Shown one piece after another: positions 1-45,787 of a stretch of 45,787 nucleotides of DNA. Origin of the DNA: Rhodospirillales bacterium. Lineage in GTDB: Bacteria > Pseudomonadota > Alphaproteobacteria > Geminicoccales > Geminicoccaceae. The position numbers and the translations under genes were made by a program. The stretch is taken from assembly GCA_015490605.1 (NCBI GenBank), contig WFXL01000107.1, positions 1 to 45,787 on the forward strand. The letters run 5' to 3'. Below the pieces are notes generated by a model. It was not told where the DNA came from and made no database searches. It saw only the letters and a program-made list of their open reading frames with translations. Within the stretch, counting starts at the first letter, position 1. Every line of letters begins with the position of its first letter.

Positions 1-130
1 GTCCCTTGCCGGTGCGCGGACCGGGAGGCACGCGTGATGCCGGTGCCACGGCGGCTTCAGGGGCGGCCGCCGCGCGGGCGGGCTCCGGGGGTGCGGGCGG
101 ATCGGGGGATATGCGCCGGCGGCCGAACAT
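1..130 (-). CDS. cpaF: CpaF/TadA pilus assembly ATPase, N-terminal fragment (cut by window edge)
   Basis: The reading frame starts at an ATG 4 bases after the cpaE stop codon and stays open to the window edge (43 codons). The visible protein begins MFGRRR and continues as a proline- and alanine-rich tail, which is how CpaF-type Tad secretion ATPases commonly begin. The ATPase domain lies outside the window. CpaF/TadA powers Flp pilus assembly from the cytoplasmic face of the inner membrane. The assignment rests on position (cpaF normally follows cpaE) and on the short N-terminus. It is absent from the ORF track because it is short and open-ended. Confidence 0.72.
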   Translation of the reverse strand, partial: MFGRRRISPDPPAPPEPARAAAAPEAAVAPASRVPPGPRTGKG

Positions 131-134
131 GGAA

Positions 135-1361
135 TCAGCCCGCCCGTCGGTCCCAAACGGGCAACGTCAACCGCGCCAGCCATCCGCGGTTGGAGGTGGC
201 CCCGGCGAACCGTTCCACCATGGCATCGAGGATGCGGGCGGTGGCGCGGGCGAGACGCTGGGGCGGCCGGCCGTTGTTGGTGGCCTCGAGGATGGCGGGA
301 TCGGCGGGCAGGGCGAAGTCCACATCCCGCCCCACCGCCTTGGCGAAGTCCGCCTTCGGAATCTCGCCGCGCCGGAACAGACCCACCCGGTTGAGCACGA
401 GATGCACATGGCAGGAAGGATTGGCCTCGGAGGCATAGCGCAGCATGCGCAGCACATCACGAATGCCGGCCAGGGTGGGCTCGCTCACGAGGAACGCCAG
501 GTCGCTCTGCTCCAGCGCCGCCGTGAGCACATCCACCGAACCGTGGGGGCAGTCGAACAGCACATAGTGGAACCGGCGCCGCAGCACTTCCGCCACCACC
601 GGCAGCGCTGGGGCAGGGGAAGGAGGCCAGGCATCCAGCGGCTCCTCGGCGGCGAAGATCCAGAGGGTCTCGTCCACATTGCGGCCGGCCCGCTCGATCC
701 ACAGTTCATCCGCCCGGGCGGGATCCTCGAGGGCCTCTCGCAGGGCCGGCGAGGGGTCAAGGTCGAACGCGAGGGCGAGCTCGCCGAAGGTAGGGTCGAG
801 ATCGAACAGGGCCACGCGGCGACGGCGGGTGGCCACCAGCCGGTGGGCCAGAAGACAGGCGATGCGGGTCACGCCCACGCCGCCGCGGGCCCCGAACACC
901 AGCACCGTACGGCCGCCACGGGCCCCGCGGGCGCGGGCGCGATCCTCGTCCATGGCATCGGCAAGGGAGCGCAGCAGGATCTGCCAGGGTACGGGCACCA
1001 CCAGATAGTCGCGCACGCCTCGGCGCAGGAGCTCGCGGAACAGCCCCACGTCGTTGGCCCGGCCCAGCACCACCACCGAGGTGCCCGGCTCGCAGACATC
1101 GGCCAGCTCGTCGATCCGATCCAGCGGCGTGTCCGTCTCCCCGAGATCCACCACCAGCAGACGGGGCGAGCGGGCCACGCCGAAGGTGCGGATCGCATCC
1201 TCGACGGTGCCGCGCACCACCTGGCAGGGATCGAGCCGCAGCTCCGCGGCGGCCTTCTCCACCATGGTGCGGGTTTCCTCATGGGCGACGAAGGCCACCA
1301 GCGCCGGACGCGTATCGACGCCTGGCTGTTCTGCGGGCGTGGCAACGGCGGGGCTGCTCAC
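135..1361 (-). CDS. cpaE: CpaE/TadZ-type Tad pilus localisation ATPase
   Basis: This 408-residue protein has an N-terminal receiver-like domain (about residues 20-140) followed by a MinD/ParA-like ATPase domain (about 150-390). TadZ/CpaE proteins position the Tad pilus machine at the pole. The nucleotide loop reads GARGGVGVTR. The usual deviant Walker A is KGGxGKT, so both lysines are replaced here (by R and V). A DLDPTFGE segment and a FDCPHG segment match the later MinD-type motifs. The start is GTG at 1361, overlapping the cpaD stop by 4 bases, which suggests translational coupling. The family call is secure from fold motifs and the operon; whether it hydrolyses ATP is uncertain. Confidence 0.9.
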   Translation of the reverse strand: MSSPAVATPAEQPGVDTRPALVAFVAHEETRTMVEKAAAELRLDPCQVVRGTVEDAIRTFGVARSPRLLVVDLGETDTPLDRIDELADVCEPGTSVVVLGRANDVGLFRELLRRGVRDYLVVPVPWQILLRSLADAMDEDRARARGARGGRTVLVFGARGGVGVTRIACLLAHRLVATRRRRVALFDLDPTFGELALAFDLDPSPALREALEDPARADELWIERAGRNVDETLWIFAAEEPLDAWPPSPAPALPVVAEVLRRRFHYVLFDCPHGSVDVLTAALEQSDLAFLVSEPTLAGIRDVLRMLRYASEANPSCHVHLVLNRVGLFRRGEIPKADFAKAVGRDVDFALPADPAILEATNNGRPPQRLARATARILDAMVERFAGATSNRGWLARLTLPVWDRRAG

Positions 1362-2050
1362 GGCGTCTTCTCCGGTTGCGACAGCGGGGGCAGCTCACCC
1401 CGGCGATAGCGCTCCACGGCAAGCGCCTCGCGGACCCCCGAGCTCGGGCCGAGTGTCTGCGGACGCCACAGATCGGCGGGAGCGGCGAGACTTGCCGCAA
1501 GCGCCCGCTGGACCGCACAGCCGAGATGCGCACCGCCCCGTGCCGGCGGCAGCTCGCAGCCCACCACCGTGGGCCGGACCACCACCGCCACCACCTCCAC
1601 CCGCCGGTCGTCCTTCCAGGCAGCTGGCGACTGCCGGGCGGCTGCTTCCCCCAAGGCGCGGGAAGCGACCTCCACCCGCGACCAGCCGCTCTGGCGGAGG
1701 AAGGCCGCCACCGTGCGGGCACGACGGGCTGCGAGGTCGTCGTTGTAGGTGCGCCCGGCACGGGGATCGGCACCGCCATGGAGTATCACAAGCGGTGGTT
1801 CGACCGACCCCAACCCCTCGAGGAAGGCCTTAAGCGCTGTCCGCTCGCCGGCCGTGAGCCGGTCCGAGTCGGTGGCAAAGCGCACCACGTGGCGGACCAC
1901 CACCGGTTCCGGCCGCAGCTCGGGGAGATCCGCGATCTCGTTGGGCGGTGGGGGAGCCGCGGCGCAGCCGGCAAGGAGGAGCAGAATTGCGGCGGCAAAG
2001 GACCTTCGCCCACCGCGCAACCACCATCCCCTCGAGGTGGGCCCTGCCAT
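1358..2050 (-). CDS. cpaD: CpaD-type Tad pilus assembly lipoprotein
   Basis: This 230-residue predicted lipoprotein has an N-terminal hydrophobic segment ending in the lipobox LLAGC (Cys about residue 29). An OmpA-like stretch follows (VVRFATDSDRLTAGE, then an RRARTVAAFL helix). The C-terminal segment GCAVQRALAASLAAPADL matches the conserved CpaD pattern of a GC followed by ANPADL-like residues. CpaD acts in the periplasm or outer membrane beside the CpaC secretin. The ATG at 2050 has a GGAGG ribosome-binding site about 8 bases upstream. It lies 14 bases after cpaC and overlaps cpaE, so it belongs to the same operon. Confidence 0.9.
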   Translation of the reverse strand: MAGPTSRGWWLRGGRRSFAAAILLLLAGCAAAPPPPNEIADLPELRPEPVVVRHVVRFATDSDRLTAGERTALKAFLEGLGSVEPPLVILHGGADPRAGRTYNDDLAARRARTVAAFLRQSGWSRVEVASRALGEAAARQSPAAWKDDRRVEVVAVVVRPTVVGCELPPARGGAHLGCAVQRALAASLAAPADLWRPQTLGPSSGVREALAVERYRRGELPPLSQPEKTP

Positions 2051-2064
2051 GGCCTATCCTCCGG

Positions 2065-3459
2065 TCATTCCCAGGCGAAGCCGTAGCGGCCGTGCAGTGC
2101 GCGTGGCCGCTCGGCCGTCGGCAGATCCTGTACCGGCGCCTCGATCCGCCCGCGCAAGAGCGCCAGAAAGCCGTCCTGGGGGCGCAGTCGCTCCTGTGGC
2201 AGCGACAAGCGCTGCGGCGTCGTCGGCCGGACCAGATAGGGCGTGACCACAATCAAGAGTTCGCTCTCATTGCGCTGAAAGCGGGTGGAGCGGAAGAGTG
2301 CCCCCAGCACCGGCAGGTCGCCGAGACCCGGGAACTTCTCGAACTGACTGCGGGTGCTGCGCGAGATCAGCCCGCCGATGGCGAGGCTCTGGCCGCTCGC
2401 GAGTTCCACGGTGGTCTCGGCCTTGCGGGTGGCCAACGCCGGCACGGCGATGTTCTGCAGGCGGATGGCGCCGGTATCGGTGAGCTCGCTCACTTCGGGC
2501 CGCACCCGGAGGCTGATGCGGCGATCATCCAGCACCGTGGGTGTGAAGGCCAGACGTACGCCGAATTCTCTGAATTCGATGCTGATGTCGCCATTGTCGA
2601 CCCCCACCGGTACCGGGAACTCGCCGCCGGCGAGGAACGCCGCCGTCTCCCCCGAGCGGGCGGTGAGGGTCGGTTCCGCCAGCATCGACACCAGCCCCTC
2701 GCGCGCCAGCGCATCCAGCACCCCGGCGAGGTCGAGATCGCCGTTGCGAACTCCGCCCGACAGCAGACCGGCGGCGCCGGCATCTCCCACCAGTCGCGAG
2801 AGAGCAGCGCCGGTTCCGAGGGGGCGCCCGGTGGCGAGAGAAAAGACCGTATCCCCCGGAGTCGCCACCACATTCCAGTTGACCCCCAGGATCTGCAGGA
2901 CCTCGCGTGAGACTTCGGCCACCCGCACCCGCAGGGTCACCTGGGTGGGGCGGCTGACGCGCACCCGCGCAATCAGCTTCTCCCCCTCACCGAGGAAGCG
3001 ACGTACGAGATCGCCCACATCCGCAGCGGTGGCCGGATCGCGCACCTGGCCCTCCACCAGAAGCCCGCCGGGGAAGGACTCGACCCGAAGGGGCGCCTCC
3101 GGCGCGATGCGGCGCAGGAGCGCCTGCAGGCGCCCAAGAGCATGGCGCACCTCGATGCGGGCCTCGAGCAACGGCCGTTGCTCTTCGCCCACGGCATAGA
3201 GGGTGGTGGTACCGGCCCGGCGCCCGTAGACCCACACCAGGTCCGGCGCCTGCACCTGGACGTCCGCTACCGCCGGTGCCGCCACGAACACGGCGGTGGT
3301 GGGGGCGCCGAGCCGCAACAGCCGCCCCTCGCCCACTTCCAGCGAAACGGTGCGCCGCGGGCCAAGCTCCACCACCCCGGCTCCGGCGCCACCGGCCGGA
3401 AGCCCCAAGGCAAGCCACATGCCCACAAGAAGCAGGAGCACTCGCCGGATCTCCATCAT
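2065..3459 (-). CDS. cpaC: CpaC/RcpA secretin of the Tad pilus
   Basis: This 464-residue protein is the outer-membrane pore for the Flp pilus. It has a signal peptide (hydrophobic residues 6-25), an N-terminal periplasmic pilus/secretin domain with two beta-rich repeats (about 30-110), a BON-like region, and a C-terminal secretin domain (about 210-430). The latter includes SGQSLAIGGLISRSTRSQ and the ending FQRNESELLIVVTPYLVRP, typical of CpaC secretins. Two adjacent ATGs (3459 and 3456) overlap the cpaB stop codon, so coupling to cpaB is likely. The length is normal for the family. Confidence 0.93.
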   Translation of the reverse strand: MMEIRRVLLLLVGMWLALGLPAGGAGAGVVELGPRRTVSLEVGEGRLLRLGAPTTAVFVAAPAVADVQVQAPDLVWVYGRRAGTTTLYAVGEEQRPLLEARIEVRHALGRLQALLRRIAPEAPLRVESFPGGLLVEGQVRDPATAADVGDLVRRFLGEGEKLIARVRVSRPTQVTLRVRVAEVSREVLQILGVNWNVVATPGDTVFSLATGRPLGTGAALSRLVGDAGAAGLLSGGVRNGDLDLAGVLDALAREGLVSMLAEPTLTARSGETAAFLAGGEFPVPVGVDNGDISIEFREFGVRLAFTPTVLDDRRISLRVRPEVSELTDTGAIRLQNIAVPALATRKAETTVELASGQSLAIGGLISRSTRSQFEKFPGLGDLPVLGALFRSTRFQRNESELLIVVTPYLVRPTTPQRLSLPQERLRPQDGFLALLRGRIEAPVQDLPTAERPRALHGRYGFAWE

Positions 3460-4340
3460 TGCCCTGCCTCCCCTTCGCTCCCGGGATCCTCGGCCGCGCC
3501 CTCCGCATCCGGCGGCCCGGCGACCCCAAAGGGCCGGACGGTTTCCTCGGCGCCACGGTAGACCACAATGGTGCGCGCGCGCTTGCGCGCGCGGCTCACC
3601 TCACTCGCCCACAAGGGGCGCTCCGGCCCGCTTTCGGTGTCCCCGCCCACCTCCCGCGCCAGCGGCCGCAGGGCCAGCACCACCCGGCCGAGATCCAGCG
3701 CCAGCGCCACCCGCCGGGCATCCTCCGGCCGCAGCTCAAGGGTGGCGGTGCGGCGCCGACGCGGGAGCTCCGCCCCCTCCTCGCCGGCCGGCGCCAGCCG
3801 GCCGCCGATGGCCACCACCCGCACGTCCCGCACGAGTGTCTCCACCGCCGGCTCGGCTCCGCGCTCCACCACCTGACTCAGGAGCACATCGACGCGGTCG
3901 CCGGGGTAGACCACGCCGGCCTCGGCGAAGGCCTCGTCCACCGGGATGGTGAGCCCGAGAAAGCCGGGACGCAGCACCGCGGCGAGAAAGCCGCGCTCAC
4001 CCGGCTGCACCACATCCGCCCTCATGAGCGGCACGCCCGCCGGCAACGCCCGGCGCACCACCGCCCCCACCAGCTCCTCGAGCGGTACCTCGCGGTCGAC
4101 CCACATGCCCTCGGCCAACGCCTCTTCGGGCCAGGGGCGCCAGGCCAGATCCCCGGCCCGCAGCAGCGTGCCCGGCGTCAGCGCCCGTGCCGCCACCAGC
4201 ACCTCGCGCCGCACCTCCGGCTCGGGCGGAGCCGCCTCCACCGCCGGCGGCCGGCTCTGCCGCTCGATCCAGCTGCGGACATAGACGGCGGTCACCACCG
4301 CACTGGCGAGGGCCAACAGCAGCACCAAGATCCGTCGCAT
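3456..4340 (-). CDS. cpaB: CpaB/RcpC Flp pilus assembly protein (SAF domain)
   Basis: This 294-residue protein has one N-terminal membrane anchor (residues 3-22), then a SAF domain (about 47-110, with LVAARALTPGTLLRAGDL) and the CpaB/RcpC domain with GFLGLTIPVDEAFAEAGVVYPGDRVDVLL. CpaB is a periplasmic component thought to modulate the secretin gate. A long acidic tail (about 265-294) looks disordered. The gene sits between cpaA (7-base gap) and cpaC (overlap), as in other Tad operons. Confidence 0.92.
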   Translation of the reverse strand: MRRILVLLLALASAVVTAVYVRSWIERQSRPPAVEAAPPEPEVRREVLVAARALTPGTLLRAGDLAWRPWPEEALAEGMWVDREVPLEELVGAVVRRALPAGVPLMRADVVQPGERGFLAAVLRPGFLGLTIPVDEAFAEAGVVYPGDRVDVLLSQVVERGAEPAVETLVRDVRVVAIGGRLAPAGEEGAELPRRRRTATLELRPEDARRVALALDLGRVVLALRPLAREVGGDTESGPERPLWASEVSRARKRARTIVVYRGAEETVRPFGVAGPPDAEGAAEDPGSEGEAGQ

Positions 4341-4347
4341 GGGCCGG

Positions 4348-4869
4348 TCATCCCCCAGACCATCCGCCGAGGAGGGCCCCCAGGGCCCCGAGCGTGATGG
4401 CTACGCCATAGGGAACGCTAGCACCCGTTCCTGAACATCCGGTTAACGTCGCCAGCCCCGACCCGCCGCGGCCATGGGCGAACAGCGCGCCGAGCGCGGT
4501 CGATCCGAGCCGCGCCCAGAGCATCTGTCCCAGGGCCAGAAAGCCGCCCGCCAGCGCCGTGAACAGGAGGAAATCCACCACTCCACGGGGCGGCAGGGCG
4601 AGGGCCGCGGCGGTCATGAGCTTGACATCGCCACCCCCGAGAAAGCCCCCGCGCCAGAGCAGAAAGCCCATAAAGAAGACACCCAGCGCCGCCGCCAGCG
4701 TCCCCAGAAGCTCGCCCAAATCCGCCCCGCCGGCAAGACGCCAGGCAAGGCCGGCGAAGGCCGCCACCAGCACCGCGCCATTGGGAATGCGCCGCTGCCG
4801 CAGATCCTCAAGCGCCGCAAAGACCAGCGCGGTCACCAGCGGCAGGGCGAGCCAGGCCAGGAGACTCAC
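4348..4869 (-). CDS. cpaA: CpaA prepilin peptidase (A24 family)
   Basis: This 173-residue integral membrane aspartic peptidase would cleave the Flp prepilin leader. Both catalytic aspartate motifs are visible: ALEDLRQRRIPN near the N-terminus and GGGDVKLM in the middle. It is the short form without the N-terminal methyltransferase domain, as expected for CpaA/TadV. Several hydrophobic helices cover the length. The start is GTG at 4869 with a strong GGAGGAGGG ribosome-binding site just upstream. The ATG-led alternatives would remove the first motif. Confidence 0.9.
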   Translation of the reverse strand: MSLLAWLALPLVTALVFAALEDLRQRRIPNGAVLVAAFAGLAWRLAGGADLGELLGTLAAALGVFFMGFLLWRGGFLGGGDVKLMTAAALALPPRGVVDFLLFTALAGGFLALGQMLWARLGSTALGALFAHGRGGSGLATLTGCSGTGASVPYGVAITLGALGALLGGWSGG

Positions 4870-4892
4870 GCCCTCCTCCCGGTATCAGCGCA

Positions 4893-4916
4893 GACGGCGG
4901 CCTTGCGGCCGCCGTC
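4893..4916 (-). promoter_or_regulatory. Intergenic stem-loop between flp and cpaA (GNRA-capped)
   Basis: A perfect 10-base-pair inverted repeat (GACGGCGGCC / GGCCGCCGTC) closes a 4-base loop. In the minus-strand transcript the loop reads GCAA, a GNRA tetraloop. It lies 22 bases after the flp stop and is not followed by a U-tract. It is more likely an mRNA 3'-end stabiliser or a partial terminator than a full intrinsic terminator. Such an element would let pilin mRNA accumulate above the assembly genes. The structure is seen directly; the function is inferred. Confidence 0.65.
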
Positions 4917-4937
4917 CACCCGCGCACGAAGGCGGCG

Positions 4938-5120
4938 TCAGTTGTTGGACGACGCGGCATTGTCGAGCGTATCGGCGACATTCTGGAAGGTGTCGGTGAG
5001 ATTGCCGCCGAGGGTGCCGAGGACGCCGATGATGGCGACCGCGACCAGCGCGGCGATGAGGCCGTACTCGATCGCGGTCGCACCCGAATCGTCCTGCCAG
5101 AGAGCACGGAGGTGTCGCAT
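4938..5120 (-). CDS. flp: Flp-type major pilin
   Basis: This 60-residue prepilin of the Flp/Tad type is the structural subunit of the pilus. The leader ends in SG and the mature protein would begin ATAIEYGLIAALVAVAII, with the conserved glutamate and tyrosine at mature positions 5 and 6 in a long hydrophobic helix. The C-terminus is short and rich in Asn, Asp and Ser. The ATG at 5120 has a GGGAGA ribosome-binding site. It is first in the operon, ahead of cpaA, and divergent from phaA. Confidence 0.95.
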   Translation of the reverse strand: MRHLRALWQDDSGATAIEYGLIAALVAVAIIGVLGTLGGNLTDTFQNVADTLDNAASSNN

Positions 5121-5163
5121 GGCCGATCTCCCAGTTGGTGGCTGCCGACACCCCCGACCCTAG

Positions 5164-6579
<1,416 letters not shown>

Positions 6580-6585
6580 GGTGAA

Positions 6586-6607
6586 AGGGCGGCCCTCGGG
6601 CCGCCCT
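6586..6607 (+). promoter_or_regulatory. Stem-loop in the phaA-phaB gap
   Basis: A perfect inverted repeat (AGGGCGGCCC TC GGGCCGCCCT) starts 7 bases after the phaA stop. The innermost pair probably opens to give a 4-base loop. No T-tract follows, and the phaB ribosome-binding site begins 13 bases later. It may stabilise the phaA 3' end or attenuate read-through into phaB. The role is inferred only. Confidence 0.55.
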
Positions 6608-6631
6608 GATGCCATGGGAGAGGAGGTCAAC

Positions 6632-7354
6632 ATGTCTCGTGTTGCGCTGGTGACCGGCGGCACCCGCGGGATCGGGGCTGCCATCTCGCGGGCCCTCAAG
6701 CAGGCGGGCCATCGGGTGGTGGCCAACTACCACGGCAATGAGGAGGCGGCGCAGGCGTTTCAGCGGGAGACCGGGATCCCGGTCTACCGCTTCGATGTGG
6801 CCGATTTCGATTCCTGTCGCGAGGCCATCGGCCGCATCGAGCAGGAGGTGGGGCCGATCGACATCCTGGTGAACAATGCCGGCATTACCCGCGATACCAC
6901 CTTCCACCGCATGACCCTCGAACAGTGGCAGGCGGTGATCCGCACCAATCTCGACTCGCTGTTCAATGTCACCCGCCAGGTGATCGAGGGCATGCGTGCG
7001 CGCGGCTGGGGCCGCATCGTCAACATCTCCTCCATCAACGGCCAGAAGGGCCAGTTCGGCCAGACCAACTATTCCGCCGCCAAGGCAGGCGTGCTCGGCT
7101 TCACCAAGGCGCTGGCGCTGGAGAACGCGAAGAAGGGCATCACCGTCAACGCCATCGCCCCCGGCTATATCGCCACCGACATGGTGATGGCGGTGCGCGA
7201 GGACGTGCGCCAGCAGATCATCGCCCAGATCCCGGTGGGCCGCCTGGGTACGCCGGAGGAGGTGGCCCGCTGCGTGGTGTTCCTGGTCAGCGAGGAGGCC
7301 GGCTTCATCACCGGCGCCACCCTCACCGTCAACGGCGGCCAGTACATGATCTGA
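6632..7354 (+). CDS. phaB: Acetoacetyl-CoA reductase (SDR family)
   Basis: This 240-residue short-chain dehydrogenase reduces acetoacetyl-CoA to (R)-3-hydroxybutyryl-CoA, normally with NADPH. It shows the cofactor-binding TGGTRGIG, NNAG, and the catalytic Ser-Tyr-Lys set in NISSINGQKGQFGQTNYSAAKAG. The family-typical ending TGATLTVNGGQYM is intact. The start is ATG 6632, with AGGAGGT 4 bases upstream; an in-frame ATG at 6614 is less well placed. It directly follows phaA. FabG is the alternative family, but the motif set and neighbour favour PhaB. Confidence 0.93.
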   Translation: MSRVALVTGGTRGIGAAISRALKQAGHRVVANYHGNEEAAQAFQRETGIPVYRFDVADFDSCREAIGRIEQEVGPIDILVNNAGITRDTTFHRMTLEQWQAVIRTNLDSLFNVTRQVIEGMRARGWGRIVNISSINGQKGQFGQTNYSAAKAGVLGFTKALALENAKKGITVNAIAPGYIATDMVMAVREDVRQQIIAQIPVGRLGTPEEVARCVVFLVSEEAGFITGATLTVNGGQYMI

Positions 7355-7382
7355 GAGGCCTCGCTCCCACCGCCCGAGCGGC

Positions 7383-7411
7383 TTGACGCCACCCGGCCGC
7401 CTTCCTAGATC
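7383..7411 (+). promoter_or_regulatory. Candidate sigma-70 promoter of tRNA-Met
   Basis: TTGACG (5 of 6 matches to the -35 consensus) is followed by a 17-base spacer and TAGATC (3 of 6). It ends 13 bases before the tRNA 5' end, which places a start site just ahead of the mature tRNA. The spacing is convincing; the -10 match is weak. Confidence 0.5.
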
Positions 7412-7424
7412 CACGGGCGCCTGG

Positions 7425-7499
7425 GGCGGAGTAGCTCAGCGGTAGAGCAGCGGAATCATAATCCGTGGGTCGGGGGTTCGAATCCCTCCTCCGCTACCA
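7425..7499 (+). tRNA. tRNA-Met (anticodon CAT), elongator type
   Basis: A full cloverleaf can be folded by hand: acceptor GGCGGAG/CTCCGCT (with one G-T pair), D-stem GCTC/GAGC, anticodon stem GCGGA/TCCGT with loop ATCATAA, and T-arm GGGGG-TTCGAAT-CCCTC. The discriminator is A and CCA is encoded. The anticodon CAT is at 7457-7459. The first acceptor pair is present, which argues against initiator tRNA. The sequence resembles alphaproteobacterial elongator tRNA-Met. A CAT-anticodon tRNA-Ile with lysidine is the alternative. Confidence 0.95.
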
Positions 7500-7828
7500 G
7501 CCCTCCCGCTGCTGTTCCCGGGAAGCGGACAGCCTGCCATGTGTGGCCGGGTGCCGGGCAGATGGCACACGGTGATCCCGTCAAAGCCTGACGACCGTCG
7601 CGGGCAGGCCTGACCATGGCCGCATCAATCCGGGCTGTCCGGGCCGAACCGACTCGAACTTTGGCGGAACGGCGCGGCGGCTGGCACCGCCCCCATCAAC
7701 CGCGGTCCGATCATGGCTCCGGCCGGTGGCGGCCATGCGCCCGCCCCCTAGCCTCCGGCTGCGGGATCTGGTGTGTTTGCGCCTCCGGCTCCGGGGTCTG
7801 GCACGGTTGGGCTTGACCGGTGGGGCCC
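7500..7828. other. Intergenic stretch without a recognisable gene
   Basis: The 329 bases lie between tRNA-Met (plus) and the 3' end of the YqgE gene (minus). Open frames here are short and look like no known protein. The only structure I see is a 21-base imperfect direct repeat (listed separately) and a small TTCCCGGGAA palindrome just after the tRNA. No intrinsic terminator with a T-tract is visible. Confidence 0.6.
7751..7801. repeat. Imperfect direct repeat, period 30
   Basis: Two 21-base copies beginning GCCTCCGGCT (7751-7771 and 7781-7801) differ at two positions and are spaced 30 bases start to start. They lie in non-coding DNA close to the 3' end of the YqgE gene. With only two copies, the function is unknown. 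Confidence 0.6.
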
Positions 7829-8398
7829 TCAGGCGCGGCCCATGTGGGTGGACAGCAGCCGCGGGTCGATGCCGAGGCGGGCGAGGGCCGCATCCCACTT
7901 GCGCGCATCCGGCAGATCGAACACCAGCTCATAGTCGGCCGGGGCCACCAGCCAGCCATTGGCCTGGATCTCCGCATCCAGCTGGCCCGGCGCCCAGCCG
8001 GCATAGCCCAGCGCCAGGATGCGCCGCCCGGGCCCCTCGCCGCGGGCGATGGCCTTGAGGATGTCGACCGTGGCGGTGAGGGCGAAGCGCTCGTCGATCA
8101 CCAGGCTGGCCGCCTCCACCGCGTCGGTGGAGTGGAGCACGAAGCCCCGGCCGGTTTCCACCGGACCGCCGAAATGGACCGGCAGCTCCACCTCCGGGAC
8201 GATGTCGAGCTGCTTGGCTACCTCGGCGAAACTCACCTCCTTCAGGGGCTTGTTGACGATCAGCCCCATCGCCCCCTCGGGCGAATGGCTGCACAGATAG
8301 ACCACCGAGCGCTGGAAGCGCGGGTCCTCCATGTGGGGCATGGCCACCAGCAGCTGACCGGTGAGGTGCTCGCCCTTGCCGCCCGCGCGTTGCTCCAT
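7829..8398 (-). CDS. YqgE/AlgH family protein
   Basis: This 189-residue protein matches the UPF0301/YqgE (AlgH) family: GQLLVAMPHMEDPRFQRSVVYLCSH, then GAMGLIVNKP, HFGGPVETGRGFVLHS and LGYAGWAPGQLDAEI. The biochemical role of this family is not established. The start chosen is ATG 8398, with AGGAGG 9 bases upstream; the track start at 8476 adds 26 residues that lack family similarity. It lies 22 bases after hemB on the same strand, so co-transcription is likely. Confidence 0.9.
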   Translation of the reverse strand: MEQRAGGKGEHLTGQLLVAMPHMEDPRFQRSVVYLCSHSPEGAMGLIVNKPLKEVSFAEVAKQLDIVPEVELPVHFGGPVETGRGFVLHSTDAVEAASLVIDERFALTATVDILKAIARGEGPGRRILALGYAGWAPGQLDAEIQANGWLVAPADYELVFDLPDARKWDAALARLGIDPRLLSTHMGRA

Positions 8399-8420
8399 GC
8401 GCCGAGGCCTCCTGCCGTCC

Positions 8421-9446
8421 TCATCCACCCGCGGTGCGGCCGTCCCGCAGCCGCCCGGCGACCTCCATGGCCGCATAGGTCAAGATGGCATCGGCCCCGG
8501 CCCGTTTGAAGGCGAGCAGGCATTCCATCATGCAGGCGTCGGCATCGAGCCAGCCACGCTCGCCCGCCGCCCGGATCATGGCGTACTCGCCGGAGACGTG
8601 ATAGACGAGGGTGGGCAGGCCGAAGGCCTCCTTCACCGCCCGCACCACATCGAGATAGGGCAGGCCCGGCTTCACCATCACCATGTCGGCGGCCTCGGCC
8701 ACATCCAGCGCCACCTCGCGCAGCGCCTCGGCCACATTGGCCGGTGACATCTGATAGGTCTTCTTGTCGGCCGTCCCCAGCGCCGCCTTGGAGCCCACCG
8801 CCTCGCGGAAGGGCCCGTAGAAGGCGGAGGCGTATTTAGCAGCATAGGAGAGCACCACCGTCTCCTGGAAGCCTTCCCGGTCGAGGGCCTCGCGCACCGC
8901 CCGGATGCGTCCGTCCATCATGTCCGAGGGCGCCACGATGTCGCAGCCGGCGGCCGCCAGCGTCACCGCCTGACGCTGCAGGGCTGCCACCGTCTCATCA
9001 TTGAGCACCACCCCATCGCGCACGAGCCCGTCCTGGCCATGGGTGGTGTAGGGGTCCAGCGCCACATCGCCGATGACGCCCAGCTCCGGCACGTGGCGCT
9101 TGATCTCGCGGATCGCCCGACAGACGAGATTGTCGGGGTTCCAGGCCTCCTCGGCCGCCTCGCTCTTCCTTTCGGGCGGGGTGGCGGGGAACAGGGCGAC
9201 GGCGGGAATGCCCAGCGCGACGCAGCGCTCGGCCACCGCCGGCAGCAGATCGACGCTCAGCCGATGGATCCCCGGCAGCGAGGGAATGGGCTCGCGCCGC
9301 CGGTGCCCCTCGCAGACGAACAGCGGCTGGATGAGATCGGCGGGATCCAGCCGGTGCTCGGCCACCAGCCGCCGCAGCCAGTCGGTTCGCCTGAGCCGCC
9401 GCAATCTGAGGGCCGGGAAGGACGCGAGGGGGGGAATCGCCGCCAT
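8421..9446 (-). CDS. hemB: Delta-aminolevulinic acid dehydratase (porphobilinogen synthase)
   Basis: This 341-residue enzyme condenses two 5-aminolevulinate molecules to porphobilinogen in haem synthesis. The Schiff-base lysine lies in MVKPGLPYLD and the second active-site lysine in SYAAKYASAFYGPFR. The metal segment reads ALDPYTTHGQDG. The three cysteines of the zinc-dependent enzymes are absent, as in the magnesium-type enzyme of Pseudomonas aeruginosa. ATG 9446 is preferred (GGAG upstream); GTG 9458 is the alternative. Confidence 0.95.
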   Translation of the reverse strand: MAAIPPLASFPALRLRRLRRTDWLRRLVAEHRLDPADLIQPLFVCEGHRRREPIPSLPGIHRLSVDLLPAVAERCVALGIPAVALFPATPPERKSEAAEEAWNPDNLVCRAIREIKRHVPELGVIGDVALDPYTTHGQDGLVRDGVVLNDETVAALQRQAVTLAAAGCDIVAPSDMMDGRIRAVREALDREGFQETVVLSYAAKYASAFYGPFREAVGSKAALGTADKKTYQMSPANVAEALREVALDVAEAADMVMVKPGLPYLDVVRAVKEAFGLPTLVYHVSGEYAMIRAAGERGWLDADACMMECLLAFKRAGADAILTYAAMEVAGRLRDGRTAGG

Positions 9447-9515
9447 GGCCAGCCGCACTCCGCCGGGCTCCCGCAGCCCTAACTATGCGGCCACAGGTCG
9501 CGGGCAATCGCGCCG

Positions 9516-9547
9516 GCGGCTGCGACCTCCGGTCGCGACCTCAGCCG
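9516..9547 (-). promoter_or_regulatory. Bulged hairpin at the end of the giant coiled-coil gene
   Basis: CGGCTG pairs with CAGCCG and encloses GCGACC-TCC-GGTCGC, giving up to 12 pairs with a 5-base bulge. It covers the stop codon of the 971-residue gene and the start of the gap before hemB. No U-tract follows on the minus strand, so it may be a processing or stabilising element rather than a terminator. Confidence 0.4.
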
Positions 9548-12456
9548 GCGGTGAGCACCAGCTCGATGCGCCGGTTGCGCGCGCGGCTCTCATCGTCCCG
9601 GTTGGGCACCAGCGGGCGACTGTCGGCCCAGCCCGCCACCAGCAGCCGCTCCCGCGGCAGCCCCATGGCCACCAGAAAGCGGGCCACCGCCGCCGCCCGC
9701 GCCGCCGACAGCTCCCAATTGTCGCGATAGCGGCCGCGCACCACCGGCAGATCATCGGTGTGGCCATCGATCCGCAACACCCAGGGAAGGTCCGGTGGCA
9801 GTGCCTCGAGCGCCCGGTGGAGCTGGATCGCTAGTGCGCGCAGCCGCGCTTCGGCCTCAGGCGTGAGCTCGGCCTTGCCCACCGGGAACAGGATGTCGGT
9901 GGGCAGCACCAGCCGGCCGGGCTCGAGCCGGACCACATCCTCCACCCCCGGGAGATTGGCCGCCAGCGCCGCGGTGACTTCGATCTGCGAGCGGCGGATG
10001 CGTTCGAACCCTTCGGCGATGGTCCGGGGCAGTGCCGCCGAACGCTTCACCTGCCGCCGCAGTTCCGCCAGCACCGGCGCAAAGCGGGCACGCTCGAGCT
10101 CCGCCTCGAGCGCGCGGATGCGCACATCCCGCTGTTCCACCTCCGCTTCCAGCCGAGCCACCGCCGCCTCCAGCGTACGGATGCGCCCCTGCGCCTGTTC
10201 GAGTGCCTTGCGCGCTTGGGCAAGCTCATCCCCCAGAGCGGCCAGGCGCTCTTCGAGCGCGGCCTTCTCACCGGCCAGCGCCTTTCCACGGGCCTCGGCT
10301 TCCGCCCGCGCCTGCTCCACTTCGGCAAGGGCGCGTTCCAGCTCCTGCACCCGCGCCACCGCGACCTCCAGCCGTTTGCGGGCCTTCTCCAGGGTGCGCG
10401 CGAGCGCACGTCCCTCCATGGTGCGCTCGGCCAGCTCGCCGCGCATGTCGGCAAGCTCGCCTTCGAGCTCCACCACCCGCGCCCCGGCCTCCGCCCGTGC
10501 CTTCCGGGCTTCCGCCAGCGCCTGTTCCAGCTCCGCCGTGCGCGCCTCCGCCGCCGTCCGCGCGGCGCGCTCCGCCGCAAGCGCCTGCTCCAGCTCGGCC
10601 ACCCGGCCCGTTGCCGCCTGCAGGCGTTCGCGCGCGGTGGCAAGCTTGCCCGTAAGTCCTTCCGCCTGCGCCCGGGCCGCCTGCAGTTCCGCCCGCAGCG
10701 CTTCGAGCTCCCGATCGCGCGCTTCAAGCTGCCGTTGGAGGGCCTCGCGCTCGCCCCGCAGCCGCTCGCGCTCATCCATGAGTTCCGCAAGGCGTCTCTG
10801 CGCGGCTTCGAGCTCATCCGCCCGGGCCGCCGCCTCCGTGCGGGCGCGCTCGCGTTCCGCCTGGGCCTGCTGGAGCTGGCGCGCGAGTTCCCCTTCCCGG
10901 GCCTGGCGCTCGGCCTCGGCCGCCCGCAGCCGGGCCAGCTCCCGTTCCAGTTCGGCTACCTGAGCCTCGGCCCGCTTGCGGGCGGCCTCTACCTCCGCCT
11001 GCGCGGCGCTGAGCCGCTCACGCTCGCGTTCAAGCCGTTGGAGCTCGTCGCGGGCGCGCGCAAGCTCGCGCGCCAGCGCATCGCGCTCGCGGGTGCGGGC
11101 CTCGAGCTCGGATCGGAGCCGGGCCACTTCCTGTTCGAGCGCGCTCACACGGGCTATCGCCTCGCTGGCCGCCGCCATCTCGCGGTTGCGGGCCTCGAGT
11201 TCACCGCGCAGCGCCTCGAGTTCGCGTTGGAGTTGGGCCACGCGCGCCTGGGCCGCCTGTCCCTCGCGCTCGAGCTCGGCAATCCGCGCCTGCAGCCGCG
11301 CGCGCTCATCCCGAAGAGCAGCCAGCTGCTGTTCCACCTTGGCCAGATCCTCGGCCCGCGTGCGGCGGGCTGCCGCCAGCTCGCCATCCTCCGGCCGGGC
11401 TTGAAGGCGGGCCTCCAGCGCTTCCACCTCTCGTGCAAGGCGCGCGCGCTCGGCCTCGAGCTCGCGGATGCGTGCCTGCGCCGCCTCGAGCCGCCGGGTG
11501 AGCTGGCGACGCTCCTCTTCCAGCGCCGCCATCTGCGTGCGCGCCTCGGAAAGCGCCGCCTCGAGGCGCTGCACTTCGCCCTCGAGCTGCTGGCGCTCGC
11601 GGTCGAGGGCAGCGAGCTGAGCCCGCGCCTCCTGCTCGAGCTGCTGGCGCCTTTCGAGCTCGGCCCGGGCAGCCGCGAGCTCCTCCTGCAGACGGGCGAG
11701 CTCAGCCTCGCGCGCGGCGAGTTCGCGCTCCAGCTCCCGCACCCGTGCTTCGGCTCCCTGCGCCTGTGATTCGAGCGCCGCAAGCTTCTGCGCCAGTTCC
11801 TCGCGGCGGGCCTCACCCTGGGCCAGCTGGGTGCGAGCCGCCGCCAGCGCCTGCTCGAGCTCGCCCGCCCGCTCTGCCGCGGCCTTGGCCTGGCTGCGCG
11901 CCTCCTCGAGGGCACGCTCGAGCTCGGCAGTCCGAGCACGGGCCGCTTCACTGGCACGTTCGAGTTCCGCCAGCTGCTGCTCCAGCCGGCTGATGCGAGC
12001 CTGCGCCTCGCTCAGCGCCTGCTCGCGGCGGGCGAGCTCGCCCTCGAGCTCCTGGATGCGCGCTTGGGCCTGCGCGCGACCTTGGCGTGCGTCCGCAAGT
12101 GCCGCCTCAAGCTCGCGGATGCGGGCCTCGGCCTGCTGCTGGCGCGCGCGCAGGGCTGTGAGTTCCTCGTCAAGGGCCTGCGCCTTGGCCCGTACGGCCT
12201 CGAGCTCGGCCGCCTGCTCCCGCAGGGCCTCGATGCGGCGGCGCAGCTCGCGCCCCTCGGCCGGCGGCTCCTCCAACCCCAGGCCTGCCGCCACTTCGTC
12301 CAGGGCCCCGCGAAGATCAGCGATCTCGCGCGCCCCGTACCAGGCGAGGCCGACGATGACCACCAGCGGCACCGCCACCGCCACCAGCAGGCGGCGGCGA
12401 TTGCGCCGCTGCCAGGCCTCGAAGTCGCGTTCGAGCTCGTCCATGCGATCCGTCAT
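9541..12456 (-). CDS. Giant coiled-coil inner-membrane protein with C-terminal OmpA domain
   Basis: This 971-residue protein has a short cytoplasmic N-terminus and one transmembrane helix (about 23-40, LLVAVAVPLVVIVGLAWY). About 750 residues of almost uninterrupted Ala/Glu/Arg/Leu coiled coil follow (about 45-800), then a linker and an OmpA/MotB-like peptidoglycan-binding domain (about 849-971, with DGHTDDLP and NWELSAARAAAVARFL). The OmpA domain closely resembles that of the MotB-like protein encoded upstream. The membrane helix here has no acidic residue, so it is not an ion-conducting stator helix. The ATG overlaps the stop of the small membrane gene (ATGA). The function is unknown; envelope anchoring to peptidoglycan is inferred. 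Confidence 0.85.
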   Translation of the reverse strand: MTDRMDELERDFEAWQRRNRRRLLVAVAVPLVVIVGLAWYGAREIADLRGALDEVAAGLGLEEPPAEGRELRRRIEALREQAAELEAVRAKAQALDEELTALRARQQQAEARIRELEAALADARQGRAQAQARIQELEGELARREQALSEAQARISRLEQQLAELERASEAARARTAELERALEEARSQAKAAAERAGELEQALAAARTQLAQGEARREELAQKLAALESQAQGAEARVRELERELAAREAELARLQEELAAARAELERRQQLEQEARAQLAALDRERQQLEGEVQRLEAALSEARTQMAALEEERRQLTRRLEAAQARIRELEAERARLAREVEALEARLQARPEDGELAAARRTRAEDLAKVEQQLAALRDERARLQARIAELEREGQAAQARVAQLQRELEALRGELEARNREMAAASEAIARVSALEQEVARLRSELEARTRERDALARELARARDELQRLERERERLSAAQAEVEAARKRAEAQVAELERELARLRAAEAERQAREGELARQLQQAQAERERARTEAAARADELEAAQRRLAELMDERERLRGEREALQRQLEARDRELEALRAELQAARAQAEGLTGKLATARERLQAATGRVAELEQALAAERAARTAAEARTAELEQALAEARKARAEAGARVVELEGELADMRGELAERTMEGRALARTLEKARKRLEVAVARVQELERALAEVEQARAEAEARGKALAGEKAALEERLAALGDELAQARKALEQAQGRIRTLEAAVARLEAEVEQRDVRIRALEAELERARFAPVLAELRRQVKRSAALPRTIAEGFERIRRSQIEVTAALAANLPGVEDVVRLEPGRLVLPTDILFPVGKAELTPEAEARLRALAIQLHRALEALPPDLPWVLRIDGHTDDLPVVRGRYRDNWELSAARAAAVARFLVAMGLPRERLLVAGWADSRPLVPNRDDESRARNRRIELVLTAG

Positions 12457-12818
12457 CGCCCTTCCCTTCCCACGCGCCTGTGCCCATAGGCGCGCTGTAA
12501 CATGGTCACAATACGCGCCTCATGCCCAGGGTCGGCCCGCAGCAGCTCCGCCCATTCCTCCGCCAGAGTTCTGAGACCCGCCTCGCGCTCGCGGTGCTCG
12601 AGCCGCAGGTGCCAGGGCAGGAGGGTCAGGGCCAGGGCGACAAACCCCAGAGCCAGCGCTGCATCCCGCCAGGGCCCATCCACCAGCGCCCCGACTAGCA
12701 GCAGTCCGCCCCCGAAGACCAGCAACGCCCAGGCCAGGCGCGCGGCCCCGGCGGCGGCCCGGTGGTGACGGTCGGCCAGACGGGTGCAGACGGCCGCGGC
12801 CCGGGCCCGTGGCTCCAC
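12453..12818 (-). CDS. Small two-helix membrane protein of unknown function
   Basis: This 121-residue protein starts at GTG 12818 with a GGGAGAGGGG ribosome-binding site upstream. Two hydrophobic helices are visible (about residues 28-44 and 52-68), flanked by a basic N-terminus and a charged C-terminal helical region rich in Glu and Arg. No family is recognised. Its stop overlaps the start of the giant coiled-coil gene, and it follows the MotB-like gene by 74 bases. It probably belongs to the same envelope complex. Confidence 0.72.
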   Translation of the reverse strand: MEPRARAAAVCTRLADRHHRAAAGAARLAWALLVFGGGLLLVGALVDGPWRDAALALGFVALALTLLPWHLRLEHREREAGLRTLAEEWAELLRADPGHEARIVTMLQRAYGHRRVGREGR

Positions 12819-12892
12819 GGCGTATTCCCCCTCTCCCGCGATGGCCCGGGCGAGCTTGCCCGAGCGCCGGCAAAAGGCAAGAGGCGGGAAGG

Positions 12893-14095
12893 TCAGCGGG
12901 TAGTGAGCTTGATCTCGATGCGGCGGTTGCGACGATAGGCTTCTTCGGTATTCCGCGGGTCCAGCGGCTGGTAGTGGGCGAAGCCGCGCGCCGCCACCCG
13001 CTCGGGCGGGATGCCGTGGTCGATCAGAAAACGCGCCACCGCGATGGCGCGGGCGGTGGAGAGCTCCCAGTTGGAGGGAAAGCGGGCGGTGCGGATGGGC
13101 CGCTTGTCGGTATGGCCGTCCACCTGCAGCACCCAGGGCAGGTCATCGGGGATCTGCGGCATGATCTCGCGGAACACCCGCACGAAGGTCTCGAGCTCGC
13201 GCCGGCCCGCTTCATTGAGCTCGGCGCTGCCGGTATCAAACAGGATCTCCGACTGGAACACGAAGCGATCGCCGACGATGCGCACGTCCGGCCGATTGCC
13301 CAGCACCTCGCGCAGCTTGCCGAAGAAGTCGGAGCGGTACCTGGCGAGCTCCTCCACCTTGCGCGCGAGCGCCAGATTGAGGCGCGCGCCGAGATCGCGG
13401 ATCACCTCGCTCTGGCGGGCGAGCTCCTCCTCCCGCACTTCCAGCGCCGCCGCGAGCTGTCGTAGCTCCTGCCCGAGCTCGCGGATCTGGCGGCTGAGGG
13501 TGGCCACCTGCACCAGCGCCGCGCGCTTCTCGCCCTCGAGCCGGCTGCGCTCGGCCTCGAGCTCGCGGATGCGGGCCTCCAGCGCCGCCACCCGTTCGGC
13601 CCCGCTTCGACGTTCCTCGGCGAGCTCGCTGCGGGCGGCGGTGAGCGCCTGTTCGAGCCGGGCCGCACGCGCGGCGATGCGCGCGCGCTCCTCGCGCGCC
13701 CGCTCCAGCCGTCCCTCCAGCTCCTGCACCGTCACCCCCAGCCGGTCCAATTGCTGCTGCAGGAGCTCGCGATCCGCACTCACCGCCGCCAGCCGCGCCT
13801 CGGCCTCCTCGCGGCTCGCCAGCAGACTGTCGAGATCGCTCGAAAGGCGCGCGATCTCCTGGCGCAGGCGGCTGGTGACGGCACGCTCCTCCTGCAGCTG
13901 CTGTTCGAGGCTGGTGATCTGGGCGCGCAGCCGTTCGACGGTGACATCGCTGCGCTGCAGCAGGCGGCCGAGGAAGAACTGGGCGAGAACGAAGATGGCC
14001 AGCAAGAAGATGACCACCATGAGCAGCGTCGACAGGGCGTCGACGAAGCCCGGCCAGATGTCGACGCGCTCACGGGCGGCCCGAAGGCGCGGCAT
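12893..14095 (-). CDS. MotB-like OmpA-domain protein with coiled coil (stator/plug subunit)
   Basis: This 400-residue protein has one N-terminal membrane helix in WPGFVDALSTLLMVVIFLLA. Asp19 is placed like the proton-carrying aspartate of MotB, ExbD and ZorB. A coiled coil (about 50-250) leads to a C-terminal OmpA domain (about 256-400, DGHTDKRPI and NWELSTARAIAVARFL) that should bind peptidoglycan. It lies 6 bases after the MotA/ExbB-like gene, the expected partner. Databases often label this family only as a peptidoglycan-binding or OmpA protein. An ion-driven motor is inferred from the aspartate and the pairing. Confidence 0.85.
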   Translation of the reverse strand: MPRLRAARERVDIWPGFVDALSTLLMVVIFLLAIFVLAQFFLGRLLQRSDVTVERLRAQITSLEQQLQEERAVTSRLRQEIARLSSDLDSLLASREEAEARLAAVSADRELLQQQLDRLGVTVQELEGRLERAREERARIAARAARLEQALTAARSELAEERRSGAERVAALEARIRELEAERSRLEGEKRAALVQVATLSRQIRELGQELRQLAAALEVREEELARQSEVIRDLGARLNLALARKVEELARYRSDFFGKLREVLGNRPDVRIVGDRFVFQSEILFDTGSAELNEAGRRELETFVRVFREIMPQIPDDLPWVLQVDGHTDKRPIRTARFPSNWELSTARAIAVARFLIDHGIPPERVAARGFAHYQPLDPRNTEEAYRRNRRIEIKLTTR

Positions 14096-14101
14096 GGCGC
14101 C

Positions 14102-15262
14102 TCACTCTCCCGGCAGCGCCTGGGGTTCGCCGGCGGCCAGCGCCACGGTCCGGGTGAGCACCCGGATTTCATCGCGCAGCTCGCGGGTAGCGATCTCGCG
14201 GCCGCGCACGCTCTCCTCCAGCAGCTGGGCGAGGCGGGTGTCGATGCTGCGCAGATGCCGGCGAAGTTCCTCGTCGACGGCGACGATGCCGCGCTCGAGC
14301 CGCTCGCCGATGGCCTTCTGGCTCTCCGCCAGCCGCACCAGCACCTGCTGGTCGCGCCGCAGCCGATCATCCAGCGCCGCCAGCGCCTCCGCCAGCGCCC
14401 CCAGCTGGCGCACCAGTTCGCCGCGGGCGGCCTCGCTGCGCCGCTGGGCCTGTTCCAGCCGCTCGAGATTCTCCGCGGTCTGCTCCAGCAGTGCCTGGAC
14501 ATAGGTGGGAATGGGCTCGCCCGCCGGCGCCGGCAGCCGCCGCCGCTCCTCCCGCACCGGCGCCGGCGTGCCGGCGTCATGGCGCACCAGCCCCGAGAGC
14601 CACTCCTCCACCTCATTGTAGAAGGCGTTCTGGGCCTGGGTCGCCTGAAGATCGACGAAGCCCAGCACCAGCGAGCCGGCGAGGCCGAAGAGCGAGGAGC
14701 TGAAGGCGGTGCCCATGCCGCTAAGCGGCGAGGCGAGGCCGGCCTTGAGGTCCTCGAACACGGCGGCGAGATCGGCGCCGGCGAGCTCGAGCCCGGCGAT
14801 CACCCCGGCCACCGCCTCGATGGTCTGCAGCAGCCCCCAGAAGGTGCCGAGCAGGCCGAGGAAGATCAGAAGGCCCGTCTGATAGCGGGTAATGTCACGG
14901 CTCTCGTCCAGCCGCGCGGCGATGCTGTCGAGGAAATAGCGCACCGTAAGGGGCGAGAGCGCCCGCTCGCCCGATTCCCGCAGCAGACCCGCAAGCGGTC
15001 CCAGCAGCTGCGGCGGGCTCGCTCCCTCGGCAACCATGCGCCCCTGCTCGAAGGCGGCGATCCAGCGGATCTCCCGGCCCAGCACGAGGATGCGGCGGAC
15101 GGTGTAGAGGATCCCCACCACCAGCACGCCGAGGATCAGCCCGTTGAGGGCGGGATTGTGCAGAAAGGCGCGCCAGACCACCTCATAGACCGCCGCCACC
15201 ACCAACAGCGCCGCGGCGAGGAACAGCCACACGCGATTGAGAAAGCGCCTGGGATCGGTCAT
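14102..15262 (-). CDS. MotA/TolQ/ExbB-like proton channel protein with C-terminal coiled-coil tail
   Basis: This 386-residue protein has four predicted membrane helices (about 11-30, 40-57, 128-148, 183-204). The last two carry the family signature LIFLGLLGTFWGLLQTI and GMGTAFSSSLFGLAGSLVLG. After the channel core comes a cytoplasmic region (about 205-386), mostly coiled coil from about 255. A tail of this kind is found in ZorA but not in ExbB. The start chosen is ATG 15262; the track start at 15358 adds 32 arginine-rich residues with no similarity. It lies next to the MotB-like partner. The pump partner pair is clear; the driven process is unknown. Confidence 0.85.
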   Translation of the reverse strand: MTDPRRFLNRVWLFLAAALLVVAAVYEVVWRAFLHNPALNGLILGVLVVGILYTVRRILVLGREIRWIAAFEQGRMVAEGASPPQLLGPLAGLLRESGERALSPLTVRYFLDSIAARLDESRDITRYQTGLLIFLGLLGTFWGLLQTIEAVAGVIAGLELAGADLAAVFEDLKAGLASPLSGMGTAFSSSLFGLAGSLVLGFVDLQATQAQNAFYNEVEEWLSGLVRHDAGTPAPVREERRRLPAPAGEPIPTYVQALLEQTAENLERLEQAQRRSEAARGELVRQLGALAEALAALDDRLRRDQQVLVRLAESQKAIGERLERGIVAVDEELRRHLRSIDTRLAQLLEESVRGREIATRELRDEIRVLTRTVALAAGEPQALPGE

Positions 15263-15372
15263 CCGCTGCTGCCGTCCGCGCCTGCTACCACCCGAGCATA
15301 GGGCTGCCGCCGTCCGGCGACCAGCCCGGGCCGTACTCCCGGATATGCGTCGGGGCACATCCCACGGACTCC

Positions 15373-16626
15373 TCAGTCCTCCCGCAGGCGGATGCGCACA
15401 TGGCGCTTGCGGCCGGCGGAGAGTTTGATCTCGCCCCGCTGGAACAGCTCCGGGGTGACCACCATGCGCTCGTCCTCGATGCGCAGATCATCCAGCCGCG
15501 CGCCGCCGCCGCGGATGAGGCGGCGCGCCTCGCCATTGGAGCGGGTCAGGCCCGCGCGGGTGAAGAGCTCCACCACCGGCAGGCCGTCGCCCAGCTCGCT
15601 GCGGCGGATCTCCACCACCGGCACGGCGGCCACATCGCCGCCGCCGCCCTCGAACAGCGCCCTGGCGGCCTCGGCCGCCCGGCGCGCCTCGTCCTCGCCG
15701 TGGGCCAGACGGGTGGCCTCGAACGCCAGCACCTTCTTGGCCTCATTGATCTCGGCCCCGCGCAGCCGCTCCAGCCGCGCGATCTCGTCCATGGGCAGTT
15801 CGGTGAAGAGCCGGAGAAAGCGGCCCACGTCGGCATCCTCGGTGTTGCGCCAGAACTGCCAGTAGTCGAACGGCGACAGTTTGTCGGCATTGAGCCACAC
15901 CGCACCGCGGGCGGTCTTGCCCATCTTCGCGCCTGAGGCGGTGGTGAGCAGCGGACAGGTGAGGCCGAACAGACGCCGGCGCTCCTTCTTGTGGGCCAGT
16001 TCGATGCCGCAGACGATGTTGCCCCACTGGTCCGAGCCGCCCATCTGCAGCCGGCAGTCGTAGCGCCGGGCGAGCTCGAGGAAATCATACGCCTGCATCA
16101 CCATGTAGTTGAACTCGAGGAAGGTGAGCGGCTGCTCGCGCTCGAGCCGCTGGCGCACGCTCTCGAAAGTGAGCATGCGGTTGAGGGTGAGATGGCGGCC
16201 GTATTCCCGCAGAAAGGGGATATAGCGCAGCTCGTCCAGCCATGCGGCATTGTCCACCAGCAGCGCGCCGCCCTCGGAAAAATCGAGGAACTTGGAAAGG
16301 GATCTGAGGATGCCCTGCTTGTTGCGGGCGATCTCTTCGTCCGACAGCAGCCGGCGGCTCTCGTCCTTGCCCGAGGGGTCGCCCACCTTGGTGGTGCCGC
16401 CGCCTACCAGCGCAATCGGCCGATGGCCGGTCCGCTGCAGCCAGCGCAGCATCATGATGGTGAGCAGATTGCCCACATGGAGGCTGTCGGCGGTGCAGTC
16501 ATAGCCGACATAGGCCACCACCCGCTGGCTTTGGAACAGCTGGTCGAGCCCCTCGGGGTCGGTGCACTGATAGATGAAGCCGCGCTCCTCGAGGATACGC
16601 AGGAAGTCCGAGCGAAACCCCGCCAT
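15373..16626 (-). CDS. tyrS: Tyrosyl-tRNA synthetase
   Basis: This 417-residue class I synthetase charges tRNA-Tyr. The HIGH-like motif is [24 protein letters not shown] is the tyrosine-binding region, and [14 protein letters not shown] is the KMSKS-type loop. The C-terminal S4-like domain (about 350-417) contains [18 protein letters not shown]. The start is ATG 16626 with a GAGGGG site; the longer track start is not supported. It follows the alpha/beta hydrolase by 10 bases. Confidence 0.96.
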
Positions 16627-16636
16627 CGACCGCCCC

Positions 16637-17302
16637 TCACCGTTCGATCGCCAGGGTCTCGCTGGCGGCCAGTCGCCGGTCGAGATATTCCTCACAGATC
16701 GCCTCGAGCCGGTCGAAGGCGTCGCGGAAGAAGTGGTCGGTGCCCTCGATGGTGCGGAATTCGACCGTGGTGCCGCGCTGCTGGGCGAGCCGGCTCAGGA
16801 ACTGTTCCACCGCCTCGGGCGGGGTCACCATGTCGCGCTCGCCATGGACCAGAAGGCCGGAGGCGGGACACGGCGCGAGGAAGCTGAAATCATAGAGATT
16901 GGCCGGCAGCGCGCAGCAGATGAAGCCCTCCACCTCGGGCCGGCGCATCAGCAGCTGCATGGCGATCCAGGCGCCGAAGCCGAAGCCCGCCACCCATACG
17001 GTAGTACTGTCGGGATTGAGGGACTGCATCCAGTCGAGGGCAATGGCCGCATCCCGGAGCTCGCCCTGGCCATGGTCGAACACCCCCTGGGACCGGCCGA
17101 CGCCGCGGGAATTGTAGCGCAGCACCGAGAACCCCCGCCGCGCGAACACGTGGAAGAGGGTGTAGACCACGCGGTTGTTCATGGTGCCGCCATGCAGCGG
17201 ATGGGGGTGGAAGACGATGGCGAGCGGCGGGGTCTCGCCCTTGCCGTGGACATAGCGGCCTTCGAGTCGCCCGTCGGCACCCTGGAAGATGACTTCCGGC
17301 AT
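16637..17302 (-). CDS. Alpha/beta hydrolase (COG2945 type) with altered nucleophile elbow
   Basis: This 221-residue protein resembles the COG2945 family of predicted alpha/beta hydrolases: [12 protein letters not shown] (oxyanion region), [22 protein letters not shown] (acid) and GTDHFF (histidine). The nucleophile elbow, usually GxSxG in this family, reads GFGFG, so the serine position (residue 108) is glycine. The codon is GGC where AGC would give serine, a one-base difference. ATG 17302 is chosen because similarity starts at [11 protein letters not shown]. It may be catalytically dead, or a sequencing error. The substrate is unknown. Confidence 0.85.
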
Positions 17303-17389
17303 GGTCGTCTGTGCCCTCCGCTGGATCGCGCTCGCGCAACCGTGGCGGGGCCGGAGATAGGGCCGGACGGCGGACCTGCGAGATCCGAA

Positions 17390-17417
17390 TTGAATCGACC
17401 GGGCGGCCACCTATACT
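17390..17417 (+). promoter_or_regulatory. Candidate sigma-70 promoter of cysE
   Basis: TTGAAT (4 of 6) and TATACT (5 of 6) are separated by 16 bases, in the divergent gap before cysE. The -10 is preceded by GCCACC, a context also seen before phaA (GCCACCTATA at 5324-5333). The start codon lies 94 bases downstream. Confidence 0.5.
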
Positions 17418-17510
17418 CCGCGCCGCGGTGCGGCCGGTCGTCGGAGCGGGCGGGTTGCGCGCCCCGGACGCACCGCCCGTGCCGCGCGAGATCTGGCCCG
17501 GGGGGCGGCC

Positions 17511-18242
17511 ATGTTCAAGACACTCAAGGAAGATGTGGAATCGGTGCTGGCCCGCGATCCGGCGGCACGCTCGAAGCTCGAGGTGCTGCTGTGCTATCCG
17601 GGGCTGCACGCGCTGCTGTTCCACCGCCTCGCCCACGCCCTCTGGCAGCGTGGCTGGTGTCTCCTGGCCCGGCTGATCTCCCAGTTCTCGCGCTTTCTGA
17701 CCGGCATCGAGATCCACCCCGGTGCTCGCATCGGCCGGCGCTTCTTCATCGACCACGGCATGGGGGTGGTGATCGGCGAGACCGCCGAGGTGGGCGACGA
17801 TGTCACCCTCTATCAGGGCGTGACCCTGGGCGGGGTGAGCCTCGATCCGGGCAAGCGCCATCCCACTCTTGAGGACGGGGTGGTGGTGGGCGCCGGCGCG
17901 GCGGTGCTGGGCCCCATCCGCATCGGCCGGGGCGCGCGCATCGGCTCCAATGCGGTGGTGCTCAAGGACGTCCCGCCGGGTGCTACGGTCGTGGGCGTGC
18001 CCGCGCGGCCGGTGGGCCCGCGGCCGGCTGAGGAGCAGGTGCGCGAGCGCGAGGTGTTCCCCGCCTACGGCACCGCCCCGGGTGCGGATGTGGACCCGGT
18101 GCTGCGCCAGATCGCCCGGCTGGAACGGCGGATCGCCGAATTGGAAAAACACATTCAGCAGCTCGGCGGGCCCCAGACCGCCCGCGCGGATGAGCGCGAG
18201 GACGACGACGGCCCCAGGCGTGCCTCCGGCTGTGGCCGCTGA
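17511..18242 (+). CDS. cysE: Serine O-acetyltransferase
   Basis: This 243-residue enzyme acetylates serine with acetyl-CoA to O-acetylserine, the precursor of cysteine. The left-handed beta-helix part has [32 protein letters not shown] and the flexible-loop region [16 protein letters not shown], which are diagnostic for CysE. The N-terminal helical domain is short compared with the E. coli enzyme. The C-terminus (about 185-243) adds a short coiled-coil segment and a charged tail. The 3' end overlaps the next gene, so cysteine synthesis and cysteine desulfuration are linked. Confidence 0.94.
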
Positions 18243-19359
18243 GGCCCGCAGGCGGCGGGTCTATCTCGACCACAACGCCACCTCGCCGCTTCGGCCGGAG
18301 GCACGGGCCGCCTTGCTCGAGGCCCTCGATGAGGTGGGCAACCCCTCCTCGATCCACGCCTTCGGCCGGGCCGCACGGCGCCGCCTCGAGACCGCACGCG
18401 AGCAGATCGCCCACAGGCTCCGGATCGATCCTGAGCGCCTCGTCTTTACGAGCGGCGGCACCGAATCCAACCTGCTGGCCCTGAGCCAGGCGCAGGGGCC
18501 GGTTCTGGTCTCGGCCATCGAACACCCGTCGGTGCTGGAGAATGCCCCCGGCGCCGAGCGGCTGCCGGTGGGGGCCGACGGGCGGCTTGATCTGGCCGCG
18601 CTCGAGGCCCGGCTTTCACGGGGTCCGGCGGCGCTGGTGGCGCTCATGTGGGCCAACAATGAGACCGGCGTGCTCCAGCCGGTGGCGCAAGCCGCCGCCC
18701 TCTGCCGCCGCTTCGGCGTGGCGCTGCACATCGATGCCGCCCAGGCGGCCGGCCGGCTGGAGCTCGACCTCAGCGCGCTTTCCTTCACCACCCTCACCCT
18801 CTCGGCCCACAAGCTCGGCGGTCCGCCCGGGATCGGCGCACTGGTGCTGGGCGAGGGGGTGGAGATCCGGCCGCTGTTGCGGGGCGGCGGTCAGGAGCGG
18901 CGGCGCCGCGCCGGCACCGAAAATGTGCCGGCAGCCGCAGGTTTCGCTGCAGCCCTGGCGGCTTGGTCGACGGCCGAGCGCACGCGTCTCGCGGCACTGC
19001 GGGACCGCTTCGAGGCGGAGCTCCTGGCGGCGGTGCCGCAGGCGCTGGTGATCGCCCGTCATGTGCCGCGGCTTCCCAACACCAGCATGGTGGCGCTGCC
19101 GGCGGTGCCGGCGGAGCTGCTGGTGATCCGCCTCGATCTCGAGGGGGTGGCGGTGAGTGCCGGCAGCGCCTGCTCCTCCGGCAAGGTGGCGCGCTCCCAC
19201 GTGCTCGCCGCCATGGGCCTGCCGGAGGAGGTGGCAGGCTCGGCCGTGCGGATCTCCCTGGGACCCACCACCCGCGCGGAGGATGTGATAGCGGCGGTGG
19301 CCGCCTTCGCCCGCATCGCCCACGATCCCCTTGTCCCGCGCGCAAGCCGCACGACATGA
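18190..19359 (+). CDS. Cysteine desulfurase (NifS/IscS class V aminotransferase)
   Basis: This PLP enzyme of about 389 residues removes sulfur from cysteine as an enzyme-bound persulfide. It shows [14 protein letters not shown], the TSGGTESN motif, the PLP lysine in [11 protein letters not shown], and the catalytic cysteine loop [19 protein letters not shown] 18190 is used (52-base overlap with cysE). GTG 18232 would remove 14 residues lacking similarity and leave an 11-base overlap; neither has a clear ribosome-binding site. IscU and the HscBA chaperones are not in the window. The likely clients are the IscA-like protein and MnmA encoded downstream. Confidence 0.93.
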
Positions 19360-19400
19360 GGCGGGGACCGTCGAGACGCGCCCAAGCGGAGAGCGCCGCC

Positions 19401-19748
19401 ATGTCGGATGTCGCCGTCGATCCCGTGGTCCGCCTGACGCCGGCGGCTGCTGCGCGCATGCGCCATCTGCTCACCACCCTGGGCCAGGGGGCCGTAGGCC
19501 TGCGGCTCGGAGTCAGGCCCACCGGCTGTTCCGGCTACAGCTATGAGCTCGACTTCGCCCGCGAGATCGGCGAGGGCGATGTGGTGGTGGAACAGCAGGA
19601 GGTGCGCCTGGTGGTGGACGGGGCGGCGGTAGCCCTGCTGCGGGGCACCGAGATCGACTGGGTGGAGGACCGCCTGGCGGCGCGCTTCGTCTTCCGCAAT
19701 CCCAACGAGAAGGCCCGCTGCGGCTGCGGCGAGAGCTTCACCGTCTGA
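19401..19748 (+). CDS. IscA/HesB-family iron-sulfur assembly protein
   Basis: This 115-residue A-type Fe-S carrier has the first cysteine in RPTGCSGYSYELDF and the CGC pair in ARCGCGESF, the three ligands of the IscA/ErpA/SufA family. ATG 19401 begins MSDVAVDPVVRLTP, a typical family start; the longer frame in the track is an upstream extension. It lies between the desulfurase and a ferredoxin, which supports a role in Fe-S delivery. Which A-type subfamily it belongs to cannot be settled from the sequence alone. Confidence 0.93.
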   Translation: MSDVAVDPVVRLTPAAAARMRHLLTTLGQGAVGLRLGVRPTGCSGYSYELDFAREIGEGDVVVEQQEVRLVVDGAAVALLRGTEIDWVEDRLAARFVFRNPNEKARCGCGESFTV

Positions 19749-19756
19749 GGCCGGCG

Positions 19757-20080
19757 GTGCCGCGGGTGCGCTTTCGCCTTCCCGGCGGCAGGGAACGCGA
19801 GGTGGCGGTGGCCGCCGGCAGCACGCTTCTGGAGGCGGCGCGGGCGGGCGATGTCGCCATCGAGGGGGCCTGTGGCGGCTGCATGGCCTGCGCCACCTGC
19901 CATGTGATCGTGGACGAGGCCTGGTTTGCGCGGCTCGAGCCGGCGAGCGAGGAGGAGGAGGAACTGCTGGACCTTGCGCCGGATGTGGCCCCCACCTCGC
20001 GCCTTGCCTGCCAGATCCGCCTGCACGAGGCGCTCGACGGGCTGAGCGTGTTCGTGCCCGCCTCGACCCTGCTGGAATGA
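19757..20080 (+). CDS. [2Fe-2S] ferredoxin, ISC/adrenodoxin type
   Basis: This 107-residue ferredoxin has the Cys pattern ACGGCMACATCHV (C-x5-C-x2-C) and the fourth ligand in RLACQIRL. An extra cysteine lies inside the first loop. The start is GTG 19757, 8 bases after the IscA-like gene. The type matches the ferredoxin that supplies electrons for Fe-S cluster assembly. The acidic EEEEELLD helix is typical of partner binding. It is followed by mnmA after 4 bases. Confidence 0.93.
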   Translation: MPRVRFRLPGGREREVAVAAGSTLLEAARAGDVAIEGACGGCMACATCHVIVDEAWFARLEPASEEEEELLDLAPDVAPTSRLACQIRLHEALDGLSVFVPASTLLE

Positions 20081-20084
20081 CGCC

Positions 20085-21221
20085 ATGAGCGCGCTTCCCA
20101 CCCTCGAGCTTCCCGGCGTGCTCCATGGTGCGCGGGTGGTGGTGGCCATGTCCGGCGGCGTCGACAGTTCGCTGGCGGCCGCCCTGGTGGCCCAAAGCGG
20201 CTATGAGGCGGTGGGCATCACCCTGCAGCTCTACGACCATGGCGCCGCCACCGGGCGCCCCGGGGCCTGCTGCGCCGGCCGGGATGTGCGCGATGCCCGC
20301 CGGGTGGCGGACCATCTCGGCATCCCCCACTATGTGCTCGATTTCGAAGCGCGCTTTCGGCGCGAGGTGATCGAGGACTTCGCCGCCACCTACGCCGCCG
20401 GCCGCACGCCGGTGCCCTGCGTGCGCTGCAATGAGCGCATCAAGTTCCGCGATCTGCTGGCCATCGCCCGCGGCCTCGGGGCGGCGGCTCTGGTCACCGG
20501 CCACTATGTGCGCCGCATCGAGGGACCCGCGGGACCGGAACTCCACCGCGCGCGCGATGCCGCCAAGGACCAGAGCTGGTTTCTGTTCGCCACCACCCGC
20601 GAGCAGCTGGCCTTCTGCCACTTCCCGCTGGGGGCGCTGACCAAGGAGGAGACCCGCCGGCTCGCCGCCGCCCTGGAGCTGCCCACCGCCGCCAAGCCCG
20701 AAAGCCAGGACATCTGCTTCGTGCCCGACGGCGACCACGCCCGGCTGGTGGCGCGGCTGCGGCCGGAGGTGGCGCGCGGTGGCGAGATCGTCCATGTGGA
20801 AGACGGCCGGGTGCTGGGCCGCCACGGCGGCATCCACCGCTATACCGTGGGCCAGCGCCGCGGGCTCGGGGTGGCCACCGGCGAGCGCCTCTATGTGGTG
20901 GCCATCGACGCCCGCCGCCACCGCATCCTGGTGGGGCCGCGGCGCGCCACCCTCACCCGCGCGCTGGTGATGACCGGGGTCAATCTGCTGACACCGCTTC
21001 CCGCCGGCCCCCTCAGCGCCCAGCACCGCTACAATGAGCTGGCGGTGCCGGCGCGGGCCGAGCGGCTTGCCGACGGGCGGGTGCGGGTGGTGTTCGCCGA
21101 ACCCGAGTCCGGCGTGGCCCCGGGTCAGGCGTGCGTGCTCTATGACGGCACGCGACTGGTGGGCGGCGGCTGGATCACCGCAACCGAACCGGCGGCAGCC
21201 GCCTCGGCGCCGGTGATCTGA
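20085..21221 (+). CDS. mnmA: tRNA-specific 2-thiouridylase MnmA
   Basis: This 378-residue enzyme thiolates U34 of tRNA-Lys, -Glu and -Gln using a persulfide passed from a cysteine desulfurase. The ATP pyrophosphatase loop is AMSGGVDSSLAA. The two catalytic cysteines lie in TPVPCVRCNERIKF and ESQDICFVPDG. GIHRYTVGQRRGLGV is the central-domain signature. No TusA-E relay is visible nearby, so direct transfer from the desulfurase upstream is plausible. It is the last gene of the sulfur run. Confidence 0.96.
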   Translation: MSALPTLELPGVLHGARVVVAMSGGVDSSLAAALVAQSGYEAVGITLQLYDHGAATGRPGACCAGRDVRDARRVADHLGIPHYVLDFEARFRREVIEDFAATYAAGRTPVPCVRCNERIKFRDLLAIARGLGAAALVTGHYVRRIEGPAGPELHRARDAAKDQSWFLFATTREQLAFCHFPLGALTKEETRRLAAALELPTAAKPESQDICFVPDGDHARLVARLRPEVARGGEIVHVEDGRVLGRHGGIHRYTVGQRRGLGVATGERLYVVAIDARRHRILVGPRRATLTRALVMTGVNLLTPLPAGPLSAQHRYNELAVPARAERLADGRVRVVFAEPESGVAPGQACVLYDGTRLVGGGWITATEPAAAASAPVI

Positions 21222-21250
21222 AGGCGGCCCCGGGCCCGGTGGGGCGGCTT

Positions 21251-21369
21251 CGGGGCGGCGTGCTGGCGCCGCAGCCACCGGGTGATCAGCCCCGATGCGA
21301 GCGCTTGCGCTGCGGTGGTGGCGGGCGCGGCCGAAAGGGCGCACCACCCTTTCGCCCCCCCAAGGGGCG
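21251..21369 (+). promoter_or_regulatory. Structured gap upstream of coaX with competing hairpins
   Basis: The gap before coaX holds several perfect inverted repeats. CGGGGC (21251-21256) pairs with GCCCCG (21289-21294), with a small inner stem. CGAAAGGG (21332-21339) pairs with CCCTTTCG (21347-21354). CGCCCC (21353-21358) pairs with GGGGCG (21364-21369). The last two share bases 21353-21354, so they compete. This could be the mnmA terminator region, a coaX leader or both. No known riboswitch is recognised. Confidence 0.4.
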
Positions 21370-21420
21370 CGCTAGGTATGCGCCGCGGGAGCCGGGCACC
21401 GTCCCCATGCCGGAGAAGCC

Positions 21421-22224
21421 ATGCTGCTCGCCGTCGACGTCGGCAACACCAATACCGTCTTCGCCGTCTACCGCGAGCGCGAGCAGCTCGGCCAGTGGCG
21501 GCTCTCCACCGATCGCGAGCGCACCGCCGAAGAATATGCCGCGCTTCTGCTCCAGCTCATGGGGCTTGCCGGTGTTGCCCGCGATGCCATCGACGCGGTG
21601 GTGATCTCCTGCGTGGTACCCCAGGCGATCCAGCCGCTTCGGTGGATGAGCCGCGACTTCTTCGGCTGCCGCGCCCATCTGGTGGGTGAGGATCTGCCCT
21701 ATCCGATTCCGGTGGATGTGGCCAATCCCGCCGAAGTGGGAGCCGATCGGGTGGTCAATGCCGCCGGCGCCCTGGAACGCTACCGGCCGCCCCTGGTGGT
21801 GGTGGACTTCGGCACTGCTACCACCTTCGATCTGGTGGATAAGCGCGGAGTCTACTGCGGCGGTGCCATCGCCCCGGGCATCGGCCTCTCGCTGGAGGCG
21901 CTCCACCGCCAGGCGGCGCGGCTGCCGCGGGTGGCGGTGGAACCGCCGGCGCGGGTGGTGGGGCGCGATACCGTGAGCGCCATGCAGTCAGGCATCTTCT
22001 GGGGCTATCTCGGGCTGGTGGAGGGGCTGATCACCCGCATCCGCGAAGAGGTGGGGGAGCTTGCCACCACCGTCGCCACCGGCGGTCTGGCACCGCTGTT
22101 CGCCCAGAAGAGCCATCTGATCGAACATGTGGATCCCGATCTTACCATGGCCGGCCTTTTGCGGGTCTATTTCGATCACCGCGCGCACATCCACGCCGGC
22201 CGCGATCATGGGGGAAGCCGCTGA
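21421..22224 (+). CDS. coaX: Type III pantothenate kinase
   Basis: This 267-residue ASKHA-fold kinase phosphorylates pantothenate, the first step of coenzyme A synthesis. AVDVGNTNTVFAVY is the phosphate-binding loop, with GADRVVNAAGA and VVDFGTATTFDLVD following. A GGAG site lies 7 bases before the ATG. Its stop overlaps the rnj start by one base (TGATG), so translation of the two is probably coupled. Confidence 0.95.
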   Translation: MLLAVDVGNTNTVFAVYREREQLGQWRLSTDRERTAEEYAALLLQLMGLAGVARDAIDAVVISCVVPQAIQPLRWMSRDFFGCRAHLVGEDLPYPIPVDVANPAEVGADRVVNAAGALERYRPPLVVVDFGTATTFDLVDKRGVYCGGAIAPGIGLSLEALHRQAARLPRVAVEPPARVVGRDTVSAMQSGIFWGYLGLVEGLITRIREEVGELATTVATGGLAPLFAQKSHLIEHVDPDLTMAGLLRVYFDHRAHIHAGRDHGGSR

Positions 22225-23915
22225 TGGAGGAGACGCTGCGCTTCGTGGCCCTGGGCGGCGTCGGCGAGATCGGCCTCAACTGCTATCTCTACGGCCTCGA
22301 CGGCCGCTGGATGATGGTGGACCTGGGCATCGGCTTTCCCGAGAACGATGTGCCGGGGGCCGAACTGCTGGTGCCCGATCTCGCCTTCATCGAGGCGCAG
22401 CGGGAACGGCTCGCGGGTCTGGTGCTGACCCACGCGCATGAGGACCATCTCGGGGCGGTGCCCTATCTGTGGCCGCGGCTGGCCTGCCCCATCTGGTGCA
22501 GCCCCTTCGCCGCCGCGGTGCTGCGCCGCAAGTTCGCCGACATGCGCCTCGAGGCGCCGCCGCTGCGGGTGGTGCAGCCGGGCGAGGCCTTCGAGGTGGG
22601 CCCCTTCGGCTGCCGCTTCGTCCACGTCACCCATTCCATCCCCGAGGCCCATGCGCTGGTGATCGAGTCCCGCTTCGGCCGGGTGCTCCACACCGGCGAC
22701 TGGAAGCTGGACCCGGCGCCGCTCATCGGCACCACCACCGACATCCCCACCCTCGAGGCGCTGGGGCATGAGGGCGTGCTGGCGGTGGTGGCGGACAGCA
22801 CCAACATCATGGTGCCGGGCACCTCCGGCTCCGAGGCCGAGGTGCGCGACAGCCTCGCCCGCCTGATCGCCGACCAGCCCCACCGGGTGGCGGTCACCAC
22901 CTTCTCCTCCCACATCGCCCGTCTGCGCAGTGCAGCCCTGGCCGGCCGCGCCGCCGGCCGCGAGGTGGTGGTGGTGGGCCGCTCCATCCGTCGCATGCTC
23001 GATGCCGCCCAGGAGTGCGGCTATCTCGACGACCTGCCGCGGCTGCGGGACGAACATGAGGCGCGCGAGCTGCCGCGCGAGCGCACCCTTATGCTGGTCA
23101 CCGGCAGTCAGGGGGAGCCGCGCTCGGCGCTGGTGCGCATCGCCCAGGGCCAGCACCCGCGGGTGCGGCTCGAGGAGGGCGATACCGTCATCTTCTCCTC
23201 CAAGATCATCCCCGGCAATGAGCGCACCCTGTTCGAGCTCCACAACCGCCTGGTGCTGGCGGGGATCGAGGTGATCACCGAGGAGGACCATTTCGTCCAC
23301 GTCTCGGGCCATCCCTGCCGCGAGGAGGTGGAGCAGCTCTACCGCTGGCTGCGGCCGCAGATCGTGGTGCCGGTCCACGGCGAGCCGCGCCATCTCCACG
23401 CCCACGTGCTCTTCGCCCGGCGCCACGGCATCCGCCATGCCCCCTGGATCCGTGATGGCGAGGTGCTGCGCCTGGCGCCGGGCGAGCCGGTGGTGGTGGA
23501 CACCGTGCCCGCTGGCCGGCGGGTGGTGGAGAACGGCGACTTCCTGCCGGAGGATGACGAGCTCTTCCGCGCCCGTCGCCGGCTCGAGCACCATGGTGCC
23601 ATCTTCGTGGCGGTGGTGCTGGACCGCTGGGGCAGTGTGCTGGCGCCGCCCACCCTCTCCAATGCCGGGGCGGTGCCGCCCGAGCGCTTCGAGACCCGGC
23701 GCGAGGCGCTGGAGGAGGCGGTGGTGCGGGCGATCGAGGCGCTCGAGGACCGCGCGGTGCTGGACGACGACAGGGTGCGCGAGGCCTGCCGCATCGCCGT
23801 GCGCCAGACTCTCGGCCTGCCGCGGCAGAAGCGGCCCATTGTCGATGTCGCCATCACCCGGCTGACGCCCGAGGTGCTGGCCGCGCTCGAGGAGGAACCG
23901 CAGGAGCTGCGCTGA
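22224..23915 (+). CDS. rnj: Ribonuclease J
   Basis: This 563-residue metallo-beta-lactamase/beta-CASP ribonuclease has 5'-exonuclease and possibly endonuclease activity in mRNA decay and rRNA maturation. The zinc motif is THAHEDHLG, followed by HTGDWKLD and ADSTN. The beta-CASP core contains TFSSHIARL and TGSQGEPRSAL. HVSGHPCREEVEQLYRWLRP and PVHGE close the active site, and a C-terminal domain spans about 450-563. RNase J occurs widely in alphaproteobacteria. The gene is followed after 1 base by mce, a common order in this class. Confidence 0.95.
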   Translation: MEETLRFVALGGVGEIGLNCYLYGLDGRWMMVDLGIGFPENDVPGAELLVPDLAFIEAQRERLAGLVLTHAHEDHLGAVPYLWPRLACPIWCSPFAAAVLRRKFADMRLEAPPLRVVQPGEAFEVGPFGCRFVHVTHSIPEAHALVIESRFGRVLHTGDWKLDPAPLIGTTTDIPTLEALGHEGVLAVVADSTNIMVPGTSGSEAEVRDSLARLIADQPHRVAVTTFSSHIARLRSAALAGRAAGREVVVVGRSIRRMLDAAQECGYLDDLPRLRDEHEARELPRERTLMLVTGSQGEPRSALVRIAQGQHPRVRLEEGDTVIFSSKIIPGNERTLFELHNRLVLAGIEVITEEDHFVHVSGHPCREEVEQLYRWLRPQIVVPVHGEPRHLHAHVLFARRHGIRHAPWIRDGEVLRLAPGEPVVVDTVPAGRRVVENGDFLPEDDELFRARRRLEHHGAIFVAVVLDRWGSVLAPPTLSNAGAVPPERFETRREALEEAVVRAIEALEDRAVLDDDRVREACRIAVRQTLGLPRQKRPIVDVAITRLTPEVLAALEEEPQELR

Positions 23916-23916
23916 C

Positions 23917-24321
23917 ATGATCGGACGCCTCAACCATGTGGCCATCGCCGTGCCCGATCTCGAGCGGGCGCGGGCGTTCTATCGGGACGCGCTGGGCGCC
24001 CGGGTCTCCGAGATCGAGGACCAGCCGGAACACGGCGTGCGCACCGTGTTTGTCACTCTGCCCAACACCAAGATCGAGCTTCTGGGCGTGCTCGGCGAGG
24101 ACTCGCCCATCCGCGGCTTTCTCGAACGCCATCCCCAGGGCGGCATCCACCACATCTGCGTCGAGGTGGAGGACATCGAAGCGGCGCGCGCGCAGCTCAG
24201 GGCCCGCGGCGTGCGCCTGCTGGGCGGCGGCGAGCCCCGGATCGGCGCCCACGGCAAGCCGGTGCTGTTCCTCCACCCCAAGGACGTCTTCGGCACGCTC
24301 CTGGAGCTGGAACAGGCATGA
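23917..24321 (+). CDS. mce: Methylmalonyl-CoA epimerase
   Basis: This 134-residue protein of the vicinal oxygen chelate fold interconverts (R)- and (S)-methylmalonyl-CoA. It shows LNHVAIAVPDLERARAFYRD, the metal histidine in GGIHHICVEVEDIE, and a C-terminal FLHPKDVFGTLLELEQ. No mutase or carboxylase subunit lies in the window. The last 4 bases overlap the DUF1467 gene. Confidence 0.94.
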   Translation: MIGRLNHVAIAVPDLERARAFYRDALGARVSEIEDQPEHGVRTVFVTLPNTKIELLGVLGEDSPIRGFLERHPQGGIHHICVEVEDIEAARAQLRARGVRLLGGGEPRIGAHGKPVLFLHPKDVFGTLLELEQA

Positions 24322-24563
24322 GCATCAGCGGCCTGATCGTCACCTATGTGGTCCTCTGGTGGCTGATCTTCTTCACCACCCTGCCCTTCGGCGTCGAGGC
24401 CCAGCGTGACCCGGTTCCCGGCAGCGAGCCCGGTGCACCCGAGCGGCCGCGCCTGTGGCTCAAGGCGCTGGTGACCACGGTGCTGGCGGCGCTGGCGACC
24501 TGGGGGGTGGAATGGTTCATCGCCCAGGGCTTCATCGCCATTCGCCCGGCGACACCACCGTGA
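24318..24563 (+). CDS. DUF1467 family small membrane protein
   Basis: This 81-residue protein has two predicted helices (about 5-23 and 50-75). LWWLIFFTTLPFGVEAQRD and the proline-rich PGSEPGAPERPRLWLKAL loop are typical of DUF1467, a family found downstream of mce in alphaproteobacteria. The function is unknown. It overlaps mce by 4 bases. Confidence 0.9.
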   Translation: MSISGLIVTYVVLWWLIFFTTLPFGVEAQRDPVPGSEPGAPERPRLWLKALVTTVLAALATWGVEWFIAQGFIAIRPATPP

Positions 24564-24653
24564 TGCGCACCGCGTGCATGACCGCTCTGCGCCGCCGCTC
24601 TTGCCCCCCAGTCTCCCACCGCCCATGAAGGGCGCGCGTCGGGGGAGTCGGCC

Positions 24654-25886
24654 ATGGCTGTCGAAGCTGGGACCGCCGCGCGCAGCGCGCGCCACGATGG
24701 GCTGGTGATCGGCCTCATCACCCTGGGGCATTTCTTCGCCCATTTCTACATCATCGCCCTGCCGCCGCTGTTCCCGGTGCTCGCCGCTGCGCTTGGCGTG
24801 GGCTACACCGAGCTCGGCGTGGCGCTGGCGGCGCTCAATCTGCTCACTGCCCTCACCCAGACACCCATCGGCGTGCTGGTGGACCGCTATGGCCCCGCCG
24901 CCATCCTAATCGCCGGCCAGATCGCCTTCGCCGTCGCCATCGCCGGCATCGGCCTGTTTCCCGACTATCGGGCGCTGTTGCTGTTCGCGGCGTTGGCCGG
25001 CCTCGGCAATGCCGTCTACCACCCGGCCGACTATGCCATCCTCAACGCCCGGGTGAGCGAGGCACGCATGGGACGGGCCTTCTCGCTCCACACCTTCGGT
25101 GGCTATGCCGGCTTTGCCGCCGCCCCGCCGGTGCTGGTGGCGCTGGATGCCCTGTGGGGCTGGCGGGCGGCGCTGGTGATTACCGGCACAGCAGGACTCC
25201 TGGTGGCGGCCGCCATGGTGGCGGCACGACGCCATCTCCATGTGGACCCGCACCCCGCCACCCGCCGGCGGGGCGCGCTGCGCGCCGATCTCGGCCTGTT
25301 CCTGAGCCGCCCGGTGCTGCTGGCGTTTCTGTTCATCACCTTCTACGCCACCTCGCACCTGGGCTTCAATAATTTCACCACCGCCTTTCTGGAGCGCCTC
25401 TACGGCTTCGATCTCGCCAGCGCCAACACCCCCCTCACCGCCTTTCTGGTAATGGGCGCGCTCGGGGTGCTGGCGGGCGGCTTCATCGCCGACCATGTGC
25501 GGCGGCATGATCTGGTGGTGGCGGGCTGTCTTCTGCTGGCAGCGACGGTGGCGCTGGTGGTGGCGGAGGTAGCGCTGGGGGTGATGGCCCTCACCCTGCT
25601 GTTCGCGCTTGCCGGCTTCGCCACCGGCGTGGTGGCGCCCTCGCGCGACATGATCGTCCGCGCCATCACCCCACCGGGCGCCATGGGCAAGGTCTTCGGC
25701 TTCGTGACCACCGGTTTCAATGTGGCCGGGCTGGTGGGGCCGCCGGTCTACGGGCTGGTGCTGGATCTGGGGCTGCCGCAGCTGGTGATGTGGATCGCCG
25801 CTGCCCTGGCGCTCGCCACCCTGCCGACGGTGCTCTCGGCCCGCGCTGCCGGCAGGCCCGCGGTGGAAAGCGGACGCGGGGCCTGA
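24654..25886 (+). CDS. MFS transporter
   Basis: This 410-residue inner-membrane transporter has about 12 hydrophobic segments. GVLVDRYGPAAILIAGQ is the motif between helices 2 and 3 (MFS motif A), and GFNVAGLVGPPVYGLVLD lies in the C-terminal half. GLGNAVYHPADYAILNARV places it near the MFS group that includes fosmidomycin-resistance-like proteins, but the substrate cannot be read from the sequence. It starts 90 bases after the DUF1467 gene and ends in a hairpin. Confidence 0.88.
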   Translation: MAVEAGTAARSARHDGLVIGLITLGHFFAHFYIIALPPLFPVLAAALGVGYTELGVALAALNLLTALTQTPIGVLVDRYGPAAILIAGQIAFAVAIAGIGLFPDYRALLLFAALAGLGNAVYHPADYAILNARVSEARMGRAFSLHTFGGYAGFAAAPPVLVALDALWGWRAALVITGTAGLLVAAAMVAARRHLHVDPHPATRRRGALRADLGLFLSRPVLLAFLFITFYATSHLGFNNFTTAFLERLYGFDLASANTPLTAFLVMGALGVLAGGFIADHVRRHDLVVAGCLLLAATVALVVAEVALGVMALTLLFALAGFATGVVAPSRDMIVRAITPPGAMGKVFGFVTTGFNVAGLVGPPVYGLVLDLGLPQLVMWIAAALALATLPTVLSARAAGRPAVESGRGA

Positions 25887-25895
25887 GGCCCCGCG
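25875..25895 (+). terminator. Hairpin with the MFS stop codon in its loop
   Basis: CGCGGGGCC and GGCCCCGCG form a perfect 9-base-pair stem whose 3-base loop is the TGA stop codon of the MFS gene. No T-tract follows. It lies between convergent genes, so it may reduce read-through or protect the 3' end. Confidence 0.5.
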
Positions 25896-25903
25896 CCTCG
25901 CAT

Positions 25904-25921
25904 CCGCCCCGCCGGGGGCGG
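25904..25921. terminator. Second hairpin between the convergent MFS and fusA2-like genes
   Basis: CCGCCCC and GGGGCGG form a 7-base-pair stem with loop GCCG, 16 bases beyond the fusA2-like stop. Together with the hairpin at 25875-25895 it could act as a bidirectional end of transcription. There is no T-tract on either side. Confidence 0.4.
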
Positions 25922-25937
25922 GCGTAGGTTTCCGGTG

Positions 25938-27965
25938 TCAGCCCGCCGCCTCGGCGCGGGCGCGCTCGACAATCTCCTTCTGCAGCCGCTCCGGCACCTC
26001 CTGATAGTGGGAGAAGCCCCACTCGAAGAAGCCGGTGCCTTGGGAGAGAGAGCGCAGCGAGACGATCAGGTCCTGCATTTCCGCCTGCGGGATCTGCGCT
26101 TTGACCTCATCCCAGCCGGGCCAGCCGGGCTTGGCATCATAGCCCAGGATCTGACCGCGCTTTTGGGTCACCAGCTGGAGGGTGCGGGAGGTGTAGTCGC
26201 TGGGCACCGAGATGGTGACGTCCAGGATCGGCTCCAGCAGCACCGGGCTGCAGCGCGGCAGGCCATCCTTGAGAGCGAGGCCGACCGCGAGCTTGAAGGA
26301 AAGCTCGTTGGAGTCCACCGGATGGTGCTGGCCATCGAACAGGGTGATGCCCACGTCCACCACCGGAAAGCCCAAAGGCCCCTTCTGCAGATATTCCTTC
26401 GCCCCGGCCTCGACCGCGGGGATGAACTGTTTGGGCACAGCACCGCCCACCACCCGGTTCTCGAAGGCGAAGCCGGCGCCGCGCTCGAGCGGGCGGATCT
26501 CGATCTTGACATCGCCGAACTGGCCGTGGCCGCCGGTCTGCTTCTTGTGGCGGCCGTGGGCCTGGGTACCCTTGCGGATGGTCTCGCGATAGGGGGTCTT
26601 GGGCGAGCTCACCTCCACCGGCACGCGGAACTTGTGCTCGAGCCGCTCGAGCGCCACCCGCAGATGCAGCTCGCCCTGGCCCCACAGCAGCGTCTGCTGC
26701 AGTTCGGCGTCATGCTCCACCCTGAGTCCGGGGTCCTCATCCACCAGCTTCTGCAGCGCCGCCGAAAGCTTCACCTCATCGCTGCGGTTCTTCGCCCGCA
26801 CGGCGAAGGCATACATGGGCTGGGCCGGCTCCACCCGCGGCAGGCGCAGCTGCGGCGGCGCGCTGCCCTCATGGAGGAGCGCACCGGTGCGCGCCCCCTC
26901 CATCCGCGCCAGTGCCACAATATCGCCTGCCGCCGCCCGTTCCGCCGGCTGCATCTGGTGGCCCAGCAGACGATAGACGCCGCCCACGCGCATGTCGGAG
27001 AGCTGCATCCCATCGCGCACTTCCCCCCGCCAGATGCGCACCAGCGACAGCTTGCCGCTCTGAGGGTGGTAGAAGTTCTTGAGCACCTGGGCGACCGTCG
27101 GCCCCTCGGGGTCGATCTTGAGGGCCGCCGCATGCTCGTCAGGTGTGGGCGCCTCGCGGGCGATGGCCTCCAGCAGCCGGCGGATGCCCTTGTCCTGTTC
27201 GGCCACGCCCACGAACACCGGCACCACCAGATCCGCCCCCAGGGTCTTGCGCAGATCCGCGAGGATCTCCTCGGCGGTGGGACGTTCGTCTTCGAGCAGC
27301 TTTTCCATGAGGTCGTCGTCGAAATCCGCGAGCGTCTCCAGCATGTCGTTGCGCGCCTGCTCCTCGCGCTCGCGATACTCCTCCGGCAGCGGGATCTCCT
27401 CCGACGGCGCTCCCTCGCGATAGGCGTAGGCCTTCTCGCTCACCAGATCGATGAAGCCCACGAGCTCGGCCCCGCGGCCGATGGCGTACTGGTGGGGAAT
27501 CACCGGCTTGGTGCTGAGCTCGCGCAGCTTGGCCACCAGGTCCCGAAAGCGCACCTCGGAGCGGTCGAGCTTGTTGATGAAGATCAGGTGCGGGATCTCG
27601 TGCTCGTCGAGGAACTGGAGGATCGGGGCGACGGTGATCATCCGCTCCAGCACCGGCTCCACCACCACCACCGCGAGGTCGGTGCCGATCACCGCATGGC
27701 GCATCTCCTGCAAGAACTCCACCGACCCGGGACAGTCCAGCACATTGTAGCGGATGCCGTCGCGCACGAAGTGGGCCACATTGAGTTCGGTGCTCATCTG
27801 GCGGGCCCGCGCCTCCGGGCTGGCATCGCCCACGCTGGTGCCGTCGCCGACGCGGCCCTTGCGCGAGATCGCGCCGGAGACGAACAGCATGCCCTCCAGC
27901 AGGGTGGTCTTGCCGGATCCGCTCGGGCCCACCAAGGCGACATTACGGACGGATTCTGCCCCCAT
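25938..27965 (-). CDS. Elongation factor G-like GTPase (FusA2 type)
   Basis: This 675-residue protein has the EF-G domain order: GTPase (about 1-260), domain II (about 270-375), domains III-V (about 390-670, with GGHGQFGDVKIEI and DYTSRTLQLVTQKRGQILG). The G1 loop is GPSGSGKTT and G3 is DCPGS, where canonical EF-G has GHIDAGKTT and DTPGH; G4 is NKLD. These changes are known from EF-G-like paralogues with unclear functions. ATG 27965 has AGGAGGTGAG directly upstream; the longer frame to 28241 is not supported. The canonical fusA is not in the window. Confidence 0.92.
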   Translation of the reverse strand: MGAESVRNVALVGPSGSGKTTLLEGMLFVSGAISRKGRVGDGTSVGDASPEARARQMSTELNVAHFVRDGIRYNVLDCPGSVEFLQEMRHAVIGTDLAVVVVEPVLERMITVAPILQFLDEHEIPHLIFINKLDRSEVRFRDLVAKLRELSTKPVIPHQYAIGRGAELVGFIDLVSEKAYAYREGAPSEEIPLPEEYREREEQARNDMLETLADFDDDLMEKLLEDERPTAEEILADLRKTLGADLVVPVFVGVAEQDKGIRRLLEAIAREAPTPDEHAAALKIDPEGPTVAQVLKNFYHPQSGKLSLVRIWRGEVRDGMQLSDMRVGGVYRLLGHQMQPAERAAAGDIVALARMEGARTGALLHEGSAPPQLRLPRVEPAQPMYAFAVRAKNRSDEVKLSAALQKLVDEDPGLRVEHDAELQQTLLWGQGELHLRVALERLEHKFRVPVEVSSPKTPYRETIRKGTQAHGRHKKQTGGHGQFGDVKIEIRPLERGAGFAFENRVVGGAVPKQFIPAVEAGAKEYLQKGPLGFPVVDVGITLFDGQHHPVDSNELSFKLAVGLALKDGLPRCSPVLLEPILDVTISVPSDYTSRTLQLVTQKRGQILGYDAKPGWPGWDEVKAQIPQAEMQDLIVSLRSLSQGTGFFEWGFSHYQEVPERLQKEIVERARAEAAG

Positions 27966-28133
27966 CTCACCTCCTCGCGCCAGCGGCGCCGGTTGCGGCC
28001 GGCTGGGGCCGGCTCGGGTTCTCACGGCCAGTTTGACGAATCCGCAGGCGGGTGCAAGCGCGTGGGACTGGCGGCGGCCACGCCCGGCGGCTAAGCAGGC
28101 GCGGGGCAAGGTGAGACCACGGGGGAGGAGAGC

Positions 28134-30440
28134 ATGGGCCGCTTCGGCGTCGGTCAGGCGGTAGCCCGCAAGGAGGACCCGCGGCTGGTGACGGGCCGCG
28201 GGCGTTATGTGGACGACCACCAGCCGCCCGGCTGCGCGCATCTGGTGCTGGTGCGCTCACCCTATGCCCACGCCGAGATCCGCCGCATCGAGCTGGACGC
28301 GGCGCGGCGCGCGCCCGGGGTGCTGGCGGTGTGGACCATCGACGAGCTGGATGCTGCCGGCCTCGGCCCGCTGCCCTGCAAGGCCCTCTATGACAATGTC
28401 GACGGCACGCCGATGGCGCGGCCGGAGCGACCGGTGCTGGCCCGCGGGCGGGTGCGGTTTGTGGGTGATCCGGTGGTGGCGGTGATCGCTGAGACCCGCG
28501 CGCAGGCGCGCGATGCCGCCGATCTCGTGGAGATCGACTATGAGCCTCTGCCCCATGTGGTGGCAACCGCCCGGGCCCAGGCCCCCGACGCGCCGCAGAT
28601 CTGGCCCGAGGCGCCGGCCAATCGCGCGCTCGTCTGGCAGCTGGGGGATGCGGCGGCGGTGGAGGAGGCGCTCGCCCGGGCGCACCATCGCATCACCCTC
28701 ACGCTGGTGAACAACCGCCTGGTCCCCTGTTCCATGGAGACCCGCGGCTGTCTCGCCGAATATGACGCCGACAGCGATCGGCTGACGCTGCTGGTGGGCA
28801 GCCAGGGGGTGCACAATATGCGCCGCATCCTGGCCGAGGAGGTGCTGCATATCCCGCTCGAGAAGCTGCGGGTGGTTACGCGCGATGTGGGCGGCGGCTT
28901 CGGCATGAAGATCTGGGTGTTTCCCGAATATCCCATCGCCCTCCACGCTGCCCGCACCCTGCGCCGGCCGGTCAAATGGGTGGGCGATCGCAGCGAGGCC
29001 TTCCTCGCCGACACCCACGGCCGCGATCATCTCACCACCGTCACTCTCGGCCTTGACGAGGATCTCCGCATCACCGCCCTCAAGGCCGAGACCACCGCCA
29101 ATCTCGGCGCCTATCTCTCCCAGTTCGGCCCCTTCATCCCCACCGAAGCGGGCGGCTACATGTACACCGGCGTCTATGACATCCCCGCCGCCCTCTATCG
29201 CGTCACCTGTGTTTTCACCAACACCGCCCCGGTGGATGCCTATCGCGGTGCCGGCCGGCCCGAGGCCGCCTATGCGGTCGAGCGCGCCCTCGACCATGCG
29301 GCCCGGGTTCTGGGGGTGGATCCGGTGGAGCTCAGGCGGCGCAACTTCATTCGCCCCCAGCAGATGCCCTATGCCACCGCCCTGGGCTATACGTACGATT
29401 CCGGCGACTTCCCGCGGGTGCTGGAACTGGCGCTGGAACGCGCGGATGTGGCCGGCTTTCCCGAGCGGCGCCGGCGTGCGCGCGAGGCCGGCCGGCTTCT
29501 GGGCCTGGGTGTGGCCTATTACATCGAGCGCTGTGCCGGTGGGCCGGATGAGAGCGCGCGCGTCGAGGTGCTGCCGGAGGGGCGGGTGCGGCTCTTCATC
29601 GGCACCATGAGCAATGGCCAGGGCCACGAGACCGCCTACGCCCAGATCCTGGCTGAGCGCCTCGGGGTGGACTTCGAGGCGGTGGAGGTGATCCAGGGCG
29701 ACACCGATCTCGTGGCCAGCGGCCGCGGCACCGGCGGCTCCCGCTCGATTCCCGTGGGCGGTGCGGCCACGCAACTGGCCGCCGACCGGCTGATCGAGAA
29801 GGCCCGCCGGCTCGCCGCCGAAGTGCTGGAGGCGGCGGAAGAGGACCTCAGCTTTGCGGATGGCAGCTTTCGCATCATCGGCACCGACCGGCGGGTGAGC
29901 CTGTTCGAGCTGGCGCTGCGCGCCGGCGAGGCGGGACTCGATGGCGAGGGTACCTTCCAGCCGCCGGCCCCCACCTTCCCCAACGGCTGCCATGTGGTGG
30001 AGGTGGCCATCGATCTTGCCACCGGCTGGCCCACCATCGAGCGCTATACGGTGGTGGACGACTTCGGCCGGGTGCTCAATCCGCTGCTGCTGGCGGGCCA
30101 GGTCCACGGCGGCATCGCCCAGGGCCTGGGCCAGGCGCTGATGGAGGAGGCGGTCTACGACCCCGAGTCCGGCCAGCTGCTGACCGGCTCCTTCATGGAC
30201 TACCGCCTGCCGCGGGCGGTGGATCTGCCCATGATCGACTTCACCTATGTGGAGATCCCCTCCACCACCAACCTGCTGGGGATGAAGGGCGCGGGTGAGG
30301 CCGGCGCCATCGGCGCGCCGCCGGCGGTGGTCAATGCGCTGGTGGATGCGCTGGCGGAGTTCGGCGTGCGCCATCTGGACATGCCCGTAACCCCGCAAAA
30401 ATTGTGGCGGCTCTTGCGGGATCTGGGCGTCAATCGCTAG
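28134..30440 (+). CDS. CoxL-type molybdopterin-binding hydroxylase large subunit
   Basis: This 768-residue protein belongs to the xanthine dehydrogenase/CO dehydrogenase large-subunit family, which binds the molybdenum-cytosine-dinucleotide cofactor. It shows GQAVARKEDPRLVTGRGRYVDD, GGGFGMKIWVFPEY, AYRGAGRPEAAYAVERALD, and GAGEAGAIGAPPAVVNA with the catalytic glutamate. The AYRGAGR loop is the form II type, so CO oxidation is unlikely. No FAD (CoxM) or [2Fe-2S] (CoxS) subunit gene adjoins it, so the electron-transfer partners must be elsewhere. A GGGGGAGGAGAG site precedes the ATG. It overlaps the next, convergent gene by 11 bases. Confidence 0.92.
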   Translation: MGRFGVGQAVARKEDPRLVTGRGRYVDDHQPPGCAHLVLVRSPYAHAEIRRIELDAARRAPGVLAVWTIDELDAAGLGPLPCKALYDNVDGTPMARPERPVLARGRVRFVGDPVVAVIAETRAQARDAADLVEIDYEPLPHVVATARAQAPDAPQIWPEAPANRALVWQLGDAAAVEEALARAHHRITLTLVNNRLVPCSMETRGCLAEYDADSDRLTLLVGSQGVHNMRRILAEEVLHIPLEKLRVVTRDVGGGFGMKIWVFPEYPIALHAARTLRRPVKWVGDRSEAFLADTHGRDHLTTVTLGLDEDLRITALKAETTANLGAYLSQFGPFIPTEAGGYMYTGVYDIPAALYRVTCVFTNTAPVDAYRGAGRPEAAYAVERALDHAARVLGVDPVELRRRNFIRPQQMPYATALGYTYDSGDFPRVLELALERADVAGFPERRRRAREAGRLLGLGVAYYIERCAGGPDESARVEVLPEGRVRLFIGTMSNGQGHETAYAQILAERLGVDFEAVEVIQGDTDLVASGRGTGGSRSIPVGGAATQLAADRLIEKARRLAAEVLEAAEEDLSFADGSFRIIGTDRRVSLFELALRAGEAGLDGEGTFQPPAPTFPNGCHVVEVAIDLATGWPTIERYTVVDDFGRVLNPLLLAGQVHGGIAQGLGQALMEEAVYDPESGQLLTGSFMDYRLPRAVDLPMIDFTYVEIPSTTNLLGMKGAGEAGAIGAPPAVVNALVDALAEFGVRHLDMPVTPQKLWRLLRDLGVNR

Positions 30441-31188
30441 CCGCGGCCGCCTGCCGCACCCGCACCAGCGCCTGCTCCAGCCGCTGCAGATCCTCCGGCC
30501 GCGACAGGCGGTGGTCGCCGTCCTTCACCAGCTCCACCGTCACATGCGGGCTTTCGAGGCGTGCGGCCAACTCCAGCGACAGCTCCCACGGCACCGCCTC
30601 ATCCCGCATGCCGTGGAGGATGTGGACCGGCACCCGGATGGGGATCGCCTCCCCCTCCAGCAGCAGATGCCGCCGGCCGTCCTCGATCAGCGCCCGGGTG
30701 ATGGGCACCGGCCCCTCATAGTCCGAGGGCTCCAACACAACCCCCTGCGCTAGCAGCTCGCGCCGCTTGACCTCCGGCCACGCCCGCCAGATGAGCCGTT
30801 CGGTGAAATCCGGCGCCGGCGCAATCAGCACCAGCCCCGCCACCTGTTGCGGGCGCGCGCGGGCTGCGAGAAGCGCGATCCAGCCGCCCATGGAGGAGCC
30901 CACCAGCACCACCCGTGCGGGCGCCGCCCGCTGCAGCACGCACAGGGTATCCTCGAGCCCGCCACCGATGGTAAAGGCCTCGAACGCCCCCGGGCTGGCC
31001 CCATGACCGCGATAGTCGAAGCGCACATAGGCCCAGCCCCGGCGGGCACAGACCTCGTCCAGGAAGGTGGCCTTGGTGCCGCCCATGTCGGAGCGGAAGC
31101 CCGCGAGGAACACCACCCCGGGCCCATCGCCCGAGCGCCGGGCCAGCGCCAGCCACCGATCCCCGCCACAGTCGAGCCGTTTCGCCAC
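30430..31188 (-). CDS. Alpha/beta hydrolase
   Basis: This protein of about 252 residues has an intact nucleophile elbow, [29 protein letters not shown] is the oxyanion region, [15 protein letters not shown] carries the acid, and [13 protein letters not shown] the histidine. No in-frame ATG fits, and the track start at 31494 adds about 100 unrelated residues. GTG 31188 is chosen because similarity begins at VAKRLD; GTG 31218 is an alternative. Related proteins are annotated only as hydrolases. The substrate is unknown. Confidence 0.85.
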
Positions 31189-31287
31189 CGCCTCATCCCC
31201 GCGCCATCCCGCTCCCACTCTAGGGCGCGGGACGGCGGCAGAACAGTCGGCATCTCTTGCCGGATCCGCCGGCGGGTGCCATCTCTG

Positions 31288-31304
31288 GGGTGGCGGAGCC
31301 ACCC
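31288..31304 (+). promoter_or_regulatory. Leader hairpin before rpoZ
   Basis: GGGTGGC-GGA-GCCACCC is a perfect 7-base-pair stem with a 3-base loop, ending 20 bases before the rpoZ ATG. It would lie in the 5' leader if transcription begins upstream. A role in translation or mRNA stability is only inferred. Confidence 0.4.
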
Positions 31305-31324
31305 ACCGGCGGAACGGAGTCCCC

Positions 31325-31729
31325 ATGGCACGCATCACCGTCGAGGACTGTATCCAGCAGGTCCCCAACCGGTTCGAGCTGGTGCTGCTGGCGGCCCAGC
31401 GGGCACGCGACATCTCTGCCGGCGCGCCGCTGCTGGTGCCCCACGACAATGACAAGAATCCGGTCATCGCGCTGCGCGAGATCGCCGAGAACAAGCTCGA
31501 TCTGGATCATCTGCGCTATGAGCTGATCTATGGGCTCCGGCGCTACCGCAAGCTGGAAGAGGCTCTCACCGCCCGCGAGGAGGACGAGGAGGAGGACCTC
31601 GAGGCCCAGCTCGCCGAGCTGGTGCCGGTGGCCGAGGGCGGTGCGGCCGCCGGCAGCGCTGGCGGCGAGATGGAGTCCCTGCCGGAGACCCTCTCCTACG
31701 CGGAGTTCGACGTCCCCGACCGGGATTGA
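31325..31729 (+). CDS. rpoZ: RNA polymerase omega subunit
   Basis: This 134-residue subunit promotes RNA polymerase assembly and forms part of a ppGpp-binding site in proteobacteria. The N-terminal fold is clear: [30 protein letters not shown] and [16 protein letters not shown]. The C-terminal half (about 80-134) is acidic and probably flexible. rsh follows after 27 bases, the usual pairing of omega with the ppGpp enzyme. Confidence 0.96.
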
Positions 31730-31756
31730 GGTGCGGGGGCATACGAGGGGGTGAGC

Positions 31757-34162
31757 ATGATGGACGAGACCCCCGACATCGCCCCCAGCGCCGAGGCTGC
31801 GGATCCGGCCCCGGAGGTCGCGGATCAGGGACCTGCGGGCCCGCCTCCCGCGGCAGCTGAGGCGCCGGCACGTGGCAAGGCGGCAGGCGACCGTGCCGAA
31901 GGCCGCAAACCCGCCGCGGACACCGCGGCGGCCGCCAGGAGTGCTGCCCGCACTGAGGCTGCCCGACCGTCGCCACCGCCACCCAGGCCTGCGCGCATCC
32001 TCCGCCAGTATGAACTGGTGGAGAAGGTCAAGGCCTATGATCCCGATGCCGATGAGGAGCTGCTGAACCGCGCCTACGTCTTCGCCATGATGGCGCACGG
32101 CAGCCAGAAGCGGGCTTCGGGCGATCCCTATTTCCACCATCCGGTGGAAGTGGCCGGCATTCTCGCCGACTACCGCTTCGATGCCACCACCATCGCCGCC
32201 GCCCTGCTGCACGATGTGGTGGAGGACACCGAACACAGCCTCGCGGAGATCGAGCGGCTGTTCGGGCCGACGGTGGCGGCGCTGGTGGACGGGGTCACCA
32301 AGCTCGGCCGCATCCGCTACGCCTCCGTCCAGGCCAAGCAGGCGGAGAATTTCCGCAAGCTGGTGCTGGCCATGTCCAACGACATCCGCGTGCTGGTGAT
32401 CAAGCTCGCGGACCGCCTGCACAACATGCGCACCCTCCACTACATCCGCGACCCCGCCCGGCGCCGGCGGATTGCCCTCGAAACCCTCGAGATCTATGCG
32501 CCGCTCGCCGCCCGCATCGGCATGCAGGCCATCAAGGACGAGCTCGAAGACCACGCCTTCGCCGAGCTCGATCCCGATGCCTATGCCAGCATCCAGCGGC
32601 GGCTGGAGCGGCTGCGCCGCCACGATCCCACCGTCGTTCCCCGCATCTGCCGCACCCTCGAAGAGCTGCTCAGCCGCGCGGGCATCGAGGCCGAGGTCAA
32701 GGGCCGCGAGAAGAAGCCCTATTCCATCTGGCGCAAGATGAAGCGCAAAAATGTCAGCTTTGAGCAGCTGTCCGATATCATCGCCTTTCGGGTGATCGTC
32801 GAGAACACCAACCAGTGCTACGCCGCCCTGGGGGTAATCCACGGCCGCTACAAGATGGTCGACGGGCGCTTCAAGGACTATATCAGTACCCCCAAGCCCA
32901 ACGGCTACCGCTCGCTCCACACCACCGTCATCGGCCCCGAGGGCCGCAAGATCGAGATCCAGATCCGCGATCACGAGATGGATGAGGAGGCCGAGCGCGG
33001 AGTCGCCGCCCACTGGTCCTACAAGGAGGGCCGACCGGAGGTGGCCGGGCGGCGCTATCCGTGGGTGGAGGACCTGCTGGACATTCTCGCCAATGCCGGC
33101 TCGCCGGAGGAGTTTCTGGAACAGACCCGGCTCGAGCTCCACCGCGACCAGATCTTCTGTTTCACCCCCAAGGGCGATCTGGTGCCGCTGCCGCGGGGGG
33201 CGACGCCGGTGGACTTCGCCTATGCCATCCACACCGAGGTGGGGGATCACTGCTGGGCGGCCAAGGTGGACGGCCGCATCGTGCCGCTGGACACCCGCCT
33301 CGAGAATGGCGATCAGGTGGAGATCATCACCCGCGCCGATGCCTGCCCGTCGCCCGAGTGGGAGCGCTTTGTGGCCAGCGCCAAGGCGCGGGCGCGCATC
33401 CGTCGTTTTCTGCGCAGCCGCCAGCGGGAGTTCTATCTGGAGCGTGGCCGCGAGCTCCTAGAGCGGGCCTTCGCCACCGAGGACCGGGAGCTGAGCGAAC
33501 GCGACCTAGAACAGGCGCGCCAGCGGCTTGACTATCGCAGCGTCGACGATCTGGTAGCCGCCGTCGGCGAAGGGCGGCTTGCGGCCCGCTTCGTGTTGGA
33601 ACAGGTCCACCCGGAGGTGCGGCGCCGGCCGGTGGTGGACGAGACCAAGGTGATCCCCCTCAAGATCGCCGCCCGCCGCCGGGAGGAGGAACGCCGGCGC
33701 CAGGCCGAAGGGCGCGAGAGCCCCATCCTCGGCCTGCCGCCGGGCGTGCCCTACAGCTATGCCAGCTGCTGTCGTCCGCGGCCCCATCAGGCCATCGTCG
33801 GCATCATCCGCAGCGGCCGGCCGGTGGCGATTCACCGGGCCGACTGCCCGGTGCTGGAACGGGTGCAGGACCGCGAACGGCGTACGGTGGAGCTCGCCTG
33901 GAACCCCCATGCCAAGGGGGTGGCAGCACCGGCACGCTACCGCATCCTCGCCCTCCACCAGCCCGGGGCCCTGGCCGACGCCACCGGCGCCTTCGGCCGC
34001 CACGAGTCCAACATCGTCGATGTGCGCATCACCCGGCGCACGCCGGAAGTGTTCGAGATCCTCATCGATGCCGAAGTGAGCAGCAATGAGCACGCCGAGC
34101 GGGTGCTGGCGGCACTGCGGGCCCTCGAGCGGGTGGTCTATGCGGAGCAGGTCTATGGCTGA
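31757..34162 (+). CDS. rsh: Bifunctional (p)ppGpp synthetase/hydrolase (Rsh)
   Basis: This 801-residue stringent-response enzyme has an HD hydrolase domain (about 105-260, HGSQKRASGDPYFHHPVEVA and HDVVEDT, so hydrolase residues are intact). A synthetase domain follows (about 310-420, KPYSIWRKMKRKN, TPKPNGYRSLHTTV), then TGS (about 470-530) and a C-terminal ACT domain (about 725-800). An Ala/Pro-rich region of about 80 residues precedes ILRQYELVEKVKAYDPDADE, where family members usually begin. ATG 31757 lies 6 bases after GAGGGGG; GTG 31751 and ATG 31760 are alternatives. It overlaps pyrE by 8 bases. Confidence 0.95.
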   Translation: MMDETPDIAPSAEAADPAPEVADQGPAGPPPAAAEAPARGKAAGDRAEGRKPAADTAAAARSAARTEAARPSPPPPRPARILRQYELVEKVKAYDPDADEELLNRAYVFAMMAHGSQKRASGDPYFHHPVEVAGILADYRFDATTIAAALLHDVVEDTEHSLAEIERLFGPTVAALVDGVTKLGRIRYASVQAKQAENFRKLVLAMSNDIRVLVIKLADRLHNMRTLHYIRDPARRRRIALETLEIYAPLAARIGMQAIKDELEDHAFAELDPDAYASIQRRLERLRRHDPTVVPRICRTLEELLSRAGIEAEVKGREKKPYSIWRKMKRKNVSFEQLSDIIAFRVIVENTNQCYAALGVIHGRYKMVDGRFKDYISTPKPNGYRSLHTTVIGPEGRKIEIQIRDHEMDEEAERGVAAHWSYKEGRPEVAGRRYPWVEDLLDILANAGSPEEFLEQTRLELHRDQIFCFTPKGDLVPLPRGATPVDFAYAIHTEVGDHCWAAKVDGRIVPLDTRLENGDQVEIITRADACPSPEWERFVASAKARARIRRFLRSRQREFYLERGRELLERAFATEDRELSERDLEQARQRLDYRSVDDLVAAVGEGRLAARFVLEQVHPEVRRRPVVDETKVIPLKIAARRREEERRRQAEGRESPILGLPPGVPYSYASCCRPRPHQAIVGIIRSGRPVAIHRADCPVLERVQDRERRTVELAWNPHAKGVAAPARYRILALHQPGALADATGAFGRHESNIVDVRITRRTPEVFEILIDAEVSSNEHAERVLAALRALERVVYAEQVYG

Positions 34163-34763
34163 GCCGGTGGCGGCCGAGGCGGCGGCGCGCGAGCAGGTGC
34201 TGGCGGAGTTCCGCGAGGCCGGGGCGCTGCTGGAGGGCCACTTCATCCTCAGCTCCGGCCGCCACAGCCCGGTCTATCTCCAGTGCGCGCGGGTGCTGAT
34301 GGACCCGGCCCGGGCCGAGCGGCTGGTAGCCCGGCTGGTGCCCCGCCTGCGCGCACTCGGGGCGGCCATGACGGTGGCGCCGGCCCTGGGGGGCATCGTC
34401 TTCGGCTATGAGCTGGCGCGCCAGCTCGGGGTGCTGTCGGTGTTCGTGGAACGGGTGGAGGGGCGCTTTACCCTGCGCCGCGGCTTTCACATTCCGCCAG
34501 GTACCCGCGTGCTGGTGGCGGAGGATGTGGTCACCACCGGCCTTTCCACCCGCGAGTGTATTGCCGCTGTGCGGGAAGCCGGAGGCGAGGTGGTGGCGGC
34601 TACCTGCCTCGTGGACCGCTCCGGCGGCCGGGCGGATGTGGGGGTGGAACTGATCCCGCTGATCCGGCTCGACCTTCCCACCTATGCGCCCGAGGAGGTG
34701 CCGCCGGAGCTGGCGGCGATCCCGCCGGAAAAGCCCGGATCCCGTGGCCTCCGGGCGCGCTGA
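34155..34763 (+). CDS. pyrE: Orotate phosphoribosyltransferase
   Basis: This 202-residue enzyme joins orotate to PRPP in pyrimidine synthesis. It shows GHFILSSGRHSPVYLQCA, GGIVFGYELARQLGV, and the PRPP loop VLVAEDVVTTGLSTREC. The start is ATG 34155, inside the end of rsh; the longer frame (34086) adds unrelated residues. The rsh-pyrE overlap ties pyrimidine synthesis to the stringent-response operon. Confidence 0.94.
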   Translation: MAEPVAAEAAAREQVLAEFREAGALLEGHFILSSGRHSPVYLQCARVLMDPARAERLVARLVPRLRALGAAMTVAPALGGIVFGYELARQLGVLSVFVERVEGRFTLRRGFHIPPGTRVLVAEDVVTTGLSTRECIAAVREAGGEVVAATCLVDRSGGRADVGVELIPLIRLDLPTYAPEEVPPELAAIPPEKPGSRGLRAR

Positions 34764-34949
34764 ACCAGGACCACGGGCGCGCTCCGACCCCGCAGGATCG
34801 CCCTCGCTCCCCACCCATCGCTTTGTGGTGAACGCTCGCGCCCTCGAGATGCCGTGAACGCCGCCCAGGTTCCGTCACAAAGTGTCCGCGCGGGACGGTA
34901 GTGTTGGCAAAGACTGCGACCGCCGCGTGTCACGGCTCCTAGCCGGGTG

Positions 34950-34980
34950 CGGGCGGCTCATAAGCCCAGGCGGCCGCCCG
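34950..34980 (-). terminator. Candidate hairpin downstream of phaC
   Basis: CGGGCGGC pairs with GCCGCCCG (8 pairs, 15-base loop), beginning 15 bases after the phaC stop in the gap between convergent pyrE and phaC. There is no U-tract, and the long loop makes it a weak terminator candidate. Confidence 0.3.
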
Positions 34981-34994
34981 GGGCTCCCGTTCCG

Positions 34995-36779
34995 TCAGAC
35001 GGCGCGCACCCGCACATAGCTTCCGGGCGCATCCTCCAGAGGCGCGAGCGGCCCCTTGGCGGGGTCGCGCGCCGGCACCCGCTCGCCGGCATGGGCCGCG
35101 TTCCATGCGGCCCAGTGGGGCCACCAGGAGCCCTCATGGTGTTCTGCCTTCTCGAGCCAGGTCTCGGGCTCGGGCGGAAGCTCGGGGTTGAGCCAGTAGC
35201 CATATTTGGTGGAGCCGGCGGGATTGATGATGCCGGCGATGTGGCCCGAGCCGGCCAGCACGAAAGTCCCGGGGCCGCGGTAGAGCTGGGTGGCGGCATA
35301 GGTGGTCTTCCACGGCGCGATGTGGTCCTCGCGGGTGGAGACCCAGTAGACCGGCATGTCGATGCGCCGCAGGTCGATGGGCACGCCGGCGAGGGTGATG
35401 CCGCCGGGCTCCACCAGCCGGTTTTCGAGGTAGCACTTGCGCAGATAGAAGCTGTGCATCGCCGCCGGCATGCGGGTGCTGTCGGAGTTCCAGTAGAGCA
35501 GGTCGAAGGGGAAGGGATCGCGGCCGAGGAGGTAGTTGTTGACCACGAACGACCAGATGAGGTCGTTGGCCCGCAGGAGGTTGAAGGTGGTGGCCATCTC
35601 GGCGCCATCGAGATAGCCCCGCTGGGCCATCATCTCCTCCAGCGCCGCCAGCTGCTCCTCGTCGATGAACACCCCGAGCTCGCCGGGCTCGCTGAAGTCC
35701 ACCAGGGTGGTGAAGAAGGTGGCCGCCCGCACCCGCTCATCCCCCCGCGCCCGCAGCCAGGCGAGGGTCGCCGCCAGCAGCGTGCCGCCGAGGCAGTACC
35801 CGATGACCGTGGCCTCGCGCTCGCCCGTCTGGGTGCAGACCGCATCCAGCGCCGCCAGCGGCCCCTCGCGCATGTAGTCCTCGAAGGTCTTGTGGGCGAG
35901 GTTTTCGTCGGGATTGACCCAGGAGATGACAAAGACCGTGAAGCCTTGCTCGACCGCGTAGCGGATGAAGCTGTTCTTCGGCTGAAGATCGAGAATGTAG
36001 TATTTGTTGATCCACGGTGGCACGATCAGAAGCGGCCGGCGGTAGACCGTCTCGGTGCGCGGGGCGTACTGGATCAGCTCCATGAGCTCGTTGCGCAGCA
36101 CCACCTTGCCCGGGGTGGTGGCGATGTTGCGGCCGATCTCGAAGGCATCCAGGTCGGTCATGCGGATTGCCAGCCGCCCGCGCCCGCGCTCCAGGTCCTC
36201 CAGCATGTTGCGCAGCCCCCGCAGCAGATTCTCGCCGCGGGTCTCGAGGGTGGTGCGCAGCACCTCGGGATTGGTGAAGACGAAGTTCGACGGTGCCAGC
36301 GCGTCGACGAACTGGCGGGTGTAGAATTCCACCTTCTGGCGGGTGCGCTCGTCGACATCGTCGCGACGGCGCACTGTCTCGAGAATGTAGCGTGAGGTCA
36401 GTAGATAGCTCTGCTTGATGAAGTCGAACAGCACATTGTCGTCCCAGGCGGGATCGCGGAAACGCCGGTCGCCGCGCTCGGGCGTCACCACCGGCTCCAC
36501 CTCATGGCCGAACATCCTGAGGGTGGTGGTCTGCCACAGGCGGAGATAGTCCTGCCACATGTCGAACTGCGCCCGGGCGAGGGAGGTGGGATCGGACATG
36601 AGCTTCGCCGTGAAGTCGAGGAACGCATTGCCGATGGCGAGGGGATCGACGCCGCCATTGTCGAGCCCGCCCCGCCGGCTTAGGAAATCATGGACGATGC
36701 GCTGGCTCTTCTCGGCGATCTCGCCGAGCACCCGCACCAGCTCCTCCTGGTGCCGGGATGCCGCAGTCTGCTCGCTCAT
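34995..36779 (-). CDS. phaC: Class I poly(3-hydroxyalkanoate) synthase
   Basis: This 594-residue synthase polymerises (R)-3-hydroxyacyl-CoA on PHA granules. The catalytic cysteine is in the lipase-like box GYCLGGTLLAA. The Asp is in STREDHIAPWKTTY, and the His in GSGHIAGIINPAG. An N-terminal region (about 1-200) precedes the catalytic domain, as in class I enzymes, and no phaE or phaR subunit is present. GAGGTGG lies upstream of the ATG. It is the final step after PhaA and PhaB, which are encoded about 28 kb away. Confidence 0.95.
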   Translation of the reverse strand: MSEQTAASRHQEELVRVLGEIAEKSQRIVHDFLSRRGGLDNGGVDPLAIGNAFLDFTAKLMSDPTSLARAQFDMWQDYLRLWQTTTLRMFGHEVEPVVTPERGDRRFRDPAWDDNVLFDFIKQSYLLTSRYILETVRRRDDVDERTRQKVEFYTRQFVDALAPSNFVFTNPEVLRTTLETRGENLLRGLRNMLEDLERGRGRLAIRMTDLDAFEIGRNIATTPGKVVLRNELMELIQYAPRTETVYRRPLLIVPPWINKYYILDLQPKNSFIRYAVEQGFTVFVISWVNPDENLAHKTFEDYMREGPLAALDAVCTQTGEREATVIGYCLGGTLLAATLAWLRARGDERVRAATFFTTLVDFSEPGELGVFIDEEQLAALEEMMAQRGYLDGAEMATTFNLLRANDLIWSFVVNNYLLGRDPFPFDLLYWNSDSTRMPAAMHSFYLRKCYLENRLVEPGGITLAGVPIDLRRIDMPVYWVSTREDHIAPWKTTYAATQLYRGPGTFVLAGSGHIAGIINPAGSTKYGYWLNPELPPEPETWLEKAEHHEGSWWPHWAAWNAAHAGERVPARDPAKGPLAPLEDAPGSYVRVRAV

Positions 36780-36839
36780 CCACCACCTCTGTCCTCACCG
36801 GGCCGGGCCCGGACGGCCTTCCGCCCACGCGCGTGAGCG

Positions 36840-36872
36840 TCTAAAGCTTCGGCCCGGCAGGCAGGATGTCAA
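36840..36872 (-). promoter_or_regulatory. Candidate phaC promoter
   Basis: On the minus strand a perfect TTGACA (36872-36867) lies about 90 bases before the phaC start. Only weak -10 matches (AAGCTT, AGCTTT or TTTAGA) follow at 17-21 bases. The -35 match is exact but the -10 is poor, so the call is tentative. Confidence 0.35.
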
Positions 36873-36890
36873 CCGCGGGAGCGAGCCATC

Positions 36891-37373
36891 GTGAAGCCTT
36901 TGGCTCGAACACGGGTCGAACACGCCACAATCCGGCGGGGGCCGGGCTGGGCGCTGCTGGTGCTGGCCCTCGCCGGCTGCACCGCGGTCTCGCCGCCGGC
37001 GGTGCCGCCGCGCCTTGCCGCCGAGCTCGACTGGGCTCGCCGTGCCCCCTGGCCTGCCCTCTGCCAGGTCCCGCCGCGCCCCGAAGCTGCCGAGCTCGCC
37101 TCCCGCACCCAGGTGCGCGAGGCGATCGAACGCGCCCGTGCCCGCACCGCCGCCGCAGCGGCCGAACTGCGCGGACGCTATGGCCTCACCATTGCCCGCG
37201 CCGAGCCACGGCGCGAGGCACCGGCCCCGCAGGCGACTGCGGTGATGGCGCCGGCGGTGGTGGAGATGGGCGCAGGCCGCACGGTCCGGGCCGAGACCGC
37301 CACCGGCAGCCTCGTCGATCTCCTGGACTGGATCGAGGAGGCGGTGCGACCCGGGGGCCGGCGCCGTGAGTAA
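36891..37373 (+). CDS. Predicted lipoprotein of unknown function
   Basis: This 160-residue protein starts at GTG 36891 (GGGAG upstream), divergent from phaC. An N-terminal hydrophobic segment ends in the lipobox LALAGC (Cys30). The remainder is Ala/Arg-rich with an amphipathic helix (about 70-95, AELASRTQVREAIERARART) and no recognisable domain. ribF follows 66 bases later. Base composition matches the neighbours. No family is recognised. Confidence 0.7.
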   Translation: MKPLARTRVEHATIRRGPGWALLVLALAGCTAVSPPAVPPRLAAELDWARRAPWPALCQVPPRPEAAELASRTQVREAIERARARTAAAAAELRGRYGLTIARAEPRREAPAPQATAVMAPAVVEMGAGRTVRAETATGSLVDLLDWIEEAVRPGGRRRE

Positions 37374-37439
37374 CGCGTGGGCGTGCCCGGCGTGGCCCCA
37401 TCGGGCCCTCCCGAAGCCGCGGGAGGGCGGGAACGGGTG

Positions 37440-38411
37440 ATGCAGCTCCACCGGCTTCCCGGCCCGCTGCCGCCCGAGGCCCGCGGTGCGGTGGTGGCCA
37501 TCGGCAATTTCGACGGCGTCCATCTCGGCCACCGGGCGGTGATCGCCGAGGCCGCCGCCCTCGCCCGGGCGCGCGGGCAGCCACTCGGGGTGCTCACCTT
37601 CGAGCCCCATCCGCGCGAGGTGGTGGCACCTCAGAGCGCACCGCCACGGCTTACCGGCTTCGCCCAGAAAGCGGCGATCCTGCGCACCCTCGGAGTGGAG
37701 CAGCTGTTCGTGCTGCGCTTCTGCCGCCAGCTCATGACGCTGAGCGCCGAGGCCTTCGTCGAGGAGATCCTGCACCACACCCTCGGCGTGGCGGGCGTGA
37801 CGGTGGGCGAGGACTTCCGCTTCGGCCGCGGCCGTGCCGGCTCGCCGGCGCTGCTGCGAACCCGGCTCGAGCCGCACGGGGTGGAGGTGGCGGTGCTCTC
37901 CAAGCTCGCGGTGGATGGGGTGATCTGCTCTTCCAGCACCATCCGCCGGGCGCTGCTGGAGGGCGATCCCGCCCGCGCCACCCGGCTTCTGGGACGCCCC
38001 TATGAGCTCGAAGGGCGGGTGGTGCATGGTGATGGCCTCGGCCGCCAGCTGGGCGTGCCCACCGCCAATCTCCACATCGCCGGCCGCCGCCGGCTGTGGC
38101 CCGCCCGCGGCATCTATGTGGTGCGCGCAGGGGTGCGGGAAGCCGGCGGCTGGCGATGGCATGCGGCGGTCGCAAGCCTCGGCACGCGGCCGGCGGTGGG
38201 CGGCGGCGATCTCCGCCTCGAAGTGCACATCCTCGATGCCGCGCCCTATCTCTACGGTCGACGCCTCAGGGTCGCCTTTCTCCACTGGCTGCGCGAGGAG
38301 CGCGACTTCCCGGACCTCGATGCACTCGTCGCCCAGATCCATCGCGACATCGAGGCGGCCCGCGCCTGGCACGCGGGACGTCTCATCCCCGAGCCCCGCA
38401 GGTCGATGTGA
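37440..38411 (+). CDS. ribF: Bifunctional riboflavin kinase/FAD synthetase
   Basis: This 323-residue enzyme makes FMN and FAD from riboflavin. The N-terminal nucleotidyltransferase has [18 protein letters not shown] and [10 protein letters not shown]. The C-terminal riboflavin kinase domain (about 185-310) has [20 protein letters not shown] and an [22 protein letters not shown] ending. ATG 37440 fits the family start (MQLHRLPG); the track start at 37377 is longer than expected. It is 5 bases before ileS, a widely conserved pairing. Confidence 0.95.
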
Positions 38412-38416
38412 GAGCC

Positions 38417-41239
38417 ATGGCCAATAAGGACTATCGCGAGACTGTCTTCCTCCCCCGAACCGACTTTCCCATGCGGGCACGCCTGCCGCAGCGGGAGCCC
38501 GAGCTGGTGGCGCGCTGGCAGCGCATGGATCTCTATCGGCGGCTGCGCGAGGCCGCCCGGGGCCGGCCCAAATACGTGCTCCACGACGGGCCGCCCTATG
38601 CCAACGGCCACCTCCACATGGGTACGGCCCTCAACAAGATCCTCAAGGACGTGATCAACCGCAGCCGCCAGATGGCGGGCGAGGATGCGGTCTATGTCCC
38701 GGGCTGGGACTGTCATGGCCTGCCGATCGAATGGCAGGTGGAGCAGGAGTACCGCCGCAAAGGCATCGACAAGGACCAGGTGCCCATCGTCGAGTTCCGC
38801 GCCGCCTGCCGCGCCTGGGCCGCCCGGTGGATCGACATCCAGAAGGACGAGTTCCAGCGGCTCGGGGTCGTGGGCGACTGGGAGAATCCCTACACCACCA
38901 TGGCCTTCGATGCCGAGGCGGTGATCTATCGCGAGCTCCTCAAGTTCCTCCACTCGGGCGATCTCTACCGCGGCAAGAAGTCGGTCCTGTGGTCGGTGGT
39001 GGAGAAGACCGCCCTCGCCGAGGCCGAGGTGGAATATTATGACGTGGAATCGCCCGCCATCTGGGTGGCCTTTCCGCTGGTGCGGGTGCCGACACCGGAG
39101 CTTGAGGGCGCCCGGGTGGTGATCTGGACCACCACCCCCTGGACCATCCCGGCCAACCGCGCCGTCGCCTATGGCCCCCACATCCGCTATGTGCTGCTGG
39201 AAGTGGTGGCAACGGCCCCGCAAAGTCGCCTCGAGCCGGGCGCGCGGCTGGTGGTGGCGGCCGAGCTCAGGGAGGCGTTCCAACAGGCGGCCGGGATCGT
39301 GGAAAGCCGCATCCTCGCCGAGTTCGAGGGAGAGCGCCTGGCGGGGGCGGTGGCGCACCATCCGCTCCGCGGTCTTGCCGGCGGCTATGAGTTCGAGGTG
39401 CCGCTGCTGCCGGCCGACTTCGTGGCCGAGGACGAAGGCACGGGTCTCGTCCACATCGCCCCCTCCCACGGGGCCGAGGACTTCGAGCTGGGCCAGCGCT
39501 TCGGGCTGGAAGTGCCGGATACGGTCGCCGAGGATGGCCGCTACACCGAGGCGGTGCCGGGCTTTGTCGGCCTCCATGTGTTCGAGGCCAAGGAGCCGGT
39601 GATCCAGGCGCTCGAGCAGCGAGGGGCGCTGGTGGCCCGCGGCACCGTGCGCCACAGCTATCCCCATTCCTGGCGCTCCAAGGCGCCCCTCATCTTCCGC
39701 GCCACTGATCAGTGGTTCATCGCCATGGACGGCCCCTCCAGGCTGCGGGAGAAGGCGCTTGCGGCCATCGATGCCACCCGCTGGATCCCGCCCCAGGGGC
39801 GCAACCGCATCCGCGCCATGGTGGAGAGCCGGCCCGACTGGTGCATCTCGCGCCAGCGCGCCTGGGGCGTGCCGATTGCCCTCTTCGTCCACCGTGAGAG
39901 CGGCGAGGTGCTGCGCGATCCCGAGGTGCTGGGGCGGATCGCCCGCGCCTTCGAGGAAGAGGGGGCGGATGCCTGGTGGACCCGCGATCCGCAGGAATTC
40001 CTGGGCGAGCGCTACCGGGCCGAGGAGTGGGAGAAGGTGGAGGACATCCTCGACGTGTGGTTCGACTCCGGCTCGACCCACGCCATCGTGCTGGAGCGCC
40101 GGCCCGAGCTCCGCTGGCCCGCCTCCCTCTATCTCGAGGGCTCCGACCAGCACCGCGGCTGGTTCCAGAGCTCGCTGCTGGAGTCCTGCGGCACCCGCGG
40201 CCGCGCCCCCTATGAGGCGGTGCTGACCCACGGCTTCGTGGTGGATGCCGAGGGGCGCAAGATGTCGAAATCCCTCGGCAATGTCATCTCGCCGCTGGAT
40301 CTGATGAAGACCCACGGCGCCGACATCCTGCGGCTGTGGGTGGTATCAGCCGACTATACGGAGGATGTGCGCATCGGCCCCGAGATCCTCCAGGGCCAGG
40401 CCGACCAGTACCGCCGCCTGCGCAACACCCTGCGCTGGATCCTCGGCAATCTGCGCGACTTCGATGAGAGCGAGCGGCTCGAGCATGGCGCCATGCCCGA
40501 GCTCGAACGCTGGGTGCTGCACCGACTCGCCGAGCTCGATCGGCTGCGGCGCCAGTGTCTCGAGGCCTACGACTTCCAGCGCTTCTACACCGCCCTCCAC
40601 AGCTTCTGCGCCACCGACCTGTCGGCCTTCTACTTCGACATCCGCAAGGATTCCCTCTATTGCGATCTGCCCGAGTCGCCCCGCCGGCGGGCGGCGCGCA
40701 CGGTGCTGGACCAGCTGTTCCACGCCCTGGTCCGCTGGCTCGCGCCGGTGCTGGTGTTCACCGCCGAAGAAGCTTGGCTCACGCGCTTTCCGGGCGAGAC
40801 GGAATCCGTTCATCTCCAGCTCTTTCCCGAGATCCCCGAGGCCTGGTATGATCCTGAACTGGCACGGCGCTGGGAGCGGGTGCGACGGGTGCGACGGGTG
40901 GTCACCGGCGCGCTTGAAGTGGCGCGCAAGGACAAGCGCATCGGCTCAAGCCTCGAGGCGGCGCCGCGGGTCTATGTCACCGCCGAGGATGCGGCCGCGC
41001 TCGAAGGAGTGGATCTGGCCGAGCTCGCCATCACCAGCGGGCTCGAGCTGGTGGTGGGCGAACCGCCGGCCGAAGCCTACACCCTCGAGGAGGTGCCGGG
41101 CGTGGGGGTGGTCTTCCGCCCGGCCGAGGGCCAAAAATGCGCCCGCTGCTGGCAGATCCGCCCCGATGTGGAGGCCGCAAGCGGTCTCTGCCCGCGCTGC
41201 CGGGAGGCGGTGGCGCGGCTGCAGCCGGCGGGGAGCTGA
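38417..41239 (+). CDS. ileS: Isoleucyl-tRNA synthetase
   Basis: This 940-residue class Ia synthetase has the HIGH motif in [11 protein letters not shown], the CP1 editing domain (about 190-400, with [13 protein letters not shown]), the KMSKS loop [10 protein letters not shown], an anticodon-binding domain, and a C-terminal zinc finger [10 protein letters not shown] with a second pair CPRC. ATG 38417 ([20 protein letters not shown]) is the family start; the track's 1047-residue frame runs into ribF. The gene lies in a ribF-ileS-lspA run, an order common in many bacteria. Confidence 0.96.
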
Positions 41240-41241
41240 AG

Positions 41242-41730
41242 GTGGCGGGTGTGCGTCTGCTGGATCTGCTGACGGTGGCCACGGTCTTCGGCGCCGATCG
41301 TGCCAGCAAGCTCCTCATCACCCGCCTGCTCGAGCCGGGCGAGGTGGTGCCCGTCACCCCCTTCTTCAATCTGGTGCTGGTCTACAATCCGGGGGTGAGC
41401 TTCGGGCTCCTGGGCGGGCTCGGGACCGCCGCCCCCTGGGCGCTGACCCTGCTTACCGTGGCCATCACCGTGCTGCTGGTAGTGTGGGCCTATCGCGAGG
41501 GGCGGCCGCTTGCGCGGCTTGCGCTCTGGACCATCGTCGGCGGGGCCCTTGGCAACATCTATGATCGCCTTCGCTTCGGGGCGGTGGTGGACTATCTGGA
41601 TTTCCACATCGGTACCTGGCACTGGCCTGCCTTCAATCTCGCCGATGTGGCGGTGGTGGGAGGCGTGCTGTGGCTCTTGGGCGAGACGCTTTTCGAGCGG
41701 CGTCCGGGCGAGGGGAGCGCGGAGCGATGA
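41242..41730 (+). CDS. lspA: Lipoprotein signal peptidase
   Basis: This 162-residue membrane aspartic peptidase cleaves diacylated prolipoproteins. Four hydrophobic helices are visible. VYNPGVSFGLL, the first catalytic aspartate in GNIYDRLRFGAVVDYLDFH, and the second in FNLADVAVV are family-typical. The start is GTG 41242, only 2 bases after ileS, with GGGGAG in the ileS end as ribosome-binding site. Its stop overlaps the start of a lipoprotein gene (ATGA). Confidence 0.94.
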   Translation: MAGVRLLDLLTVATVFGADRASKLLITRLLEPGEVVPVTPFFNLVLVYNPGVSFGLLGGLGTAAPWALTLLTVAITVLLVVWAYREGRPLARLALWTIVGGALGNIYDRLRFGAVVDYLDFHIGTWHWPAFNLADVAVVGGVLWLLGETLFERRPGEGSAER

Positions 41731-42245
41731 GACGGTGGAGCCTGCTGACGCTGGCGGTGGCGCTGCTGGCCGGCTGCGAGGGCACCCTGCAGCAGCGGCT
41801 GGGCCTCGAACGTCAGATCCCCGACGAGTTCCAGACGGTGCGCCACCGGCCGCTGGTGATCCCCGAGGACTTCACCCTGCCGCCGCCGCAGACGGCTGCG
41901 ACCGCCACGCCCCGCGACCGCCAGGAGGCCGAGGTGCGGGGCCTCCTCCTGGGCCGCGAACGGCAAGGCGCGGCGCCGCTGGATTCCGGCGACCGGGCGC
42001 TGCTCGCGGCCATGCCCGAGCGGGCCGATCCTGCCATCCGCCAGCAGCTCGCCGAGGAGGAGCGGCGTCGCCAGAGCCGCCGGCGGTTCCTGTTCGTCCT
42101 GCCCGCCCAGAAGGAGGCGCTGGGTCTCGAGGGCGAGGCCCTCGATCCGGTGGCCGAAGCCCGCCGGCTTGCCGCCGACCCGCGCATCCGCCGGGTGATC
42201 ACGGTGCCGCAGAAGACGGCCGCCCGTGACGGCGGCGGGTCCTGA
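41727..42245 (+). CDS. DUF3035 family lipoprotein (BamF-like)
   Basis: This 172-residue predicted lipoprotein (lipobox LLAGC, Cys about 17) carries QIPDEFQTVRHRPLVIPEDFTLPPP, the N-terminal signature of DUF3035. Alphaproteobacterial BamF, a lipoprotein of the outer-membrane beta-barrel assembly complex, carries a related PDEF motif. The rest is charged and partly helical with a conserved-looking C-terminal RRVITVPQK. It starts inside the lspA stop. A role in outer-membrane assembly is inferred from the motif, not shown. Confidence 0.82.
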   Translation: MRRWSLLTLAVALLAGCEGTLQQRLGLERQIPDEFQTVRHRPLVIPEDFTLPPPQTAATATPRDRQEAEVRGLLLGRERQGAAPLDSGDRALLAAMPERADPAIRQQLAEEERRRQSRRRFLFVLPAQKEALGLEGEALDPVAEARRLAADPRIRRVITVPQKTAARDGGGS

Positions 42246-42261
42246 GGGGAGCGCCAAGCCC

Positions 42262-43557
42262 ATGGCCACGGATCAGCCCTTCTTCGGCGCCGAGACCTTC
42301 CGCCTCGACAACGGCATGGAGGTGGTGCTGGTGGAGCATCACCGGGCGCCGGTGGTGGCCCACTGGGTGTGGTACCGCGTCGGCAGCGCCGACAGCCCGC
42401 CGGGGAAATCGGGCCTGCCCCATTATCTCGAACACCTGATGTTCAAGGGCACCGACAAAATCCCCCCGGGCGAGTTCTCAAAGATCGTCGCCCGCCTCGG
42501 CGGCAATGACAATGCCATGACCAGCCAGGACTTCACCGCCTACTTCCAGATCATCGCCCGCCAGCACCTGGAGACGGTCATGGCCATGGAGGCGGACCGC
42601 ATGGTCAACCTCCGCCTGCGCGAGGAGGACGCCGTCACCGAGCGGGATGTGATCGTCGAGGAGCGGCGCCAGCGCATCGACAATGAGCCGGGGGCGCTGA
42701 TGAATGAGCGCCTGACGGCGGTCCAGTACCTCCACCACCCCTACCGCCTGCCGGTGATCGGCTGGCTGCACGAGATCCAGGGGTTCACCCGCGAGGATGC
42801 CCTCGCCTTCTACCGGCGCTGGTACGGCCCCGACAACGCCATCCTCATCGTGGTGGGCGATGTCACCCGCGCCGAGCTGGAGCCGCTGGCAACCCGCCAC
42901 TATGGCGCCATCGCACCGCGCGGGGTGCCGCCGCGTGAACGCGTGCGCGAGCCCGAACACCACACCCTGCGGCAGGTGGAGCTGAGGGACCCGCGGGTGC
43001 GACAGCCGAGCGTGGTGGCTGCCTGGCTGGCGCCCAGCTTTCGCGTCGACCCCGAAGGCCATGCCTACGCCCTCGAGGTGCTGGCGGAACTGCTGGGGGG
43101 CGGCACCACCAGCCGGCTCTATCGTGCGCTGGTGGTGGAGCGGGGCCTCGCCGCCGGTGCCGGTGCCTACTACCGCGGCACCGCCCTCGATCCCACCGGC
43201 TTTCGCGTGTATGCGAGCCCGCGGCCCGGGGTCGAGCTCGCCCGGGTGGAGCGGGCGCTGTTCGAGGAGATCGAACGGCTCCTGGCGGAGGGCGTAAGTG
43301 AGGAGGAAGTGGCGCGGGTGCGCCGGCGGATGGTGGCCGAAGCCACCTACGCCAAGGATTCGCCCAATGGCATTGCGCGCATTTTCGGCGCCTTCCTCAC
43401 GAGCGGTCTTAAGGTGGAGGATGTGGAGGCCTGGCCCCGCCGCATCGGCGCCGTCACCCACCAGCAGGTGATGGCTGCGGCCCGGGCGGTGCTGGATCTC
43501 AGGCGGATGGCGGTGGGGCGGCTGCTGCCCGATGGCGGCGATGGAGCCCGCGCATGA
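42262..43557 (+). CDS. M16 zinc peptidase (active-site subunit)
   Basis: This 431-residue M16 (insulinase/pitrilysin) peptidase carries the inverted zinc motif HYLEH in GLPHYLEHLMFKGT, with the distal glutamate in the TERDVIVEERRQR region. Two M16 domains are present (about 15-200 and 200-430, SRLYRALVVERGLAAG). No signal peptide is visible at ATG 42262, nor in the longer frame from 42226, unlike its downstream partner. It overlaps the partner by 4 bases; such pairs form heterodimers. Confidence 0.92.
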   Translation: MATDQPFFGAETFRLDNGMEVVLVEHHRAPVVAHWVWYRVGSADSPPGKSGLPHYLEHLMFKGTDKIPPGEFSKIVARLGGNDNAMTSQDFTAYFQIIARQHLETVMAMEADRMVNLRLREEDAVTERDVIVEERRQRIDNEPGALMNERLTAVQYLHHPYRLPVIGWLHEIQGFTREDALAFYRRWYGPDNAILIVVGDVTRAELEPLATRHYGAIAPRGVPPRERVREPEHHTLRQVELRDPRVRQPSVVAAWLAPSFRVDPEGHAYALEVLAELLGGGTTSRLYRALVVERGLAAGAGAYYRGTALDPTGFRVYASPRPGVELARVERALFEEIERLLAEGVSEEEVARVRRRMVAEATYAKDSPNGIARIFGAFLTSGLKVEDVEAWPRRIGAVTHQQVMAAARAVLDLRRMAVGRLLPDGGDGARA

Positions 43558-44906
43558 TCCGACTGTCACGACGCCAACTCATGGCGCTGTGGGGAGTGAG
43601 TCTCGTGAACCTGCCTCTTCACGCCCAGGCCCAGTCTCCATCCCGGCCCGCGCCCAGGGTGGTGGAGGTGGAGGCGCCCGGCGGCGTGCGCGCCTATCTT
43701 CTGCGGGAGCCCTCCACGCCCTTCGTCTCCGTGCGCTTCGCCTTCGAGGATGCCGGCGCGCTGCGCGATCCGGCGGAACGCGCCGGCCTTGCCCACATGG
43801 CCTCGGGGCTGCTGGATGAGGGCGCCGGCCCTCACGACAGCCAGGCCTTCCGCCGGTTGCTGGAGGACAATGCCATCCGGCTGGCGTTCGATGCCGACCG
43901 CGACACCTTCGCGGGCGAGCTCAAGACCCTCAATGAGACGCGCGAGCTCGCCTTCGAGCTGCTGCGGCTGGCTCTCACCGAGCCGCGCTTCGATGAGGAG
44001 CCCACTGAACGCATCCGCGCCCAGATTCTGGCAGATCTGCGCCGGCGCGAGACCGACCCCAATGATCGCGCCGGCCGCGCCTGGTTCCGCCGAGCCTTTC
44101 CCGACCATCCTTACGGCCGCTCGGTGCGCGGCACGCCCGCAACGGTGGCGGCCATCACCCGCGAGGACCTGCTGGGCCTGGTGCGCACCCGCCTCGCCCG
44201 CGGCAAGCTCCACATCGGCGTGGCCGGCGACATCACCGAGGAGGAACTGGCGCGGCTGCTGGCGGCGACCTTCGGCGATCTGCCCGAAGAGCCCGCTCCC
44301 GCGCGCCTCAATGAGGCCACGCCGGCGGCCAGCGGGGTGGTGGTGGAACGGCTGCCGGTGCCCCAGAGCGTGGTGGTCTTCGGCCATGCCGGCATCGACC
44401 GCCACGACCCCGATTTCTACGCTGCCTATGTGGCCAACTACATTCTCGGCGGCGGCGGCTTCAGCTCGCGCCTCACCGAAGAGATCCGCGAAAAGCGCGG
44501 GCTCGTCTATGGCGTCTACACCTATCTTCTGGACCTGGTGTACAGCCCCCTGTGGATGGGCGGACTCGCCACCTCCAACGCCCAGGTGGCCCAGGCGCTG
44601 GAGCTGGTGGAGCGCGAACGTATGCGCATGGCCGAGGGCGACATCGACGCCCAATCGGTGGCCGATGCCAAGACCTATCTCATCGGCTCCTTCCCGCTGC
44701 GCTTTACCAGCAATGACGGGGTGGCGCGGATGCTCGCCACCATCTCGCTGCAGCGCCTCGGGCGAGACTATCTCGAACGGCGCAATGCCCTCATCGAGGC
44801 GGTCACCCTCGAGGATGTGCGGCGCGTCTCGACGCGGCTCTTCACCCGGCCCATCCTCTTCGCCATCGCCGGTGAACCCGAGGGGATCGAGGGCGATCCG
44901 ACGTGA
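43554..44906 (+). CDS. M16 peptidase-like protein, inactive partner with signal peptide
   Basis: This 450-residue M16-fold protein has a signal peptide (MIRLSRRQLMALWG, cleavage after AQA). The zinc site is lost: the HxxEH position reads HMASG in GLAHMASGLLDEG. The R/Y substrate-binding pair typical of the inactive subunit is in SSRLTEEIREKRGLVYGVYTY. It would act as partner of the upstream active M16 protein. The stop overlaps the mutL start. Confidence 0.92.
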   Translation: MIRLSRRQLMALWGVSLVNLPLHAQAQSPSRPAPRVVEVEAPGGVRAYLLREPSTPFVSVRFAFEDAGALRDPAERAGLAHMASGLLDEGAGPHDSQAFRRLLEDNAIRLAFDADRDTFAGELKTLNETRELAFELLRLALTEPRFDEEPTERIRAQILADLRRRETDPNDRAGRAWFRRAFPDHPYGRSVRGTPATVAAITREDLLGLVRTRLARGKLHIGVAGDITEEELARLLAATFGDLPEEPAPARLNEATPAASGVVVERLPVPQSVVVFGHAGIDRHDPDFYAAYVANYILGGGGFSSRLTEEIREKRGLVYGVYTYLLDLVYSPLWMGGLATSNAQVAQALELVERERMRMAEGDIDAQSVADAKTYLIGSFPLRFTSNDGVARMLATISLQRLGRDYLERRNALIEAVTLEDVRRVSTRLFTRPILFAIAGEPEGIEGDPT

Positions 44907-45787
44907 GCCGCGTGCGCATCCGCCGCCTGCCCGACCATCTGGTGGACCGCATCGCCGCCGGTGAGGTGGTGGAGCGGCCGGCCTCGGTGGTGAAGGAGCT
45001 GGTGGAGAATGCCCTCGATGCGGGCGCGCGCCACATCACCATCGAGCTGGTGGCAGGCGGCCGCGAGCTGGTGCTGGTGGAGGACGACGGCTGCGGCATG
45101 AGCGCCGAGGAGCTGCCCCTCGCCCTGGAGCGCCATGCCACCTCCAAGCTCGCCGACGAGCGGCTGGTGCACATCACCACCCTCGGCTATCGCGGCGAGG
45201 CGCTGCCGGCGATCGCCGCGGTCTCGCGCCTGACCCTCACCAGCCGACCGCCCGGCGCCCCTTGCGCCCACCGCCTGGAGGTGGAAGGCGGACGCCTGGG
45301 CCCGGTGGTGCCGGCCCCGGGGCGCACCGGCACGCGGGTGGCGGTGGCCGACCTGTTCTTTGAATTGCCGGCTCGGCGCCGGTTCCTGCGCAGCCCCCGC
45401 AGCGAGGGCGAGGCGGCGGTGGAGGTGGTGCGCCGGCTGGCCATGGCCTGGCCCGGGGCGGGTTTCCGCCTAAAGCTCGACGGCCGCCGACTGCTGGACC
45501 TGGAACCTGACGGACCCACCCGCGCCGGCATCCAGCCGACGCGCATCGCCGCCCTTCTGGGCCGTGAGCTCGCCGACCACGCCTTCGAGCTCGAGGCCGA
45601 GCGCGAGGGGGTGGGGCTGCGGGGGCTTGCAGCACTGCCCACCCTCTCGCGCAACCACAGCCGCCATCAGTATCTGTTCGTCAACGGCCGGCCGGTGCGC
45701 GATCGGCTGCTGCTGGCGGCAGTACGAGCGGCCTATGGTGATCTCCTGCCCACGGGCCGGCACCCGGTGGTGGCGCTGTTCCTGGAA
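44903..45787 (+). CDS. mutL: DNA mismatch repair protein MutL, N-terminal part (cut by window edge)
   Basis: An open frame of 295 codons begins at GTG 44903, overlapping the previous stop (GTGA), and runs off the window. It is absent from the ORF track because it has no stop here and a GTG start. It encodes the GHKL ATPase part of MutL: IAAGEVVERPASVVKELVEN, NALDAGA, DDGCGM, RHATSKL and GYRGEALPAIAAV. RHQYLFVNGRPVRDR is the family's later signature. MutL couples MutS mismatch recognition to strand removal. GTG 44912 is an alternative start. Confidence 0.95.
   Translation, partial: MSRVRIRRLPDHLVDRIAAGEVVERPASVVKELVENALDAGARHITIELVAGGRELVLVEDDGCGMSAEELPLALERHATSKLADERLVHITTLGYRGEALPAIAAVSRLTLTSRPPGAPCAHRLEVEGGRLGPVVPAPGRTGTRVAVADLFFELPARRRFLRSPRSEGEAAVEVVRRLAMAWPGAGFRLKLDGRRLLDLEPDGPTRAGIQPTRIAALLGRELADHAFELEAEREGVGLRGLAALPTLSRNHSRHQYLFVNGRPVRDRLLLAAVRAAYGDLLPTGRHPVVALFLE

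Follow-up and report, generated by a model that had tools for sequence, protein, structure and literature searches.

Four genes on one strand of a stretch of alphaproteobacterial DNA (45,787 nucleotides, referred to hereafter as the window) had been described, from the letters alone, as an envelope cluster built around a ZorA/ZorB-like motor. Do these genes encode an ion-driven motor and, if so, does it serve phage defence or the upkeep of the cell envelope?

Organization of the locus

All four open reading frames of the original prediction were found in place on the minus strand, with short gaps or overlaps. A and B are separated by 6 nt and B and S by 74 nt, while S and G overlap by 4 nt (ATGA). 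The genes and their flanks are as follows.

tyrS, 15373-16695, minus strand: tyrosine--tRNA ligase, upstream flank, outside the system (TIGR00234, 350 bits, cut-off 113.8)
Gene A, 14102-15262, minus strand: MotA/TolQ/ExbB/ZorA-type motor channel subunit, 386 aa (AlphaFold2, Foldseek, alignment)
Gene B, 12893-14095, minus strand: MotB-type partner, 400 aa, NCBIfam NF006543 (PRK09039) (curated score, Pfam OmpA)
Gene S, 12453-12818, minus strand: two-transmembrane (TM) hairpin protein, 121 aa, GTG start, no known family
Gene G, 9541-12456, minus strand: giant inner-membrane-anchored coiled-coil protein with a C-terminal OmpA domain, 971 aa
hemB, 8421-9458, minus strand: porphobilinogen synthase, downstream flank, outside the system (NF006762, 492 bits, cut-off 297)

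Because tyrS lies upstream and hemB downstream, both as curated matches, the cluster is not in a defence island. Its neighbours in the window are tyrS, a hydrolase, cysE, hemB, yqgE and phaAB-type genes; the last, a phaA/phaB-type thiolase and acetoacetyl-CoA reductase pair for polyhydroxyalkanoate synthesis, occupies 5269-7354 on the plus strand. A scan of the cluster for promoters and terminators gave no evidence of either, and such a scan is uninformative for this GC-rich genome. The cluster goes beyond a chance arrangement, since the motor and wall-binding motifs of A and B are invariant among homologues and at least 10 other genomes have the same order, A-B-S-G.

A and B have the features of a 5:2-type motor

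Gene A starts with ATG at 15262. Its product has hydrophobic segments at residues ~11-29, 34-60, 130-148 and 185-203, corresponding to four predicted TMs, and a helical C-terminal tail (residues 253-376). The AlphaFold2 model (pLDDT 85) placed helices at the four TMs and in the tail. When this model was compared with the PDB by Foldseek, the top 50 matches were all TolQ, ExbB, ZorA, MotA or PomA chains; their probability was mostly 1.00 with E-values only of 1e-3 and up, which makes this evidence at the level of the fold. As modelled, A has the TolQ/ExbB/ZorA/MotA fold. In an alignment of 37 homologues the TM3 motif GLLGTFWGL and the TM4 motif GMGTAFSSSLFGLAGSL were nearly invariant; GLLGTF, GM..F..S.FGLAGSL, Thr140 in TM3 and Ser190 in TM4 were invariant.

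The product of B has one TM (24-42), a coiled coil (46-255) and an OmpA domain (285-391; Pfam OmpA, 63.8 bits). Asp19 sits in 'WPGFVDALSTLL' and, together with W14, P15, G16 and V18, was invariant at the start of the TM among 34 homologues, as were the GHTD and NRRIE signatures of the OmpA domain. B is a full member of NF006543 (PRK09039, 'peptidoglycan -binding protein'), scoring 419.3 bits against a cut-off of 305, and also scores with MotB-family models.

These results bear out the proposal of a MotA/ExbB-type channel with a C-terminal tail beside a peptidoglycan-binding, MotB-type partner, and the fold and key residues (T140, S190, D19) support a pair of the 5:2 type. We infer that A and B together would make up an ion-driven motor in the inner membrane, a member of the 5:2 superfamily. 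Five A subunits would turn around a dimer of B, whose coiled-coil stalk would hold the OmpA domains on the cell wall, and ion flow would thereby generate torque or tension between membrane and wall. That A-B is a motor is very likely. The suggestion that the tail transmits force, along with the giant partner G, did not hold in general: A is only ~280-320 aa in several families, where the tail is short or absent, so the tail cannot be the universal force-transmitting part.

The pair is separate from the flagellar, Tol and Ton systems of the same cell

The window's A gave no match to Pfam PF01618 (MotA_ExbB) at E up to 0.1 and no other Pfam motor match; among its homologues, PF01618 matched weakly in 21 of 37 at E<=0.01, the best at 1.4e-5. 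The window genome encodes its own MotA on another contig (G000:C89; TIGR03818, 351 bits, above the cut-off) and two further PF01618 paralogues of the TolQ/ExbB type, and A was among the matches of neither search. A-B is therefore none of flagellar MotA, TolQ or ExbB; it is a system apart from the cell's own flagellar stator, TolQR and ExbBD. Like TolQR and ExbBD, A has a TolQ-type fold and a GT(F/V)WG motif in TM3; unlike them, A has four predicted TMs and a long tail, B carries an OmpA domain, and A is missed by PF01618 in a genome where the TolQ/ExbB-type paralogues coexist with it.

Identity in two ungapped motor blocks of A was 35% to ZorA, 21% to TolQ/ExbB-type proteins and 14% to MotA, over 54 ungapped columns with imperfect MotA anchors, a signal too small for a tree. 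These values bear on whether A-B is an accessory flagellar stator, as annotations in Brucella and Komagataeibacter suggest. Homologues are called MotA and MotB in databases and papers (PMC7410920, PMC6570709), and B resembles MotB both in its matches to MotB-family models and in its Asp and OmpA domain. A, however, falls outside the MotA family and resembles ZorA and TolQ more than MotA (with the imperfect anchoring noted), the true MotA is encoded elsewhere in the genome, and Komagataeibacter has no flagella (PMC6570709). We regard a flagellar role as very improbable.

A-B is a core pair of the Alphaproteobacteria

Of the 32 genomes in the window's family, 31 had A; the count was 48 of 61 among relatives and, usually as a single copy, 266 of 387 among alphaproteobacterial genomes. 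A was missing mainly from small genomes and from a few whole families (e.g. f13). A-B is thus a usually single-copy, mostly class-wide core pair, carried by most Alphaproteobacteria with larger genomes. It is nevertheless dispensable in places, as shown by the families that lack A and by Brucella ovis, in which motA is frameshifted (PMC7410920). B directly followed A in 33 of 36 and in 74 of 80 loci. Across the class the pair lies in a block, efp-suhB-(U)-A-B, with a convergent ABC exporter: efp-suhB was upstream in ~81 of 124 loci and the exporter was present in 54. A scan of named genomes also found homologous loci in Acidisoma and Azospirillum, with no Komagataeibacter among its matches; a search for Acetobacteraceae homologues by way of a cellulose-synthase marker arrived at SAR116.

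In Sinorhizobium meliloti CP090106 the order is suhB-A-B-ABC-rpmE. The pair (LZK74_31000-30995) is annotated as 'MotA/TolQ/ExbB proton channel family protein' and 'peptidoglycan -binding protein'; its A is 41% identical to the window's A over 331 aa, its B is 39% identical, and B is likewise a PRK09039 member. The pairs share family, adjacency and conserved residues, and the window's B passes the curated cut-off. The window differs from such PRK09039/NF006543 pairs, known by annotation name only, in having the extra S and G and in lacking U and the efp-suhB surroundings. The record CP090106.1 (L273), 3.7 Mb and labelled S. meliloti plasmid pSymB, carries housekeeping genes, namely purE, rpmE and thiamine phosphate synthase, and is probably the chromosome mislabelled in the plasmid collection.

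Outside the Alphaproteobacteria A-B is sporadic, and phage records contained no A homologue. Strong homologues of A outside the class (Tahibacter caeni, L200; a Rhodanobacteraceae MAG, L190; G476/G530/G552, G540 and G719) suggest occasional horizontal transfer of A-B. Gammaproteobacterial and other matches (G658, G599, G434, G618 and more) in several families outside the class have A-like motor domains in much longer open frames, of ~700-1300 aa, which are possibly Zorya-like or belong to another long-tailed housekeeping motor.

A secreted OmpA-type protein accompanies the motor in many lineages

Directly upstream of A in 47 of 80 named loci was a gene, here called U, whose product is proline-rich and secreted and ends in an OmpA-like domain (Pfam OmpA) that lacks the canonical GHTD aspartate. 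U has this position in many loci, L047, L048, L054 and L191 among them, and U-A-B, the usual arrangement of the pair, forms a three-gene unit across the class. In the window's family U is missing: the best match there scored 59 bits, and that in the window genome 41 bits, as against ~80-150 bits for most true U proteins. Brucella BspD was checked as a candidate U and rejected.

Could U, or G, be a force transducer pulled by the motor, with A-B energizing outer-membrane processes or secretion in a Tol-, Ton- or gliding-like manner? Motor-coupled transducers are diverse (PMC12204202); U, with its proline-rich linker and OmpA-like domain, sits directly before A, and G is a long single-TM coiled-coil protein. 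By inspection only, however, U appears to carry a signal peptide rather than a TolA/TonB-type anchor, no conserved substrate or receptor gene lies beside A-B, and G is confined to one family. We consider this reading unlikely, while giving it some weight.

S and G are a family-specific addition

S, predicted to be a two-helix protein, is indeed a 121-aa protein with two predicted TMs (AlphaFold2 pLDDT 90). We collected 22 homologues; searches of the PDB by fold and by sequence gave no significant match. The description of G as a 971-residue coiled-coil OmpA protein was also upheld. G has a single TM (23-41) and an OmpA domain at 856-962 (Pfam OmpA, 63.8 bits) in which the GHTD/NRRIE residues are present. 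Between them, residues 66-793 form a long heptad-periodic stretch with one proline only; the periodicity of Leu/Ile/Val/Met at 3.5 was 1.51, compared with a maximum of 1.12 in 500 permutations. A continuous helix rises by 0.15 nm per residue, and the central stretch of G as such a helix would be ~110 nm long. This far exceeds the width of the periplasm; G must therefore lie along the envelope or be folded back on itself.

Within the window's own family 21 of 32 genomes had S, and G follows S in relatives. In 289 genomes of the class, the S model gave no convincing match outside the family; three partial matches there of 22-24 bits were treated as chance. On the tree of A, the carriers of S-G formed one 21-row clade (support 92/93) with one loss, a pattern that points to a single addition of S-G within the window's own family. 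The four-gene order is conserved among relatives, but the cluster is no single ancient block: A-B belongs to the core of the class, and S-G is a two-gene addition confined to one family. S-G lay on a different contig from A-B in two genomes (L089 in G017; L090 in G011) and was duplicated in a third (L091 in G024). S-G is thus a separable module and, given the two pairs found away from A-B, it may act independently of the motor. In L034 (G004), where no S was detectable, G comes straight after B, though sister genomes keep S.

A-B resembles ZorAB but is not a Zorya member

The tail of A had been said to recall Zorya anti-phage defence, and the comparison has substance. The best profile match of A among solved sequences was ZorA (8vvn, E=1e-4), spanning TM3 through the tail; the tail portion of this alignment is coiled-coil-like and adds little. 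In profile alignments a match spanning both TM3 and TM4 was obtained only with ZorA, using a profile from two ZorA sequences. The PADLOC ZorA and ZorB models matched A-B with 43 and 85 bits, and the motor-block identities given above are highest to ZorA. With ZorA/ZorB the pair shares motor blocks and an OmpA-type peptidoglycan-binding B subunit; the window's A has the helices of a cytoplasmic tail as well, although in some homologues of ~280-320 aa this tail is much reduced. In Brucella abortus, a smooth strain resistant to phage has a point mutation in BruAb1_1699, the probable orthologue of B (PMC6510165), a correlation only. A divergent Zorya-type system could be imagined in which A-B senses wall damage through the OmpA domains, the tail of A recruits an effector, and S and G are lineage-specific sensor parts.

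Scores, neighbourhood and distribution argue against such a system. A fell far below the cut-offs of the ZorA NCBIfam models (NF033915, 22.2 bits against 100; NF033917, 19.9 against 500). As had been noted before, no ZorC, ZorD or ZorE is near; neither is a nuclease or helicase gene beside A-B, and the flanking genes (tyrS, hemB, yqgE, cysE) are housekeeping. The pair is core and not patchy: A is present in roughly two-thirds of the class genomes sampled, whereas the ZorA1 model matched in 3 of 249 genomes of the phylum. The tail of ZorA is essential for Zorya defence (PMC11890865), while that of A is shorter, and in several families A has little tail. We conclude that A-B resembles ZorAB in its motor and wall anchor but is not a Zorya member, and a defensive role of this kind is improbable. 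The earlier view that a housekeeping role was equally possible understated the case, as the single-copy core distribution and the housekeeping neighbourhood favour a role in the envelope.

A proposed envelope motor

The reading we favour, which we hold to be somewhat probable, is that the cluster encodes a peptidoglycan-anchored 5:2-type motor for envelope maintenance, to which S-G contributes a lineage-specific second anchor. In many lineages U is encoded with the motor; the window's family lacks U and has gained S and G. G would probably serve as a second wall anchor, tethered to the inner membrane and engaging or extending the motor. Upkeep of the envelope, such as wall-membrane coordination, cell shape or division, is the most likely role, and not phage defence. 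For A-B itself, an envelope role is moderately probable; whether S-G is coupled to A-B is evenly balanced.

More tentatively, U-A-B could represent a fourth class of ion-driven envelope motor, so far unrecognized, that drives a wall-linked process; it would stand apart from MotAB, TolQR and ExbBD and have a share in the ancestry of ZorAB. In one family it would have been rebuilt with a hairpin protein, S, and a coiled-coil wall anchor, G, potentially >100 nm long and acting as a lateral tension element or track. A-B occurs in about two-thirds of the alphaproteobacterial genomes sampled, S. meliloti and Azospirillum among them, and has gone under a flagellar label or that of a generic peptidoglycan-binding protein. 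Should it be a motor in its own right, an actuator is missing from the envelope mechanics of a heavily studied class, and Zorya may have arisen from a housekeeping motor or have a common ancestor with one. The pair also runs counter to a published statement that B subunits of the non-flagellar (GIT) kind lack homology to OmpA (PMC12505986).

Probable homologues in studied organisms

The operon is small and present in tractable laboratory strains, so that its function is directly testable. In Komagataeibacter hansenii, a non-flagellate host, MotA and MotB are encoded by adjacent genes and are 348 and 321 aa long; MotA/MotB-GFP is polar, and overexpression elongates cells (PMC6570709). These are adjacent MotA/ExbB- and OmpA/MotB-type genes with lengths similar to those of the window's A-B, whereas no S or G is reported there (PMC6570709); the probable link is drawn from gene order, lengths and annotation.

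In Brucella, motA and motB of chromosome I (BMEI0325/0324, BAB1_1725/1726) adjoin an msbA-like ABC exporter, BMEI0323 (PMC2821768, PMC7410920). Both are direct targets of BvrR-P, and signature-tagged mutagenesis is cited as having picked up motA (PMC9491525). Gene order and the adjacent exporter are the same as for A-B, the correspondence being drawn from order, length and annotation; the literature assumes a flagellar function. Papers assign BMEI0325 and BMEI0324, probably the orthologues of A and B, to the flagellar stator or to a 'flagellum-like system' (PMC7410920, PMC9491525, PMC10449500), and this flagellar labelling is likely a misannotation.
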